Assembly (NCBI RefSeq): GCF_004115975.1
Contig: NZ_SDDZ01000009.1
Span: forward strand, 1 to 64,000
Reading direction: 5' to 3'
From: Gelidibacter gilvus
GTDB lineage: Bacteria > Bacteroidota > Bacteroidia > Flavobacteriales > Flavobacteriaceae
DNA length: 64,000 nucleotides
Shown here: piece after piece, positions 1 through 64,000 of the stretch
How the letters are laid out: each line of letters starts with the position of its first letter
Position numbering within the stretch: position 1 is the stretch's first letter
Translations under genes and position numbers: made by a program
Notes under the pieces: model-generated
Told to the model about the DNA's origin: nothing
Seen by the model: the letters and a program-made list of their open reading frames with translations, nothing else
Database searches by the model: none

Positions 1-675
1 TCTGCACCCTATTTTGAAAAGCATGAAATGCGCATTCAAAATAGCTGGTTGAACTAACCCCGCTTTTTAGCGGGGTCTCAAGCTTATAGATGCAATATCT
101 CTGCACCCTATTTTGAAAAGCATGAAATGCGCATTCAAAATAGCTGGTTGAACTAACCCCGCTTTTTAGCGGGATCTCAAGCTTATAGATGCAATATCTC
201 TGCACCCTATTTTGAAAAGCATGAAATGCGCATTCAAAATAGCTGGTTGAACTAACCCCGCTTTTTAGCGGGGTCTCAAGCTTATAGATGCAATATTTCT
301 GCACCCTATTTTGTAAAGCATGAAATGCGCATTCAAAATAGCTGGTCGAACTAACCCCGCTTTTTGGCGGGGTCTCAAACTTATAGATGCAATTTCTCTG
401 CACCCTATTTTGTAAAGCATGAAATGCGCATTCAAAATAGCTGGTTGAACTAACCCCGCTTTTTAGCGGGGTCTCAAGCTTATAGACGCCATATTTTTGC
501 ACCCTATTTTGAAAACCATGAAATGCGCATTCAAAATAGCTGGTTGAACTAACCCCGCTTTTTGGCGGGGTCTCAAACTTATAGATGCCATATCTCTGCA
601 CCCTATTTTGATAAGCATGAAATGCGCATTCAAAATAGTTGGTTGAATTAACCCCGCCGAAAGACACGGTCTCAG
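1..675 (+). repeat. Tandem array 1: seven 99-bp double-hairpin repeats
   Basis: Copies begin at 1, 100, 199, 298, 397, 496 and 595, an exact 99-bp period. In copy 1 the arms CTATTTTGA (9-17) and TCAAAATAG (36-44) enclose a small GCAT-GAA-ATGC hairpin (21-31). The block GCTGGTTGAACTAA (44-57) follows, then the hairpin CCCCGC-TTTTTA-GCGGGG (58-75) and a 24-bp linker. Copies 1-3 are almost identical. Copies 4-6 carry a few substitutions. Copy 7 has lost its second hairpin (about 655-675). The array probably extends left of the window. There is no reading frame through it and no U-run after the GC hairpin, so it is not a plain terminator. Its function is unknown. Confidence 0.95.
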
Positions 676-927
676 GGTGGAATGTCGAGTTTAGTTCGAA
701 TACATCCGATATTTTAATTCCATGTTATAACCCTGAAACTACGCAATCAAAGCTTGCTGTTCCCCTATATTTTTAAAAGTCAACTTTCAAATCTCATCCA
801 AGGTACATCGTCCCCATCCAATCCTCGTAAAAATCCTACTTTTTTATCACCCTCAAAGGCAGTCGTTCATAAATATTTTGAATATATTTAAGTCGTTAAA
901 AAATTAATTCAACAAATTTCAAAAATC
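676..927. other. Intergenic leader between array 1 and the first gene
   Basis: This 252-base spacer holds the decayed end of the array and then AT-rich sequence. I see no ORF, RNA gene or clear promoter match. The last 60 bases are A/T-rich, as is usual for leaders in this group. Confidence 0.5.
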
Positions 928-1605
928 ATGAAAATCACATATTACGGTCACTCGAGTTTAGGAATTGAAGTCAATGATGTCAATATTTTAGTGGATCCTT
1001 TTATTTCAGCCAATGAAAAGGCGTCCCACATTGATATCAATACTTTAAAGGCCGATTATATTCTTTTAACCCACGCACATCAAGATCACGTTTTAGATGT
1101 TGAAGTTATAGCCAAGCGCACTAATGCCATGATTGTGTCCAACTTTGAAATTGCCAGTCATTTTGAGGCAATGGGTTTAGAAGTGCATCCAATGAACCAT
1201 GGCGGCTCGTGGGATTTTGAATTTGGCACGGTCAAATATGTTGTTGCTATTCATACCTCGTCATTTGCAGATGGCACTTATGGTGGGCAACCAGGAGGTT
1301 TTGTCATTGAAGGCGAACGAAAAAATATTTACATTGCTGGAGATACGGCACTGACCATGGATATGAAACTTATTCCGATGCGCCTTAAGCTAGATCTGGC
1401 GATTCTTCCAATAGGCGATAACTTTACCATGGGTGTTGATGACGCTATCATTGCCAGCGACTTTATCCAATGTGATAAAATTATGGGCTACCATTATGAT
1501 ACGTTTGGCTATATCGAAATTGATCATGAAGAAGCCAAGCGCAAATTTTTTGATAAGAACAAGGATTTGATGTTGTTGGAGATTGGGGAGGGGATTGAGT
1601 TGTGA
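928..1605 (+). CDS. UPF0173-type metallo-beta-lactamase-fold hydrolase
   Basis: This 225-aa protein is a cytoplasmic metal-dependent hydrolase of the MBL fold, UPF0173 (YtkL-like) group. The metal-binding motif THAHQDH is complete (H49, H51, D53, H54). H8, H109, D139 (in AGDT) and H189 (in GYHYDT) supply the other conserved positions. There is no signal peptide and the length is normal for the family. The substrate is not known. From memory, flavobacteria often carry this gene near menaquinone genes, which fits menC and menE 3 kb downstream. It converges with the SDR gene, leaving 3 bases between the stops. Confidence 0.9.
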   Translation: MKITYYGHSSLGIEVNDVNILVDPFISANEKASHIDINTLKADYILLTHAHQDHVLDVEVIAKRTNAMIVSNFEIASHFEAMGLEVHPMNHGGSWDFEFGTVKYVVAIHTSSFADGTYGGQPGGFVIEGERKNIYIAGDTALTMDMKLIPMRLKLDLAILPIGDNFTMGVDDAIIASDFIQCDKIMGYHYDTFGYIEIDHEEAKRKFFDKNKDLMLLEIGEGIEL

Positions 1606-1608
1606 TTA

Positions 1609-2400
1609 TCACCTCACCTCACTCCTCAACAAATACCAATGCAAAAACTTTGGTACAAAGCGTTTCAAATAAACTCCTAAAACTTCTGTTTTGCCAATAT
1701 AAACCTCAAACTTTTCTTTTTCAATCGCTTTGAGCATCCGTTTTGCAAAGGCATCAACGTTCAGTCCATTTTGAGTGGATTCATCTTGGTGTTTTTGTTG
1801 GCTGCCATCTCCGGTCAGGGCGTTTTTGGCGACATCGGTATTGACAAAGCCTGGACAAATCATGGTCACTTTGATGTGGTCTTTGTCATGTTCCAATCTT
1901 AAAGTATCGAAAAAACCGTGCAGGGCATGCTTAGCACCACAATATCCGGATCGAAGCGGACTGCTGAATTTGCCCATGACACTTGATACGGTTACAAATT
2001 GCCCAGATTTGCGTTCCACAAAATGCGGCAATAGGGCTTTTGTAAGCGCCACCGTACCCAAATAATCAATGTCCATGAGTTTTTTGTACACCTCAATATT
2101 GGTGTCAATCACCAAAGATCGCTGACTGATACCACCATTATTGATAAGAATATCAATGGTACCAAAACATTGAATAGCTTCTAGGGCAATGGGTCCCATC
2201 TGATTATAATCCACTAAGTCAAATGCCAACACTGCAACACGCTCTGGGTTTTTACATTGCGCTTTGACTGCTTCAAGCGCATCCTTTCGTCTTGATGATA
2301 GAATCAATTGGCAATTGTATTGTGATAGTTCTAAGGCTAACGCTTTTCCGATGCCACTTGAGGCGCCAGTAATCCAGATTGTTTTGTTGTTGAAATTCAT
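1609..2400 (-). CDS. Short-chain dehydrogenase/reductase (SDR)
   Basis: This 263-aa classical SDR uses NAD(P)H to reduce or oxidise a carbonyl or alcohol. It shows the nucleotide-binding GASSGIG motif (12-18), NNGG (87-90), the catalytic serine in VTVSS (139-140) and YCGAK (Y153, K157). The C-terminal extension to a basic tail resembles DHRS7 or 11-beta-HSD-like SDRs that act on lipid-like substrates, but the substrate cannot be read from sequence. It lies downstream of the sterol-desaturase-type gene on the same strand, with a gap of about 96 bases, so the two may be co-transcribed. It could act on a fatty or sphingoid-like chain; that is inference. Confidence 0.88.
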   Translation of the reverse strand: MNFNNKTIWITGASSGIGKALALELSQYNCQLILSSRRKDALEAVKAQCKNPERVAVLAFDLVDYNQMGPIALEAIQCFGTIDILINNGGISQRSLVIDTNIEVYKKLMDIDYLGTVALTKALLPHFVERKSGQFVTVSSVMGKFSSPLRSGYCGAKHALHGFFDTLRLEHDKDHIKVTMICPGFVNTDVAKNALTGDGSQQKHQDESTQNGLNVDAFAKRMLKAIEKEKFEVYIGKTEVLGVYLKRFVPKFLHWYLLRSEVR

Positions 2401-2496
2401 TTATGATGAAATTGAAGTTGACACATCTACTGTGTTCAGTGTGACAAGTTGATAAAAGCTAGTGAATTTAAATTACTACCAACTACTGACTAACGG

Positions 2497-3474
2497 CTAC
2501 CGACTGTCTACTGCCGACCCGCTCGAACGTGCTTTTTCTAGCTCCACTTCATTGAGGCGAGTTGTATGGGCAGGCTGAGTACTGCCAACTGATTCCTCCC
2601 ATTCCTTACGTAAATCATCACTCAATTTTCCTGTGCCATCATGTTTCCATCCGGGAGGTTTGACAATATATTTTGCGCGATCAAAGACCGATTTTTTCCC
2701 AGAGAACACGTCCTTGCCCATAGCTATCCATTCATGAAAGGCGACTTTTAAAGGATTGTGGGTGTTGATATTGCTGACCAAACCATAAATCACTTTTTCA
2801 TCTTTGAGCTCTGGCTGGAACGTGCCAAATAACTTATCCCAAATAATAAAAATTCCTGCATGGTTTCTATCCAAATATAATGGATTACTCCCATGGTGCA
2901 CACGGTGATGTGACGGGGTGTTCATCACGCTCTCAAACCATTTGGGCATTTTGTCGATAGCTTCCGTATGGATCCAGAATTGATACAGCAAACTTACAGA
3001 CATCTGCAATAAAATCATTCCGGGATGAAATCCAACCAAGGGCAACCATAACCAGAAAATAAAGGTGTAGAATCCACCAGACCAAGTTTGTCGTAAAGCA
3101 GTGCTCAAATTATAATGTTCTGAAGAATGGTGAACCACGTGAGACGCCCAAAACAATCGGTTTTCATGAGAAATGCGATGGAACCAATAATACGAAAAAT
3201 CATCGGCAAATAGCAAGAGCACAAAACTCCACCACGCAAAGGGTATGGTGAAAATTCTGAAGTTTTCATAGATCACCATAAAAACCAATAAGACTGCAGC
3301 TTTGCTGAAGAATCCCAAAAAGACATTGCCAAATCCCATGGCAATAGAGGTAAAGGCATCTTTGGTTTCGTAAGATTTTTTGTTTTCCTTGATGCTGACA
3401 TATAGTTCTAATAACATCGAAATGACGAAAAACGGTATGGCGTAAAGAATAATATTTGGAAACTCAGGCATCAT
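2497..3474 (-). CDS. Sterol desaturase / fatty acid hydroxylase family membrane protein (paralogue 1)
   Basis: This 325-aa integral membrane di-iron hydroxylase has hydrophobic stretches at about 8-27, 55-70 and 80-95. The histidine clusters of the superfamily are present: HRISH (99-103), HVVHH (112-116) and HHRVHH (189-194). The family hydroxylates or desaturates lipids; the substrate here is unknown. A close paralogue lies at 59652-60653, and both end with a PPGW-x-HDG motif. The last 25 or so residues are coded by sequence resembling dispersed intergenic repeats: a 16-base string at about 2576-2591 recurs beside the uvrA stop. The native C-terminus may therefore have been altered. Confidence 0.9.
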   Translation of the reverse strand: MMPEFPNIILYAIPFFVISMLLELYVSIKENKKSYETKDAFTSIAMGFGNVFLGFFSKAAVLLVFMVIYENFRIFTIPFAWWSFVLLLFADDFSYYWFHRISHENRLFWASHVVHHSSEHYNLSTALRQTWSGGFYTFIFWLWLPLVGFHPGMILLQMSVSLLYQFWIHTEAIDKMPKWFESVMNTPSHHRVHHGSNPLYLDRNHAGIFIIWDKLFGTFQPELKDEKVIYGLVSNINTHNPLKVAFHEWIAMGKDVFSGKKSVFDRAKYIVKPPGWKHDGTGKLSDDLRKEWEESVGSTQPAHTTRLNEVELEKARSSGSAVDSR

Positions 3475-3614
3475 TATTAAGGTGTTATACGATTTTAGAT
3501 TTTTTATGGATTGTTATGTCCAGCACATAGCGTTCGAAACATATACTATCGAGAAGTAAGTCCTTTTTTCATTTCTTAAAAATACAAAATTATTTGACTA
3601 TTTTTGAACCTATT

Positions 3615-4649
3615 ATGATAGCAACCTACCAAAAACATACACTCAATTTTAAACAGGCCAGCGGAACTTCGCGAGGCGTCCTAAAAACGAAGGATACTTG
3701 GTTCATTATCATTGCATCTGAAGGTAAAAAAGGTGTTGGCGAATGCGGCATGTTTAGGGGCTTGTCTGTTGATGACCGGCCGGATTTTGAGCAAAAACTG
3801 CAATGGGCTTGTCAAAACATTCATCTTGGTTTGGATATCCTGCTCAGTGAGCTTGTCGAACTGCCCAGCATCCAATTTGGACTGGAAATGGCATTTCTTG
3901 ATTTAGAAAACAAGACCGCTTTTGAATTGTTTCCTTCTAGATTCACAAAAGGGGAGGATACGATTCCAATCAACGGATTGATCTGGATGGGATCGGAAGC
4001 TTTTATGAGAGAGCAGATCACATCGAAAATTGAAGAGGGTTTCACCTGTATCAAGCTTAAAATCGGTGCCATCGATTTTCAAACTGAACTGGATTTGCTT
4101 AAATCCATAAGATCCCATTTTTCTGCAGCAGATATTGAATTGCGTGTGGATGCCAACGGGGCATTTTCGCCTGACGAAGCTTTGGAGAAACTAAAGCGCC
4201 TATCTGACTACCAGTTGCATTCTATAGAACAACCCATCAAACAAGGGCAAGTGGAGGAGATGGCGAGACTTTGCGAAACCACACCGCTTGATATTGCTTT
4301 GGATGAAGAATTAATTGGCGTTTTTGATGTTGCAGATAAGTATGATTTACTACAAACAATAAAACCACAGTACATCATTTTAAAACCTACGTTGGTAGGC
4401 GGATTTCAGGGCGGTAATTCGTGGATTAAAGCAGCTAATGACGGTAAAATAGACTATTGGATTACGAGTGCCTTAGAGAGTAATGTTGGGTTGAATGCGA
4501 TTGCGCAATGGACCTACACTTTACAAAACGATCGCCCTCAAGGTCTTGGAACTGGAGGGTTGTTTACCAATAATATTGACAGTCCGTTAGAAGTGAAAAA
4601 TGGTAATTTGCAGTATAATAATAAAACAAATTGGAATTTTAATTTATAA
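3615..4649 (+). CDS. menC: o-Succinylbenzoate synthase (MenC)
   Basis: This enolase-superfamily enzyme dehydrates SHCHC to o-succinylbenzoate in menaquinone synthesis. Numbered from the ATG at 3615, it has the KxK pair (K147, K149), metal ligands D179 (VDAN), E205 and D230/E231 (LDEE), and the second catalytic lysine K257 (ILKP). A TTG at 3594 would add seven residues. The ATG gives the usual MxATY start, so I chose it. A dipeptide epimerase is the main alternative, but the menE-like gene two genes downstream favours MenC. The CPBP gene starts 6 bases after the stop, which suggests one transcript. Confidence 0.9.
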   Translation: MIATYQKHTLNFKQASGTSRGVLKTKDTWFIIIASEGKKGVGECGMFRGLSVDDRPDFEQKLQWACQNIHLGLDILLSELVELPSIQFGLEMAFLDLENKTAFELFPSRFTKGEDTIPINGLIWMGSEAFMREQITSKIEEGFTCIKLKIGAIDFQTELDLLKSIRSHFSAADIELRVDANGAFSPDEALEKLKRLSDYQLHSIEQPIKQGQVEEMARLCETTPLDIALDEELIGVFDVADKYDLLQTIKPQYIILKPTLVGGFQGGNSWIKAANDGKIDYWITSALESNVGLNAIAQWTYTLQNDRPQGLGTGGLFTNNIDSPLEVKNGNLQYNNKTNWNFNL

Positions 4650-4655
4650 GTTGAT

Positions 4656-5642
4656 ATGTATATAGCTCAAGCGTTTAAAGGTTTACATGAGTGGTGGCGT
4701 TATGTGGTAGGTTTGATTATTGCCATAATAGGGGTGTTTGTTTTTTCTATTCCGCATGGTATTGGTATCATGTTTAAAACGATGCAAGGTGGCACTATTG
4801 ATCCATCAAAAATGAATGATGCCGCTTATCTTATGCAGCTTTTTGAGCCCAATGTCAATTTGGTGTTTATTCTATTGCCGTTTGTTGGTGGTTTTTTGTT
4901 TTTGCTAGGTGCTGTGAAGTGGTTGCATAAACAGTCCTTTCTCTCATTGACTACCGCACGTCCAAAAATTGATTGGAAACGGTTTTGGATCATCTTCTTC
5001 TTCTGGGGTATTTTATCTTCCAGCATGATTTTAGGAGGTTATTATATGTCGCCAGAAGACTATGTGTTCAATTTCAACTTACAGCCTTTTTTGATCCTTT
5101 GTGTCATTGCCATTCTTTTGGTACCCTTACAAACCAGTTTTGAAGAGTATTTATTTAGAGGTTACTTGATGCAAGGTATTGGGGTTGTTACAGGATACAA
5201 ATGGATTCCTTTGGTAATTACATCAGTAGTCTTTGGGTTGATGCATATCGCCAATCCAGAGGTGGACAAATTAGGGCCAATTATCATGGTGTATTATATT
5301 GGTACCGGATTGTTTTTAGGAATCATGACCTTGATGGATGAAGGTTTGGAGCTGTCCTTGGGCTTTCACGCAGCCAATAATTTGTTTACAGCCTTATTGG
5401 TCACTGCCGATTGGACCGCCTTTCAGACCCATTCTATTTTAAAGGATATGTCAGATCCGCAAGCGGCAGAGTTTATGGATGTTTTCATGCCCGTTTTTGT
5501 GATATTTCCAATTATTCTGTTTATACTTTCAAAACTCTACAACTGGACGGATTGGAAAGGAAAACTGTTCGGAAAAGTCATTGCACCGCCAAAAGAAGAT
5601 GACGGAATATTGCAAGAGATCAATGAGATTGGGACTGAATAA
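4656..5642 (+). CDS. CPBP-family intramembrane endopeptidase
   Basis: This 328-aa polytopic membrane protein belongs to the CPBP (Abi, CAAX protease and bacteriocin-processing) family. The catalytic EExxxR is EEYLFR (163-168). The partner histidines are in FGLMH (H197) and FHAANN (H238). Hydrophobic segments lie at about 16-34, 70-88, 110-130, 142-158, 185-200, 208-226 and 273-293. Substrates of bacterial members are rarely known. It sits 6 bases after menC and 92 bases before menE, so it probably shares their transcript. I know of no direct role in menaquinone synthesis. Confidence 0.9.
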   Translation: MYIAQAFKGLHEWWRYVVGLIIAIIGVFVFSIPHGIGIMFKTMQGGTIDPSKMNDAAYLMQLFEPNVNLVFILLPFVGGFLFLLGAVKWLHKQSFLSLTTARPKIDWKRFWIIFFFWGILSSSMILGGYYMSPEDYVFNFNLQPFLILCVIAILLVPLQTSFEEYLFRGYLMQGIGVVTGYKWIPLVITSVVFGLMHIANPEVDKLGPIIMVYYIGTGLFLGIMTLMDEGLELSLGFHAANNLFTALLVTADWTAFQTHSILKDMSDPQAAEFMDVFMPVFVIFPIILFILSKLYNWTDWKGKLFGKVIAPPKEDDGILQEINEIGTE

Positions 5643-5734
5643 TTTTTTATATTTTTTCCAGGTTAGCCGATCTGATTTCACCTGAAATCAATACCTTCGT
5701 TAACGTAAATAATTAGTATTAAAAAGCTTATAAA

Positions 5735-6805
5735 ATGACGCCTACATTTGATAAAATCCATTTAAAATTTAAATTAAATGCTAATAAATATACTTCTGAA
5801 GAACTTAAGGAAGTGGCTTACAGCTTAGTTAAGGAAGGTGCGCCATATGAAAAAGTTATGGGCGATTTCCTAATGGATTGGTTGGATTCCAAAGATTATA
5901 TCAATGTGCGGACATCGGGTTCTACAGGAAAGCCGAAATTGATGAAAGTGAGCAAGCAGGCCATGGTCAATTCGTCCATTGCAACAGGTAACTATTTTAA
6001 AATGGTACCAGGGCAAACCGCATTATTGTGCTTGCCTACTCATTATATTGCCGGGAAAATGATGTTGGTACGAGCGATGATTCTCGGATTGGAACTCGAC
6101 TTTGTAGATCCTACTACCCAACCTGTTTTTGACTATGGTAAGACCTACGATTTCTGCGCCATGATTCCTATACAATTGAAAAATACGGTAAAATACATTT
6201 ATAATATTAAGACCTTGATTATTGGAGGCGCTGCCATTTCAAAACCTTTGGAGGCATCCATTCAAGGCTTGAAAACTAAAATCTATGCTACTTACGGAAT
6301 GACTGAAACGGTGAGTCACGTTGCGGTAAGACGGATGAATGGGAAGCAGAAAATGACCTATTTCAAGGTGTTTCCAAAAGTAACAATTTCTCAGGATGAC
6401 AGAGGTTGTTTAATTATTAACGCTCCTAAAGTAGCGTCAGAGCCGTTAATTACAAATGATGTGGTGAAATTGCACTCAGCTACAGAGTTTGAGTTGATCG
6501 GTCGTATTGATAATATGGTCAATTCAGGGGGAGTTAAATTGTTTCCTGAACAAATTGAAGCCAAACTTGCGGAGCAGATTAAAGAGCGCTTTTTTATAGC
6601 TTCTGAACCGGATGCAGATTTGGGCGAAAAACTGATTCTTATTTTAGAAAGTGAAACAAACACTTTAAAAGCTTCAACATTTAAAGGGTTAGATAAATTA
6701 GAAATTCCGAAAGAAATCTATTCGGTTCCTAAGTTTAAAGAAACCGCAACGGGTAAAATTCAACGTAAGGAAACGCTTAAATTGCTAAAAAAGGACGTTC
6801 ACTAA
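5735..6805 (+). CDS. menE: AMP-binding enzyme, probable o-succinylbenzoate-CoA ligase (MenE)
   Basis: This 356-aa adenylate-forming enzyme has the P-loop RTSGSTGKPK (59-68), the core motif YGMTETVS (187-194) and a C-terminal GKIQRKE with the adenylation lysine. It should activate o-succinylbenzoate with ATP and CoA. It is shorter than E. coli MenE but in line with the compact forms in flavobacteria. The assignment rests on the ANL motifs together with menC two genes upstream. The next gene starts 81 bases later without obvious coupling. Confidence 0.85.
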   Translation: MTPTFDKIHLKFKLNANKYTSEELKEVAYSLVKEGAPYEKVMGDFLMDWLDSKDYINVRTSGSTGKPKLMKVSKQAMVNSSIATGNYFKMVPGQTALLCLPTHYIAGKMMLVRAMILGLELDFVDPTTQPVFDYGKTYDFCAMIPIQLKNTVKYIYNIKTLIIGGAAISKPLEASIQGLKTKIYATYGMTETVSHVAVRRMNGKQKMTYFKVFPKVTISQDDRGCLIINAPKVASEPLITNDVVKLHSATEFELIGRIDNMVNSGGVKLFPEQIEAKLAEQIKERFFIASEPDADLGEKLILILESETNTLKASTFKGLDKLEIPKEIYSVPKFKETATGKIQRKETLKLLKKDVH

Positions 6806-6886
6806 ACAAAACGTCCACTTCACTCATTTCTGATTTTATAAGATGGTTTTAGAGTATAGTTTTACTGTAAACTAAAATCAATTATT

Positions 6887-8971
6887 ATGAAATCAGTCTT
6901 ACAGTTCGTTTTTGTATTATTTATCTCAATACAATTACAAGCACAGCAAAAAACGATTACCGGACTAGTGAGTTCATCTTCTGATGGACTGCCATTGCCA
7001 GGAGCCAGTGTCATTATCAAAGGCACCACAACAGGAACTCAAACCGATTTTGATGGTAAATATACCATTATGGCGAGCGTGGGTGACATCCTTCAATTCA
7101 GTTATGTTGGTTTCAAGACCCAAGAATTAAAGCTTAGAAAAGAAACGATTCTTAATGTTACTTTAGAAGTAGACAGCTCTTCCTTGGAGGAAGTAGTGGT
7201 TGTGGGTTATGGCACTACAGGTTCAATTAGACGTGAACAGTCGTCATCTCTCACTAAAAGAAAGAATGGACAGGTAGCTCAAACTTTTTCAGGAAGGGTT
7301 GCTGGGGTCAATGTAGGAGAGCGTCCCAATGGTGTTTATCGTATTCGGGGCAATGCATCGGTCATCGAGAATAGCAGTCCTATATATGTTGTTGATGGCA
7401 TCGCTATTACTTCACAAGAAAATATTGATGCCATAAATCCCAAAGACATCAAAACTACAACTATTCTAAAAGATCATGAATCAACGGCCATTTATGGCGC
7501 AAGGGCTGCAAACGGTGTCATTCTAATCAATACGAAGAAGGGTAACTATAAACCACATCACCCTGAAATTGTAAACGAAGATTCTTATGCCGAAATCGTT
7601 GAAAACCAATTTGAACGTGTGTCACTTTCGCCCTTGTCGACGTTTTCAATTGATGTGGACAAAGCGTCCTATAGCAATATTAGAAGGATGATCAATAACG
7701 GACAGAAAATTCCTTCGGATGCCGTAAGGATTGAGGAAATGATCAATTATTTCAACTATAACTACCCACAGCCCACAGATCAACATCCTTTTTCGATCTA
7801 TACAGAGGTTGCCAAAACCCCTTGGAATGTAGCTACTAAAATTGTAAAAATAGGTCTCCAGGGTAAAACCTATAAAAACGAAGAATTACCAGCATCCAAT
7901 TTGACTTTTTTGATTGATGTGTCTGGATCTATGAATAGTGCGAATAAGCTTCCGTTACTGAAATCGGCATTTAAACTGTTGGTCAATCAGTTAAGAGAAA
8001 AAGATAAAATAGCGATTGTGGTTTATGCCGGAGCGGCTGGGATGGTGTTGCCTCCAACTTCTGGTGCACATAAAGAGAAAATCATCAATGCTTTGGACAA
8101 CTTAAGTGCAGGCGGATCAACAGCTGGAGGTGCGGGAATTGAATTGGCTTACAAGATTGCTCAGGAGAATTTTATTAAAAATGGAAACAATCGTGTGATT
8201 CTTGCTACTGACGGCGACTTTAATGTTGGGGCATCCAGTGATAAGGACATGGAGAAACTGATAGAGGAGAAGCGTGAAAGCGGTGTGTTTTTATCGGTGT
8301 TAGGATTTGGTTTTGGAAACTATAAAGATTCAAAATTAGAAACATTAGCCAATAAGGGGAACGGAAACCATGCTTATATTGATACGATGCAAGAGGCACA
8401 AAAGACTTTTGGTAAAGAATTTGGTGGCACGTTATACACCATCGCCAAAGATGTGAAAATCCAAATTGAGTTTAATCCTAACAAAGTCCAAGCCTACCGT
8501 TTGATAGGTTATGAAAACAGATTGTTGGCGGATGAAGATTTTATTGATGACACTAAAGATGCAGGCGAATTGGGAAGTGGGCATACGGTTACCGCGCTTT
8601 ATGAAGTTATTCCTACGGCTGTGGAAAGTGATTATTTAAAAGACGTGGATGAATTGAAATATACGAAGCCAACAGTAACGACTACTTATTCTGATGAATT
8701 GTTTACGGTAAAATTTAGATATAAAAAACCCGATGGCAATAAGAGTATCGAAATGGTACACGTTCAAAAGGATGAAATATCTGAACCTTCAGAAGATCTC
8801 AAATTCGCCTCTTCAGTGGCGATGCTGGGGATGCAACTCAGGGAGTCGAAATTTGATAATAAATCAACTCTAAAGGATGTTGTAGAAATGGCAAAACAAG
8901 GCAGAGGAAATGATGCTAACGGCTACAGATCAGAATTTATCAGATTGGTGGAATCTTATCAAAGTTTATAA
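6887..8971 (+). CDS. Secreted vWA (YfbK-like) protein with carboxypeptidase-like and SusC-type plug domains
   Basis: This 694-aa protein is a domain mosaic. A signal peptide (1-19) is followed by a carboxypeptidase-regulatory-like beta domain (22-95) ending in the EEVVVVGYG box. Next comes a TonB plug-like region (about 105-220) with the SusC hallmark YGARAANGVILI (203-214). After that lie a YfbK-type N-terminal region (about 240-330), a vWA domain with the MIDAS motif DVSGS (344-348), and a C-terminal DUF3520-like part. There is no beta-barrel, so the plug cannot belong to a normal receptor. It probably acts in the cell envelope in protein-protein contacts. A hairpin terminator follows the stop. 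Confidence 0.85.
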   Translation: MKSVLQFVFVLFISIQLQAQQKTITGLVSSSSDGLPLPGASVIIKGTTTGTQTDFDGKYTIMASVGDILQFSYVGFKTQELKLRKETILNVTLEVDSSSLEEVVVVGYGTTGSIRREQSSSLTKRKNGQVAQTFSGRVAGVNVGERPNGVYRIRGNASVIENSSPIYVVDGIAITSQENIDAINPKDIKTTTILKDHESTAIYGARAANGVILINTKKGNYKPHHPEIVNEDSYAEIVENQFERVSLSPLSTFSIDVDKASYSNIRRMINNGQKIPSDAVRIEEMINYFNYNYPQPTDQHPFSIYTEVAKTPWNVATKIVKIGLQGKTYKNEELPASNLTFLIDVSGSMNSANKLPLLKSAFKLLVNQLREKDKIAIVVYAGAAGMVLPPTSGAHKEKIINALDNLSAGGSTAGGAGIELAYKIAQENFIKNGNNRVILATDGDFNVGASSDKDMEKLIEEKRESGVFLSVLGFGFGNYKDSKLETLANKGNGNHAYIDTMQEAQKTFGKEFGGTLYTIAKDVKIQIEFNPNKVQAYRLIGYENRLLADEDFIDDTKDAGELGSGHTVTALYEVIPTAVESDYLKDVDELKYTKPTVTTTYSDELFTVKFRYKKPDGNKSIEMVHVQKDEISEPSEDLKFASSVAMLGMQLRESKFDNKSTLKDVVEMAKQGRGNDANGYRSEFIRLVESYQSL

Positions 8972-8988
8972 GAAATGTGAAGGAAAAG

Positions 8989-9013
8989 GAGCGGCTTATA
9001 GTCGCTCTTTTTT
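8989..9013 (+). terminator. Terminator of the vWA gene
   Basis: GAGCGGCT (8989-8996), loop TAT, and AGTCGCTC (9000-9007), followed by six T. One pair is mismatched. It overlaps the last codons of the convergent MFS gene, whose stop is at 8996-8998. Confidence 0.75.
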
Positions 9014-10291
9014 ATTAATTATTATGTTTTTTTTTGTTATTATCGAGAACGCCAACGCCGCGCAGAAACCTACCAACGAAAAAATAGCCATCACTGCAAA
9101 AACGTGCTGATGCCCTAATTCTCCAGGAGAGTTATCTAAGAGCACACCTATCATCGGTCCTGCAAAAATATCTGGGGTATATCCAACTACTGAGATGAAT
9201 CCAACTGCAGTTCCCGTAATTGCCAAAGGTAATTTGGCTTCCTCCATGATTGCAAAATAGAGCACTCGTGTGGCATATACACCTATGGCCATAAAAATCA
9301 CCGATATGATAAATAAGTAAATAGTGTTGTCGGAAATCATTCCTGAAGCAAAAAACAAACTGCTGAGCATCATGATAAGAAAACCAATTATTATCCACAA
9401 GGAAGCGCGGGTTCTATCGGCTAGAAGTCCGATGGCAATTCCCGTTACAGGCCGAATATAAAGTAAGTACGTGCCAATCTTTGCTGATCCAATATCGTCA
9501 TAACCTAAAACGTCTTTGGCGTACAAACTAAAAATATCAGTGGTTTTATAACCCACGTAAGCACACATAATGATGAGCATCATCAGCCAAACTGTTGGGT
9601 ATTTTAAAACCGATTTAAAATTTTCAAGCGTATATATTTTTTTCTGATTTTCAAACGTTTCAATGTTAGCAGATAAGGGCTTAAGAAAGTAATACACCAG
9701 AATTCCAATCAACATGATCATTGTGGACGATGCCCATATAACATATTTAAAGGCTTCTTGATGGTCCAATAGTGATGCTTTGGAAACATCCATTGTGATC
9801 ATATATGAAAACACCATTACGCCAAGAGATCCAAAACTTGCGGCAACAAGCCCTCTCCCGCCGTCTAAGAATCCGAAGGCAAGACCCTGCCTATCTTGTC
9901 CGCCCCAAACCCTGGTAGCTTTGATCATGGGTGCCCAAAACAAAAAAATAGTGGTAAATCCGTAATATCCAAAAAGCAGTCTCATGGCAAAATAGGAGGG
10001 AAAGGTGGCCATATAAAAACCACCGATGGCGGTCATAAAAAGTGCAACTGCCATTAATGTTCTGGGCGCGTATTTATCTGCTAATGAGCCACCAAAAAAA
10101 TACGATATAAATGCGACTACTCCATAAACCGAGAAGCAACTGCCCAATTCCAAATTGTTGATGTTAAAAACCTCTAAAAAAGTAGGTCTAAAGATGCGTG
10201 CCAACACAAATGGAAGCACAAAAACGGCTTCACCAGCAAAAATTAATAAGAGAATGATAAAAAGGGGTCGTTTGGATTTTGAGATATCCAT
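8996..10291 (-). CDS. MFS transporter, 12-TM
   Basis: This 431-aa major facilitator protein has hydrophobic segments consistent with 12 helices. A loop 2-3 signature lies at GGSLADKYAPRT (67-78). The pattern FLFWAPMIKATRVWG (about 116-130) recalls organophosphate or anion symporters, but the substrate cannot be assigned. Its start codon shares one base with the stop of the acyl-CoA carboxylase gene (TAATG), so the two are almost certainly translationally coupled. A metabolite linked to that carboxylase is a plausible substrate; this is inference. The final codons lie inside the terminator hairpin of the convergent vWA gene. Confidence 0.9.
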   Translation of the reverse strand: MDISKSKRPLFIILLLIFAGEAVFVLPFVLARIFRPTFLEVFNINNLELGSCFSVYGVVAFISYFFGGSLADKYAPRTLMAVALFMTAIGGFYMATFPSYFAMRLLFGYYGFTTIFLFWAPMIKATRVWGGQDRQGLAFGFLDGGRGLVAASFGSLGVMVFSYMITMDVSKASLLDHQEAFKYVIWASSTMIMLIGILVYYFLKPLSANIETFENQKKIYTLENFKSVLKYPTVWLMMLIIMCAYVGYKTTDIFSLYAKDVLGYDDIGSAKIGTYLLYIRPVTGIAIGLLADRTRASLWIIIGFLIMMLSSLFFASGMISDNTIYLFIISVIFMAIGVYATRVLYFAIMEEAKLPLAITGTAVGFISVVGYTPDIFAGPMIGVLLDNSPGELGHQHVFAVMAIFSLVGFCAALAFSIITKKNIIINKKERL

Positions 10292-11919
10292 TACACCTGC
10301 AAAATGCCCATATTAAATTTCTTTTCAATAGGTGAATGATTGGCCGCCTCAATACCCATACTGATCCAAGTTCGTGTATCCAACGGATCAATAATGGCGT
10401 CAGTCCAGATTCTTGCCGCAGCATAGTAAGGTGATACTTGCGCATCATAGCGGTCTTTGATCTTTTTGAAAAGTTCGTCTTCCTGTTCTTTTGTAATGGT
10501 TTTACCTTTCTTTTTCAGCGAAGCCGTTTCAATTTGTAGCAATACTTTTGCGGCACTATTACCACTCATGACTGCCAATTCTGCACTTGGCCATGCAACA
10601 ATCAATCGAGGATCATAGGCTTTTCCACACATGGCATAATTTCCAGCGCCGTAACTGTTCCCAATAACAATGGTGAATTTTGGGACTACAGAATTGCTTA
10701 CTGCATTGACCATTTTTGCACCATCTTTAATAATGCCGCTATGTTCACTTTTACTGCCTACCATAAATCCGGTGACATCCTGTAAAAATACCAACGGAAT
10801 TTTCTTCTGATTGCAATTGGCAATAAAACGGGTGGCTTTATCGGCTGAATCGTTATAAATTACACCGCCAAACTGCATTTCTCCAGATTTAGTTTTCACT
10901 AATTGACGCTGATTTGCCACAATCCCAACTGCCCAACCATCGATTCGCGCATAAGCTGTAATGATGGTTTTTCCGTAACCTGCCTTGTATTCGTCAAATT
11001 CAGAATCATCTACCAAACGTTTGATAATCTCATACATATCATATTGATCGGTACGACTTCTAGGAATAATACCGTAGATATCTTCAGGGTTTTCCTTAGG
11101 TTTTATAGGTTTTGCGCGATTGAATCCGGCCTTGTCATAATCGCCAATTTTATCAATAATATTTTTAATGGTGTCCAAAGCATCTTTGTCATCTTTGGCT
11201 TTATAATCGGTGACGCCAGAAATCTCGCAATGGGTTGTGGCACCTCCTAAAGTTTCGTTATCAATAGTTTCGCCAATGGCCGCTTTTACCAAATAACTGC
11301 CAGCAAGAAAAATACTTCCTGTTTTATCCACAATTAAGGCTTCATCGCTCATGATTGGTAAATAAGCACCACCTGCCACGCAACTTCCCATTACTGCCGA
11401 AATTTGGGTAATGCCCATGCTGCTCATAATGGCGTTATTTCTAAAGATGCGACCAAAGTGTTCCTTATCTGGAAAAATTTCGTCTTGCATGGGTAGATAT
11501 ACGCCAGCAGAATCCACTAAGTAAATTATTGGCAATCGGTTTTCAATGGCGATTTCTTGGGCTCTTAAATTCTTTTTTGCAGTGATTGGAAACCAGGCTC
11601 CAGCTTTTACTGTGGCATCATTGGCAACCACCAAGCATTGTTTTCCTTTGACATAACCTATTTTTATCACCACACCTCCTGAAGGACATCCGCCATGTTC
11701 TTCATACATGTCTTCCCCAGCAAACGCTGCAATTTCAATGGATTTAGCTTTCGGATCCAACAGATAATTGATGCGCTCACGAGCGGTCATTTTACCTTTC
11801 TCATGTTGTTTGTCGATGCTTTTTTGACCGCCGCCCAATTTTACCTTGGCAAGACGTTGGCGTAAAGAAGAGAGTAGAAGTTTATTGTGATCTTCGTTTT
11901 TGTTAAAGTTAAGGTCCAT
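10291..11919 (-). CDS. Acyl-CoA carboxylase beta (carboxyltransferase) subunit, methylcrotonyl-CoA type
   Basis: This 542-aa cytoplasmic carboxyltransferase subunit transfers CO2 from carboxybiotin to an acyl-CoA. The start KMTARERINYLLD (about 43-55), the oxyanion-loop glycines (GSCVAGGAYLP, about 172-182) and the C-terminal block NSYGAGNYAMCG match the MCC-beta and PCC-beta family. The full length and start near MDLNFNK resemble flavobacterial homologues from memory. No biotin carboxylase or biotin carrier gene is in the window, so the holoenzyme must be completed from elsewhere. It is first in a two-gene operon with the MFS transporter. Confidence 0.92.
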   Translation of the reverse strand: MDLNFNKNEDHNKLLLSSLRQRLAKVKLGGGQKSIDKQHEKGKMTARERINYLLDPKAKSIEIAAFAGEDMYEEHGGCPSGGVVIKIGYVKGKQCLVVANDATVKAGAWFPITAKKNLRAQEIAIENRLPIIYLVDSAGVYLPMQDEIFPDKEHFGRIFRNNAIMSSMGITQISAVMGSCVAGGAYLPIMSDEALIVDKTGSIFLAGSYLVKAAIGETIDNETLGGATTHCEISGVTDYKAKDDKDALDTIKNIIDKIGDYDKAGFNRAKPIKPKENPEDIYGIIPRSRTDQYDMYEIIKRLVDDSEFDEYKAGYGKTIITAYARIDGWAVGIVANQRQLVKTKSGEMQFGGVIYNDSADKATRFIANCNQKKIPLVFLQDVTGFMVGSKSEHSGIIKDGAKMVNAVSNSVVPKFTIVIGNSYGAGNYAMCGKAYDPRLIVAWPSAELAVMSGNSAAKVLLQIETASLKKKGKTITKEQEDELFKKIKDRYDAQVSPYYAAARIWTDAIIDPLDTRTWISMGIEAANHSPIEKKFNMGILQV

Positions 11920-12051
11920 TGCAGTTTTTTAATTTGATGTAAAAATACAAACTTTAAAACTCTTACAAAAGCGGGAAATTATTCAAAATCAAAAAACCAA
12001 AGAAATGAGTTTTTAGAAAAAAGTTTCGGTAAAATGGCATTTTTTATTTCG

Positions 12052-12059
12052 TAGATTTG
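12052..12059 (+). promoter_or_regulatory. Candidate -7 box TAGATTTG
   Basis: TAGATTTG matches the Bacteroidota -7 consensus TAnnTTTG and lies 115 bases before the FMN reductase start. No good -33 TTTG is found at the expected 19-20 base spacing, so support is modest. Confidence 0.4.
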
Positions 12060-12173
12060 GAATCTATCATTTGAAAGCAGATAGACATGACCCGAAGTTT
12101 ATGTCTGAAAATATCAGAATTACAAGGGACAAAAGGAATAAACAATAAGAATAATTAATAATCACAACACTAT

Positions 12174-12704
12174 ATGACGAAAATTTTAGCATTTGCGGGT
12201 AGTAATAGTAAAGACTCGATTAACAAACAACTCGCCATTTATGCTTCAGGACTAATTGAAGATGCGCAAGTGACCGTTTTAGATTTGAATGATTTTGAAT
12301 TGCCTATTTTCAGTAAACATTACGAAAAAGACCATGGTGTTCCTGAAAACGCCTTGTCATTTTTGAATTATATAAAAAAATCCGATGGCATAGTGTTGTC
12401 ATTAGCTGAAAATAATGCCGCCTACTCTGCAGTGTTTAAAAATTTATTTGACTGGATGTCCAGAGCAGAAGCTAAATTGTTTTTTGGTAAACCCATGTTG
12501 CTTATGGCAACCTCTGATGGGAAAAGGGGAGCAATTTCTGTTTTGACTATGGCTAAAGAACGTTTTCCACGTCATGATGCCCAAATAGTAGCAGATTTTT
12601 CATTGCCATCATTTGAAGCCAATTTTGCAAACGGTAAAATAACAAACCCTGATTTAGATAACGAGCTTAAACGCAAAGTAGAACTCTTAAAAAAACATCT
12701 TTAA
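12174..12704 (+). CDS. NAD(P)H-dependent FMN reductase family protein
   Basis: This 176-aa flavodoxin-fold reductase reduces FMN or quinone-like substrates with NAD(P)H in the cytoplasm. The N-terminal FAGSNSKDSINKQL (7-20) is the phosphate-binding loop. LSLAENNAAYSAVFKNLFDW (about 76-95) is the second flavin-binding segment typical of the family. The length is normal. A small GNAT gene begins 2 bases after the stop, so they form an operon. The physiological acceptor is unknown. Confidence 0.88.
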   Translation: MTKILAFAGSNSKDSINKQLAIYASGLIEDAQVTVLDLNDFELPIFSKHYEKDHGVPENALSFLNYIKKSDGIVLSLAENNAAYSAVFKNLFDWMSRAEAKLFFGKPMLLMATSDGKRGAISVLTMAKERFPRHDAQIVADFSLPSFEANFANGKITNPDLDNELKRKVELLKKHL

Positions 12705-12706
12705 TT

Positions 12707-12991
12707 TTGGAAATTCAACACTCAGATAACGGAAAAGAAGGTTCATTTTTTATCAAAATAGATGGACAAAAAGAAGCAGAAATGACTTATTATTATAAGG
12801 ATGAAAGCACTATTGATATTGACCATACTGAAATATCGAAAACTTTACAAGGAAAAGGCATTGGCTATGAGTTGATTGAGGAGGCGGTCAGGTTTATGAG
12901 AAACAAAAACTTAAAAGCGGTGACTTCCTGTTCCTTTGCGAAAGCAATTTTCGAGAAGAAGCAAGCAGAATATCAGGACGTTATTAAATAA
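12707..12991 (+). CDS. Small GNAT-fold N-acetyltransferase (YjdJ-like), TTG start
   Basis: This 94-aa protein resembles the minimal GNAT domain family N-acetyltransf_CG. It has the acetyl-CoA loop QGKGIG (48-53) and a conserved cysteine at C75. The only in-frame start near the upstream gene is TTG at 12707. The next ATG would remove about 25 residues of the fold, so TTG is preferred. It lies 2 bases after the FMN reductase and is probably co-translated. The acceptor is unknown. Confidence 0.82.
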   Translation: MEIQHSDNGKEGSFFIKIDGQKEAEMTYYYKDESTIDIDHTEISKTLQGKGIGYELIEEAVRFMRNKNLKAVTSCSFAKAIFEKKQAEYQDVIK

Positions 12992-13104
12992 CAAACTCCA
13001 TAATAGTTGATTATGTTCTCAAGTATCACCTTTATTTTAGCAAACTGGCATGTTTAAAAGTCTTATAACTTGAGTCAAGATGTCACATTTAATCACCTAA
13101 ATTT

Positions 13105-14283
13105 TTACAAAACAACGTTGTTGTGCTCTTTTTTTGACTGACGATTCTTTAAAATAAATATTGAAAACGCAATAAGAATTCCCGTTGCGGCCATCGCTGC
13201 ACCTACCCAATCGGCAGAAGTGTAGCCATAGCCCATGGCAATAGGTAAGCCTGCAAAGTAAGCGCCTGACGCATTTCCAATATTAAATGCACTTTGATTA
13301 AGCGAGGATCCTAAGGTTTCTGATCCTTTTGATGAACGGATGATGAGCAATTGAATAGGCGTAGAAATTGCAAAGGATACCAATCCGATAATGAAAGTCA
13401 TTACCAAAATCATCGTTTTATCTGAAGATAATAACGCGTTTAGTGAAAGACAAATGACCATCAAGGTGAGAACAATAGTAACGGTGTTTAAGGGTGCGAA
13501 TTTCTCAGTCAGTTTTGCGCCTACAAAATTCCCTATGAACATGCCTAAACCAGCGAGTACCATAGCAAATGCAACCACGTTTTCTGAATGTCCGGCAACT
13601 TCAGTAATTGACGGGGAAATATAGCTGTACCAAGCAAAAAATCCGCCAGTACCAATAGTCGTCAATAAGATGATAAGCCACAATTCAACACGTTTGAAGA
13701 TTCGAAATTCCTTTAAAATATTACTTTCTGAAGATTTTTCAAGAGCGGGCATCCAAAACTTAACGCTTAAAACAGCAATTACGCCAACAACACCAACCAT
13801 TAAAAAAGAAAGGCTCCAATCAAAACTTTTGCCCAAATAAGTTCCCAACGGAACTCCTAACAGATTGGCGACGGTCAATCCGCTAAACATAATGGCAATC
13901 CCTTGGGCCTCTTTTCCTTTTTTAGACAATTTGCTGGCTACTACAGCGCCGATTCCAAAAAAGGCACCGTGTGGTAAACCTGATAGAAAACGTAAAACCA
14001 TAAAGGAATTGTAGTCCGTAGCAAATGCTGATAGCGTATTAAACGCAGTAAACCATAACATGAGCACAAACAACACTTTGTTTGCGGGCCATTTGCTACC
14101 AAAACCTGTCAATATTGGTGCGCCAACCACTACGCCAAGGGCATAAGCCGAAATAAAATGTCCTGCCTCGGGAATAGTGATGTCAAATGCATGGGCAACA
14201 TCTGGTAAAATACCCATGATTACAAATTCGGTCAATCCAATGCCGAAACCACCAATGGCTAATGACAACAAGGCTTTATTCAT
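13105..14283 (-). CDS. MFS transporter, DHA1 / AraJ-like efflux family
   Basis: This 392-aa 12-helix transporter resembles AraJ/YdhP-type sugar or drug efflux permeases. Diagnostic features are the start GGFGIGLTEFVIMGILPDVA (11-30) and the motif B-like RFLSGLPHGAFFG (98-110). The substrate is not predictable. The gene stands alone on the minus strand, with spacers of 113 and 301 bases on either side. Confidence 0.9.
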   Translation of the reverse strand: MNKALLSLAIGGFGIGLTEFVIMGILPDVAHAFDITIPEAGHFISAYALGVVVGAPILTGFGSKWPANKVLFVLMLWFTAFNTLSAFATDYNSFMVLRFLSGLPHGAFFGIGAVVASKLSKKGKEAQGIAIMFSGLTVANLLGVPLGTYLGKSFDWSLSFLMVGVVGVIAVLSVKFWMPALEKSSESNILKEFRIFKRVELWLIILLTTIGTGGFFAWYSYISPSITEVAGHSENVVAFAMVLAGLGMFIGNFVGAKLTEKFAPLNTVTIVLTLMVICLSLNALLSSDKTMILVMTFIIGLVSFAISTPIQLLIIRSSKGSETLGSSLNQSAFNIGNASGAYFAGLPIAMGYGYTSADWVGAAMAATGILIAFSIFILKNRQSKKEHNNVVL

Positions 14284-14584
14284 TAATATAACTCTTTTAG
14301 TAAAAAATAATTTGCGAAATTAAGAGTTAGGCTCCAACTAGACGTAGAAATTATGATAATAAAAAGTTAATTGATAACTTGTGAACGGAATATTAAGGTC
14401 TTGAATAACTTAAAATTCAAAGAATTTTCCAAAGGAACATCAATCAAGGCATTGCAAAAAAGGAGGCAAATTACAGGTGGTATCAGCCCATCCTGTTTTT
14501 TAGAATCCTTTTAAAAATCCACTTTGACAGCGGTTTTTATGTTAAAATAATCGATATTTGCAATTCCCTTAAAAACGAAAATTT
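14284..14584. other. 301-base spacer, nothing recognised
   Basis: This is the divergent spacer between the MFS gene and a small membrane protein gene. I find no ORF, tRNA or convincing hairpin. An AGGAGG-like string near 14461 is not followed by a start codon. Promoters for both genes are expected here, but no clean TTTG / TAnnTTTG pair was seen. Confidence 0.5.
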
Positions 14585-14767
14585 ATGGCAATGAATAAAA
14601 ACACTGTGTTGGCTTGGGCCACAACAATTATGATTATCGTTGGATTGGCATTGATTGCCCTTGGTGCATTCCGATATGATGATGTAGCTGGCTACGGATT
14701 TGCAGCTGTAGGTATTGGCTTCTTCGCCATCGCCTGGGTTTTCAACGCGCTTAAAGGACGCGTATAG
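14585..14767 (+). CDS. Small two-helix membrane protein (CAL67264-like)
   Basis: This 60-aa protein has two transmembrane helices (about 7-26 and 34-54), a short charged turn (FRYDD) and a basic end. It matches my recollection of the flavobacterial CAL67264 family, which is commonly found directly upstream of ettA. Here a four-helix-bundle gene separates them. Its function is unknown. The start at 14585 follows an A-rich leader. Confidence 0.75.
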   Translation: MAMNKNTVLAWATTIMIIVGLALIALGAFRYDDVAGYGFAAVGIGFFAIAWVFNALKGRV

Positions 14768-14792
14768 AATTTATGGTTTGTTGTTCATGGTT

Positions 14793-15188
14793 ATGGCGAG
14801 AATAGATAGATTTGAAGATTTAGAAGTATGGCAACGCGCCAGAGAAATTTGCCAATATGTTGAACAACTTTTCCAAACAACTCCAATTTCCAAGAATTTC
14901 AGGCTACGGGACCAAATGGAGGGCAGCTCAGGCTCAATTATGGACAATATTGCTGAAGGATTCGATAGGGATGGATCAAGAGAATTTCATAATTTTTTAA
15001 GTTATTCGAAAGGATCCGCAAGCGAACTTAAATCGCAGGCGTATCGTGCACCTGATAAAGGATACATTAATCAGGAACAGTTTAACCAACTTTCTGAAAT
15101 GTGCGACATTGAAAAAAATAAGCTTGGAGCTTTTATGCATTATCTGCGAAATTCCGAATTTAAAGGACAAAAATTCAAAAAAGATTGA
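14793..15188 (+). CDS. Four-helix-bundle protein (23S rRNA intervening-sequence protein family)
   Basis: This 131-aa protein has the pattern of the four-helix-bundle (S23 / IVP) family: FEDLEVWQRAREI near the N-terminus, LRDQMEGSSGSIMDNIAEGFDR in the middle and an EFHNFLSYSKGSASEL helix. The open frame extends upstream to 14715, but that part overlaps the preceding gene out of frame. The ATG at 14793 gives the usual family start. Relatives are often encoded inside 23S rRNA intervening sequences; this one is free-standing. It lies 25 bases after the small membrane protein gene and 50 bases before ettA. Its role is not known. Confidence 0.85.
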   Translation: MARIDRFEDLEVWQRAREICQYVEQLFQTTPISKNFRLRDQMEGSSGSIMDNIAEGFDRDGSREFHNFLSYSKGSASELKSQAYRAPDKGYINQEQFNQLSEMCDIEKNKLGAFMHYLRNSEFKGQKFKKD

Positions 15189-15195
15189 TTTTTTT

Positions 15196-15230
15196 AAACC
15201 ACAAACCACAAACCACAAACCACAAACTAT
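15196..15230 (+). repeat. Heptamer microsatellite AAACCAC x5 in the ettA leader
   Basis: Four exact AAACCAC units (15196-15223) and one variant AAACTAT (15224-15230) end 8 bases before the ettA ATG. The resulting leader is A/C-rich and unstructured. A related purine heptamer precedes two genes at 23.7 and 25.1 kb. Confidence 0.85.
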
Positions 15231-15238
15231 AAATTAAA

Positions 15239-16930
15239 ATGAGCGACGATAAAAAAGTAATCTTTTCGATGCGAGGTCTTACCAAGACTTTTAAAGGTGC
15301 AGATACACCAGTGTTGAAAAACATTCATTTGAGCTTCTTTTATGGAGCCAAAATTGGGATTTTAGGACTTAACGGTTCAGGGAAATCCACACTATTAAAA
15401 ATTATTGCCGGATTGGATAAAAACTATCAAGGCGATGTCACTTTTCTTCAGGACTATTCCGTAGGATTTCTGGAGCAAGAGCCGCAATTGGATGACAGTA
15501 AAACCGTCATGGAAGTGGTTCGCGAAGGTGCTGCGGAAACGGTTGCCATCCTTGATGAATATAATAAGATCAACGACATGTTTGGTTTGGAAGAAGTCTA
15601 TTCTGATCCAGACAAAATGGAAAAATTGATGAACCGTCAAGCGGAACTTCAAGATAAAATAGACGCGTCCAATGCTTGGGAGCTCGACACAAAATTGGAA
15701 ATTGCCATGGATGCTTTAAGAACTCCTGATGGCGATAAGAAAATTGGCGTGCTTTCCGGTGGAGAGCGTCGTCGTGTGGCTTTATGCCGTCTTTTGTTAC
15801 AAGAGCCTGATGTGTTGTTATTAGATGAGCCTACCAACCACTTGGATGCGGAATCTGTACATTGGTTAGAGCATCATCTGTCTCAATATAAAGGAACCAT
15901 TATAGCAGTGACCCACGATAGGTATTTCTTGGATAACGTTGCCGGTTGGATTTTAGAGCTCGATAGAGGTGAAGGTATTCCTTGGAAAGGAAACTATTCG
16001 TCTTGGTTGGAACAGAAGTCGACACGCATGGCACAAGAGAGTAAAACGGCATCCAAACGTCAAAAGACTTTGGAGCGCGAGTTGGAATGGGTCCGTCAAG
16101 GTGCAAAGGGACGTCAAACCAAACAAAAAGCACGTTTGAACAATTACGACAAACTGATGAGTCAAGATCAAAAGCAGCTTGACGAGAAATTGGAGATCTA
16201 CATTCCAAACGGACCACGCTTAGGAACAAATGTGATTGAAGCGATTGGTGTCAGTAAAGGTTATGAAGATAAATTACTTTATGAAGATCTGAATTTTAAT
16301 TTGCCTCAAGCAGGAATTGTTGGGGTCATTGGTCCGAATGGTGCAGGAAAAACCACCATTTTCAGGATGATTATGGGTGAAGAAACTCCTGATAAAGGCG
16401 AATTTATAGTTGGGGAAACTGCTAAATTGGCTTATGTTGATCAAAAACACGCAAATATAGATCCTGAGAAATCCATTTGGCAAAATTTCAGCGATGAGCA
16501 GGAATTGGTCATGATGGGCGGAAGACAAGTCAACTCAAGAGCCTACCTAAGCCGATTTAACTTCTCGGGTAGTGAACAGAATAAAAAAGTGAAACTCCTT
16601 TCTGGTGGTGAACGTAACCGTTTGCACTTGGCGATGACGCTAAGAGAAGAAGGTAACGTTTTACTTTTAGATGAGCCAACCAACGACTTAGATGTCAATA
16701 CATTGAGGGCATTGGAAGAAGGTCTTGAAAATTTCGCAGGCTGTGCGGTAGTGATTAGTCACGACAGATGGTTTTTGGACAGAATATGTACCCATATCCT
16801 GGCGTTTGAAGGGAACTCTCAAGTGTATTTCTTTGAAGGCAGCTTTAGTGAATATGAAGAAAATAAGAAGAAACGTCTTGGTGGCGACTTGACGCCAAAA
16901 CGACTTAAGTATAAAAAATTAGTTCGTTAA
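15239..16930 (+). CDS. ettA: Energy-dependent translational throttle protein EttA (ABC-F ATPase)
   Basis: This 563-aa cytoplasmic ABC-F protein binds the ribosomal E site and couples energy state to the first steps of elongation. It has two ABC domains. The first has Walker A GLNGSGKST (about 44-52), signature LSGGERRR and Walker B LLLDEPTNHLD. The second has GPNGAGKTT (about 364-372), LSGGERNR and LLLDEPTNDLD. A basic linker of the P-site-interacting type lies between them (about 250-320). There is no membrane segment. Length and motifs are normal for EttA. A strong terminator follows. Confidence 0.95.
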   Translation: MSDDKKVIFSMRGLTKTFKGADTPVLKNIHLSFFYGAKIGILGLNGSGKSTLLKIIAGLDKNYQGDVTFLQDYSVGFLEQEPQLDDSKTVMEVVREGAAETVAILDEYNKINDMFGLEEVYSDPDKMEKLMNRQAELQDKIDASNAWELDTKLEIAMDALRTPDGDKKIGVLSGGERRRVALCRLLLQEPDVLLLDEPTNHLDAESVHWLEHHLSQYKGTIIAVTHDRYFLDNVAGWILELDRGEGIPWKGNYSSWLEQKSTRMAQESKTASKRQKTLERELEWVRQGAKGRQTKQKARLNNYDKLMSQDQKQLDEKLEIYIPNGPRLGTNVIEAIGVSKGYEDKLLYEDLNFNLPQAGIVGVIGPNGAGKTTIFRMIMGEETPDKGEFIVGETAKLAYVDQKHANIDPEKSIWQNFSDEQELVMMGGRQVNSRAYLSRFNFSGSEQNKKVKLLSGGERNRLHLAMTLREEGNVLLLDEPTNDLDVNTLRALEEGLENFAGCAVVISHDRWFLDRICTHILAFEGNSQVYFFEGSFSEYEENKKKRLGGDLTPKRLKYKKLVR

Positions 16931-16941
16931 TAATCCCCAAT

Positions 16942-16972
16942 AAAAAATGCCGCTCAAGGAGCGGCATTTTTT
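16942..16972 (+). terminator. ettA terminator
   Basis: The core TGCCGCTC-AAG-GAGCGGCA is flanked by an A-run upstream and a T-run downstream. It can work in both directions and separates ettA from the convergent small gene at 16990. Confidence 0.9.
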
Positions 16973-16989
16973 AATTCAGTGAAAAAAGA

Positions 16990-17151
16990 TTATTTGTTTT
17001 TATCAATTGATTTTAATTTTGCATTAAGCTTATATACCTTATAAATATTCAAACCTAGTAAAATTAACAACGTAACAACCGCTATTGATAAAATGCTGAC
17101 CATTCTATTCAGATCTTGAGTGCTTGTTAATAAACTAATGAAATACACCAT
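16990..17151 (-). CDS. 53-aa single-pass membrane protein
   Basis: This small ORF starts at an ATG (17151-17149), encodes 53 residues and ends in TAA. It has one transmembrane helix (about 19-36) followed by a basic tail beginning YKVYKLNAKLK. The tail resembles VVKMYKLKAENK in the gene 14 bases upstream, so the two look like diverged duplicates in one operon. No family is recognised. The placement before the ettA terminator supports it being real. Confidence 0.6.
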   Translation of the reverse strand: MVYFISLLTSTQDLNRMVSILSIAVVTLLILLGLNIYKVYKLNAKLKSIDKNK

Positions 17152-17165
17152 AATTTCTGAATTAT

Positions 17166-17399
17166 TTAGTTATTATCATATAAATGCCCGTCCGTAAAAT
17201 CCTTATAACTCTCATCAACTTCTGCTTTAAAAGCATCGCTGTCGATTAATCGCTTATTCTCAGCCTTTAGTTTATACATTTTGACAACCGCAATCGCAAT
17301 AAAAAACAAGAATACTCCCGCAGTTATAAGTAAAACTATGGTGAGTTGCTCTGTGCTTACTACAGCTAAGTGGGAAATTTTAAATAAGATAGGTGGCAT
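17166..17399 (-). CDS. Small single-pass membrane protein
   Basis: The 77-aa frame has one transmembrane helix (about 20-41), then a basic MYKLKAENKRL stretch and an acidic C-terminus. It may start further in than the first ATG. It is the first gene of a two-gene unit with the 53-aa protein at 16990-17151, which has a similar helix-plus-YKLxAxxK layout. Its function is unknown. Confidence 0.65.
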   Translation of the reverse strand: MPPILFKISHLAVVSTEQLTIVLLITAGVFLFFIAIAVVKMYKLKAENKRLIDSDAFKAEVDESYKDFTDGHLYDNN

Positions 17400-17523
17400 A
17401 ATTTCAAATTATTAGATTTGGTTGGTTGCTCAAATATACACTTTTATTTAATCCGTAACTATGTCATACTAAAAAAGTTATGAAAATATTGATTTTTAAT
17501 AAAAATATTTATCCGATAAAGTG

Positions 17524-18309
17524 TTATTTATACCAGTTTAATTGCATGACTTCGATGTTTGGATGATCCTTATTTATAATGGATTTAAACTTAGCAATAT
17601 CACTCATCCCATCAGTTCCCCTATAGTGATACGGATATACTTTTTTTGGCTGAAACTCCAATACCGCACTTGCGGCACTTTCCACCGTCATTGTATAAGG
17701 CAAGTTCATACAAACAAAAGCGATATCAATATTTTTTAGATTTCGCATTTCAGGAATGTCTTCCGTATCTCCGGAAATATAAATTCTTTGGTCATTCCAC
17801 GTTAATACATATCCGTTACCTCTACCTTTTTCATGATATTTCAAGGCTTCAGGTCTTAAATTGTACATTGGGATGGCTTCAATGGAAAAGATGCCAAAAT
17901 CCTTTATATCACCATTGTTCATCACGATAATTTCTTTTGCTTTCAATTCTGGTAACTTTTCTTTCACAGCTTTTGGCACAATGAGCGTCGTAGAATCCAG
18001 AACCATACGTTCTAAAGTAGATAGGTCTAAGTGATCGCCATGAATATCTGTGATCAAAATATAATCTGGTTTTTCCTGACCAGAAAATGCTTCAAGACCT
18101 CCAACTGGATCCACATAAACAACCTGGTCTTTATGTGCCAAGATCATTGTAGCATGCTCTATCGGAATAATTTTAATTTCTTCAGGCTTTGTAGTCTCAT
18201 ACAGCTCGTTTGCCGATTCTGATGCCATTTCTACAACTTTTTCCGTGCTGTTTTTACAGTTAAACAATAGCACTATAAATAGTGATGTTATAAGACTTGC
18301 GTGTTTCAT
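17524..18309 (-). CDS. MBL-fold metallo-hydrolase lipoprotein
   Basis: This 261-aa protein has a lipoprotein signal: hydrophobic 5-16, then LLFNC with the lipidation cysteine at C18. It should be anchored in the envelope. The MBL core includes H52, VYVDP (64-68), TDIHGDH (87-93), SGDT with D181, and YPYHYRG (about H228). In the usual HxHxDH motif the first histidine is an aspartate here (D88), so metal coordination may differ. It resembles the UPF0173 / lactonase-like branch. The substrate is unknown. It has divergent spacing to the coiled-coil gene at 18484. Confidence 0.88.
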   Translation of the reverse strand: MKHASLITSLFIVLLFNCKNSTEKVVEMASESANELYETTKPEEIKIIPIEHATMILAHKDQVVYVDPVGGLEAFSGQEKPDYILITDIHGDHLDLSTLERMVLDSTTLIVPKAVKEKLPELKAKEIIVMNNGDIKDFGIFSIEAIPMYNLRPEALKYHEKGRGNGYVLTWNDQRIYISGDTEDIPEMRNLKNIDIAFVCMNLPYTMTVESAASAVLEFQPKKVYPYHYRGTDGMSDIAKFKSIINKDHPNIEVMQLNWYK

Positions 18310-18483
18310 CTTTTTAATTTTAGTCTCTTAAAGATAGAGATTTTAAAACTTATTTGTAAGGTCTGTAACAATTATGTAATAATTAGTACATATAATTTAA
18401 AGAGTAATAATTTTGATACTGATATTTTTTAACGAAATTGCTACTCACAAATTATTTTTTGAACACACTTAATACAAAACTAT

Positions 18484-19833
18484 ATGTCTGATGATTTTGA
18501 TTTATTAGAAACCAATTCTAACGAGAAAACAGGTAAAGTGGATGTCAATTGGGGTAAAGCCATTGATACCATGAAATCTAAGTTAGCCCAGGAAGACGAT
18601 CCGCAGTCTCGTCAAAAAATTCTGAACGCCACGCTTGACGATGTCGTTCACATGGCAGAAAAAGATCGGACAACACTCTTGGACGCCATTAAGGACCTTA
18701 CCGATTATCAGGACGAAGTAGGAATTATCTTTGAAAAATTCTCCTCTCTCAATCCTGACGAGCAACGTGTCATAGACGATGCCCAAAAAGCATTGGAACG
18801 CGCTCGTATTGAATTGGAAGATGCACGTAATAAACCTGATACCTGGTGGAACAATCTCTGGGGACGCAAAAGCAAGATCAAACAAGAGGAGCAGGAGTTT
18901 AAGGAAGCAGAAAAAGTTAGGGCAGGTGCTGACAATAAAGCAAAAGCCCTGTTCCAAGAGCGTATTGAAAGCGCCGATGTTCAAACTCTATTGGGTGAAT
19001 TATCCTATAAAAGTCAGGCTGCAGTATCCCGTTTAAAAAACAGGGAAGTTGAAATTAAAGAGGTGGAAGACAAACTTCAAATTGCTATTGTTGAAGCTAC
19101 TAAAAATCACACCCGCGCTTTAGAGAAGAAAAAAGAAGTAGAGGGAAAGCTCGATGATAATTACGCATTATTAAGACAGGCACGTCAGGAATTGGACGAA
19201 ATTGTGGACAAGCAATCTGCTGATTATGCGCAAACTGTAGGTAAAGTAACCACTCTGGAGCAAAAAATTGAAGAGCTGGAAGGTCTCAAAAATGCTTACA
19301 CTACGTTGGCGGCAAGTAAAGATAGTTTTGTGCATAAACACAATCTCACCATTAAAGTATTGACGTCCTTAAGAAGTAATTTACAAACGCATCGTGCTAA
19401 ATTAAAGAGCGATACAGAAGAGCGTCTAAAATATTATGACGGGTATGTCGTGGCACTTAAAGCGCGAACAGATCAGGAGTTTGCAGCTATTTTAGAACAT
19501 TTGGGTGTCAAAACCGACGAGCATATTGGAGAAACTTTAGCCTCAATGCATACTGCAAGTGCTAAAGCACGTCAAGAGATGATGGAAAACATTCCAGTAC
19601 ATGAGAAGGTAATGCAAGGTGTTTACAGCAGTTATGCAGAAGCTTTACAGGAAATCCGTACCAAAGATGCCGATATTCAAAAGAATTTTGCCGAGCGTTA
19701 TGGCATTGACATGAAGGAAATCTTTGAAGATTACTATAAAGCAGATGCTACTGCGCCTTCAGGAAATGACGATGCAGAAAAACCTGCCGCAACACCAAAA
19801 CGAGAAACCAATAGCGACGATTTATTGTCTTAA
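18484..19833 (+). CDS. Long coiled-coil protein of unknown function; first gene of the AAA+ cluster
   Basis: This 449-aa acidic protein lacks a signal peptide or membrane helix. Heptad-rich, charged helices are predicted at about 75-160 and 165-345, including an EVEIKEVEDK-type repeat pattern. A tryptophan-rich break lies at DTWWNNLWGRKS (about 118-129). The C-terminal 60 residues are low-complexity and polar. No enzymatic motif is seen. The same-strand genes downstream encode an unknown protein, an AAA+ ATPase and several membrane proteins, so this could be a structural or adaptor element remodelled by the ATPase; that is inference. A TelA-like relationship was considered but not supported. 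Confidence 0.75.
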   Translation: MSDDFDLLETNSNEKTGKVDVNWGKAIDTMKSKLAQEDDPQSRQKILNATLDDVVHMAEKDRTTLLDAIKDLTDYQDEVGIIFEKFSSLNPDEQRVIDDAQKALERARIELEDARNKPDTWWNNLWGRKSKIKQEEQEFKEAEKVRAGADNKAKALFQERIESADVQTLLGELSYKSQAAVSRLKNREVEIKEVEDKLQIAIVEATKNHTRALEKKKEVEGKLDDNYALLRQARQELDEIVDKQSADYAQTVGKVTTLEQKIEELEGLKNAYTTLAASKDSFVHKHNLTIKVLTSLRSNLQTHRAKLKSDTEERLKYYDGYVVALKARTDQEFAAILEHLGVKTDEHIGETLASMHTASAKARQEMMENIPVHEKVMQGVYSSYAEALQEIRTKDADIQKNFAERYGIDMKEIFEDYYKADATAPSGNDDAEKPAATPKRETNSDDLLS

Positions 19834-19837
19834 TAAA

Positions 19838-20008
19838 TTCCCACGAAAGTGGGAACCTTTAAGTTCAGCGTAGCTAATCTCATGAAACAAAAGATTGGTT
19901 TTTTGTTCATGGCGTTCCCACGCGAAAAAGCGTGGTCAGGTTTTCCGCTGTATCTTTTTTCTGAAAAAGAAAAAAGGATGCCGCTGCAACCCTTAACGCG
20001 TGTTTAGG
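19838..20008. repeat. Cluster of four hairpins (dispersed-repeat type) between cluster genes 1 and 2
   Basis: Four inverted repeats lie in series. They are TTCCCAC-GAAA-GTGGGAA (19838-19855), CATGAAACAAAA with TTTTGTTCATG (about 19881-19911), CCACGC-GAAAAA-GCGTGG (about 19919-19934), and a long A/T stem (about 19952-19979) between TTTTCCGCTGT and GCCGCTGCAACCCTTAACGCG. The last block resembles a repeat I remember as common in Flavobacteriaceae intergenic DNA. No ORF is present. Confidence 0.75.
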
Positions 20009-20066
20009 CAATAGCTACATTTGGAATCATTCATAATTTTTCATTATTAATTTTTAATTATAATAA

Positions 20067-21128
20067 GTGTCCATTAATCACATCGTAACACCATTAGATT
20101 CTGCATATCTCGACTCCAAGGATCAGTATGTATTTTATCATAAAATGGTCGATTTTGCGCTAAAAGAATTAATTGTGAGTGCACAACGTGACAACTTGTG
20201 TACCCATCAGGAACTCATTTTTTTTAAACAATATGCTGATTTGCTATTGTATTCTATTGAAGCCATGCGTGTCAAGTATATGTATGATGAAGAGGAAAAT
20301 ATGAAAGTCGATTTGACCGAATCTGGTTTTCCAAACTATTTGGAATTCCGTTATTTGTTCAATGATTTGTCATTAAAGGAAAACTATGTCAACAAGCTCA
20401 AAGATGTGAGTGAGTTGCAGGAAGAATTTTTAGATACTTTGCTCCGAAAGAAAGAAGCCATTAAAAAAAGCAGATTGTTTCAAGCAGCTTCCATTGTCTA
20501 TTATACTTCCGTTGAGCAAAAATTTATTTTCAACCGGTTTGTACAAGGAAAAATCATCAAAGCCCCCGAAAACTCAGCCGCCGAATTTATGACCAGTTGG
20601 AGCTTTTTTGACGTGGGTTGCAACCGACCTTTTGTTTGCTATATGTATTTTGATTTTGAAGGTACCAATATAGAAACCATAAAAACTCAAATTTACGAAG
20701 TGTTAAAAAACACCGCCGATAGAGAAATGAACTTGGATGTTATGGCTTATGGTATTGATAGGAAATTAAAGGATATCAAACCAAAACACATTAAACGCAT
20801 TGATTTAGGTCCTTTTCACAATGTATTTGCGAAAGATGAAAACCAAATCACTCATGCTATTTTAAAAAATATTGCAGATAAAGTGGTGCCCTTAGAAAGC
20901 TACGCACTGTCCTTAAGCATTGACGAAGTGTTTTCAGGCAGCGAATTTAGTGAAGGTGGCTATTTCTCAAAACAAATTTTACAGAAATGGAAGGAACCCA
21001 TTCATCAAAGTTTTGTATTGGCGCCACATCGCATCATTCAGTTATTATACAGCAAAACACCGGAAATAATGAATAGCTTGGCAAAACCTCCGATTCAGAT
21101 TGCGGATTTGAAAATAAGTAAAGTGTGA
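20067..21128 (+). CDS. Protein of unknown function, cluster gene 2 (GTG start)
   Basis: This 353-aa soluble protein has no recognised domain, signal peptide or membrane segment. It is mostly helical and charged in the first half (EEEENMK-like stretches near 75-85) and mixed alpha/beta after residue 185. The start used is GTG at 20067; a later ATG (residue 27) is possible but would drop a well-formed N-terminus. The last bases of the gene and the following 160 bases recur as a diverged copy about 200 bases downstream. It sits between the coiled-coil gene and the AAA+ ATPase and is likely functionally tied to them. Confidence 0.75.
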   Translation: MSINHIVTPLDSAYLDSKDQYVFYHKMVDFALKELIVSAQRDNLCTHQELIFFKQYADLLLYSIEAMRVKYMYDEEENMKVDLTESGFPNYLEFRYLFNDLSLKENYVNKLKDVSELQEEFLDTLLRKKEAIKKSRLFQAASIVYYTSVEQKFIFNRFVQGKIIKAPENSAAEFMTSWSFFDVGCNRPFVCYMYFDFEGTNIETIKTQIYEVLKNTADREMNLDVMAYGIDRKLKDIKPKHIKRIDLGPFHNVFAKDENQITHAILKNIADKVVPLESYALSLSIDEVFSGSEFSEGGYFSKQILQKWKEPIHQSFVLAPHRIIQLLYSKTPEIMNSLAKPPIQIADLKISKV

Positions 21129-21218
21129 AATAGAACCAAGACCGCTGCGCTGATAGAATCAAGAATCAAGACTTTAAATAGTGAAGAATTAGAAGTTTTT
21201 TAAATAAACGAAAAAATA

Positions 21219-21282
21219 TTCCTTCCCTTTTTAAGGGAAGGTGGATTAAATTCCCGAAAAGGAATTTAAGACGGAAGGGTTT
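21219..21282 (+). repeat. Two-hairpin dispersed repeat, copy A1
   Basis: CCTTCCCTT..AAGGGAAGG forms hairpin 1. GTGGATT, the arms AAATTCC..GGAATTT (hairpin 2) and AAGACGGAAGGG follow. The conserved linkers are GTGGATT and AAGACG. Confidence 0.85.
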
Positions 21283-21420
21283 AAATATTAACCTGTTTAA
21301 TTTCGAATGTGAAGACAAGTAAAGTTTAAGGAAAGAACCAAGACCGCTGCGCTCAAAAGAATCAAGAATCAGGACTTTTAATTGTTAAGCATTAAAAGTT
21401 TTTTAAATAAAGGATAAAAA

Positions 21421-21483
21421 TTCCTTCCCTATTTAAGGGAAGGTGGATTAAATTCCCGTAGAGGAATTTAAGACGGAAGGGTT
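21421..21483 (+). repeat. Two-hairpin dispersed repeat, copy A2
   Basis: It has the same layout as copy A1, with the same AAATTCC/GGAATTT arms and a changed loop (CGTAGA). It is part of the 202-bp duplication. Confidence 0.85.
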
Positions 21484-21490
21484 CTAATCA

Positions 21491-21555
21491 ACCAACTCGT
21501 CTTCATCCCTTATCTCGGGATGAATCCACTCCACCTTTGAAAGGAGGAGAATTTA
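21491..21555 (-). repeat. Two-hairpin dispersed repeat, inverted copy B1
   Basis: Read on the minus strand this is the same family. The linkers are CGTCTT and AATCCAC on plus, the arms are CATCCC..GGGATG, and the outer hairpin is CTCCACCTTTGAAAGGAGGAG. It lies directly after copy A2 in head-to-head orientation, so the 21129-21645 spacer is almost entirely repeats. Confidence 0.75.
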
Positions 21556-21645
21556 TGGAGATTATAAAATTTAAATAGTCGTGCACCCGCCTGAACGGAC
21601 GGGCAGTTTCGTGGCTAATTCAATACATAAATCATAAATCAACCA

Positions 21646-23604
21646 ATGCAACAAAACTCAACTTTCCCAATAAAGCAAAACGACCTCGATATGCTTCGCG
21701 ATGAAGCAGCGTCGTATCTTAAAAGCATCCAATGGGAGCAAGGGCAACGTGCCAAAAACAAAGATAAGGACGCCAAGGACGATTCCATTCTCCTCTATCT
21801 TTCCAGAGCCAATAATGGTTCTAATATTGCAGAAACCACATCGGTTTCCAAAACGATTTTAGATCTTAAAAAACGCCTGTTACCAGATTCCATCGCCATC
21901 CCTATATTGCTTAACCAAACTTTATATGCCGTTCAGGAAGGTTTGACATTAGGCATCTGGATCAAGGATAGTTATTATAATGCTTCAGGATTATCCAGTT
22001 TAAATGAGCGCAAATCTTCATTGGATGGCATGGGGAAACGAGAGTATGAAAGCAAAATGCATACTGCAACAGCATTTATGTTGTTTTCTGCCGCCTATAA
22101 TATTTTACACAATCTAAAACCCTATGCTTCTGATGATTTAAGCGTCATGAAACAAAAATTTGCTGGCATTCCTGAAGTTTCTTTTTTATCGCCGTTAAAA
22201 GGTGTTGCCTGTACTTTATTCTATTATGACAAATATTTAGGACATCCTGATATAATCAAAAGTGATAAGGATGTAGCCGATTTTACTGTGGTTTTCTTTG
22301 AAGCCCTTATTGATGAAATCCAAATGCGAAAAGCCACCTTGGAGCATCAGGAAACCATTTTGGACAGGACTTATAAACTTGAGCATTCCGAATTTGCAAT
22401 CTCGGGATGGAACAATGTTTTCGCTGGTGCTGCCCAAAGTGTCGAATTCAACAAAATTAGGTTCGAGCAGATTGTCGGAAACAAAGACGCCAAACATTTT
22501 GCACGACGATTAACCGAACGCATGTTGAGTTACGATTTTACCGCAAAAAAGAATCCGTTTCAGGAATTGGGCGGATTTATGCCAGTATTTATGGGCTACG
22601 GCATTCCTGGAACAGGAAAAAGTATGCTCATTGCAGCTATCGCCACAAAATTAAAGGAACATTGCGACCATTTGGAGATTCCGTTTCTATTCCATCCAAT
22701 GCCTGATACTTTGATTTCAACATTTCAAGGTGGTTCTGCCGAAAAAATGGTGGAATGGATGAAACCCATGCAAGACCCCTCAAAATTGATTTTCGCACCA
22801 ATTGATGATGCTGAAAACAACTTGCAAGAACGAACTGCCCAAGGCGTTTCCGCTGGTGTTAAAGAGGTTATTGGGGTGTTTTTAAGATATACGGAAGGTG
22901 CTTATGCCGTAAATTATGGTAATAGTTCCATAGGATTGTTCACTAATTTACCAGAGATGCTGGATAAAGCAGTGATTTCTCGTGTACAAGGTCGATTTAA
23001 AATTGATGGTGCAAGAACAGAACATGACTTTTTGGATCAAGATCATTTATGGTGGCGCAAGTTGGAGAAAACGATGCCGGATTTCATAAATATGAAAGAT
23101 CCAAACCATTATAACTATCTTCAAGATCAAGGCTTAGCGAAAAACATGGGGGAGATTTTGAGCGCAGTTGATAAGCCATCAGAAGAACGCGTACATGCCG
23201 TTTATGATCGGGTGGAAAATCAGTTTCAAACCAATGAACATCAATTTTACGCCAATTTATATAAGGAAATTCAAAAGGTTTTCCTGTTCTTTTCGTCAAG
23301 AGATGTCAGGAATATCCAATCGGCGATATCCTTGCGTTTAACCGACTTTGATTTAGAAACCTCATGGTTTGATAATCCCGAAATTTATTTTAAACAGACT
23401 TATGAGACCAAATTTAACATGCTTCAGGAATTGATGCGCGCCAATATGAAAGGACTTAATTTTTCTGAAATAAGACGTCAGGAAGTGGTGCGTTATTTGG
23501 ATAATGTCGCCACCATCGCTGACACCGATTTTAAACGGCAAGTCGATGCAAGAGTCAACCAACTTAACATAGAGTTGCAAGCACGAAAAATGTTTGAAAA
23601 GTAG
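21646..23604 (+). CDS. AAA+ ATPase with a large N-terminal region, cluster gene 3
   Basis: This 652-aa protein has an all-new N-terminal half (1-about 300, mostly helical, no membrane segment) followed by an AAA+ core. Walker A is GIPGTGKS (319-326). Walker B is LIFAPIDD (381-388), with two acidic residues for ATP hydrolysis. A sensor-like stretch IGLFTNLPEMLDKAVISRVQGRF (about 428-450) includes arginines placed like a sensor or finger. The C-terminal 200 residues are helical. The pattern fits a protein-remodelling AAA+ machine rather than a transporter. The neighbours, a coiled-coil protein and several membrane proteins, are candidate substrates or partners. Confidence 0.85.
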   Translation: MQQNSTFPIKQNDLDMLRDEAASYLKSIQWEQGQRAKNKDKDAKDDSILLYLSRANNGSNIAETTSVSKTILDLKKRLLPDSIAIPILLNQTLYAVQEGLTLGIWIKDSYYNASGLSSLNERKSSLDGMGKREYESKMHTATAFMLFSAAYNILHNLKPYASDDLSVMKQKFAGIPEVSFLSPLKGVACTLFYYDKYLGHPDIIKSDKDVADFTVVFFEALIDEIQMRKATLEHQETILDRTYKLEHSEFAISGWNNVFAGAAQSVEFNKIRFEQIVGNKDAKHFARRLTERMLSYDFTAKKNPFQELGGFMPVFMGYGIPGTGKSMLIAAIATKLKEHCDHLEIPFLFHPMPDTLISTFQGGSAEKMVEWMKPMQDPSKLIFAPIDDAENNLQERTAQGVSAGVKEVIGVFLRYTEGAYAVNYGNSSIGLFTNLPEMLDKAVISRVQGRFKIDGARTEHDFLDQDHLWWRKLEKTMPDFINMKDPNHYNYLQDQGLAKNMGEILSAVDKPSEERVHAVYDRVENQFQTNEHQFYANLYKEIQKVFLFFSSRDVRNIQSAISLRLTDFDLETSWFDNPEIYFKQTYETKFNMLQELMRANMKGLNFSEIRRQEVVRYLDNVATIADTDFKRQVDARVNQLNIELQARKMFEK

Positions 23605-23663
23605 AGAATAGAGAATAGAGTAGAGAAAATAGACTAAAGAATAATTTTAACTTAGAAATGAGC

Positions 23664-23759
23664 CTGCCCGTCCGCTTGCCCGAAACTTTTGTAGAGGCGG
23701 ACAGCATTTGCAGAGGCGGGAAACAAGAAACAAGAAACAAGAAACCAGAAACAAGAAAA
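23664..23759 (+). repeat. GC-rich hairpin repeat plus AAGAAAC heptamers before the NUDIX gene
   Basis: GCCTGCCCGTCCGCTTGCCC (23664 on) is followed by GAGGCGGACAGC and GAGGCGGG, a repeat type also seen near 21586 and 39377. Then come the heptamers AAGAAAC at 23725-23731, 23732-23738 and 23739-23745, a variant at 23746-23752, and AAGAAAA. They end 7 bases before the ATG at 23766. Confidence 0.75.
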
Positions 23760-23765
23760 ATAACA

Positions 23766-24350
23766 ATGCCAAAAAACATAAAAAATATCGCCATTAAAAC
23801 ACTTTCCAAAGCCTGGGCTATTTTATTGGAGATCAATTATGATTATCAGTTTAAGGATGGCACGTGGAAACGCGTTTCGAGAGAAAGTTATGATCGCGGA
23901 CATGGCACGGGAATTTTATTATATAATGTTGAAAAGAGCACTATTATTTTGACCAAACAATTCAGGATGCCAATTTATCATACTAATAAAGATGAAGCAA
24001 TGTCCATTGAAGTCTGCGCTGGAGCCATAGATTATAACGATTTGCCAGAATCTACCATAATTAGAGAAGTGGAAGAGGAAGTTGGATATAAGGTTAAAGA
24101 CGTTAAAAAGGTAATGGAAACATATATGTCACCTGGCGCCTTAACCGAAAAAATGTATTTGTTTGTTGCGCGTTATTCAGAGGATATGAAAGTAAGTGAA
24201 GGCGGAGGATTGGCAACTGAACACGAAGAGATTGAAGTGATGGAAATACCTTTTTCAAAAGCCTTGAAAATGATGTCATCGGGAGAAATTCAGGACGCCA
24301 AAACCATTATTTTATTGCAGTATGCGCAAATTCATAACATTTTTAAATAA
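23766..24350 (+). CDS. NUDIX hydrolase, NudK / ADP-ribose pyrophosphatase-like, cluster gene 4
   Basis: This 194-aa NUDIX enzyme hydrolyses a nucleoside diphosphate linked to another moiety. The box runs from the glycine of CAGAIDYND to REVEEEVGY (about 79-101). The first acidic position is D rather than E. The rest (REVEEEVG) is intact, so it should be active. The frame extends upstream to 23658 through a repeat and heptamers, and the ATG at 23766 gives the natural start. It resembles GDP-mannose or ADP-sugar pyrophosphatases. Its place in the AAA+ cluster is unexplained. Confidence 0.88.
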   Translation: MPKNIKNIAIKTLSKAWAILLEINYDYQFKDGTWKRVSRESYDRGHGTGILLYNVEKSTIILTKQFRMPIYHTNKDEAMSIEVCAGAIDYNDLPESTIIREVEEEVGYKVKDVKKVMETYMSPGALTEKMYLFVARYSEDMKVSEGGGLATEHEEIEVMEIPFSKALKMMSSGEIQDAKTIILLQYAQIHNIFK

Positions 24351-24355
24351 TTGTC

Positions 24356-24988
24356 ATGATGACAGAAGGAGAAATAATAACTGAAAGTAACACCAATAAA
24401 GTTCTTGCACTGCAGGATTACCTTTCAATTGGGTACATCTTTTTATTGATACTTGGTATTTTCCATGAAACGATTTATTATAAGTTTTTAGGAGTTAATA
24501 TTTTGGATTACTCCTCTATTTTGGATGTTTTGATTAGCCCAATCTCAGTGATTTTCGGAAACTTAGTTTTAGGATTTACAGTGGTAGTGGCAGTATTTCT
24601 TGCTTATGGGTACTTAAAAGTAATGCCCAGATATTACGGTTGGTTAGGAACTAAAAAGCGTTATCAACAAGGCAAAAACAAACAGAGATTAGAAAAAGCA
24701 ATCGCAAGGCTTAAAAGTCAAAACGGTGCCCTTATGTTCATATGTTTCTTTGTGTTTTCTTTGTTTATTGGGTTAGCAATCGGAAGTGGAAACAAAACAA
24801 ATGATAGAATTCAGAATGACGATTTTAAACTGACACATCTTATACTTTTTAAAGATGGTGAACAACAAGAAATAAAAATGCTGGGCAAAAATAGCCTGTA
24901 CGTATTTTATGTGATAAAAGGAAAAGATGAAGTTTCGATTGCACCTATTGATGGAAATATAAAGTTGATAAAAAAGTTGAAAGAATAA
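24356..24988 (+). CDS. Three-helix membrane protein of unknown function, cluster gene 5
   Basis: This 210-aa protein has hydrophobic helices at about 23-38, 64-86 and 124-143. A basic cytoplasmic-type loop lies at about 95-120 (KKRYQQGKNKQRLEK). The C-terminal domain of about 65 residues is rich in beta-strand. No family is recognised. It starts 5 bases after the NUDIX stop, so the two are co-transcribed. The ATG at 24356 is followed at once by another (24359), and either could be used. Confidence 0.75.
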   Translation: MMTEGEIITESNTNKVLALQDYLSIGYIFLLILGIFHETIYYKFLGVNILDYSSILDVLISPISVIFGNLVLGFTVVVAVFLAYGYLKVMPRYYGWLGTKKRYQQGKNKQRLEKAIARLKSQNGALMFICFFVFSLFIGLAIGSGNKTNDRIQNDDFKLTHLILFKDGEQQEIKMLGKNSLYVFYVIKGKDEVSIAPIDGNIKLIKKLKE

Positions 24989-25029
24989 ACCAGCTGTCCG
25001 AATGGCAGTGAATAAAAATAATTCTTTTT

Positions 25030-25085
25030 AAGAAACAAGAAACAAGAAACAAGAAACAAGAAACAAGAAACAAGAAACAAGAAAT
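25030..25085 (+). repeat. Heptamer microsatellite AAGAAAC x8
   Basis: Seven perfect AAGAAAC units and a final AAGAAAT run without interruption. They end 29 bases before the start codon at 25115. The same heptamer precedes the NUDIX gene. Such perfect short repeats are prone to slippage, and the unit length of 7 affects only leader length, not a reading frame. Confidence 0.95.
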
Positions 25086-25114
25086 AGAGATTCTCACTTT
25101 CGTGGGAAGTAAAC

Positions 25115-26350
25115 ATGGAAAAACTAAAAGCAGCTCAATTATTTAGAAACGATCTCATCCCAATCAGTGGGAAATTGGTAGAGCGGTATAATCAGTGCCT
25201 TAAAATTTTAGGGTTAACGGAAACTGCGCTCACAAGTTTTTCAATCGATGGTTTGGGTTGGAGCCCTGAAATTGCTGAAGAGAAAAAGGAAATTCATTAT
25301 CTGAATAATGGTGAATCCAATCCAAATGCCATTATCATTACACCGTTGCAAAAAGGAAAACCTGTCTATATGCCATTTCACACCTTTGACAGAGAGATGA
25401 TGCAACTGATTTTCAAGACGCATGGTGATATCATTGCTGACATTACCAGAGATTGTGCGATTTGTGTAGATTTTGACCAATATATTGATGCCTTTTATGA
25501 GCCCTTGGACGTTTTGAAATACAAGGATATTTCCATTAGCTTTAAACTGATCAACAATCTTGATAAAGTGCAAAAACAGCAGTTTCAGTTGATCGACACG
25601 TTTAAACAAGGACATAATTTTATCGATGAAAATCTGCACCAACGATTATTGGATTCAGCAAAAACTTATGGCGATTTAAGACACAGAAATTTAGAGCTTC
25701 AAGAACTTTATTTTTCAACGGATTCCTTTTACACAAAAGCCTTTGGAGGTGTGTATGTCTTGCGCGATTTTATTACTCCAATTGTGGTGTTTGAAGATGA
25801 AAAATGGCATAAGGAAGCCATTAAAGACACTTCTCATGATGTGTTGATTTACCACATTTCACAACCTGAGTTATTGGATAAATTGCGAGACCATTTGATT
25901 ATTGAATATGATTTGGATGAAGTAGTTAAGACCGCGCGTTATGATCGGATCAAAAAATTCATGTTTTCCCAGTTTCTAAAGAACACACAGCATTCTATAA
26001 AAGATATTTTGGATGATAAAGTATTGTTCAAAGGATATTTGAACAAATTGCCCATTGAAGAACGTAAAAAGGTGATGAGTGTTGAATTGTACCTTGAAAA
26101 AATGGAAGTCAGCAATCAATACAAATTGGCAGATATAGTCGATGTGAAACTTTTTGAAGCTTTGCAACAGCCACATTCATCTCTAAATGCAAAACATCAA
26201 GATTTGATATGGAAATTGCTGGTAAATATTTCGTCTTTAGATGTGTTATTTTTGTATTGGTACGACAAAGAACAGTTTTATAACAATTATAAAGAGTGGG
26301 ATGATTCGTTGAAAGATTGGGTGATTGCGACGATTCGTAACAATATATAA
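25115..26350 (+). CDS. Protein of unknown function, cluster gene 6
   Basis: This 411-aa soluble protein has no signal peptide or membrane helix. It is mixed alpha/beta to about residue 120. A long charged helical region follows (about 150-215, 235-400) with many aromatic residues. I recognise no catalytic motif. It may correspond to a Bacteroidota-restricted DUF, which I cannot confirm here. It follows a heptamer-repeat leader and precedes a 416-base repeat-rich spacer. Confidence 0.72.
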   Translation: MEKLKAAQLFRNDLIPISGKLVERYNQCLKILGLTETALTSFSIDGLGWSPEIAEEKKEIHYLNNGESNPNAIIITPLQKGKPVYMPFHTFDREMMQLIFKTHGDIIADITRDCAICVDFDQYIDAFYEPLDVLKYKDISISFKLINNLDKVQKQQFQLIDTFKQGHNFIDENLHQRLLDSAKTYGDLRHRNLELQELYFSTDSFYTKAFGGVYVLRDFITPIVVFEDEKWHKEAIKDTSHDVLIYHISQPELLDKLRDHLIIEYDLDEVVKTARYDRIKKFMFSQFLKNTQHSIKDILDDKVLFKGYLNKLPIEERKKVMSVELYLEKMEVSNQYKLADIVDVKLFEALQQPHSSLNAKHQDLIWKLLVNISSLDVLFLYWYDKEQFYNNYKEWDDSLKDWVIATIRNNI

Positions 26351-26766
26351 GTTTTTTAGACTAATTTTAAGGGAGGTGAATAGTTCCAAGTTTTCTTTAC
26401 ATGTTAATTGCGTTTGTCGAACTGAATTTGGATTAAATCAGAGAGAAAGCCTTTTAGAAGAAGAATAGGTCAACCACCTCGTCTTCATCCCGTTTTCTCG
26501 GAATGAATCCACTCCTCCTTTCAAGGAGGAGAAGTTTTGATTTTTCTTAAGTCATGAGTTTTGAGAAATTTTGAGATAAAGATTATTAAAAAAATTCCTT
26601 CCCTTGAAAGGGAAGGTGGATTTAGGCTCAGTAAAGAGCCTAAAGACGGAAGGGTTTATTCGTAATTATATCAGAACAATCGAAATAGATATCAACGAAC
26701 TCTTCTTCGCTTTGAAAGAATAATACTTCTCCTTTGGAAGGAGTTTAATTTATAAAAACCAAAAAA
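26351..26766. repeat. Repeat-rich 416-base spacer with copies B2 and A3
   Basis: Copy B2 (about 26469-26535, inverted) has the linkers CGTCTT and AATCCAC, arms CATCCC..GGAATG and the outer stem CTCCTCCTTTCAAGGAGGAG. Copy A3 (26594-26656) has CCTTCCCTT..AAGGGAAGG, GTGGAT and new arms TTTAGGCTC..GAGCCTAAA before GACGGAAGGG. A further decayed piece with CTCCTTTGGAAGGAG lies near 26730-26745. No ORF is present. Confidence 0.8.
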
Positions 26767-27291
26767 ATGACTTTAGAGATCATCGTTTTCATCGGCTCAA
26801 TTTTATTCGGAATTCTTCTTTATTGGAGAGAATCTACAGGTAACGGAATGTATCGTTTTTTTAATAAAATGATGTATTCCAAAAAACTTCAAATGTCGCC
26901 AAACGACCCTACAGGATTTCTGTATCAGCAAAAATTTATTTTGCGTTTGGTATTTATTGCCATGATTTTTCTGGTTGGGATTTTAATCGCCCGCTTCTTG
27001 ATTCCGATTGATATTGCAACAATCTCCGTGTTTGCCTCAAGTATTGTCGGGACACTTTTGGGAACTTATATCGGAGGATTTATTTTAAAATCCGAAAAAG
27101 TCATTGATGAGCATAGTGACTCTTTAGAAGAAAAGTTTGATCATGCCATTGAGCAAAGCAAAGATTTTGTCAAGGATATTACGTCTAGAGAACCAAAAGT
27201 GGTTGAAGAAGCCAAAAAAGAAATTGAAGAAGAAACACAACCACCTAAAAAGAGTGCAAGAGAGCGGTTGAAGGATAAAGGGTTGATGTAA
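26767..27291 (+). CDS. Membrane protein with charged C-terminal tail, cluster gene 7
   Basis: This 174-aa protein has helices at about 4-20, 56-76 and 83-105, then a highly charged helical tail (about 110-174) rich in E and K. The tail ends in a KKSARERLKDKG motif. No known domain is recognised. The tail could form a coiled coil with the soluble cluster proteins; that is inference. The last cluster gene starts 119 bases downstream after an A/C-rich leader. Confidence 0.72.
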   Translation: MTLEIIVFIGSILFGILLYWRESTGNGMYRFFNKMMYSKKLQMSPNDPTGFLYQQKFILRLVFIAMIFLVGILIARFLIPIDIATISVFASSIVGTLLGTYIGGFILKSEKVIDEHSDSLEEKFDHAIEQSKDFVKDITSREPKVVEEAKKEIEEETQPPKKSARERLKDKGLM

Positions 27292-27410
27292 ATTAGATTT
27301 ACGATTTTTGATTAACGATTTTAGATTGATGATATGATTACACTTCATTTACTCTTAACAACACAAAACAAAACATACAACACACAACAGACAACAAACA
27401 ACATACAACC

Positions 27411-29105
27411 ATGATAAAGAACTATTGGAATAGAGGACGTAGACAAAAAACCATCACCATTATCAGTGTCTTGGTTTTAATAATCTTATTGTTTTTCCTT
27501 CGGGATGATTACCAACCTTTTCTATTATTCATTAGAAAATACATTTTTGTAATTCTTTTGATAGGTTTAGTGTTGTTTTTTGGACTGCGAACTTTTAGAA
27601 ACGCTGTAGGTGTCGGGCGCCGTTTAGGAATTTTGTTACTCTTGACTCTGTTTTTTGGATTGCTTTATTTTGTTGGATGGCACTTTAAAATGTATGATTA
27701 TATGAAAACGTATAATGTTTTCAATCATTTGAATAGAGTTGAAATCAACGAATTGCCATTGACACAAAACGAACGCATTCAACCTTTACGCAATATTTTC
27801 TCTATGGCAAATGAGTCGGTTGGTGAAACAAAAGATGTGTCTTTGCCTCATTTGGTTAGGGTAGATGGTGAAAATAAATGGACTATGGCTATCCAACCTT
27901 CGGAGAAATATACCATGCAGCAAATTAGCGAGAATACTGAAGAGATTTTCTCTGTTTCCAGCACGTCACCATTTCCGAGGTTTTCTAATGAAAATCGTAT
28001 TCCTGTGACTTTTTCAATAGGTGAATCCTTAAAATTTAGTCGAAATACCTACAATGCCGTAGTACAGCGATTCAATATTTTTCAGTTGTTTACCATGGAG
28101 CCTGGAGATACGTTTTATATGAAAAACGATTCTGGGAATTGGGTAGAAGTGGTCAGTTTAATCAAATGGAAAGGTTTCTTTTTCCCCTATCCAACTTTTG
28201 GAGGTGTGATGGTCATTGACAGTGGGAAACACAATTTCAATGATTATTTGGAGCGCGTCTTGATTGGAAAGGGCACGTACATCAGTCCAGAAGAAATGAA
28301 AAACCATCCATTTTTGACCAAACAAAATACTTTATCAGAAAATGTATCGCGCTTGCAAGCAGAATCCTTAAAGTTTTTGGGAGGTTTTACAGATCCTCTA
28401 CCATGGAAAATGGAGACTGCCGTTAAAATTCCGGATATGCCGGATGATCAAAATGAACAGCCTTTTGTAACGGATTTTAATTTTGATGACGTGGATGCCA
28501 AAGCTTATAGTGGTTTGTACCATTGGTTTGGGTTGGAACCTATTGGAGAGGAACGCACAAGTTTGACCTACAGTGTTTTTGTTCCGGCAGATGGCACAGA
28601 TAAACTTTATTATTATGATCATGCCGCCAAAAAACAAGGTTATGCGGGCGTATCTGCCATGCCATTGAAGATTATTGAATCGCGCAAGGAATATGACTGG
28701 TCGGTTAATAAACCAGTTGAATTTAGACCTTATATTAAAGATATAGCAGGACGCAGGCGGATGTTTTTCTTGGGAACAGTATCCGCTGTAAAAGCCGATT
28801 CACAAAAGTTTGACGGTTCAGCAACTCCAGATTTGGCTTTGATAGATAGTGAATATCGCAATGTAATTTGGATTGATGTCAAACATCCAAGTCAATGGGA
28901 CAAAACAGTGTACGATGAATTAAACGAAGCTTGGAGAGCGAGTGAGGGTATTGGCTACTTTTATGACGAAATCACAGATCCATCAGACGTAGATATAAAA
29001 AGAGTGATAGATTCCATCCAGTCAATTCCTAAAGTCAATGCCAATGCTGATGAAATTGAAAAACTGCAACGGGCGATAGATTCTTTAAAGTCGGTGGGGA
29101 ATTAA
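27411..29105 (+). CDS. Large membrane-anchored protein of unknown function, cluster gene 8
   Basis: This 564-aa protein has three N-terminal transmembrane helices (about 14-30, 44-59 and 72-90). A soluble region of about 470 residues follows, rich in aromatic residues and beta-strand, with a short helical end (about 535-560). An odd number of helices places the large domain on the opposite side from the basic N-terminus, probably the periplasm. No recognised motif is present. It is the last same-strand gene of the cluster and its only large envelope component. Confidence 0.75.
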   Translation: MIKNYWNRGRRQKTITIISVLVLIILLFFLRDDYQPFLLFIRKYIFVILLIGLVLFFGLRTFRNAVGVGRRLGILLLLTLFFGLLYFVGWHFKMYDYMKTYNVFNHLNRVEINELPLTQNERIQPLRNIFSMANESVGETKDVSLPHLVRVDGENKWTMAIQPSEKYTMQQISENTEEIFSVSSTSPFPRFSNENRIPVTFSIGESLKFSRNTYNAVVQRFNIFQLFTMEPGDTFYMKNDSGNWVEVVSLIKWKGFFFPYPTFGGVMVIDSGKHNFNDYLERVLIGKGTYISPEEMKNHPFLTKQNTLSENVSRLQAESLKFLGGFTDPLPWKMETAVKIPDMPDDQNEQPFVTDFNFDDVDAKAYSGLYHWFGLEPIGEERTSLTYSVFVPADGTDKLYYYDHAAKKQGYAGVSAMPLKIIESRKEYDWSVNKPVEFRPYIKDIAGRRRMFFLGTVSAVKADSQKFDGSATPDLALIDSEYRNVIWIDVKHPSQWDKTVYDELNEAWRASEGIGYFYDEITDPSDVDIKRVIDSIQSIPKVNANADEIEKLQRAIDSLKSVGN

Positions 29106-29208
29106 TGTATTCCGAATTCTATACGAATTAGGTATTTGCTTAAAAAAAATTAAACTAGAGAGGATATAAATTCTCAGTAATACCTGTCAAAACGAATAGA
29201 TTTAAGCT

Positions 29209-29499
29209 CTAAACCAGTGTGGTATATCCGATCATCACTGCGGTCAATAATGAAAAGAGCAAAGTTAACATGGCTAAAGATCTGCTCGCATTTCTTTTCA
29301 TTATAAACCTAAAAATAACAATCAAAGGAATAAAGGCGCCCATGATAAATATTGGGATCGTAATCCATTCCATAACAGCTTTGAAAGAGTTTTTGCCCGA
29401 TTCGTCAAACATTAGGTTCATGAACAATAGGAACAGTAATACTGCGATGCTGCCTATAAATAACCATAAGTCGATTCGATATTGTTTATTTTGTTTCAT
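29209..29499 (-). CDS. Small three-helix membrane protein
   Basis: This 96-aa protein has helices at about 10-27, 41-62 and 73-94 and a basic stretch (MKRNASRS) between the last two. No family is recognised. Its start overlaps the end of the formimidoylglutamase gene by 14 bases (29486-29499), so the two are translationally coupled. It may be an accessory gene of that operon or a passenger. Confidence 0.7.
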   Translation of the reverse strand: MKQNKQYRIDLWLFIGSIAVLLFLLFMNLMFDESGKNSFKAVMEWITIPIFIMGAFIPLIVIFRFIMKRNASRSLAMLTLLFSLLTAVMIGYTTLV

Positions 29500-30520
29500 A
29501 GATTGATTGATTTGCCCTCATAAAATCGGTGATTAAATAGGTAATGAGCTTGCCAACAATAGTTTCTGTTTCCGCTGTTGGTGCGGCTTCACAAATATGC
29601 AAATAAGCAGCATTGGGTTGTTTTCCGAAATAGGTCACAAATGCCCTAGCTTTTTTGATACTGAATCCGCTTGGTGTCATGGCGCTGCTTGGAATATATT
29701 TAATGGCATCACAATCGACTTCTACCCCAAAAGGTTTACCAGCAACATGTTTGGCTGCCCGTGCTAATTCGGCCTTAAACTTTTTATCCTTTCTAATAGT
29801 TAAAGCTTCAAAGGTGTTGAATTGTAGTGCTTTAAATCGGTCTAAGGTTTTAAAAATATGGTCTGAAGTATAGTTTTCATGCAATCCAAAAATGAAATAA
29901 TTTTTCAAAAATCCTTCTACATAGGCATAGCTAAAGCCATTGCCACTATGGCGGCCTTCCTCTCGTCTAAAATCAGAATGAGCATCAAAATTAACAGCAT
30001 TGATGGGCTTTTTGAAAGCTAATGAGGTGCCCTTTAAATTACCATAGGCATTGTTATGGCCGCCACCAATAATAATGGGTTTTTTTCCGGAGCGCACAAT
30101 TTGATATACTAGATCAGTGACATGTTTATCGATTTTTTCAGTAAGTTTTCTGGCTTTTTCAATGTGTTTTTTATCGGCAGCATCATATTGGTCAATCTTT
30201 CCCATCTCTTTAGAGAAGTCTAAATACCCAAGGATGAGTACTTTATTTGCATTTGTAAAGCCATTGCTCTGAATGTTTAACAAAACCTTTAGAGTGGCAT
30301 CCCATGCCTTGGCGGCGCCTCGATGTCCGTAGTTTGCAAATACACCAACATCTTCAGGGATTCCGAATATAACGTAGTCAACATCCAAAGGTGTTAAGGA
30401 TTCGTATATATGGGAAGCATTGGAAAGTAATTGAATGTGTTCTCCAAATTTGGATTCATTAGCTCTTATTTTAAGAAGAGTTTCTAAATCGTTTTTATTA
30501 AATAGAACAAGTTTTTCCAT
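29486..30520 (-). CDS. hutG: Formimidoylglutamase (arginase/agmatinase superfamily)
   Basis: This 344-aa ureohydrolase-fold enzyme cleaves N-formimidoyl-glutamate to glutamate and formamide in histidine degradation. Manganese ligands are seen at H155 (GGGHN), D179, H181 and D183 (FDAHSD), and D269/D271 (VDCD). The usual GGGHE has N in place of E, which is seen in the flavobacterial branch from memory. The imidazolonepropionase gene 1.1 kb away supports the HutG reading over arginase or agmatinase. Confidence 0.82.
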   Translation of the reverse strand: MEKLVLFNKNDLETLLKIRANESKFGEHIQLLSNASHIYESLTPLDVDYVIFGIPEDVGVFANYGHRGAAKAWDATLKVLLNIQSNGFTNANKVLILGYLDFSKEMGKIDQYDAADKKHIEKARKLTEKIDKHVTDLVYQIVRSGKKPIIIGGGHNNAYGNLKGTSLAFKKPINAVNFDAHSDFRREEGRHSGNGFSYAYVEGFLKNYFIFGLHENYTSDHIFKTLDRFKALQFNTFEALTIRKDKKFKAELARAAKHVAGKPFGVEVDCDAIKYIPSSAMTPSGFSIKKARAFVTYFGKQPNAAYLHICEAAPTAETETIVGKLITYLITDFMRANQSIYETK

Positions 30521-30636
30521 TTTTGGGATTTTAATTTTACATTTGATGTATTAAAATTACATTTTTTATTTTTTCCAATAATCAAAAATAACAAAACCAG
30601 TGTTAATTTAAGTATCAATAACTAAAAACAAAACTT

Positions 30637-31521
30637 ATGGAAAGTACAAACAGTAACAAAAATACCGGATTAAAGATTGCCTTAGGTATCTTATTAGCCT
30701 TGTTTATCGGCACAGGCTTTTATACCTCAAAATTGTACAATGATAAAAAGATAAATGAAGCTCAATTAACCAAAGAAAAGCAATTGGTTATGAGTGATTT
30801 AAGTAATATGGCAAAGCAGTATGATATTGCCATTGGAGAAAACAAAATAGCGAATGAAGACTTAACGGAAGCTAGAAATAGAATTCAAGGATTAATGGAT
30901 TCTTTGAAAATATCTCAAAACAGTGTCAATAGTTTAATGAGCTTCAGAAAGAAATATTTGTCATTACAAGAGGAAATGAATGTTCTTTTAACTGAAAACG
31001 ATAAACTTAAGATTCAAAACGCTTTATTGGCTACCTCTTTAGATAGTACGAATGTAAGATTGGCAGAGCGTACCATGTTTACAGACTCATTATTGGTTCA
31101 AAATACAGAATTGGCAACAGTGGTTGAAAATGCTGCGGTATTGCAAACTGTAGGTTTAAAAGCTTTTGGTGTGATAGAGAGAAGTTCAGGAAAACTGATC
31201 CCAACCGAAAGAGCGCGTCGTAGTGATAAAATTAGACTGTGTTATACGGTTGCAAAAAACACTTTAGTTGGTGCAGGTGATAAAGAGTTGTATGTGCAGG
31301 TCTTGGATCCAAGTGATAATGTATTGGGTGCCAATGAGCAAATTCAATTTGGTGAAACGGTATTGAACTATAGTTTAGTGAGTAAATTCAACTATGAAAA
31401 CAGAAACCTGAATATCTGTGAGTTTGTTGCTCCAAAAGGTGAGTTTTCAAAAGGCCGTTATATAGTAAATATTTTCAACAAGAAAGAGTTGGTGTCAACT
31501 ACAGAATTCACTTTAGAATAG
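30637..31521 (+). CDS. Membrane-anchored coiled-coil protein of unknown function
   Basis: This 294-aa protein has one N-terminal transmembrane helix (about 12-30), a long coiled coil (about 36-165) and a C-terminal beta-rich domain (about 175-294). The C-terminal part reads like a small immunoglobulin-type fold. It is probably anchored in the inner membrane facing the periplasm. I recognise similar proteins as common in Bacteroidota but know no function. It is monocistronic between the two hut genes and has its own terminator. Confidence 0.78.
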   Translation: MESTNSNKNTGLKIALGILLALFIGTGFYTSKLYNDKKINEAQLTKEKQLVMSDLSNMAKQYDIAIGENKIANEDLTEARNRIQGLMDSLKISQNSVNSLMSFRKKYLSLQEEMNVLLTENDKLKIQNALLATSLDSTNVRLAERTMFTDSLLVQNTELATVVENAAVLQTVGLKAFGVIERSSGKLIPTERARRSDKIRLCYTVAKNTLVGAGDKELYVQVLDPSDNVLGANEQIQFGETVLNYSLVSKFNYENRNLNICEFVAPKGEFSKGRYIVNIFNKKELVSTTEFTLE

Positions 31522-31544
31522 TCAGAAGCTATTTATATAAACAG

Positions 31545-31579
31545 AAACCCGAAAGTCATGTGATTTTCGGGTTTTTTTA
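31545..31579 (+). terminator. Terminator of the coiled-coil gene
   Basis: AAACCCGAAA (31545-31554) pairs with TTTTCGGGTTT (31564-31574) and runs into T residues, 24 bases after the stop. Confidence 0.9.
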
Positions 31580-31628
31580 TGTTTTCATATGATGGGATAT
31601 GCGGATATTAGCGTGTTATTCGCGACAG

Positions 31629-32867
31629 TTAATCCAAGACTTTTCCACTAATGATAACCGTGTCTATAAGATTGTCGCCAAAAGCGTACGGCAGGTTATT
31701 ATAACTTTCTATTTCTTTGGTGATGATTAAATTTGCTTTTTTCCCTCTACAGATGCTTCCGTACTGGTTTGAAATGCCCATGGCATAAGCGCCATTTATA
31801 GTGGCGGCATTAATGGCTTCTTCTGGCGTCATTCTTAATTTGATGCAGGCTGTACTCACCACAAAGTTCATGTTACCACTTGGTGTGGATCCTGGATTAT
31901 AATCTGTAGCTAATGCCAATGGCAATCCGGCATCCATAATTTGACGTGCGGGTGAATATGGGATACTTAGAAAATAGGAACAGGAGGGAAGGGCTACAGG
32001 CATTGTAATGCTGTTTTTTAGGGCTTCTATGTCTTCTGTTCTCATTTCTTCAAGATGGTCTACAGATAGGGCTTTATGCCTCACAGCGAGGGCTACACCG
32101 CCAAAGGCATTGAATTGGTTGACATGAATCTTGGGAATTAGACCAAATGCTTTCCCAGAGGTCAAAATACGATCTGTATCTTCCAAATCGAAATATCCTT
32201 TTTCACAAAACACATCGATATAGTCCGCAAGTTTAGATTTGGCGACTTCCGGGATCATTTCAGAAACCACAAGATCTACAAAACCTTTTTTATTGTCCTT
32301 AAATTCTTTCGGGACTGCGTGTGCGGCAAGTAAGGTCGTTTTAATCGTGGCCAAGGACTCCTTTTTCAATCGTTTAATAACCCGGAGCATTTTCAATTCG
32401 GCTTCCACCGTCAAGCCATAGCCCGATTTTATTTCTACCGCTCCAGTGCCCAATTGCATCACGCGGTTCAATCGTTTTAAAGATTGTTGATAAAGATCCT
32501 CTTCTGAAGTGTTCTGAAGTACTTCAGCAGAATTTAAGATTCCACCGCCACGTTCGGCAATTTCTTCATAAATTAAACCATTGATTCGATCTACAAATTC
32601 TTGAGATCGGTCTCCAGCATAAACAATATGGGTATGGGAATCACACCAGGCAGGAAGCACCATTTTTCCTTTGGCATCAATGACTTCTTCTGCATGATAA
32701 TCAATATAATCTGACATAGGACCATATTCAACAATCGTGTCATGTTCTATAATGAGATAAGCATTCTTGATGGTAGGAAGAATTTTCATATCGGCGCCCT
32801 TGACTATGGTCACGTTGTGTTCTCTAACTTGAATCAGTTCCTTGATGTTGATAATGAGTATGGACAT
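31629..32867 (-). CDS. hutI: Imidazolonepropionase
   Basis: This 412-aa amidohydrolase-fold enzyme hydrolyses imidazolonepropionate to N-formimidoyl-glutamate, the step before HutG. The N-terminal metal pair is in CDSHTH (H78, H80). Further ligands sit in LLAAHAVP, IHVNQFN and ALATDYNPGS. Length and motif order match HutI. Histidase and urocanase are not in the window. The gene stands alone on the minus strand. Confidence 0.92.
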   Translation of the reverse strand: MSILIINIKELIQVREHNVTIVKGADMKILPTIKNAYLIIEHDTIVEYGPMSDYIDYHAEEVIDAKGKMVLPAWCDSHTHIVYAGDRSQEFVDRINGLIYEEIAERGGGILNSAEVLQNTSEEDLYQQSLKRLNRVMQLGTGAVEIKSGYGLTVEAELKMLRVIKRLKKESLATIKTTLLAAHAVPKEFKDNKKGFVDLVVSEMIPEVAKSKLADYIDVFCEKGYFDLEDTDRILTSGKAFGLIPKIHVNQFNAFGGVALAVRHKALSVDHLEEMRTEDIEALKNSITMPVALPSCSYFLSIPYSPARQIMDAGLPLALATDYNPGSTPSGNMNFVVSTACIKLRMTPEEAINAATINGAYAMGISNQYGSICRGKKANLIITKEIESYNNLPYAFGDNLIDTVIISGKVLD

Positions 32868-32906
32868 AATGGTGTATTAATAAAAATTAGCTGCGGAATA
32901 CGCATA

Positions 32907-32945
32907 AAAAAAAGCAAGTTATTAAAAATAAACTTGCTTTTTTAT
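32907..32945 (-). terminator. fumC terminator
   Basis: AAAAAAGCAAGTT pairs with AACTTGCTTTTTT around an A/T loop, about 50 bases past the fumC stop on the minus strand. It is symmetrical, so it could act in both directions. Confidence 0.85.
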
Positions 32946-32994
32946 AAAATTATGAAGGCTTTAAATCTTTAAATAAAACCTTGATCAAAACCGA

Positions 32995-34392
32995 TTATTT
33001 AAGCCCTCCGACCATTTCTTCTGGTTTCACCCAATCGTCGTACTCTTCGGCAGTGACATATCCTAAATTGATAGCTTCTTCTTTCAGGGTCGTACCATTT
33101 TTATGTGCTGTGTTAGCAATTTCAGCCGCTTTATAATAACCTATTTTTGTATTTAAAGCAGTGACCAACATCAAAGAGTTATTCAATAAGTGCTTAATTA
33201 CATCCAAGTTGGGTTCAATACCCTGTGCACAATGCTCATCAAAACTCTTACAAGCATCACCTAATAATTGAGCGGACTGCAATAGGTTTGCCGCCATCAT
33301 AGGTTTAAAAACGTTCAATTCGTAGTGGCCTTGGGTTCCGCCAACAGTGACGGCAACATCATTTCCAATAACTTGGGCACAAACCATAGTTAAGGCTTCG
33401 CATTGAGTTGGATTCACTTTTCCAGGCATGATTGAGCTTCCTGGCTCATTGGCCGGAATGATGATTTCTCCAATCCCACTTCTTGGACCAGACGCCATCA
33501 TACGGATGTCATTGGCTATTTTATTTAAACTCACGGCCAATTGTTTTAAGGCACCATGCGTTTCTACCAAAGCATCATGTGCAGCGAGGGCCTCAAATTT
33601 GTTGGGAGCGGTAATGAAAGGTAAGTCTGTAAACTTGGCGATGAACTCTGCAACCCGTTTACTATAACCTTTAGGTGTGTTCAAACCCGTACCCACTGCG
33701 GTTCCACCAAGAGCCAATTCACTTAAATGTGGTAAAGTATTCTCTAAAGCTTTTAGGCCATAATCCAATTGTGCTACATAGCCCGAAATTTCTTGTCCGA
33801 GCGTGATTGGCGTTGCATCCATTAGATGGGTCCTCCCAATTTTCACCACATTTTTATAATCATTAGCTTTTTTATGTAGTGTGTTACGAAGCTGTATGAC
33901 ACCACGAATAGTATTTTCAACTACTTTTTTGTAAATAGCAATATGCATTCCGGTAGGGAACGTGTCGTTTGAAGACTGTGATTTGTTGACATCATCATTC
34001 GCACTAATAACCGGATCACCTTCACCAATTTTTTTGCCAGCTAATTGCTGTGCTCTATTGGCAATCACTTCATTGACGTTCATATTACTTTGTGTGCCAG
34101 AACCGGTTTGCCAAATGACCAAAGGAAATTGGTCATCGTGCTTGCCTTCCAGGATTTCGTCACAGACTTGAGCAATCATATCACGTTTTTCAATGGGTAA
34201 AACGCCCAATTCGCAATTTGTAAAAGCCGCTGCTTTTTTAAGATAGGCAAAACCATAAATAATTTCCAGAGGCATCGATGCGGCTGCTCCAATTTTAAAA
34301 TTATTTCGGGAACGCTCTGTTTGTGCGCCCCAAAGTTTATCGGCAGGTACTTTAACCTCGCCCATAGTGTCTTTTTCAATTCTGTATTCCAT
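32995..34392 (-). CDS. fumC: Fumarate hydratase, class II
   Basis: This cytoplasmic TCA-cycle enzyme converts fumarate to malate. It carries the superfamily signature [24 protein letters not shown] near the N-terminus and the [10 protein letters not shown] histidine motif. The frame extends 9 codons further upstream, but the conserved start [13 protein letters not shown] begins at the ATG at 34392. From there it encodes 465 residues, the usual length. A bidirectional terminator follows. Confidence 0.95.
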
Positions 34393-34604
34393 AATATCTG
34401 ATGATTGGTTACTCCACAAAGTTAGCCTTTTTGAAGAGAATTTGTTAATGGTTTTATATTTTAATTCCTAAAGACAAAGGTAACAGCGAAGTGGAAAATA
34501 CCACCTTACTTTTAGACAGAAAAAGAAGGACAGAAAAATAGAACTATCATCTTGAACGTCATGAAGTCTTTAAAACTCTGTTAATAAATCATAAAATAGG
34601 TATT

Positions 34605-34633
34605 GTATAAACTAAACGTTTCTCCTATATTTG
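34605..34633 (+). promoter_or_regulatory. Promoter of the 64-aa membrane protein
   Basis: A TTGT-like -33 element (about 34603-34607), about 19 bases of spacer and the -7 box TATATTTG (34626-34633) fit the Bacteroidota promoter pattern. The -7 box ends 26 bases before the ATG at 34660. Confidence 0.55.
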
Positions 34634-34659
34634 CTATAATTATTAAAACAACTTGCAAC

Positions 34660-34854
34660 ATGTTTACATTTGACCAGTATTTAGGATTTTTGGCGTTTAT
34701 GACGATATTGACCATGGGTTTTTGGTTAATGATTTTTTTAATGACTTTTGTGATTCCATATTGGGTCTTTGGAGCTTCAATGGAGCGCTTTAAAGAGATG
34801 CAGGCTGAACGTAAAGCGAAAAAAGAAGGTACTACATTAGATGACCTAAAATAG
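34660..34854 (+). CDS. 64-aa membrane protein
   Basis: This small protein has two closely spaced hydrophobic helices (about 6-24 and 25-40) and a charged tail ending in KEGTTLDDLK. The frame could start at 34603, but that part overlaps the promoter. The ATG at 34660 is therefore the likely start. No family is recognised. It is monocistronic, with a terminator about 70 bases downstream. Confidence 0.72.
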   Translation: MFTFDQYLGFLAFMTILTMGFWLMIFLMTFVIPYWVFGASMERFKEMQAERKAKKEGTTLDDLK

Positions 34855-34921
34855 TTGATATTAAATATAGTCCAATTCTAAATAGTCCATAGAGATTATT
34901 AAAGGATCAAATTTATACCTA

Positions 34922-34956
34922 AAGCTGAGCAATGATATAGTTGCTCAGCTTTTTTG
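34922..34956 (+). terminator. Terminator of the 64-aa protein gene
   Basis: AAGCTGAGCAA pairs with TTGCTCAGCTT across a 8-base loop and is followed by T residues. Confidence 0.9.
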
Positions 34957-35156
34957 ATTGGTACTGTTTCCGATTGATGTAGTATGGGCATTTGTATTGT
35001 GGCAACATCGGGTTGGATAAGAGTGGACGTATTCGTGTATAGGATCTTCGATGCGTTTTTTTATTTGCATTGCTATTTACTACATGCCAAGAACTTTTGA
35101 TGTTTAAATTACACTAAGGTTTTAGTGTATCGTTATTTCATGACGGGACATTAAAA

Positions 35157-35193
35157 CAAAAAAAGCGGTTTCAAATTTGAAACCGCTTTTTTT
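35157..35193 (-). terminator. Terminator of the TonB receptor operon
   Basis: AAAAAAGCGGTTTC, loop AAATTT, and GAAACCGCTTTTTT form a perfect symmetrical terminator 37 bases past the receptor stop. Confidence 0.9.
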
Positions 35194-35229
35194 GTTACCT
35201 GATTCAAGCTTCACGCTTGGAACCGGAGT

Positions 35230-37749
35230 CTATCCTTCAAAATCGAAGTCGCCGCCATCGCCACCATTGCCGCGCTCCATGTTTCTTTGTTGTTTCTTTT
35301 GTTGGTTGAAACGGTATGTGAAAGATACATTATAGCTACGTGGTCTCCATTGGTACTCTGAAGCACTGTTATAATCAGGAGTGAAGGATTCCATAGCTCT
35401 TTTTCGGGTATTGAATAAATCACTTACGTTAAATGCAATTGAGGCACGATCATCAAATACATCCTTACTAAAAGCCATGTCCGTAGAGAACATACCTTCA
35501 CGTTTGTTTTGGGCGTCTTCACTTGGCCCCATATAAAATATTCGTGTTTGCCAATCAACATTTCCAGGTAAGGTGTATTTGTTGTTCAAACGGAAAAACC
35601 AACTTAAGTTTTCTGCACCGTAATCTACCTCTTTATAAATACCTTCTGTTTTAGATTGATATAAGTTGAAATTACCATTCACGTTCCAGTCTTTGGAAGC
35701 TCGGTAGGATAAAGTAAACTCAAAACCAAATCTGTCATTTGTCGCTAAATTAATAGGCGTTCTTCTTATGACAGGAATCACGCTTTCATATTGCGATGTG
35801 ACATCATTAAAATTTGGATCATTTTCATTAATAGTAAAGTTGATATCTCTAATATAGAAATCACCTGTAGCTTCACTGATGAAATTAAAAACGTCCGTTG
35901 CTCTCTCATAATAAATGGAAGAGTTTAATGTAAACTTATTAATTTTCTTAATAAATCCTAAGTCCACTTTATTTGAGTAGCTCGGATCGATATCTGGATT
36001 TCCTTGAAACACACTTGTTGGGCTGCTTCGTGATGGAAACGGATTGATAAATCGAGAATAAGGTCTTCTAATACGACGGTTATACCCAAGTTGTAAACTT
36101 TGGTTTTCATCTAACTCATAGCCTAAGTTGACTGTAGGAAACAAATCAGCATAATCCTTTTTTTGCAAATCGCTGGTAGTCTGTTGATCGATGGTGATGC
36201 GGGCACTTTCCATACGTAAGCCTAGTAAATATGAAAACTTGTTGTTGATCTTACTTCCAAATTGGGTGTAAACGGCATTGATATAATCTCTGTAAATCAA
36301 ATTGTTGCTAACATTTGTGTCCAATTCAAAATTATCATCTTCGTAATACTCCAAGCTATAATCGGTATCCATTTCATTGAAATTACCACGGTAACCCAAT
36401 TCAAACTGACTGTTATTTCCTAAAGGATGTACGTAATCGGCTTGCAATAGAATTTTGTCTTGGTTTTGAAGAGTTTGAACACGCTCTATGGTCGCCCCAT
36501 CTTGAGAAATTAAAGACTTGTTGTCTTCATCACTTGTTTCATATTGAAAATCAAAAGTCAATTTATGTTGGCTATCGTCATTAAATTGCTTGTTGAAATT
36601 CACGGAGTATTGTACGGTTTTATCATCTCTAACTTGTGGATCGAAGCGTTCAGAAACTGAAGTCAGATTCTTATTAAAGTCGTACTCTCTACTAAAATTC
36701 GTTGAATTGTTGTCACTGTTGCTATTTCTATAAACCAAAGCTGTTGTTAAAGAAGCTGTATTATTAATATACCACTCCACACCAAGGTTGGTGGAAATGC
36801 TATTGCTTTCTCTATTGGATTCACTTACTTCGTTTAAAAATGTATCGGGTCTATCTTCAATGACATTTCCATTTTCATCACGCTTAATGTTGAAGAATTG
36901 GGTATCTGTAAATGAATTTCCAGGAGATTCTCTATAGGTATATCCCGTAGTGTTGAAAAAATTGAAATCACCAGTTCTGTAGTTGATGTTTCCAGAAAGA
37001 CCAGCAGTTGCAGGATAACCGGCATTTGCGGTAACAGCTCCATTTAGGCCTTGAAGTTTACTTCTTCGTAAAATAATATTCAAAATCCCCGCAGTACCCT
37101 CGGCATCATATCTTGCAGATGGAGAAGTGATGACTTCAACACGTTCAATAGACTCGGCTGGTAACTGACGCAAAGCATCTGTTGAGTTCAATCCGACCAA
37201 TCCAGAAGGTTTACCGTTGATTAAGATGGTAACGTTCTCATTTCCTCTTAAAGCGACATTACCTTCAACATCCACAGAAACGGAAGGAATATTGTCCAAA
37301 ACATCACTTACGGTCCCACCTCTAACAGTCAGGTCTTGACCAACAGTATATATTTTTTTGTCTAATTTTATTTCGACGCTGGTTCGCTCCGCAATAATGG
37401 AAACTTCCCCTAACGCTTGTGCGTCAATGGCGATGCCTAAAACACCTAAATCAGTATTTTGGACCAAGGTTCTATTGGGAATTGTTTTAGTTCCGTAAGA
37501 AATGTATTCTACAGAAATATCATAGGTGCCTCTTGGCACTTTAATATCAAACTTTCCATCTTCACCAGTGATACCACCTGTAACAATTCTGTTTTCTTTT
37601 TTGCTGAAAAAAGCGATCGTTGCATACTCAAGAGGCTGATTAACATCTTTGTCCATAACAATACCTGTTATGGAAACTTCTTCTTGAGCGGAAATAAGGT
37701 TTGAAGTTAATAAAAAAAGTAGGGTAAATACGTAGGGAATTAGTTTCAT
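35230..37749 (-). CDS. TonB-dependent outer-membrane receptor
   Basis: This 839-aa protein has a signal peptide (1-21), a carboxypeptidase-regulatory-like domain (about 26-105) and a plug domain (about 125-220, with SVDVEGNVALRGNENVTILINGK-like text). A beta-barrel of the OMP_b-brl_3 type fills the rest. The C-terminus ends in a glycine- and aspartate-rich tail. It should import a ligand with energy from TonB; the ligand is unknown. It is second in an operon, 4 bases after a small secreted protein gene. Confidence 0.92.
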   Translation of the reverse strand: MKLIPYVFTLLFLLTSNLISAQEEVSITGIVMDKDVNQPLEYATIAFFSKKENRIVTGGITGEDGKFDIKVPRGTYDISVEYISYGTKTIPNRTLVQNTDLGVLGIAIDAQALGEVSIIAERTSVEIKLDKKIYTVGQDLTVRGGTVSDVLDNIPSVSVDVEGNVALRGNENVTILINGKPSGLVGLNSTDALRQLPAESIERVEVITSPSARYDAEGTAGILNIILRRSKLQGLNGAVTANAGYPATAGLSGNINYRTGDFNFFNTTGYTYRESPGNSFTDTQFFNIKRDENGNVIEDRPDTFLNEVSESNRESNSISTNLGVEWYINNTASLTTALVYRNSNSDNNSTNFSREYDFNKNLTSVSERFDPQVRDDKTVQYSVNFNKQFNDDSQHKLTFDFQYETSDEDNKSLISQDGATIERVQTLQNQDKILLQADYVHPLGNNSQFELGYRGNFNEMDTDYSLEYYEDDNFELDTNVSNNLIYRDYINAVYTQFGSKINNKFSYLLGLRMESARITIDQQTTSDLQKKDYADLFPTVNLGYELDENQSLQLGYNRRIRRPYSRFINPFPSRSSPTSVFQGNPDIDPSYSNKVDLGFIKKINKFTLNSSIYYERATDVFNFISEATGDFYIRDINFTINENDPNFNDVTSQYESVIPVIRRTPINLATNDRFGFEFTLSYRASKDWNVNGNFNLYQSKTEGIYKEVDYGAENLSWFFRLNNKYTLPGNVDWQTRIFYMGPSEDAQNKREGMFSTDMAFSKDVFDDRASIAFNVSDLFNTRKRAMESFTPDYNSASEYQWRPRSYNVSFTYRFNQQKKQQRNMERGNGGDGGDFDFEG

Positions 37750-37753
37750 TAGT

Positions 37754-38173
37754 TTAATTGTTTTTTTTAGTTTTTGTCTTTTGTAATTTTTTTATTTCTG
37801 CTTTGTTATCGTCTAGAAATCTTTGAATGGACGCGATGGTATCTTCCGTATAGAGTTCTTTAACGTCTGAGAAATGTGAAATTTTTAATTGATCAACCAT
37901 CGATTTTTTTTCGTATTCTTGATATATTTCAGAATAAATGATCTGATTTCGTTTTTTATAGAAATCATCAACTTTCTGCTTAATGATTTCTCCTTCAAAA
38001 TCGTCCACATTTAGCAACTTTACAAAAGTATCCACACGATCTCTATAGTCATCCATTTGTTTTTGCATGTACTTTTCTCTTTCCTTCTCCATGGCATCTT
38101 TAGTTTGCGCATAGGAAGTTGTGATGCTTAAAAAAAGCATTACAAGAGATAGTCTAATTGTTTTTGCAACCAT
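37754..38173 (-). CDS. Small secreted protein, first gene of the TonB receptor operon
   Basis: This 139-aa protein has a signal peptide (1-22, ending in SYAQT) and a charged helical body (about 25-139) rich in K, E and D. No known domain is recognised, though the length and helix pattern recall periplasmic sensors of the Spy/CpxP kind; that is only a resemblance. Its stop is 4 bases before the receptor gene, so it is probably a partner of the receptor. Confidence 0.75.
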   Translation of the reverse strand: MVAKTIRLSLVMLFLSITTSYAQTKDAMEKEREKYMQKQMDDYRDRVDTFVKLLNVDDFEGEIIKQKVDDFYKKRNQIIYSEIYQEYEKKSMVDQLKISHFSDVKELYTEDTIASIQRFLDDNKAEIKKLQKTKTKKNN

Positions 38174-38201
38174 AATAAGGGTGGTTTAATTATTAAGAGT
38201 G

Positions 38202-38209
38202 CAAAAATA
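38202..38209 (-). promoter_or_regulatory. Candidate -7 box of the receptor operon
   Basis: On the minus strand this reads TATTTTTG, a full match to TAnnTTTG, 28 bases before the ATG at 38173. No clear -33 TTTG is present. Confidence 0.45.
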
Positions 38210-38254
38210 GAACTTGGTTTAATGAGGTTTGGTTAAAGTTGTGTTAAAGAAACC

Positions 38255-38596
38255 CTATAGAATTTTGAGGATTTTTTGTGGTGGACGCCCAATAACAGCT
38301 TTGTTCCCGTTAATAACAATTGGACGCTCAATTAGCTTTGGGTGTTTTGCCATGGCAGCAATAAGCTCATCATCAGTTAAGTCAGAATTTTTAAAATTTT
38401 CCTTCCAGATGGCCTCATTAGTTCTTACAAGTTCAATAGGTTGGATTTTTAAGAGTGTAATGAGTTCTTTAAGTTTTTCGATACTCAGCAATTGGTCCAT
38501 ATACTTAATAACTTCGTAATCGGCTTTGCTAGTTTCAAGAATATCCAATGCCTCCCTAGATTTGCTGCATCGTGGATTGTGATAGATTAAAATCAT
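38255..38596 (-). CDS. ArsC / Spx-family thioredoxin-fold protein
   Basis: This 113-aa protein has the arsenate-reductase-like start with NPRCSKS (C10, CxxS at 10-13) and the conserved RPI block near residue 92. It may be a glutaredoxin-dependent arsenate reductase or a YffB-like relative. No arsenic resistance genes are nearby, so arsenate reduction in the cell is not certain. It stands alone on the minus strand. Confidence 0.85.
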   Translation of the reverse strand: MILIYHNPRCSKSREALDILETSKADYEVIKYMDQLLSIEKLKELITLLKIQPIELVRTNEAIWKENFKNSDLTDDELIAAMAKHPKLIERPIVINGNKAVIGRPPQKILKIL

Positions 38597-38676
38597 ATGT
38601 ACTAGTGGTTTTTAAAAGAATTTGCAAAGGTACATCTATCCTCAGCATCAACCAACAAGCTCGTATGAGGTAATTC

Positions 38677-39294
38677 TCAGAGATTAATGCCAAAAGCAAT
38701 TAATTCCTCTTCTAGTTGTTTTGGATTTTTAAAATGAATGGTGTTGATATCCATCTCTTTGGCCGCCATGATGTTTCGAAGATTATCATCTATGAAAAGA
38801 GAACGTTCTGCTTCAATATTAAAACGGTCCAAAGTCAATTGGTAAATGTCTTTAAAAGGTTTTCGAGTTTTCTCTTCCCCGGAGACAAGAATGCCTTCAA
38901 ACCAATGTAAAAAATCAAAGGTTTGAAGCGCAATAGGAAAGGTCTCATGGCTCCAATTGGTAAGAGCCACCACTTGAAATTGTTTGCTGTCCATCAATTT
39001 TTTTAAGATTTGAACGGTACCATCAATAGCGCCACCTAGCATTTCTTCCCATCTTCCATAAAACATTCGGATCAATTCTTCATGCTCAGGGAAAAGTGCA
39101 ATACGTTCTTCGGTTGCTTTTTCAAGTGGATAGCCGGCATCTTGGTTTTCATTCCAGTCGTGCGTACAGACATGGTCAAAGAACCATTGCATTTTTTCTC
39201 TATCGCCATCAAAAGCATCGAGATATACGTATTCTGGGTTCCAGTCGATAAGAACGCCTCCAAGGTCGAAGATTATGGTGTCTATTTTTTTCAT
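38677..39294 (-). CDS. HAD-superfamily hydrolase, subfamily IA (YihX-like)
   Basis: This cytoplasmic phosphatase has motif I FDLGGVLIDW (D10), motif II in VVALTNWSH, a conserved lysine in GEEKTRKPF and motif III FIDDNLRN. The DLG form of motif I is as in YihX/GPH-like members. The frame starts 4 codons earlier (39306), but MKKIDTIIFDLGGV from 39294 is the natural N-terminus. The substrate is unknown. It lies 184 bases downstream of prfB on the same strand, after repeats. Confidence 0.85.
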   Translation of the reverse strand: MKKIDTIIFDLGGVLIDWNPEYVYLDAFDGDREKMQWFFDHVCTHDWNENQDAGYPLEKATEERIALFPEHEELIRMFYGRWEEMLGGAIDGTVQILKKLMDSKQFQVVALTNWSHETFPIALQTFDFLHWFEGILVSGEEKTRKPFKDIYQLTLDRFNIEAERSLFIDDNLRNIMAAKEMDINTIHFKNPKQLEEELIAFGINL

Positions 39295-39436
39295 ATCATT
39301 TCCCACAAAAGTGGCAATCTCTTGTTTAATTTTGTCTAACGCTTTGGTAAATGCAACCCGTCATCACTTTGCTACGAGCGGGCAAGCGGACGGGCAGTCA
39401 GTGCCCAATTTTTAGTTTTCAGTACTCAGTTTTCAG

Positions 39437-39468
39437 CTTCAATTTCAATTTCAACTTCAACTTCAATC
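39437..39468. repeat. TTCAAT/TTCAAC hexamer run and flanking repeat
   Basis: Hexamers of TTCAAT and TTCAAC type fill 39437-39468. Just before, at 39377-39401, is GCGGGCAAGCGGACGGGCAG, the inverse of the repeat at 23664. Both lie in the leader of the HAD gene. Confidence 0.7.
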
Positions 39469-39477
39469 TCTCTACAT

Positions 39478-40588
39478 CTAAAGTTCATTAGGATTCTCAT
39501 CCTTTTGGCCCATCAACATCAAATATGCTTTTAGAAATTCTTCAATTTCACCATCCATGACATCGTCAACATTTCCAGTCTCGTGTCCTGTTCTAACATC
39601 TTTCACCAACTTATAAGGATGCATGACATAATTTCGAATTTGGCTTCCCCATTCGATTTTCATTTTACCAGCTTCAATATCTTCTCGTTGCGCCAATTGT
39701 TTTTGAAGTTCAATTTCATACAACTGCGATTTAAGCATTTGCATGGCTCTTGATCTATTGTCGTGTTGCGATCGGGTTTCTGAACATGAAATTTGAATAC
39801 CTGTTGGCTTATGGACCAACTGCACCTTAGTTTCCACCTTGTTAACGTTTTGACCTCCAGCACCACCGGAGCGTGCTGTGGTAATTTCTATATCTGCCGG
39901 ATTAATATCAATCTCTATGGTGTCATCCACAAGTGGATACACGTAAACCGAGGCGAAACTAGTATGACGTTTGGCATTACTGTCAAAAGGAGAGATGCGC
40001 ACCAATCGGTGGACGCCATTTTCACCCTTCAACCAACCAAAGGCAAAATTGCCATCAATTTCTAAAGTCACTGTTTTTATACCAGCTACATCACCTTCTT
40101 GAAAGTTGAGTTCTTTTACTTTAAATCCGTTGTTTTCAGCATACATCAGGTACATGCGCATGAGCATACTTGCCCAGTCACAGGATTCGGTACCACCGGC
40201 ACCGGAAGTGATTTGAAGAACTGCGCTCAAACTGTCACCTTCTTCCGAAAGCATGTTTTTGAACTCTAATTTTTCAATATGATCGATGGTTTTCTTAAGA
40301 TGCGCTTCCAATTCTGCAGCCGAAATTTCTTCCGCTTTATAGAATTCATAAAACACTTCCAATTCTTCAACTAGTGTTTTGGCAATTTTATAATCGGCAA
40401 CCCAATGTTTTTTTTCGCGTAATGATTGCATTACAAGCTCGGCGGCTTTGGAATCATTCCAGAAATTCGGGTCGAAGGTCTGTACTTCTTCGTTTGTTAT
40501 CTCAATAGTTTTGGCATCTATGTCAAAGATACCTCCTCAACGCACCAAGGCGTTCTACAAGACCTTTAACTTGATCGGATGGAGTCAT
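39478..40588 (-). CDS. prfB: Peptide chain release factor 2, with programmed +1 frameshift
   Basis: RF2 releases peptides at UGA and UAA. Its GGQ motif is in [11 protein letters not shown]. The gene begins at the ATG at 40588, reads 21 codons and meets an in-frame TGA (40525-40523) in the context TAT CTT TGA C. Skipping the T at 40525 continues as GAC ATA GAT into the main frame. The total is about 369 residues, normal for RF2. AGGAGG (40537-40532) lies just before the slip site, as in E. coli. The internal ATG at 40431 is therefore not the true start. The system is autoregulatory: low RF2 favours the shift. Confidence 0.96.
40522..40540 (-). promoter_or_regulatory. prfB frameshift signal (SD, CTT TGA C)
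   Basis: On the minus strand the order is AGGAGG (40537-40532), TAT, CTT (40528-40526), TGA (40525-40523), C. This is the classic recoding element for RF2 autoregulation. Confidence 0.95.
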
Positions 40589-40607
40589 TTTTAGTGTTAA
40601 TTTTGCG

Positions 40608-40615
40608 CAAAGATA
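40608..40615 (-). promoter_or_regulatory. Candidate prfB -7 box
   Basis: The minus strand reads TATCTTTG, matching TAnnTTTG, 19 bases before the prfB ATG. The -33 element is weak. Confidence 0.45.
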
Positions 40616-40699
40616 TCATTAAAACTAAGCAGAATTAAAGAAATAATGCGATAATTTTTTTAAGTTAATTTGTGTAGTTTTATGGGCTAATTAGCCATT

Positions 40700-43114
40700 A
40701 TGAAAAAACATCTTCTTTATCTCATTTTAGTTTTAAGTGCAAGTCCTTCATTTTCACAGGTTTTGAAGGATAAGAAAGTAGAAGCTTATAAAGGTCTTTT
40801 TAATTTTTATTACGAAGAAAAACAGGATAAGATCTATTTGGAAGTCGATAAAATAGATCGCGAATTTCTTTATGTAAATAGCCTGGCAAGTGGAGTTGGT
40901 TCCAATGACATCGGATTAGATAGAGGTCAATTGGGTGATACTCGCATTGTGAAGTTTGTTAAGGCGGGTAATAAATTATTACTGGTGCAGCCTAATCAGA
41001 ATTTCCGTGCCATTACGGATAATGCGCCTGAAAAGAAGAGCATTGAGCAAGCATTTGCACAATCCGTGTTGTTCGGATTTAAAATAGAAGAAGCTGTCGA
41101 GGGAAAATATATCATCGATTTGACGCCATTTTTGATGGAAGATGCCCATGGCGTTGCCAAAAGATTGAAAGCTCAGGACGAAGGGACTTACAAGGTTGAT
41201 CTCTCTAAAAGTGCACTTTCTTTAGAGCGCACGAAAGCGTTCCCAAAAAATGTAGAATTTGAAGTCTTATTGACTTTTGAAGGTGATGCAAAAGGTCGAA
41301 ACATTAGAAGTGTCACTCCAACATCATCTTTGTTAACTGTGATCCAACACCATTCGTTTATAGAGTTGCCAGATGATAATTATAAACCGCGCCAATTTGA
41401 TCCGCGTAGCGGTGCGATTTCGATTTCCTTTATGGATTACGCCACTCCAATTGAAGAAAACATCGTCAAACGATTTGCCATTAGACACCGATTGGAAAAG
41501 AAAAATCCCGAATTGGCGATGAGTGAAGCCAAAAGACCAATCATTTATTATCTTGATCCCGGAACACCAGAACCTGTGCGATCTGCATTGTTGGAAGGTG
41601 CCCGTTGGTGGAACGATGCCTATGAAGCCATTGGATATAAAGATGCTTTTCAGGTAAAAATGTTACCTGAAGATGCTGATCCCATGGATTGCCGCTATAA
41701 TGTGATCCAATGGGTGCATCGATCTACACGAGGTTGGAGTTATGGCGCTTCTGTAGTCGATCCAAGAACAGGAGAAATTATTAAAGGTCATGTGAGTTTA
41801 GGGAGTTTGCGCATCCGTCAGGATTTTTTGATTGCCCAAGCTTTATTGAATCGGCCTTTTGCAGAGTCTGACAACAATAATGAGCCTATGTTAAAAATGG
41901 CGCTGGCCAGAATGCGTCAGTTGGGTGCCCATGAAGTTGGCCATACACTTGGATTTGCGCACAACTTTGCCGCAAGTAGCAACAACGATGCCTCAGTTAT
42001 GGATTATCCCCATCCTAAAATCACCTTGGATAATGGAATTATAAGTTTGGAAAACGCTTATACCGACGGCATTGGTGTATGGGATAAAGTAACCGTTGCG
42101 TATAGTTATTCTCAATATGATAAAAACAGCGATGAAAAAGCAGCGCTAAATGATATTTTAAAGAACGCTCAAGATGAAGGTCTTCGATTTATTTCAGATT
42201 CAGACGCCCGTGCCCCAGGAGGCGCGCATGCTTATGCCCATCTATGGGACAATGGTAAAAGTGCATCCCAAGAACTTGAACGCGTTTTGAAAGTTCGAGA
42301 ACAGGCTATTTCAAATTTTTCCAAAGATAATATCAGAAACCATGAGCCTTATTCTCTTTTGGAAGATGTATTTGTTCCACTTTATTTTTTCCACAGATAT
42401 CAGACTGAAGCCACTTCCAAACTAGTTGGCGGATTAAACTATAGCTATGCACTTAAAAACGATGGTCAATTAATAACCGAAGTGTTGGAGGCAAAGATTC
42501 AAAAGGAGGCATTAAAAGCCTTGATGTCTTCCATTTCGGCAGAAACCTTAGCCATCCCAAAGGAAAAATTAACATTGTTTCCGCCGCGAGCATTTGGTTA
42601 TAGTAAGACGCGCGAGTCGTTCTCAGGGAAAACAGGAGTCGCGTTTGACGCTCTGAGTGCTGCCTCGACCGCCAGTGATATGGCTTTGGAATTTTTACTA
42701 AACCCGCAACGCGCCAACAGGTTGGTACAGCAAAAAAGTTTGGATGATAATCAATTGGGATTTGAGGAAGTGCTTAATGACCTCATCGCAAATTCTTTTG
42801 GTAAAAGTCATAAGGATCCATATCTCTTCGAAATTCAGCAATCTATTAATGTCAGTGTCTTAAAGTATATTATGAACCTTGCCGTCTCTGACGCTGCTTA
42901 TTTTCAGGTTCAAGCCAAGGCAAATGAAGCCCTTGCAGAAATATATTTAAGCTTATATGATAAAAAGAAAAGTTTGAAACCTTATGCGTCACAATTTGGA
43001 CGCATGATTTCAGAATTTCGGGAGCATCCTGAGAAATTCAAATTGGAGCCAGCACCGCGTATTCCTGACGGTTCACCGATAGGAACAGACGACTGCAATT
43101 ACATTTTAAATTAA
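40700..43114 (+). CDS. Secreted zinc-dependent metalloprotease (DUF5117/DUF4953-type)
   Basis: This 804-aa protein has a signal peptide (1-19) and a large N-terminal DUF5117-like region. The zinc site is HEVGHTLGFAH (H411, E412, H415, H421) in the middle and is followed by the SVMDYPHP turn. The C-terminal part is helical. It should act outside the inner membrane; its substrates are unknown. It is followed after 5 bases by the threonine aldolase gene, so they may be co-transcribed. Confidence 0.9.
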   Translation: MKKHLLYLILVLSASPSFSQVLKDKKVEAYKGLFNFYYEEKQDKIYLEVDKIDREFLYVNSLASGVGSNDIGLDRGQLGDTRIVKFVKAGNKLLLVQPNQNFRAITDNAPEKKSIEQAFAQSVLFGFKIEEAVEGKYIIDLTPFLMEDAHGVAKRLKAQDEGTYKVDLSKSALSLERTKAFPKNVEFEVLLTFEGDAKGRNIRSVTPTSSLLTVIQHHSFIELPDDNYKPRQFDPRSGAISISFMDYATPIEENIVKRFAIRHRLEKKNPELAMSEAKRPIIYYLDPGTPEPVRSALLEGARWWNDAYEAIGYKDAFQVKMLPEDADPMDCRYNVIQWVHRSTRGWSYGASVVDPRTGEIIKGHVSLGSLRIRQDFLIAQALLNRPFAESDNNNEPMLKMALARMRQLGAHEVGHTLGFAHNFAASSNNDASVMDYPHPKITLDNGIISLENAYTDGIGVWDKVTVAYSYSQYDKNSDEKAALNDILKNAQDEGLRFISDSDARAPGGAHAYAHLWDNGKSASQELERVLKVREQAISNFSKDNIRNHEPYSLLEDVFVPLYFFHRYQTEATSKLVGGLNYSYALKNDGQLITEVLEAKIQKEALKALMSSISAETLAIPKEKLTLFPPRAFGYSKTRESFSGKTGVAFDALSAASTASDMALEFLLNPQRANRLVQQKSLDDNQLGFEEVLNDLIANSFGKSHKDPYLFEIQQSINVSVLKYIMNLAVSDAAYFQVQAKANEALAEIYLSLYDKKKSLKPYASQFGRMISEFREHPEKFKLEPAPRIPDGSPIGTDDCNYILN

Positions 43115-43119
43115 CAAAC

Positions 43120-44148
43120 ATGATTATAGATTTAAGAAGCGATACCGTTACCAAGCCAACCCAAGGCATGTTGGAAGCGATGATGAGTGCAAAAGTGGGT
43201 GATGATGTCTATAAAGAAGATCCAACCGTCAATAAGCTGGAAGAGCGACTTGCAGATATGTTCGGTAAATCGAAAGCCCTATTTTTTCCCACGGGAACTA
43301 TGGCCAACCAAACCGCCTTAAAATTACATACCAATCCTGGGGATCAGGTTATTTGCGATTCTAACGCCCATATTTATCATTACGAAGGGGGCGGTGCCTC
43401 TTTTAATAGTGGGATTTCTTGCAAATTATTGGAAGGAACTCGAGGCATGTTCACTGCAGCCCAAGTGATAGAAGCAATCAATCCACCTGACTTTTACCAT
43501 AGTCCACTAACCGCTTTGGTAGAAGTTGAAAATACCGCTAATAGGGGTGGAGGTTCTTGTTGGGATTTTGAAGAGCTTAAGAAGATAAGAACGGTCTGTA
43601 ATGACCACGAATTAGGATACCATTTAGATGGCGCGCGAATCTGGAATGCCTTGGTAGCAAAACCAGAAACGGCACGAGATTACGGTCAGATTTTTGATAC
43701 TATTTCGGTGTGTTTGAGTAAGGGTCTGGGGTGTCCTGTGGGATCTGTGTTGATAGGTGACGAAGGTATTATGCAAAACGCATTGCGCATCCGAAAGATT
43801 CTGGGAGGTGGGATGCGACAGGTAGGGTATATGGCTGCTGCTGGACTTTATGCTTTGGATCACCATATGGAGCGACTCCCTGAAGATCATAGAAAAGCTA
43901 AAGAAATCGGACAGTTATTGTCGGGATTGGAGTTTATCAACAAAGTAGAACCTGTTGAAACCAATATCATCATCTTTGAATTGGTGGATAAAAAAAATGA
44001 CACGAAATTTCTAAAACTACTGTCAGATAAAAATATACGGTTGAGCAGCATGGGGAGTGGCAAACTTCGTATTGTGACGCATTTGGATTATACGGATGAT
44101 ATGCATGATCTGTTTTTGAATGAACTGCAAGCTTTGAAACTTAAATGA
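43120..44148 (+). CDS. ltaE: Low-specificity L-threonine aldolase
   Basis: This 342-aa PLP enzyme cleaves L-threonine or allo-threonine to glycine and acetaldehyde. It begins with IDLRSDTVTKPT, has the LDGARIWNA block and the PLP lysine in SVCLSKGLGCP (K201). Length and motifs are as expected. It lies 5 bases after the metalloprotease gene and converges with ybaB across a long inverted repeat. Confidence 0.92.
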   Translation: MIIDLRSDTVTKPTQGMLEAMMSAKVGDDVYKEDPTVNKLEERLADMFGKSKALFFPTGTMANQTALKLHTNPGDQVICDSNAHIYHYEGGGASFNSGISCKLLEGTRGMFTAAQVIEAINPPDFYHSPLTALVEVENTANRGGGSCWDFEELKKIRTVCNDHELGYHLDGARIWNALVAKPETARDYGQIFDTISVCLSKGLGCPVGSVLIGDEGIMQNALRIRKILGGGMRQVGYMAAAGLYALDHHMERLPEDHRKAKEIGQLLSGLEFINKVEPVETNIIIFELVDKKNDTKFLKLLSDKNIRLSSMGSGKLRIVTHLDYTDDMHDLFLNELQALKLK

Positions 44149-44177
44149 GGTTAAATCTGGACAAAATTTCAATCAGT

Positions 44178-44230
44178 TAGAGGGCAGTCGAGAATATAGG
44201 AAGATTATATGACCATACGACTGCTCTCTA
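44178..44230. terminator. 13-bp inverted repeat between convergent genes
   Basis: TAGAGGGCAGTCG (44178-44190) pairs with CGACTGCTCTCTA (44218-44230) with one wobble, across a 27-base loop. It has no strong T-run. It probably acts as a bidirectional transcription end for ltaE and ybaB. Confidence 0.55.
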
Positions 44231-44248
44231 TCTGATGAGATCATAAAG

Positions 44249-44572
44249 TTATTTGAACATATCCAATCCTGGAATATTCGGCATGCCATCTTTTGCTACT
44301 GCAGCCAATTCAGCTTCGTTTACGCGAGTGGCTTTTTCAATAGCCTTATTCATCGTCAGGATTAAATAATCTTCAAGCATTTCTTTGTCTTGTAACAATT
44401 CATCATCGATAGCTATAGATTTTATCGTCCTGTTGGCGGTTAAGGTCACTTTTAATTTGCCATCACTACTTTGTTCATCCACTAAAACATGGTTTAAACG
44501 GTCTTTGGTTTCTTCAACTTTTTTCTGGGTTTCTTTGAGTTTATTCATCATGCCCATCATATCTCCAAACAT
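44249..44572 (-). CDS. YbaB/EbfC-family nucleoid-associated protein
   Basis: This 107-aa DNA-binding protein has a helical start ([19 protein letters not shown]), a central beta-sheet ([19 protein letters not shown]) and a helical end. This is the usual YbaB layout. It forms dimers that bind DNA. It normally sits beside recR or dnaX, but neither is here. Confidence 0.9.
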
Positions 44573-44705
44573 ATTCTTCAGTTTTTAAATTGTGGTACAA
44601 AGTTAAAAAAAGATTTAGACAGCCCCGAAGTCTCGGGGTCAATAATTTTCACAAATACTTTTTAATCTGTTTTTAAATATTTGCCATCCTTCTTTTTAGT
44701 TTCTC

Positions 44706-44737
44706 TTTGTCCTCTCTTCTTTAAAATAGTACTTTTG
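44706..44737 (+). promoter_or_regulatory. Promoter of the S9 peptidase gene
   Basis: The -33 box TTTG (44706-44709), 20 bases of spacer and the -7 box TACTTTTG (44730-44737) match the Bacteroidota sigma-ABfr consensus. The -7 box ends 22 bases before the ATG at 44760. This is the best promoter match in the window. Confidence 0.75.
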
Positions 44738-44759
44738 CAATCCGTTTAAAAAGAAATTT

Positions 44760-46820
44760 ATGACACAAAATATTCAGCCTCCAAAAGCAAAACAAATATC
44801 CAAAACCTTAATAGCCCATGATGACGAGCGTCAAGATGATTATTTTTGGCTAAATGAACGAGAAAATGAAGAAGTTATCGATTATCTCAACGCTGAGAAC
44901 GAATACTATGATGCCGTCACCGCCAAATATAAGGATTTTGAAAAGTCACTGTTTGAAGAAATGAAGGCCAGAATTAAGGAAGACGATGAGTCGGTTCCAT
45001 ATAAATATAATGGCTATTGGTATATTGTGAAATATGAAACAGGAAAAGATTATCCCATTTATATCCGGAAGAAAGATACTTTAGAGCATCCTGAGGAATT
45101 GCTGTTTGATTGTAATGTGATGGCTGAAGGTCATGCTTATTTTAAGTTGGTAGGCTTAAGTGTGAGTCCTGATAATACCATGATTGCATATGGAACGGAT
45201 ACCGTTGGAAGACGTAATTATACCCTGCAAATCAAGAGCTTGGTCACTGACGAAGTCTTTTTTGATGCCATTGAAAACACTACAGGCTCTGCAACCTGGG
45301 CAAACGATAATAAAACGTTGTTTTACACGGTTAAAGACGAAAAAACACTGCGTTCAGATAAAGTTTTCAAGCATAAATTAGGGAGTTCCGCTGTGGAGGA
45401 TACGCTTGTTTTTCATGAAGAAGACGATACATTTGGTGTGGCTATTTATAAATCGAAGTCAAAAAAATATTTGATAATTGCTTGCTACAGTACCTTGACC
45501 AATGAATATTATACCTTAAATGCCAATACACCAGATGCCGAGTTTAAGGTTTTTCAAGAGCGCATTAGAGGTTTGGAATACAGTGTATCTCATTATGGCG
45601 ATCAGTTCTATATCGTGACCAATGTCGATGATGCCGTCAATTTTAAACTAATGAAAACGCCGGAGAATGAAACCGGATTAAATCATTGGACAGAAGTTAT
45701 TCCGCATAGAGTAGAGGTGTTGCTTGAAGGAATAGATATTTTTAAGGATTTTCTGGTGATTAGTGAACGTTCAAATGGTCTGAATCATATTCGCATCAAA
45801 AGTTGGGATGGCACTGAAGATTACTATCTCCCCTTTGATGATGAAACTTACACAGCATACACCTCCACCAACGTCGAATTTGACACTGTTATTCTAAGAT
45901 ATGGCTATAATTCCATGACTACGCCTTCATCAAGCATCGACTTTAATATGGTCACCAAGGAAAAAACCATTTTAAAGGAACAGGAGGTTTTGGATCCTAA
46001 TTTTGATAAGAACAATTATGCTTCCAAGCGTGTTTGGGCGACTGCAGTAGATGGTACGAAAGTGCCTATTTCCATGGTTTATAAAAAAGGCATCAAAAAA
46101 GACGGCAAGAATCCAGTGTTGTTATATGCCTATGGTTCTTACGGACTTACTATAGATCCCTATTTTTCGAGCATTCGCTTAAGCTTATTGGACCGAGGTT
46201 TTGTTTACGCCATTGCTCATGTAAGAGGAGGAGAGTATTTAGGACGTATGTGGTATGAAGACGGAAAATTACTTCAGAAGAAAAACACCTTCACAGATTT
46301 TATTGCCTGTTCCAAATTCTTAATTTCTGAAAATTACACATCTTCTGAACATTTGTATGCTTTGGGAGGAAGTGCAGGAGGATTATTGATTGGTGCCGTT
46401 ATAAACGAAGCGCCAGAACTTTATAAAGGGGTTATTGCTGCCGTTCCGTTTGTGGATGTAGTGACCACAATGTTGGATGATTCAATCCCGTTGACCACAG
46501 GAGAATATGATGAATGGGGAAATCCTAATGATAAAGCCTATTATGATTATATAAAATCTTATTCGCCTTATGACAATGTGAAAAAGCAGGATTATCCACA
46601 TATTTTAGTAACCACTGGCTTGCATGATTCCCAAGTTCAATACTGGGAGCCTGCCAAATGGGTAGCCAAGTTAAGAATGTTTAAAACCGGCCACAATAAA
46701 TTGCTTTTAAAAACAAATATGAAAGCAGGTCATGGTGGGGCTTCTGGACGTTTTGAAGCCTTAAAAGAAGACGCTGAAGAGTATGCTTTTTTATTAGATT
46801 TAGAGAATATTAATGCCTAA
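44760..46820 (+). CDS. S9 prolyl-oligopeptidase family peptidase (oligopeptidase B-like)
   Basis: This 686-aa serine peptidase has an N-terminal beta-propeller (about 70-410) and a C-terminal alpha/beta hydrolase domain. The catalytic serine is S538 in GGSAGG, the aspartate D623 in LHDSQV and the histidine H658 in KAGHGG. There is no signal peptide, so it is probably cytoplasmic. It likely cleaves short peptides after basic residues. A well-formed promoter lies just upstream. Confidence 0.92.
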   Translation: MTQNIQPPKAKQISKTLIAHDDERQDDYFWLNERENEEVIDYLNAENEYYDAVTAKYKDFEKSLFEEMKARIKEDDESVPYKYNGYWYIVKYETGKDYPIYIRKKDTLEHPEELLFDCNVMAEGHAYFKLVGLSVSPDNTMIAYGTDTVGRRNYTLQIKSLVTDEVFFDAIENTTGSATWANDNKTLFYTVKDEKTLRSDKVFKHKLGSSAVEDTLVFHEEDDTFGVAIYKSKSKKYLIIACYSTLTNEYYTLNANTPDAEFKVFQERIRGLEYSVSHYGDQFYIVTNVDDAVNFKLMKTPENETGLNHWTEVIPHRVEVLLEGIDIFKDFLVISERSNGLNHIRIKSWDGTEDYYLPFDDETYTAYTSTNVEFDTVILRYGYNSMTTPSSSIDFNMVTKEKTILKEQEVLDPNFDKNNYASKRVWATAVDGTKVPISMVYKKGIKKDGKNPVLLYAYGSYGLTIDPYFSSIRLSLLDRGFVYAIAHVRGGEYLGRMWYEDGKLLQKKNTFTDFIACSKFLISENYTSSEHLYALGGSAGGLLIGAVINEAPELYKGVIAAVPFVDVVTTMLDDSIPLTTGEYDEWGNPNDKAYYDYIKSYSPYDNVKKQDYPHILVTTGLHDSQVQYWEPAKWVAKLRMFKTGHNKLLLKTNMKAGHGGASGRFEALKEDAEEYAFLLDLENINA

Positions 46821-46835
46821 TTCGAAAAAAAACCG

Positions 46836-46843
46836 TATTTTTG
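46836..46843 (+). promoter_or_regulatory. Candidate -7 box TATTTTTG
   Basis: A full TAnnTTTG match, 49 bases before the ATG of the cysteine-synthase-like gene. The -33 element is not clear. Confidence 0.45.
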
Positions 46844-46892
46844 CAAGGTTTTAGATTACATTTTTCTAAATTGTAATTGGTAAATAGCATTT

Positions 46893-47933
46893 ATGAAGAA
46901 AAATATTCAGGTATTTGATAACGTATTGCAGCTCATAGGTAATACCCCTCTTATCAAATTAAACAGAATGACAGCCGACTATGATGGTGAATTTTATGCC
47001 AAAGTTGAGGCTTTCAATCCAGGTCATTCTTCAAAGGACCGCATTGCACTGCACATTATAGAAGAAGCGGAAAGACAAGGGATCTTGACGCCAGGAGACA
47101 CAGTAATTGAGACTACCTCTGGAAATACTGGTTTTAGTATTGCCATGGTGAGCATCATCAAGGGGTACAAATGTATTCTTGCGGTAAGCTCAAAATCATC
47201 AGCAGATAAAATTGACATGTTGAAATCGATGGGAGCACAAGTTTATGTGTGTCCTGCGCATGTTAGTGCTGACGACCCGAGATCTTATTACGAAGTTGCC
47301 AAGCGATTACACGAAGAGACCAAAGGATCTGTCTATATCAATCAGTATTTCAATCAACTAAATATTGATGCACATTACAACAGTACAGGTCCGGAAATTT
47401 GGAAACAAACAGAAGGACACATTACGCATCTGATTGCTTGTAGTGGTACTGGAGGAACGATTTCTGGAACTGCAAAATACTTAAAAGAGCAAAACCCAAA
47501 AATAAAAATCATAGGTGTAGATGCTTATGGTTCTGTCCTGAAAAAATATCACGAAACCCGCGAGTTTGACCATGATGAAATTTATCCATACAGAATTGAA
47601 GGTTTAGGAAAGAATTTAATTCCTACAGCCACCGATTTTGATATTATTGATGAATTTGTCAAGGTTACCGATGAAGAAAGTGCTCATACAGCCCGTCAAA
47701 TTTCCCGAACTGAAGGTTTGTTTGTTGGATATACCAGTGGCGCAGTGATGCAAGCTGTAAAACAACTGAATGAAGCCGGAGAATTTAAAACTGGAGATAA
47801 TGTGGTAGTGATCTTTCCTGATCATGGATCGCGTTACATGAGTAAAATCTATAGTGATAAATGGATGGAAGAGCAAGGCTTTTTTGACAGTAAAACAGTC
47901 TCTACATTAGAAACTATTCAATATATTAAATAA
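46893..47933 (+). CDS. PLP-dependent cysteine synthase-like enzyme, candidate cysteate synthase
   Basis: This 346-aa fold-type II PLP enzyme has the lysine in HSSKDR (K48), TTSGNTG (74-80) and the phosphate-binding SGTGGTISG. These are typical of the cysteine synthase / cystathionine beta-synthase group. The immediate downstream neighbour is an alpha-oxoamine synthase. In F. johnsoniae and Alistipes, sulfonolipid synthesis begins with cysteate formation followed by such a synthase. The enzyme could therefore make cysteate from O-phosphoserine and sulfite. Plain cysteine synthase (CysM) is the main alternative. Confidence 0.85.
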
Positions 47934-47948
47934 ACCAAATACATATAC

Positions 47949-47984
47949 AATCCTATAACCCGATACGTTGTTGTAGGATTTTTT
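47949..47984 (+). terminator. Terminator after the cysteine-synthase-like gene
   Basis: AATCCTA (47949-47955) pairs with TAGGATT (47974-47980), followed by T residues. The next gene therefore probably has its own promoter in 47985-48158. Confidence 0.7.
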
Positions 47985-48158
47985 GTTGATGAAAATCTTA
48001 TAAACAGTGGTTTATAACTTAATTATGGTATGAAAAGATATTTGGTTAATTTTGTCCAAACTAATTAAGCTAATCGAAGATGATGACGTCATTGCTCCTA
48101 AACCAATGTAAATATTAATGGAGAATGGCAGCGTATGTCCTAATAACACTAACATTAC

Positions 48159-49418
48159 ATGAAAGACTTATTTGATAAAATTTACAGAGATAAAGGTCCA
48201 TTAGGCAAATGGGCTTCTCAAGCTGAAGGCTATTTTGTATTTCCAAAATTGGAAGGCCAAATCTCTAATCGTATGAAATTCCGAGGTAAGGATGTTATCA
48301 CCTGGAGTATCAATGATTATTTAGGGTTGGCTAACCATCCTGAAGTGCGAAAAACAGATGCGCAAGCAGCAGCCGATTATGGTTCAGCATATCCAATGGG
48401 AGCACGAATGATGTCTGGACATACTGAACTCCATGAGGTTTTACAGACCGAATTAGCAGAGTTTGTAAATAAGGAAGCAGCTTATCTTTTAAATTTCGGA
48501 TATCAAGGTATGGTTTCAACCATTGATGCCTTAGTATCTAAAGATGATATTATTGTTTATGATGTGGATGCGCACGCTTGTATTATTGATGGCGTACGTC
48601 TGCATATGGGAAAACGTTTTACCTATAAGCATAATGATATTGAAAGTTTAGAAAAGAACTTGGAGCGTGCTACCAAAATGGCAGAACAAACAGGCGGTGG
48701 TATTTTAGTCATTTCAGAAGGTGTTTTTGGAATGCGCGGAGAACAAGGCCGTTTGAAAGAAATTGTAGCACTTAAAGAAAAATATAACTTCCGCTTTTTG
48801 GTTGACGATGCCCACGGTTTTGGAACACTTGGTAAAACAGGAGCCGGAGCAGGTGAGGAGCAAGGTGTCCAAGACGGTATTGATGTCTACTTTGCAACTT
48901 TTGCGAAGTCCTTGGCAAGTACTGGAGCATTCATTGCTGCTGATCAGGAAATTATCGATTATTTAAAATATAATTTGCGTTCGCAAATGTTTGCTAAATC
49001 ACTACAAATGCAATTGGTGGTTGGTGCACGTAAACGTTTGGAAATGTTGAAAACCATGCCGGAAATGAAGGAGAAGCTTTGGGAAAACACCACTGCTTTA
49101 CAATCCGGACTTAAGTCGCGCGGGTTTGATATTGGTACCACACAAAGTTGTGTTACCCCAGTATACTTAAAAGGAAGTATCCCTGAAGCGATGGCTTTGG
49201 TAAAGGATTTAAGAGAAAATCATGGAATTTTCTGTTCTATTGTGGTGTATCCTGTAATCCCTAAAGGATTGATCTTACTAAGAATGATTCCAACAGCAAC
49301 GCATGACATTAATGACATCAATGAAACGTTGGATGCATTTGATGCCATTAGAACCCGTTTGGAAAATGGAACCTACAAAAGATTGTCGGCAACTGTTGCT
49401 GCCGCGATGGGGGAGTAA
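48159..49418 (+). CDS. Alpha-oxoamine synthase, probable cysteate C-fatty acyltransferase
   Basis: This 419-aa PLP enzyme condenses an amino acid with an acyl thioester and releases CO2. It has DDAHGFG (216-222), the PLP lysine K250 in FATFAKSLAST, and the GARMMSGH substrate segment (81-88). The family includes serine palmitoyltransferase, KBL and BioF. The F. johnsoniae cysteate-fatty acyltransferase (CFAT, reported needed for capnine synthesis and gliding) lies, as I recall, next to a cysteine-synthase-like gene, as here. This makes capnine synthesis the best reading. Serine palmitoyltransferase remains possible. Confidence 0.85.
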   Translation: MKDLFDKIYRDKGPLGKWASQAEGYFVFPKLEGQISNRMKFRGKDVITWSINDYLGLANHPEVRKTDAQAAADYGSAYPMGARMMSGHTELHEVLQTELAEFVNKEAAYLLNFGYQGMVSTIDALVSKDDIIVYDVDAHACIIDGVRLHMGKRFTYKHNDIESLEKNLERATKMAEQTGGGILVISEGVFGMRGEQGRLKEIVALKEKYNFRFLVDDAHGFGTLGKTGAGAGEEQGVQDGIDVYFATFAKSLASTGAFIAADQEIIDYLKYNLRSQMFAKSLQMQLVVGARKRLEMLKTMPEMKEKLWENTTALQSGLKSRGFDIGTTQSCVTPVYLKGSIPEAMALVKDLRENHGIFCSIVVYPVIPKGLILLRMIPTATHDINDINETLDAFDAIRTRLENGTYKRLSATVAAAMGE

Positions 49419-49842
49419 AATCCCCTAAATCCCCGAAGGGGACTTTAGATTTGTGCATATAAAAAACATATAAAGACAAAAATCCCAATTAAACGATTGG
49501 GATTTTTGGTTTTATATGATCAGGTAAAGTTTAGTTTTATTGCATAACCGCAATAATCCTAAAAACATGAGATTGCTTATTTAAAATCCGAATTAGCCTT
49601 GCCCCGTCTCTAACGAGGGGTTTATTCTCAAATTAATTAATCATTCGAGATTTTTTGCTCCCTTTAGGGTGGGGTAAACAAAAAATCGGCATTGTATTTT
49701 CAATTTTTTAATTCTTATGACTAAGAACTGATATGCAATTTAGTTTTTTAGTCGGTGCAAAAACATCTCCATAATTGAAAAACTCTTAATAGAACTCTGC
49801 TTTAAAGCTTTTGTAATTTGTGTTTCCAAATTTGGAATTTGA
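49419..49842. other. 424-base spacer with a dispersed repeat and a terminator
   Basis: It contains AATCCCCTAAATCCCCGAAGG-type text just after the stop (about 49420-49447), the terminator at 49478-49507, and a paired CCCC..GGGG stretch (about 49600-49680: GCCCCGTCTCTAACGAGGGG and CTCCCTTTAGGGTGGGGT). The rest is AT-rich without an ORF. Confidence 0.6.
49478..49507 (+). terminator. Terminator of the alpha-oxoamine synthase gene
   Basis: AAAAATCCCAAT (49478-49489) pairs with ATTGGGATTTTT (49496-49507). It is perfect and symmetrical. Confidence 0.88.
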
Positions 49843-50964
49843 TTAATGAATATCTTTTCTCACCGTTTTTCTCCGCTTATAAACTTCTGGTTTAAAATGT
49901 TTCCAAATTTGATGAATAGCTAGATTATCTTCCAGTTCTGGAGTTCTGATACAGTTTTGAATCCCTTTTTCGGTGAATTCATTATAGTATTCATTAAAAA
50001 TAACCGCAGTAACGCCTTTATTTTGATATTCCGGAAGAATGCCTATCAAATAGAAAACAACCTCTTTACTGTGCTTCTTAGCATGTAAAATATGTCTAAA
50101 ACCAAAAGGGAATAATTTGCCTTTTGTTTTCTGTAATGCTTTCGCAAAAGAAGGCATTACAATGGCAAAAGCCACTAATCTGTCATTTTTATCAATGACA
50201 AATTTGATGTATTCCGGATTGACAAAACTGATGAATTTCTTTTTAAAATATTCCTTTTGAATATCAGTGATAGCAACAAAAGACGACAAAGAGGCGTAAG
50301 ATTGATTAAAAAGATCGAACATCTTATCAACATAAGGCATTACTTCTTCAGTTTTAGTAAATTTTAATGCTCTGAGCTCATAGCGCTTTTTGATCAGTTC
50401 TTGCGCTTTTAAAAAAAACTCTGTTTTTACATTGGAAAAAGGGAAACGACTTTCAGAATATAGTTTCTCGTCCGTATATCCTAATTCTTTGAAATGATCC
50501 ACATAATAAGGATAGTTGTACCACGTGATCATACTTCCTAAATATTGATATCCTTCCGTCAGGAGTCCTACTTTGTCAAGGTTTGAGAAGCCTACCGGTC
50601 CTTCAACATAATCGAGGTCGTTAGCTTTTCCAATCTCATGTACTTTTTCCAATAAAGCTTTCGTAACTTCAATATCGTCAATGACGTCAAACCAACCAAA
50701 GCGCATTTTCTTTTGATTTTGCTGATTGACTTCAAGCCAATTTATAATAGCCGCAACCCGTCCAACAATCTCGTTGTTTTTATAGGCCAAAAAAAACGTC
50801 GCCTCAGCATCATTAAAAATGGGATTCTTCTTTTTGTTGAAAGTTTCCATTTCCTGTTTGATAATTGGAGGCACCCAATTATTGGAGTCTTTATAAAGTT
50901 CAAAAGGAAATTTTACAAATGCCTTTAAATCTTTTGGTGAGCTTACTTGTTTAATTGTAATCAT
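49843..50964 (-). CDS. Large GNAT-fold acyltransferase, candidate N-acyltransferase of sulfonolipid synthesis
   Basis: This 373-aa protein has a GNAT-like N-terminal half with NNWVPPIIKQE (about 27-37), FLAYKNNEIVGRVAAIIN (about 58-75), and a second GNAT-like half with YLIGILPEYQNKGV (about 311-324). The double-GNAT layout recalls the bacterial ceramide synthase (bCerS) type of N-acyltransferase. It converges with the alpha-oxoamine synthase gene. It could N-acylate capnine to form the full sulfonolipid; this is inference. No signal peptide or membrane helix is seen. Confidence 0.75.
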   Translation of the reverse strand: MITIKQVSSPKDLKAFVKFPFELYKDSNNWVPPIIKQEMETFNKKKNPIFNDAEATFFLAYKNNEIVGRVAAIINWLEVNQQNQKKMRFGWFDVIDDIEVTKALLEKVHEIGKANDLDYVEGPVGFSNLDKVGLLTEGYQYLGSMITWYNYPYYVDHFKELGYTDEKLYSESRFPFSNVKTEFFLKAQELIKKRYELRALKFTKTEEVMPYVDKMFDLFNQSYASLSSFVAITDIQKEYFKKKFISFVNPEYIKFVIDKNDRLVAFAIVMPSFAKALQKTKGKLFPFGFRHILHAKKHSKEVVFYLIGILPEYQNKGVTAVIFNEYYNEFTEKGIQNCIRTPELEDNLAIHQIWKHFKPEVYKRRKTVRKDIH

Positions 50965-50973
50965 AAAGCGGTC

Positions 50974-51954
50974 TTATAGGTTGCCCTTTTTATTTTTCTT
51001 TGAGTCGCTTTCTTTGTCATTTTGAATTTTTCGTTCCTGACGTCTCAATTCATCTTTGGCAGAATTGCCATTGTCAATCTCTTTGTCCTGATGAAAATCC
51101 AAGCGGTAGGACATTCCAAAATTCACTCCAAAAACAGAGGGCGTATCTTTAGTGTTAAAGGTAAAGGCGGTATCCAGTTGAAAGTTCTTACTCCAAAGAT
51201 AAGCGCCTCCAAATCGAAATAAGTTATCGGCATAAAAATCACTTTTAATGCCTTGGGTTTCTCCAAAAATAACCCATTGCGGGTTGAATGAATGGGTTAC
51301 GGTTAAAATATATTGAAAATCAGATTGGTCAGTACCAATTCTATCTTTAATCAAATTAATGACAAACACCCAACCTCCCGAAAAATTATTTTGAGAAATC
51401 ACGGCAATCTTTGGACTAAAACCTTCAATTCCAGGAGCAGTATAAGGGTTGTCCTTCGAATCAAAATTAGCGCCAGCATAAACAGCAACAGCAGGAATCA
51501 AGGATTTCCATTTGAACTTTTGGTTGGCTTTCCAACTGTATAAATTTGGTTTTTCTTCAGCAGCATGTCTATATGGATCATATATCATGTATTTTGCTCC
51601 CACCGTAAGGTTTTTAAAATTGGCCCTTTTGTCGTCCATTGGAATACTGGAGGCGTATAGTGTTTTGGTGTCGTTTTGATAAGTGCCTTGGACATTGATT
51701 TCAAGTTCTTCAAAAATTAAACCGTATCGCGCTGCAAAATCGACTCCAAAACCCGAAACCTTATATTCCAATGGGGTATGTTCTTCCTTCACAAAATACG
51801 GACCAGCTTCAAATTGAATAACGTTTGGACCAACAGCAAAAGCACTTTGTGAAACTCCAGGTCTATTGGAGTTGATGACCTCTGTATATTGACCAAAAGT
51901 GAAATTGGCAATGCTGAAAAATAAAAATACTATTGAGAATTTGATAGGTTTCAT
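50974..51954 (-). CDS. Outer-membrane beta-barrel protein (phenol MetA-pathway-like transporter family)
   Basis: This 326-aa protein has a signal peptide (1-21) and alternating amphipathic strands that read as a beta-barrel. It has the NRPGVSQSAFAVGPNVIQFE start seen in PF13557-type (MetA pathway of phenol degradation) proteins. The C-terminal tail is highly charged and probably periplasmic. It precedes the GNAT gene by 9 bases on the same strand, so they share a transcript. The cargo is unknown. Confidence 0.82.
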   Translation of the reverse strand: MKPIKFSIVFLFFSIANFTFGQYTEVINSNRPGVSQSAFAVGPNVIQFEAGPYFVKEEHTPLEYKVSGFGVDFAARYGLIFEELEINVQGTYQNDTKTLYASSIPMDDKRANFKNLTVGAKYMIYDPYRHAAEEKPNLYSWKANQKFKWKSLIPAVAVYAGANFDSKDNPYTAPGIEGFSPKIAVISQNNFSGGWVFVINLIKDRIGTDQSDFQYILTVTHSFNPQWVIFGETQGIKSDFYADNLFRFGGAYLWSKNFQLDTAFTFNTKDTPSVFGVNFGMSYRLDFHQDKEIDNGNSAKDELRRQERKIQNDKESDSKKNKKGNL

Positions 51955-52133
51955 TTTCTAATCTATTAGCCTCAAAACTACATATTTTTTTTGATTTTGA
52001 ATTGATTTTAATCGATTGATAAAATTGGATTTTAGAGGTCTGAATAAGTGTTCTTTTCAATTAAACCGCCTAAAACAGTGATATTTTATATAATTTTTAA
52101 GTATTAATAGCCGTTTTTAAATGCGAAGAATTG

Positions 52134-52141
52134 TATTTTTG
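52134..52141 (+). promoter_or_regulatory. Candidate -7 box TATTTTTG before DUF4834
   Basis: A full TAnnTTTG match, 19 bases before the first ATG (52161). The -33 element is weak. Confidence 0.5.
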
Positions 52142-52160
52142 GTGAAAATTTAGATTCATC

Positions 52161-52436
52161 ATGCAAATGGCGTCCTTTACTGGTTTTTTGAGAACCATTT
52201 TGATTATTTTATTGGTGTATTATGGTGTAAAGATTCTTATGAGACTTTTTGCTCCATATTTTGTCCGCTATATGTCAAATAAAATGCAAGAACGTTTTGG
52301 AGGTCAATTCCAACAGCAACAACCGGATAGAAATCGTCCCAAAGACGGCGAAACGGTTATCGATAAAATGCCAGAACAACGTCAATCTTCTGATAAAAAA
52401 GTAGGCGAATACATAGATTACGAAGAAATTGACTAA
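52161..52436 (+). CDS. DUF4834 family membrane protein
   Basis: This 91-aa protein has one N-terminal membrane helix (about 10-28), a basic segment and a polar Q/E/D-rich tail ending in EYIDYEEID. This is the pattern I know as DUF4834 in flavobacteria. The start could also be the ATG at 52167. It lies 30 bases before the YfhO gene, so they are probably co-transcribed. The function is unknown. Confidence 0.8.
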   Translation: MQMASFTGFLRTILIILLVYYGVKILMRLFAPYFVRYMSNKMQERFGGQFQQQQPDRNRPKDGETVIDKMPEQRQSSDKKVGEYIDYEEID

Positions 52437-52466
52437 TTTCCCCGAACTAATCAACCTCAATACTTC

Positions 52467-54911
52467 ATGGCTTTGTCAGTAAGAAAGTTCCTTCCACATC
52501 TTTTAATTATTATTGGTTTTATTGCACTTTCACTCGCTTATTTTAGTCCAGTGTTGAGTGGGAAACAGATTTTTCAGAGCGATATCATGCAATATATCGG
52601 GATGTCTAAGCAACAAACCGATTTTAGGGTTGAAACTGGAGATGAGACCTATTGGACAAATAGTGCTTTTGGAGGCATGCCAACCTATCAGCTGGGCGCA
52701 TTATATCCGCACAATTACATCAAAAAATTAGACTCTGCGTTGCGTTTCTTACCCAGACCGGCAGATTATCTCTTCCTTTATTTTATCGGATTTTACATTC
52801 TGCTCTTAACGCTTAAAGTGGATTATAAACTGGCAGCTTTAGGTGCATTAGCTTTCGGATTTTCTACTTATCTCATTATTATTCTGGGCGTTGGGCATAA
52901 TAGTAAAGCGCATGCCATTGCCTATATGCCGTTGGTGCTGAGTGGTATTCTACTTGTTTTTCAAAATAAATACATCACCGGGTTTTTATTGACTACCGTC
53001 GCTATGGCACTTGAGTTGAGTGCCAACCATTATCAAATGACTTATTATTTAATGTTATTGGTCTTGATCTTGGGAGGGGTTTATCTTTTTGATGCTTATA
53101 AAAAGAAAATACTTCCGCACTTTTTTAAATCGGTGGGCATTATGGTGTTTGCCGTGATTTTAGCTATCGGATTAAATGCCACAAACATCATGGCAACCCA
53201 AGAATATGTGAAGGAAAGTACGCGTGGGAAGAGCGAATTGACGATCAATCCTGATGGGACTCCAAAAACGATGTCTACAGGGTTAGATAAAGAGTACATT
53301 ACTGAATATAGTTATGGATTTTTAGAAACTTTTAACCTCTTCATTCCACGACTTTTAGGCGGTGGGAATGGTGAAGATGTGGGGAAGGATTCTGAGATGT
53401 ATAAGTTCTATACGGGTATTGGTGCTAGTCCTATAGAAGCCATGAGGGAAGTGAAGCACACACCTACCTATTGGGGAAATCAACCTATTGTTGAAGCTCC
53501 AGCTTACGTTGGCGCTGTAGTTTTGTTCTTGTTTGTCTTTGCACTTTTTATGGTCAAAGGCCGTCTAAAATGGTGGTTAGTGGGTGGCGTGATCATGTCC
53601 TTATTGTTATCTTACGGAAAGAATTTAGGGTTTTTAACCGATTTCTTTATTCAATATGTGCCCATGTATAACAAGTTCAGGGCAGTGACTTCCATTCAGG
53701 TGATTTTGGAGCTATGTATTCCAATTTTGGCAATTTTCGGTTTGGTGCGATTGTTCAATGATTTTGAAAAGGATGATCAGAAATTAAAAGCCTTAAAGTT
53801 TGCTGCTGGAATTACAGGAGGGGTGGCTATCTTGTTTTTGTTATTGAAAGGGTCTCTCGATTTTGTAGGGATGAATGACGGGTACTACCGACAAGTATAT
53901 GGTGAATATGGACAAAGTTTTATAGATGCTCTTAAAGCAGATAGAAAGTCAATGTTTACATATGATACCTTTCGGACATTGATTCTTGTTTTACTTTCGG
54001 CTGGTGGCATTTGGTTGTTCCTGCGGAAAAAACTCTCCCAAAATGCCCTTATTGTTGTCTTTGCAGTATTGATACTTTTTGATTTGGTAAATGTGGATAG
54101 ACGCTATGTCAACAACGAAAATTTTGTGTCATCACATCAGGTAAGCAAACCTTATCAAGCTAATGCTGCCGATTTAGAAATTATGAAGGACAATGGACAC
54201 TTTAGAGTATTTGATGTGGCTTCGAGTGCTGCTAGAGCATCTTATTTCCATAATTCATTGAACGGCTATCACGCAGCAAAACTTGGGCGATATAATGAAC
54301 TTTTTGATTTTTATATTGCGAAGAACAATATGAATGTATTGAATATGCTCAATACCAAATATATAATCGCCGATGATGACAAGGGGAATGTTTTTCCTTA
54401 TGAAAATGCAGATGCCAATGGGAACGCTTGGTTCATTTCCGAAATAGAAAAAGTCAATTCAGCCAATGAGGAAATGCTGGCTTTGGATAGTTTGGACACT
54501 AAAATTAAAGCGGTAACAACACAGGAATTGCGGTCATCGAATTATAAACTAGATTCATCGTCAACTATTTCATTGTTAGAGTATCAGCCTAATTACTTAA
54601 AGTATAACTCTAATAATAATTTTGATGGATTTGCAGTGTTTTCAGAGATCTATTATGCTGATGGATGGAACGCTTATATTGATGGGAAGTTACAATCACA
54701 TTATCGTGTGGATTATGTTTTGAGAGGTTTACCAATCCCGAAAGGTCAACATACCATTGAGTTTAAATTTGAACCACAAGTCGTCAAAACAGGAAGTACA
54801 ATTGCGCTGGCGAGTTCTATTTTATTTGGGTTATTAATTTTGGGAGGAATTGTAATTCTGCGAAAGCAAAAAATCGAAGATTCGGCGGAGCCAAAATATG
54901 GAGTCAAGTGA
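52467..54911 (+). CDS. YfhO-family membrane protein
   Basis: This 814-aa protein has many hydrophobic helices (about 10-28, 90-110, 115-135, 150-165 and more up to 505) and a large periplasmic-side C-terminal region, then a final helix (about 775-795). It resembles the YfhO family, linked in Firmicutes to glycosylation of cell-wall polymers. It starts a run of genes with a GT4 glycosyltransferase and a flippase-like exporter, which suggests a role in surface polysaccharide or protein glycosylation. Confidence 0.88.
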   Translation: MALSVRKFLPHLLIIIGFIALSLAYFSPVLSGKQIFQSDIMQYIGMSKQQTDFRVETGDETYWTNSAFGGMPTYQLGALYPHNYIKKLDSALRFLPRPADYLFLYFIGFYILLLTLKVDYKLAALGALAFGFSTYLIIILGVGHNSKAHAIAYMPLVLSGILLVFQNKYITGFLLTTVAMALELSANHYQMTYYLMLLVLILGGVYLFDAYKKKILPHFFKSVGIMVFAVILAIGLNATNIMATQEYVKESTRGKSELTINPDGTPKTMSTGLDKEYITEYSYGFLETFNLFIPRLLGGGNGEDVGKDSEMYKFYTGIGASPIEAMREVKHTPTYWGNQPIVEAPAYVGAVVLFLFVFALFMVKGRLKWWLVGGVIMSLLLSYGKNLGFLTDFFIQYVPMYNKFRAVTSIQVILELCIPILAIFGLVRLFNDFEKDDQKLKALKFAAGITGGVAILFLLLKGSLDFVGMNDGYYRQVYGEYGQSFIDALKADRKSMFTYDTFRTLILVLLSAGGIWLFLRKKLSQNALIVVFAVLILFDLVNVDRRYVNNENFVSSHQVSKPYQANAADLEIMKDNGHFRVFDVASSAARASYFHNSLNGYHAAKLGRYNELFDFYIAKNNMNVLNMLNTKYIIADDDKGNVFPYENADANGNAWFISEIEKVNSANEEMLALDSLDTKIKAVTTQELRSSNYKLDSSSTISLLEYQPNYLKYNSNNNFDGFAVFSEIYYADGWNAYIDGKLQSHYRVDYVLRGLPIPKGQHTIEFKFEPQVVKTGSTIALASSILFGLLILGGIVILRKQKIEDSAEPKYGVK

Positions 54912-55056
54912 TCATTAACTGATAGTTTTGAAATTGATCTAAGTGCTGTCCAAAAATTTGGATACAGACGGTGAAAAACCAAATCACATAAGTCTAAAGG
55001 ACAACTAGAAGTCATAGGTATTTGTACAAACATGATTTAATATAACTAAATACGAT

Positions 55057-55072
55057 TCCTGCCTTCGCAGGA
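55057..55072 (+). promoter_or_regulatory. Hairpin 8 bases before the GT4 start
   Basis: TCCTGC (55057-55062), loop CTTC, GCAGGA (55067-55072). The stem ends 8 bases before the ATG at 55081, inside the ribosome footprint, and may lower translation. It is of the CCTGCCTTCGCAGG type common as a dispersed flavobacterial repeat. Confidence 0.6.
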
Positions 55073-55080
55073 TTTGCGAT

Positions 55081-56358
55081 ATGCAAAAAAAAGCACTCAT
55101 CATAACCTATTATTGGCCTCCAGCAGGAGGTCCAGGAGTGCAACGTTGGTTAAAATTTGTAAAATATCTTCCCGATTACGGCATTCATCCCATCGTTTAT
55201 ATTCCAGAAAATCCGAGTTATCCTTTGCTTGATGAGAGTTTGATGGATGAAATTCCTGAGAATGTCACCATTCTAAAGCAGCCTATAAAGGAGCCATATA
55301 AATTTGCTGAATTTCTATCAAAAAAATCGTCTCAAACAATCAGTTCAGGCGTTATTCCGAAGAAAAAGAAACAAAGTTTGATTCAGCGACTTATGTTGTA
55401 TGTGCGAGGGAATTATTTTATCCCAGATGCAAGAAAAGCTTGGGTGAATCCATCAGTGACTTATTTGTCTGAGTATATTCAAAAGGAAAATATTAAAACA
55501 GTGATTACCACGGGACCGCCCCACAGTCTACACTTAATTGGTCTGCAGTTAAAGTCTAAGCTGGAAATTCAATGGATTGCCGATTTTAGGGATCCTTGGA
55601 CCACAATCGGTTACCATAAAAAATTAAAACTGAGTGAGAACGTTGCCAAAAAACATGAGCAGATGGAGAAGCAGGTGCTAACTACTGCTGATCATGTTAC
55701 TGTGACGAGCGAGAATACCAAAAAAGAGTTTGAATCAAAATCAAAGCAGCCCATTACGGTAATTACAAATGGCTATGATTATCAACAACTCCTGAAAGTG
55801 ACAAAAGACCTTAAATTTTCTTTGGCGCATATTGGATCTTTATTATCTGAACGTAATCCGAAAGTATTATGGAAGGTTATAGGCGAGCTTATTGATAAGT
55901 ACGAAGACTTCAAACAAGAATTTGTGTTGCGGTTGATTGGTGTGGTCAGCACTGATGTCCTGAATGAAATCCAACAATACATTCCTGAAAAAAATATAGA
56001 ACTCATTGGCTACGTCAATCATAAAGAAGCCTTGAAATCTCAAAGACACGCGCAATTGTTATTATTGATTGAGATTGATTCTGAAGATACCAAAGCCATC
56101 ATTCCGGGGAAATTGTTTGAGTACATGGTTGCCGAAACGCCAATTATATCAGTAGGGCCACATGATTCAGATGTAGAACGTATTATAAAATCAACCAATA
56201 CAGGACGCTACTTCTATTATGATGCTGAAGATGAGTTAAGAGAACATCTCCTTTCTCGTTTTAAAGACTTTAAAAATTCTGCTTTGACGTCGTTTCCTAT
56301 AGGATTGCAGCAGTACAGCAGAAAAGCCCTCACAAAAAAGTTGGCAGAACTTATCTAA
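55081..56358 (+). CDS. GT4-type glycosyltransferase (GT-B fold)
   Basis: This 425-aa cytoplasmic GT-B enzyme has the N-terminal YYWPPAGGPGVQRWLKF (10-26), an acceptor-side region, and the donor-site block IIPGKLFEYMVAETPII (about 340-356). The family uses a nucleotide sugar to build glycans. Donor and acceptor are unknown. It sits between YfhO and the flippase-like gene and so probably serves surface polysaccharide assembly. Confidence 0.9.
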   Translation: MQKKALIITYYWPPAGGPGVQRWLKFVKYLPDYGIHPIVYIPENPSYPLLDESLMDEIPENVTILKQPIKEPYKFAEFLSKKSSQTISSGVIPKKKKQSLIQRLMLYVRGNYFIPDARKAWVNPSVTYLSEYIQKENIKTVITTGPPHSLHLIGLQLKSKLEIQWIADFRDPWTTIGYHKKLKLSENVAKKHEQMEKQVLTTADHVTVTSENTKKEFESKSKQPITVITNGYDYQQLLKVTKDLKFSLAHIGSLLSERNPKVLWKVIGELIDKYEDFKQEFVLRLIGVVSTDVLNEIQQYIPEKNIELIGYVNHKEALKSQRHAQLLLLIEIDSEDTKAIIPGKLFEYMVAETPIISVGPHDSDVERIIKSTNTGRYFYYDAEDELREHLLSRFKDFKNSALTSFPIGLQQYSRKALTKKLAELI

Positions 56359-56405
56359 GCCTTGTCTTAAAGCACAAAATTCATATCTTCGAGTTTTAAA
56401 CCTCT

Positions 56406-57863
56406 ATGGGAATAGTCACCAGCCAATCTTTTAAGAACACCGTTACCACCTATCTCGGATTTGCCATAGGCGCATTGAATACCTTGTATTTATACGTATT
56501 CTTTATTTCCGATGTGCACTACGGTTTAATTTCCTTTATGCTTTCTACCGCCACCATTATGATGCCGTTAATGGCTTTTGGCGTCCACAACACCATTGTT
56601 AAGTTTTACTCAACATTTAAAACCAAAAACTCACTCAATAGCTTCCTGACCCTGATGTTGTTTTTACCGTTGGCACTCATTATACCTATTGGATTGATAG
56701 GAGTGGTAGCTTATGACAGTATCGCTAATGCATTGTCGCAAAAGAATCCAATTATTGGGGATTATGTATGGTACATTTATTTGGCTGCAATAGCAATGGC
56801 TTATTTTGAAGTATTTTTTGCGTGGTCTAAAACACAAATGCAGACCGTTTTTGGAAATTTCATGAAAGAGGTTTTTCATCGCATAGGCATTATGTTGCTC
56901 TTATTTTGTGTCTATTTTGAATGGTTTTCTGTGGATGTTTTCATTGCCAGCGTCATTGGTGTATATGGCCTAAGAATGCTGATTATGATGTTTTATGCCT
57001 TTAGTATTCGTTTACCAGTCTTTAAGTTTAATAGAATTGACCGATTGGGTTCTATTTTAAAATACTCTTTCCTGATTATTATTGCAGGTTCCATCGCGAC
57101 AGTTATTTTGGATATCGACAGTTTTATGTTAGGCATGTATATTCCTATTGAAGAAGTAGCCTATTATGGGGTGGCCATATATATTGCAACGGTAATTGTG
57201 GTGCCTTCAAGAGCGATGCAGCAAATACTGCAACCCTTGACAGCAAAATATCTTAATGAGAAGAATAAGGTGGCTCTAGAAGATTTATATGTGAGAAGCT
57301 CGCAGACCTTATTTATTATTGGTGGTCTTATATTCTTGTTGATCGTATTGAATATCAATTCCCTTTATGAAACAATTCCGTCCCAATTCAGTGGCGGACT
57401 CATTGTAGTTTTTTTGATAAGTATGGCGAAGCTTTATGATTGTTTGATGGGCTGCAACAACGTGGTTTTATTTAATAGTGATTATTATAGGATAGTCTTA
57501 CTTTTTGGGGTGATTCTCACGATTCTTACCATAGGTTTGAATATGATTTTTATTCCGATGTATGGCATCAACGGCTCTGCTTTTGCAACTTTTATAGCAG
57601 TCGCCATATATAACACCATAAAAGTTTACTTTGTAAAACGTAAGTTTGATATGATGCCCTTTACGGTCGATACAGGAAAAGTCGTCCTTTTAATAATTGC
57701 GATTGTAGGTCTGTTTTATTTTTGGGAGTTTCCATTTCATCCTTTGGTAAATATTGCTTTAAAGTCGGCATTAATAACGTTGTTGTATGTTGTCTTTATA
57801 TTTAAGATGAAGGTTTCGGAGGATATCAGTGCGATGATACGAAAATATTTGAGAGTGAAGTAG
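56406..57863 (+). CDS. Wzx-like polysaccharide flippase (MOP superfamily)
   Basis: This 485-aa protein has about 14 hydrophobic helices along its length and no large soluble part, as in polysaccharide export proteins of the MATE/MOP superfamily. It should flip lipid-linked glycans across the inner membrane. It follows the GT4 gene by 47 bases. A TATCTTCG at about 56383 may be its promoter -7 box. Confidence 0.88.
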   Translation: MGIVTSQSFKNTVTTYLGFAIGALNTLYLYVFFISDVHYGLISFMLSTATIMMPLMAFGVHNTIVKFYSTFKTKNSLNSFLTLMLFLPLALIIPIGLIGVVAYDSIANALSQKNPIIGDYVWYIYLAAIAMAYFEVFFAWSKTQMQTVFGNFMKEVFHRIGIMLLLFCVYFEWFSVDVFIASVIGVYGLRMLIMMFYAFSIRLPVFKFNRIDRLGSILKYSFLIIIAGSIATVILDIDSFMLGMYIPIEEVAYYGVAIYIATVIVVPSRAMQQILQPLTAKYLNEKNKVALEDLYVRSSQTLFIIGGLIFLLIVLNINSLYETIPSQFSGGLIVVFLISMAKLYDCLMGCNNVVLFNSDYYRIVLLFGVILTILTIGLNMIFIPMYGINGSAFATFIAVAIYNTIKVYFVKRKFDMMPFTVDTGKVVLLIIAIVGLFYFWEFPFHPLVNIALKSALITLLYVVFIFKMKVSEDISAMIRKYLRVK

Positions 57864-58061
57864 AAGTTTGGCGTATCAATCTTCAGTTGATCATCTACTT
57901 GTTTATTGAATATTGGTTTCGCCTAAGCCAAGAATTCTTGTCTATACTTCAAATGAGATGATCAAGTCTAACTTTGGATGGATATAAAAAGAAAATCCCA
58001 CAAGGTGCTTTGAGGCATACTCCTGCAGGACTTTCCACTAACCAACCAAAAAATCTATATT
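57864..58061. other. 198-base convergent spacer
   Basis: I see no ORF, RNA gene or strong terminator here. The sequence is ordinary AT-rich DNA. Confidence 0.4.
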
Positions 58062-59342
58062 TTAATTTCCTCTACTTTGTGTAGATCTTGATCTTGATGG
58101 CGAAGTTTGTCTTTTCGCTTCAGTGTTTGTACTATTGCTACTTTGAGCAGCACGTGTGTTACTACTTCTGTTTCGCTCTCCATTATATGTACGAGTTTGG
58201 GCAGCATTTGGTTTTCCTTGAACCGAACTTTTATTTACATTGGTAGCTCTGTTTGTTCTAGAAGGTGCTGATTTTACAGCTTCATTTCTAGTGGGAGTAC
58301 TAACCTTTCGAGTACTTTCCTGTACAGTTCCAGTAGTGCTACGCGTTCTAACATTTCTGTCATTATTATTTCTATCAGCACTCCTTGGCGTGTTGCTAGT
58401 TGCTGTAGGTTTATTATTTCTTGTAGTTTGGACAGAACGTTCTGTTGTGTTTTGTCTCACGCCTCTTTCAGAAGCATTCCTAGTATTGCTTTGAGAAATA
58501 TTGCGATTGGTTCTTGAAGCCTCGTTGTTTCTAGAAGCATTTGTAGTTCGTGTGGTATTGCCAACAGTGTTTGAGTTGGATCTTGAACTTGCAGCAGCGC
58601 TTCTACGCGGTGCGGCTTCCTGGCGGTAACGATCACTAACTCCCGAGTTGGTTGCAACCGTATTCCTTCTGCCAGAACTCAAAGAACTTACAGGACGTGG
58701 CGTATATCTTACTGGTTCTCTATAGTTATTGGCGTAAGGCCTGTAATAGGGATGTCTAACCGGAGTATAATATTGTCTATACGGTCTCGCATATACCACG
58801 CGATAGTGGACCGCTGGAACTGTGTAATAATAATGCCATGGTCTTTGCACATATACGCGATTATAAACGTTGATATAGCCCGTATAATGTGTGAATCTGT
58901 GGTGATGGTCATAATACACATGTAAACTTCCAACACGACTCACACGTCCGTAATTGTTATAATGAATATTTACATGACCCGCTTGGGTGATACGTCCGTA
59001 ATAATCATAATAAATAGGCGTGTTTTCTATTTGGATGATGGCCCCATAATCATCATACTGTACATAGGGTCCATAATCATAACCCGTATTAAAACTGAAA
59101 GAGACATTAGGGGTATTGATTGAAATATTGCCTTTAGGACCGTAGTTTGGTGCATAAAAATCAAATTGCCCATCAGGAAATACAGAAAACTCAATACCAC
59201 CTTCGGTGAAAATAAAGGAATTGCCGTATCCTTGAGAATATCCATTATTGTATGAATTATTCTTAGCGATGTTGGTGGTTTTTGCGTTTACTGATGTCCC
59301 AATAAGGAACACTGCAGTAAAAAGTAGAGCTAATTTTTTCAT
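58062..59342 (-). CDS. Secreted beta-repeat protein with low-complexity S/T/N/R-rich tail (paralogue 1)
   Basis: The frame reaches 59465, but the signal peptide MKKLALLFTAVFLIGTSVNA starts at the ATG at 59342, giving 426 aa. After the signal, the block GIEFSVFPDGQFDFYAP is followed by tandem short strands of the type VHYNNYGRVSRVGSL and tyrosine-rich text (about 60-200). Residues about 205-426 are low-complexity and strongly basic (R, N, S, T). The same two elements recur in the gene at 60680. It is likely exported. The tail may bind nucleic acid or acidic polysaccharide; that is inference. Confidence 0.78.
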   Translation of the reverse strand: MKKLALLFTAVFLIGTSVNAKTTNIAKNNSYNNGYSQGYGNSFIFTEGGIEFSVFPDGQFDFYAPNYGPKGNISINTPNVSFSFNTGYDYGPYVQYDDYGAIIQIENTPIYYDYYGRITQAGHVNIHYNNYGRVSRVGSLHVYYDHHHRFTHYTGYINVYNRVYVQRPWHYYYTVPAVHYRVVYARPYRQYYTPVRHPYYRPYANNYREPVRYTPRPVSSLSSGRRNTVATNSGVSDRYRQEAAPRRSAAASSRSNSNTVGNTTRTTNASRNNEASRTNRNISQSNTRNASERGVRQNTTERSVQTTRNNKPTATSNTPRSADRNNNDRNVRTRSTTGTVQESTRKVSTPTRNEAVKSAPSRTNRATNVNKSSVQGKPNAAQTRTYNGERNRSSNTRAAQSSNSTNTEAKRQTSPSRSRSTQSRGN

Positions 59343-59651
59343 GAGTGTTTGTTTTTTGTTCAACATGTCTTGTAGAATACAAACAATGTGCCAAGATTCG
59401 TTAGTTGGTATTAGTGTGCTGGCAATGAGTTTATTGCTTTTTTTGTTGTATTGTATGGTGGGCAAGATTCAATAACGATTTTTGAGGAGTATGAGTAACA
59501 TAGGCTTTTGAAAAACCTTAAATGAGAAGTCGTCGGTATTGAAATAGTTCTTAATTTAATCAAAAGGCATTGTCAAAGACTAAATTTATTACCTATCTTT
59601 TCCAACTCAACAAGAAGTCTTAATAATTTTTGGCTTTTTTTAAATATTTAT

Positions 59652-60653
59652 ATGGATTTCACTAATCCCCTTGTATATGGGGTACCCTTCTTTTTAGGCC
59701 TTATTTTATTGGAACTTACCTACAGCAAAGCACATGATCATAAAGATCTTTACAACTGGCGAGACTTATTTTCGAGTCTCGGAATGGGAGTGGGGTCAGC
59801 AGTCATTGCGCCCCTTGTTAAAACAGTAACGGTCATCCTTCTTTTTAGTTTAGTATATGATATTTTTAATCCACTGGTTGATGGTGTACGCACTAACATC
59901 ATGGGTTACGAATCTTTCGGATATGCTTGGTATGTTTGGATCCTTTGTATGTTAGCCGATGATTTTTCATATTATTGGTTTCACCGTCAAAATCATATGG
60001 TCAGATTCTTTTGGGCAGCCCATATTGTCCATCACTCATCCGATAATTTTAATCTAGGCACTGCTGTTAGGAATGGTTGGTTTACTATTTTTTATAAGCC
60101 TTTATTTTATGTTTGGATTGTAGCGATTGGTTTTCCACCAGAAATGTTAGTAGTATGTTTAGGGATTGAAGCCCTATGGCAATTTCAGTTGCACACTGTG
60201 TTTATTCCAAAGTTAGGGGTTGTGGATAAAGTTTTAAATACCCATACCATGCATCAGGTGCATCATGCTTGTAATCTTGAATATATGGATAAAAATCATG
60301 GGGGAATCTTAAATGTTTTTGATAGAATCTTTGGAACATGGAAAGAGCTTGATGAGGACGTCGATATCACTTATGGCGTTACAAGTCCGCCGGAATCTTA
60401 TAATATATGGGTGATTTTGACCCATGAATATTCTGACATTTGGAAAGACATGAAAAAATCCAAAAATCTCAAACACAAGTTTATGTATGTTTTTGGACCT
60501 CCTGGGTGGAGTCATGATGGCAGCACACAGACTGTAAAACAGATGCGGAAGGAAATAGCCTTGGAAAAACTTCAAGCATCAAAACAAAACATCCCAAAGC
60601 CTTTGGGGAAAGAACTTCGGGATGGTGTCTATACTTCAGGAATCGAAGTATAG
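59652..60653 (+). CDS. Sterol desaturase / fatty acid hydroxylase family membrane protein (paralogue 2)
   Basis: This 333-aa di-iron membrane hydroxylase has histidine clusters HRQNH (111-115), HIVHH (124-128) and HQVHH (201-205). Hydrophobic segments lie at about 8-22, 48-70, 92-104 and 145-170. It is collinear with the paralogue at 2497-3474, including SYYWFHR and the C-terminal PPGWSHDG. The substrate is unknown. It is flanked on both sides by genes for related secreted beta-repeat proteins on the opposite strand. Confidence 0.92.
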   Translation: MDFTNPLVYGVPFFLGLILLELTYSKAHDHKDLYNWRDLFSSLGMGVGSAVIAPLVKTVTVILLFSLVYDIFNPLVDGVRTNIMGYESFGYAWYVWILCMLADDFSYYWFHRQNHMVRFFWAAHIVHHSSDNFNLGTAVRNGWFTIFYKPLFYVWIVAIGFPPEMLVVCLGIEALWQFQLHTVFIPKLGVVDKVLNTHTMHQVHHACNLEYMDKNHGGILNVFDRIFGTWKELDEDVDITYGVTSPPESYNIWVILTHEYSDIWKDMKKSKNLKHKFMYVFGPPGWSHDGSTQTVKQMRKEIALEKLQASKQNIPKPLGKELRDGVYTSGIEV

Positions 60654-60679
60654 GTTCAACTAATAAAATATCAAAAAAT

Positions 60680-61366
60680 TTATCTTTTAACTTTCTTCTG
60701 TTTTTTAACTTTACCACCCTTCTTGTAATAGTAGTAATCATCCTGTGTGCTGTAATAGGAATAAACGGGACTCGCTTGGGCGGTGGTGTAATAAGTTTCA
60801 TAACGGTTATTAGTATTTGCTCTATTCACGACGCCCTGCGTACTTACAATTTCGTCCCAGCGATTGTACCTTACATGAAGGTCACCAACTTGGCTTAATT
60901 TTCCAGATCTATCATAATTCATATATACTGACCCTAAACGTTTGACTTTTCCCGCACGATCATAATTGACAAATACGTTTCCAACACGTGTCACTTTTCC
61001 GTTATGATCATGCTGGATGATTACGCCTTGATCACTTGTTGCTCGGTAGTAGCTATGTGAGTTTTTTGTAGCACCTTGTATACCTTTTACTGAGCTCCGT
61101 CTTAAGCTTATGTTGTCTTTGTAATAAGTAGGGTTATGAGCTTTAGATGACATATTTAAGTTGGAATTAAAGTCAAAACTTCCGTCAGGGAAAATTAAAA
61201 ACTCAACGCCGTGCTCAATGAACATTATTGGCTCAACATACCGATAGCTTGCTATATTTTTAAAACCTTCACCTTGAGGTTCAACATTGGTTTTTGCTTC
61301 CAATGTTGCTGCTGTTGATGCTAATCCTATGACTACCATCGTACTGAAAAGTAATTGTTTTTTCAT
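60680..61366 (-). CDS. Secreted beta-repeat protein (paralogue 2)
   Basis: This 228-aa protein has a signal peptide (1-24). The element GVEFLIFPDGSFDFNSN matches paralogue 1, and three tandem strands follow of the type VGNVFVNYDRAGKVKRLG, GSVYMNYDRSGKLSQVG, GDLHVRYNRWDE. A basic tail (KKGGKVKKQKKVKR) closes it. It lacks the long N/R/T-rich region of paralogue 1. Its stop is 26 bases past the stop of the convergent sterol-desaturase gene. The function is unknown. Confidence 0.8.
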   Translation of the reverse strand: MKKQLLFSTMVVIGLASTAATLEAKTNVEPQGEGFKNIASYRYVEPIMFIEHGVEFLIFPDGSFDFNSNLNMSSKAHNPTYYKDNISLRRSSVKGIQGATKNSHSYYRATSDQGVIIQHDHNGKVTRVGNVFVNYDRAGKVKRLGSVYMNYDRSGKLSQVGDLHVRYNRWDEIVSTQGVVNRANTNNRYETYYTTAQASPVYSYYSTQDDYYYYKKGGKVKKQKKVKR

Positions 61367-61577
61367 AATTTAAGGATTTTAATGTTTTGCCTACTCATTA
61401 GCTTTTTGGCCTACGCTATACGATTGGAGCTTTTCAATTTACGTGCCAAAAATGCTATCATATTGTTAGTTAAATGGTTGTATTTATTAGAGAAAATGTA
61501 AAACTGAAAAACAACTAGAAATTAAAAAAAGACATTTACAGCTAAGAACTGAAGTTATCTTGTGCTCAACCAAAAAA

Positions 61578-61585
61578 TATTTTTG
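61578..61585 (+). promoter_or_regulatory. Candidate -7 box TATTTTTG before DUF3667
   Basis: A full TAnnTTTG match, 31 bases before the ATG at 61617. No clear -33 TTTG at the expected spacing. Confidence 0.45.
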
Positions 61586-61616
61586 TTACATTTATGGGCT
61601 TTAATCAGATGCCTCT

Positions 61617-62678
61617 ATGTCAAGATCATTAAAGGAATGCAATAATTGTATCCAACAATTTGAGAGCCATTTTCCGCATTGTCCTTATTGTGGTCAGAAA
61701 GCGGGTGATCAATTGACCTTGAATGTTCTTTTCAACAATACCATTAGTAATTATTTTTCCGTTGATGCTCGTTTTTTTAAGAGTTTCATTCCCTTAATGA
61801 TCAAGCCAGGACATCTTCCCAAACAGTTTATCTCAGGCAGAAGATTGATGTATTTGCATCCCGCCCAGATGTACCTTTTTGTTTCAATAGTTTTTTTCTT
61901 TTTATTTTCCTTTGTCAGTCGCAAACAAGTAGAAGGCTTTGACAGTGCAATAAAAAAGGATATTGAACAAAGTCACAGTTTTAGAGATTCCATAAAAAAA
62001 GCGGCAGAGGTTAAAAAAATGAATGAATACGTTTATGAACCGAAAAGTGAGTCAGAAAGTCCAATCATCATAAATAATAAGTTTATTGATTCTGTGACCA
62101 AGGATAAACCGAATAAATCCAATGAAATTTTTAATACTCCCTTTAACGAAATGGAGATAGATTCGATGATTGTTGCCGGTGCTTCAGATGAGGAAATTTA
62201 TAGGAAGTTGGGCATGAAGGCTGATGATGGGTATTTCACCAAGCGCATGTATAAACAAATTCTAAAATTCTTTAAAACTAAAAGTGGAGGGTCGATTTTA
62301 CAAGCTTTCCTTGATAGTATTCCTCTTGCGATGTTTATTCTCTTGCCAATTTTTGCTTTTATTTTAAAACTATTTTATTTTAGAAAAGGACGATTTGTGC
62401 ATCATCTGGTTTTTAGCTTTTACTTTTTTGCTTTTCTATTTAGTGTATTTAGCTTGTTGGTTATTGCCAATTTGATTTGGAAGAATTTTCCTGGGTGGAT
62501 TATGACTTTAACCATGTTTTCAACCTTTTTCTATTTGTTTCTTGGTGTCAAACAACTTTATGGAGGAAGTTATATAAGAAGTTTTATAAAGAGTAGCGCA
62601 ATCAGTTTTTTGTTTTTGTCACTCGTGTTGCCATTTGCATTATTTATTATGGGGTTAATGGCGTTTTTGTTTTATTAG
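61617..62678 (+). CDS. DUF3667 membrane protein with N-terminal zinc ribbon
   Basis: This 353-aa protein starts with a CxxC..CxxC zinc ribbon (C8, C11, C22, C25). The conserved segment RFFKSFIPLMIKPGHLPKQFISGRR (about 50-75) marks DUF3667. Hydrophobic helices lie at about 84-100, 237-257, 263-285, 295-310 and 330-350. A charged loop (about 105-220) separates the first helix from the rest. The function is unknown. Array 2 begins 6 bases after the stop. Confidence 0.88.
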   Translation: MSRSLKECNNCIQQFESHFPHCPYCGQKAGDQLTLNVLFNNTISNYFSVDARFFKSFIPLMIKPGHLPKQFISGRRLMYLHPAQMYLFVSIVFFFLFSFVSRKQVEGFDSAIKKDIEQSHSFRDSIKKAAEVKKMNEYVYEPKSESESPIIINNKFIDSVTKDKPNKSNEIFNTPFNEMEIDSMIVAGASDEEIYRKLGMKADDGYFTKRMYKQILKFFKTKSGGSILQAFLDSIPLAMFILLPIFAFILKLFYFRKGRFVHHLVFSFYFFAFLFSVFSLLVIANLIWKNFPGWIMTLTMFSTFFYLFLGVKQLYGGSYIRSFIKSSAISFLFLSLVLPFALFIMGLMAFLFY

Positions 62679-62683
62679 TGAAA

Positions 62684-63030
62684 CCCAAAATCTAAAAGCG
62701 AAGCGCATTAGGTTTTGCTGGTTGAACTAAACCCGCATTTTTGCGGGATCTATACCCAAAATCTAAAAGCGAAGCGCATTAGGTTTTGCTGGTTGAACTA
62801 ATCCCGCATTTTTGCGGGATCTATACCCAAAACCTAAAAGCGAAAAGCGCATTAGGTTTTGCTGGTTGAACTAATCCCGCATTTTTGCGGGATCTATACC
62901 CAAAACCTAAAAGCGAAAAGCGCATTAGGTTTTGCTGGTTGAACTAAACCCGCATTTTTGCGGGATCTATACCCCTGTCTGCCGACAGGCAGGCAAAACC
63001 TAAAAGCGAAGCATGTTAGTTTTGATGTTT
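62684..63030 (+). repeat. Tandem array 2: four 71-73-bp double-hairpin repeats plus a degenerate fifth
   Basis: Copies begin at 62684, 62755, 62826 and 62899. In copy 3 the arms AAAACCTAA (62829-62837) and TTAGGTTTT (62852-62860) enclose a GCG..CGC core. GCTGGTTGAACTAA (62861-62874) follows, then the hairpin CCCGCA-TTTT-TGCGGG (62876-62891) and a short linker TCTATA. Copies 1 and 2 have AAAATCTAA in the first arm, a wobble change. The fifth unit (62972 on) is decayed and has a CCTGTC-TGCC-GACAGG palindrome inserted. The array lies between convergent DUF3667 and uvrA, so it may also end transcription. Confidence 0.95.
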
Positions 63031-63065
63031 TAAACTACTCCCAACTTCCGACTGAGTACTGCCAA

Positions 63066-64000
63066 CTAAAGCTTCTCCTTCAAATATTTCCCCGTCACTG
63101 AGTTCTTATTCTTCACCAATTCCTCAGGTGTTCCTGCAGCAACTAATTTTCCGCCTCTATCGCCACCTTCTGGACCTAAGTCAATAATATAATCTGCGCA
63201 TTTAATCAGTTCAAGATTATGTTCAATAACAATTATCGAGTGTCCTTGCTCTATCAATGCCTGAAAGGATTTCAAGAGTTTTTTAATGTCGTGAAAGTGT
63301 AATCCTGTAGTAGGCTCATCAAAAATAAATAAGGCATTGTCACTTCTTGAACCTTTTCCTAAAAAAGTCGCCAATTTAATACGTTGAGCTTCACCACCAG
63401 AAAGGGTAGAAGAGCTTTGTCCTAAAGTCACATAGCCCAAACCAACATCTTGTAAAGGCTGTAGTTTACTCTGTATTTTTAATTCATTGTGTTTTTCAAA
63501 GAAGGCAATCGCATCATCAATGGTCATTGTAAGAATGTCGTCAATGTTTTTGTCTTCAAAAGTGACTTCCAATACTTCTTTTTTGAAGCGTTTCCCGTTA
63601 CACGTTTCGCAAGTTAAATGGACATCTGCCATAAACTGCATTTCAATGGTCACTTCGCCATCGCCTTTACAAGTCTCACAACGGCCGCCATCGACATTAA
63701 AACTGAAATGTTTGGCTTGGTAATTCCGTATTTTGCTTAACTTTTGATTGGCATAAAGTGCTCTGATTTCGTCATAAGCCTTCACATAGGTTACGGGATT
63801 GGAACGTGACGAACGTCCAATAGGATTTTGATCGACAAACTCTATGTGCTTTACGTTTCTAAAATTTCCTTTCAATTCAGTAAACTGACCTGCTTTATCG
63901 CCAAACCCCGTCAAATGTTTTTGAATGGCTGGATACAGGATATCCTTGACCAAAGTACTTTTACCACTTCCGGAAACACCTGTAATGACCGTCAACATTT
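63066..64000 (-). CDS. uvrA: Excinuclease ABC subunit A, C-terminal part (cut by window edge)
   Basis: About 311 residues of the C-terminal half of UvrA are visible; the rest lies to the right. The second ATP site has Walker A GVSGSGKST (7-15 of the visible part), a zinc finger with C107, C110, C130 and C133 (CETC...CETC), the ABC signature LSGGEAQR and Walker B LFIFDEPTTGLH. UvrA finds damaged DNA and loads UvrB in nucleotide excision repair. The methionine at 63998 is internal. Confidence 0.96.
   Translation of the reverse strand, partial: MLTVITGVSGSGKSTLVKDILYPAIQKHLTGFGDKAGQFTELKGNFRNVKHIEFVDQNPIGRSSRSNPVTYVKAYDEIRALYANQKLSKIRNYQAKHFSFNVDGGRCETCKGDGEVTIEMQFMADVHLTCETCNGKRFKKEVLEVTFEDKNIDDILTMTIDDAIAFFEKHNELKIQSKLQPLQDVGLGYVTLGQSSSTLSGGEAQRIKLATFLGKGSRSDNALFIFDEPTTGLHFHDIKKLLKSFQALIEQGHSIIVIEHNLELIKCADYIIDLGPEGGDRGGKLVAAGTPEELVKNKNSVTGKYLKEKL

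Follow-up and report, generated by a model that had tools for sequence, protein, structure and literature searches.

Group IIC introns insert directly after a terminator hairpin and its T-tract, and integron attC sites are folded single strands with unpaired bases that occur in arrays and carry an RYYYAAC core. For the Bacteroidetes, the passages of Quentin et al. (2018, PMC6006769) on RAYT subclass 2.6 describe 'atypical secondary structures' that flank the genes, are without a GT[AG]G foot and are copied elsewhere too. We analyzed 64,000 nucleotides of Gelidibacter gilvus DNA (contig NZ_SDDZ01000009.1, positions 1 to 64,000; hereafter the window) and found two arrays of a folded repeat, array 1 with a 99-bp period and array 2 with a spacing of 71-73 bp (Table 1). 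Its shape is conserved although its sequence varies, pointing to a family of structured and partly mobile elements in marine flavobacteria that is as yet unnamed.

Fold of the element in the window and beyond

A sequence-only reading of the window had noted hairpin arms that differ between the arrays and stay complementary, and the pairs were confirmed: CTATTTTGA faces TCAAAATAG in array 1 and AAAATCTAA faces TTAGGTTTT in array 2. The wobble proposed for array 2 was present, with T facing G in copies 1-2 and C facing G in copies 3-4, and the GC hairpin shifted from CCCCGC/GCGGGG to CCCGCA/TGCGGG with its pairing kept. The block common to both arrays, GCTGGTTGAACTAA, had 11 matches with at most 2 mismatches as compared to 0.47 expected by chance. 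Overlooked until now was an outer helix, P1, in which the head TTAGTGAAAC pairs with GGTTGAACTAA, a part of what had been called the identical block. P1 encloses the variable-arm hairpin P2, and P3 is the GC hairpin. Since the two arrays are different loci, comparing them with each other was weak evidence for compensatory change. Array 1 is also cut by the start of the contig, and the first 301 bases of the window were identical to the reverse-complemented end of contig C20, indicating that the window holds only later copies of array 1.

Table 1. Features of the two arrays, their neighbors and other repeats and RNAs in the window (window coordinates unless another contig is named)
Feature	Position	Strand	Remarks
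Array 1, later copies	1-657	+	99-bp period; 7 blocks, the final one degenerate
Array 1, head copy	contig C20, L032:322-406	-	
P2 hairpin, first window copy	9-44	+	arms 9-17 and 36-44 around an inner GCAT/ATGC stem
P1 3' strand GGTTGAACTAA, array 1	47-57	+	partner TTAGTGAAAC only in head copy
P3 hairpin, array 1	58-75	+	CCCCGC-TTTTTA-GCGGGG
Short tandem repeats, 7-bp unit	15196-15227, 23720-23758, 25030-25084, 27357-27409		
Flavo-1 RNA (RF01705)	19930-20014	-	51.3 bits
Gene upstream of array 2, DUF3667 protein	61617-62678	+	353 aa; TAG stop within the element's first bases
Array 2	62675-63030	+	head, 3 more full copies, degenerate tail copy
P1 5' strand TTAGTGAAAC, array 2 head	62675-62684	+	left end of element; overlaps the upstream gene's stop codon
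P2, array 2 head	62687-62716	+	arms 62687-62695 and 62708-62716
P1 3' strand, array 2 head	62720-62730	+	
P3, array 2 head	62732-62747	+	
Inverted repeat CCTGTCTGCCGACAGGCAGG	62974-62993		3' of array 2's last full copy
Gene downstream of array 2, UvrA-like ABC ATPase	63066-63998	-	convergent; name inferred, Pfam match ABC_tran

We aligned 37 heads, the first copies (alignment A1), and scored them against a structure that had been written down by hand; RNAalifold, run independently, predicted a nearly identical fold. The three-helix fold of the + strand, about 80-110 nt long, was conserved. P1 had the form TTAGT-GA-AACY / RGTT-GA-ACTAA; the tandem G.A was present in 35 of the 37 heads, and one head (L054) had Watson-Crick pairs in its place. 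P2 consisted of free complementary arms with a closing C-G pair, a bulge of 2 nt (NT in 36/37 heads) and an inner loop that was mostly AA/GCA. The conserved 5' foot was TTAGTGAAAC, and the GT[AG]G tetranucleotide was absent from the 5' foot of the hairpin in A1. When five elements, three of them from the window arrays, were folded as RNA, each was more stable than 200/200 dinucleotide shuffles (z -5.1 to -7.0), and three elements folded as DNA gave z values of -5.4 to -6.5.

In the genome of G. gilvus we found 15 arrays, each starting with TTAGTGAAAC or a near variant (one base off in L042, L044 and L045) and mostly located behind T-rich DNA. By inspection, the P1 5' strand was missing from the later copies of all 15 and of 5 out of 7 further arrays; in the other two (L155 and L212) it was present in every copy. 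Arrays also occurred in other genera (G248, G353, G256, G373 and Arenibacter records). The inverted repeat listed in Table 1 for array 2, or a near-identical sequence, was also seen in the spacers of L031, L034, L037, L039, L043 and L045, and it is a second repeat nested in the first.

Covariation of heads and fate of later copies

The heads in A1 had 96.9% of their cells paired, and 20 of 30 pairs were changed on both sides. The covariation score was 0.401 relative to 0.141 for shuffled data, with none of 500 shuffles reaching the observed value, and pairing fell to 26-45% when the partner was slid by 1-3 columns. The covariation was carried mostly by P2; two-sided changes occurred in 4 pairs of P1, where 12 of 15 such cells fell in a single pair, and in 3 pairs of P3.

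Compensatory change occurs at the same locus between species. Orthologous heads within the genus were matched by their flanks, giving 71 ortholog pairs in 15 groups, and their arms had a mean Hamming distance of 2.07 out of 10 (23/71 identical) as compared to 4.22 for different loci of the same genome (27/538 identical). Among 20 disjoint ortholog pairs we counted 58 double changes against a permuted mean of 17.9 (maximum 28 in 2000), a count of cells in which one whole-arm replacement contributes several, so that the number of events is smaller. Pairing was preserved in 53 of these 58, while slid partners gave 4-10 double changes, and 23 of 44 single changes left a broken pair. For P1 alone the excess of double changes was not significant (2 observed, 0.45 expected; 118/2000 permutations). 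Departures from Watson-Crick pairing on the + strand were more often G.T than A.C in the genus (55 versus 14, with 48 others) and in 55 distinct heads of other genera (39 versus 11, with 38 others). This excess points to the + strand as the folded strand, though a strand-biased mutation rate could contribute to it.

Complementary arms could also arise by mutation alone if template switching at imperfect palindromes copied one arm onto the other and the fold were unselected. Such copying also predicts the whole-arm replacements seen between orthologs (for example L033 versus L114), and the lack of a significant excess in P1 fits it. However, copying that is blind to the strand does not predict a G.T to A.C ratio of about 4:1, although a strand-biased mutation rate could produce one; conservation also extends to positions that remain unpaired (bulge, G.A pair and loops); later copies with a lost arm show no repair; and two-sided changes are found in P1 and P3 as well. 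Already weakened by these observations, template switching is an unlikely source of the pairing.

Pairing was less well kept in the later copies. With at least 9 of 10 positions required, the arms paired in 70/75 heads versus 57/91 later copies, and 20 of the 43 loci with later copies had at least one that had lost its pairing; when the right arm was shuffled as a control, 11/109 later copies reached the pairing score. The earlier claim that the folded form matters was partly supported: covariation in the 37 heads and the 20 ortholog pairs spoke for it, but non-pairing arms, which it had named as contrary evidence, were found in 34/91 later copies, whereas 9/9 in the window paired.

Genome-wide replacement of copies by one another was not favored, as the arms cluster by locus, and a recent burst was not seen, the arms being nearer to orthologs than to copies in the same genome. 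The arrays at L031 and L037 were alike (91% over 356 bases). With a single left strand opposite many right strands, the arrays may expand and contract by slippage between them. Two contigs of G398 (L144 and L145) were identical over 1,083 compared bases around an element, which is either a duplication or an assembly artefact. In Gelidibacter salicanalis PAMC21136, the retrieved sequence of four contigs (L374, L384, L386 and L403) ended at or close to the core matches, and these assemblies may therefore be broken at arrays. The stretch between two adjacent elements (L116), considered as a possible site of a gene of interest, held just ordinary-looking ORFs.

Placement at gene ends and distribution

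Elements favored the 3' ends of transcription units and often lay at a stop codon or straight after a terminator T-tract. By simple ORF calls, 120 of 121 loci were outside ORFs. Where the upstream ORF was on the same strand (82 loci), 24 elements began at most 10 nt past the stop codon, 1 at 11-45 nt, 31 at 46-70 nt and 26 still farther away. A hairpin with a dG of -10 or below was found directly 5' of 60/124 heads versus 2.4% of shuffles, and 52 of these 60 hairpins had a T-rich tail. At a dG of -8 or below the count was again 60/124, as compared to 7.5% of shuffles and 10.7% at 400 nt upstream; at 40-105 nt downstream it was 31.3%, a stretch that contains further copies in arrays. At this threshold the preceding hairpin was found at 44/70 heads in the genus versus 16/54 elsewhere.

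The main rival to a mobile element is a structured RNA at mRNA 3' ends, putatively transcribed past the stop codon or by terminator read-through, which would bind a protein or protect the end of the message, with the arrays as multi-copy binding sites. Covariation with G.T/G.U exceeding A.C on the + strand, the nearly constant tandem G.A and NT bulge, and persistence beside one gene in different species and, in several cases, in different genera all agree with such an RNA. On the other hand, the heads that lie behind strong hairpins would be poorly transcribed from upstream, the share with a same-strand upstream ORF (82/120) was barely above that at other junctions (160/261), presence varies among species, and different loci have different upstream genes. 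We regard a role as mRNA-end RNA as possible but on the doubtful side. Rather unlikely, in our estimate, is a new class of gene-end element in which the left strand of the array head serves many right strands and the folded form slides along the array, with selection keeping the head fold beside the same genes in different species and genera, acting on message 3' ends or on single-stranded DNA at the replication fork, and with a putative binding protein of its own.

The gene-end position, the likeness of P3 to a terminator stem and the tandem arrays would also fit plain transcription terminators or tandem satellite DNA with no further role. By inspection, however, none of the 37 rows of A1 had a T-run immediately after P3 (the usual sequence there was ATCT, and L064 and L079 became T-rich only a few bases past P3), many of the sites already possess a terminator, and the fold is conserved across genera. 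This explanation is already weakened and we hold it to be very improbable.

The element belongs to a dispersed family that was found almost solely in the Flavobacteriaceae. A 14-base core with at most 2 mismatches had 45 forward and 32 reverse matches in the G. gilvus genome versus 21 and 23 when the pattern was reversed as a control, and a one-mismatch pattern occurred in 22/397 Flavobacteriaceae genomes (17/237 genera). With covariance model R1 at E ≤ 1e-5, matches were found in 80/397 genomes and 63/237 genera of the family when 11 candidates were scored per genome, and in 9/9 genomes of the genus, that of the window included, when 150 were scored (4 to 63 matches; the 63 of G000 include array copies). 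An order-wide draw gave matches in 14/395 genomes, 13 of them in Flavobacteriaceae and one, a weak match (2.9e-6), in another family. The matches listed from a collection scan included Gelidibacter, Arenibacter, Aquimarina, Dokdonia, Kordia, Salegentibacter, Winogradskyella, Hyunsoonleella and other flavobacteria. The sole non-flavobacterium among the matches listed, a Burkholderiales MAG (L388), was without the arms, looked coding-like and was judged by eye to be a chance match.

None of the 4227 families of Rfam 15 matched the element at gathering score, and the matches at permissive E-values lay far below gathering scores and were not credible. The repeat was not found described in open-licence literature, a full-text search with core sequence strings gave no match, and the part of PMC9723704 considered here does not mention it. 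An element matched in 80 of the 397 Flavobacteriaceae genomes drawn, with up to dozens of copies per genome and covarying helices, is without a family in Rfam 15. It lends itself well to the questions of how structured repeats reach gene ends, why they are retained and whether a RAYT enzyme moves them.

Possible insertion, candidate mobilizer and known systems

The left end of the element was sharp: 216 of 217 in-register matches within the same genome (G000, G401 and G398) started within -9 to +4 of the element, the single exception being an identical contig duplicate. Empty sites were found for two loci. At locus A, between the DUF3667 gene and the UvrA-like gene, the element was absent in G395, G244 and G013 and likewise in G397; at locus B the same four genomes had a terminator and T-tract and no element. 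The apparent junctions were TATT^AGTGAAAC and CTTTTT^AGTGAAAC. At locus B of G400 (L207, G400:C1:286700-287500) the terminator T-tract was followed immediately by just a P3-like remnant, resembling the outcome of an excision of P1 and P2 between TTA and TAA. Neither a clean right-hand junction nor a target duplication was found. Some occupied sites seemed common to different genera (G248_L242 and G321_L249; the L040 group and G353_L251), which could be due to retention or to repeated insertion.

RAYT-type genes were present in 26/80 genomes with the element versus 37/317 others (odds ratio 3.6, p 2e-5, uncorrected for kinship), and any Y1 match in 26/30 genomes with the element versus 12/30 without. 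Four genomes with elements (G395, G244, G353 and G330) had no Y1 match at E ≤ 0.001 (G244 carried a RAYT relative broken by stops), and no RAYT was found in the element-rich G353 (29 matches), G177 (32) and G331 (31). Only 1 of 20 Y1/RAYT loci examined was flanked by an element (G036, L329), which lay 212 bases from the gene on the opposite strand. The orientation of elements followed the replichore in G248 (19/21 loci versus 62% of ORFs, p 0.004); the bias was not clear in G353 (10/16), so that the one in G248 may be chance among genomes.

A RAYT/Y1 HUH domain was also seen fused N-terminally to coproporphyrinogen III oxidase HemF, between hemE and hemB (L328:3550-5049, G000:C24). Y1_Tnp scored barely above its cut-off and NF047646 below its own. 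Pfam confirmed HemF for L328 and L329 only; with ORF length (490-553 aa) as the guide, 17/63 RAYT-positive genomes may carry the fusion, with ORFs long enough for it in 12/80 genomes with the element versus 5/317 others. The RAYT ORF stood alone, near a separate 300-aa ORF, in G212, G328 and G138.

Our leading reading, which we hold tentatively and at somewhat under even confidence, is that these are REP/BIME-like, once-mobile elements. Folded single-stranded DNA of the element would insert into T-rich gene ends, with a RAYT-type HUH tyrosine transposase as the candidate enzyme for the putative cutting of the folded strand. Array growth would occur by slippage, since every later copy offers a right strand with which the head's left strand could pair, and the head fold would then be maintained by selection or continuing recognition. 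We favor this reading because of the fold, its covariation and dispersal, the gene-end position, the sharp left end, the empty sites, the arrays, the co-occurrence with RAYT and the strand bias in G248. Counted against it are the element genomes without Y1/RAYT, the rarity of an adjacent RAYT, the missing GT[AG]G foot, right junction, target duplication and recent burst, the weaker link to terminators outside the genus and the unclear bias in G353. The RAYT mobilizer is accordingly a lead and not a finding, plausible but unproven.

Among known systems, Rfam motif RNAs such as Flavo-1 are likewise flavobacterial, intergenic and covarying, but the element has no gathering-level match to any of them and the Flavo-1 of the window is a separate match. 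The element shares arrays and a folded single strand with unpaired bases with integron attC sites; unlike in integrons, no cassette genes lie between its copies, and by inspection its P1 5' strand departs from the RYYYAAC core. It resembles group IIC introns in its site directly behind a terminator hairpin and T-tract, but it is far too short and carries no ORF, and none of the intron families attained its gathering score in the window. With the structures described for RAYT subclass 2.6 it could be compared by description only, which neither shows nor excludes identity. It differs from REP/BIME sequences in its length (about 80-110 nt versus the 21-65 nt given in the relevant passages of PMC6006769), in its three helices with tandem G.A and its frequent site behind a stop codon or terminator, and in that RAYT genes lack a flanking element except in G036 and some element-rich genomes lack RAYT. 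Like the REP/BIME and RAYT (TnpAREP) systems as those passages describe them, however, it is a dispersed extragenic hairpin in up to tens of copies, found in clusters and folding as a single strand; a RAYT-type gene shared its genome in 26/80 cases.
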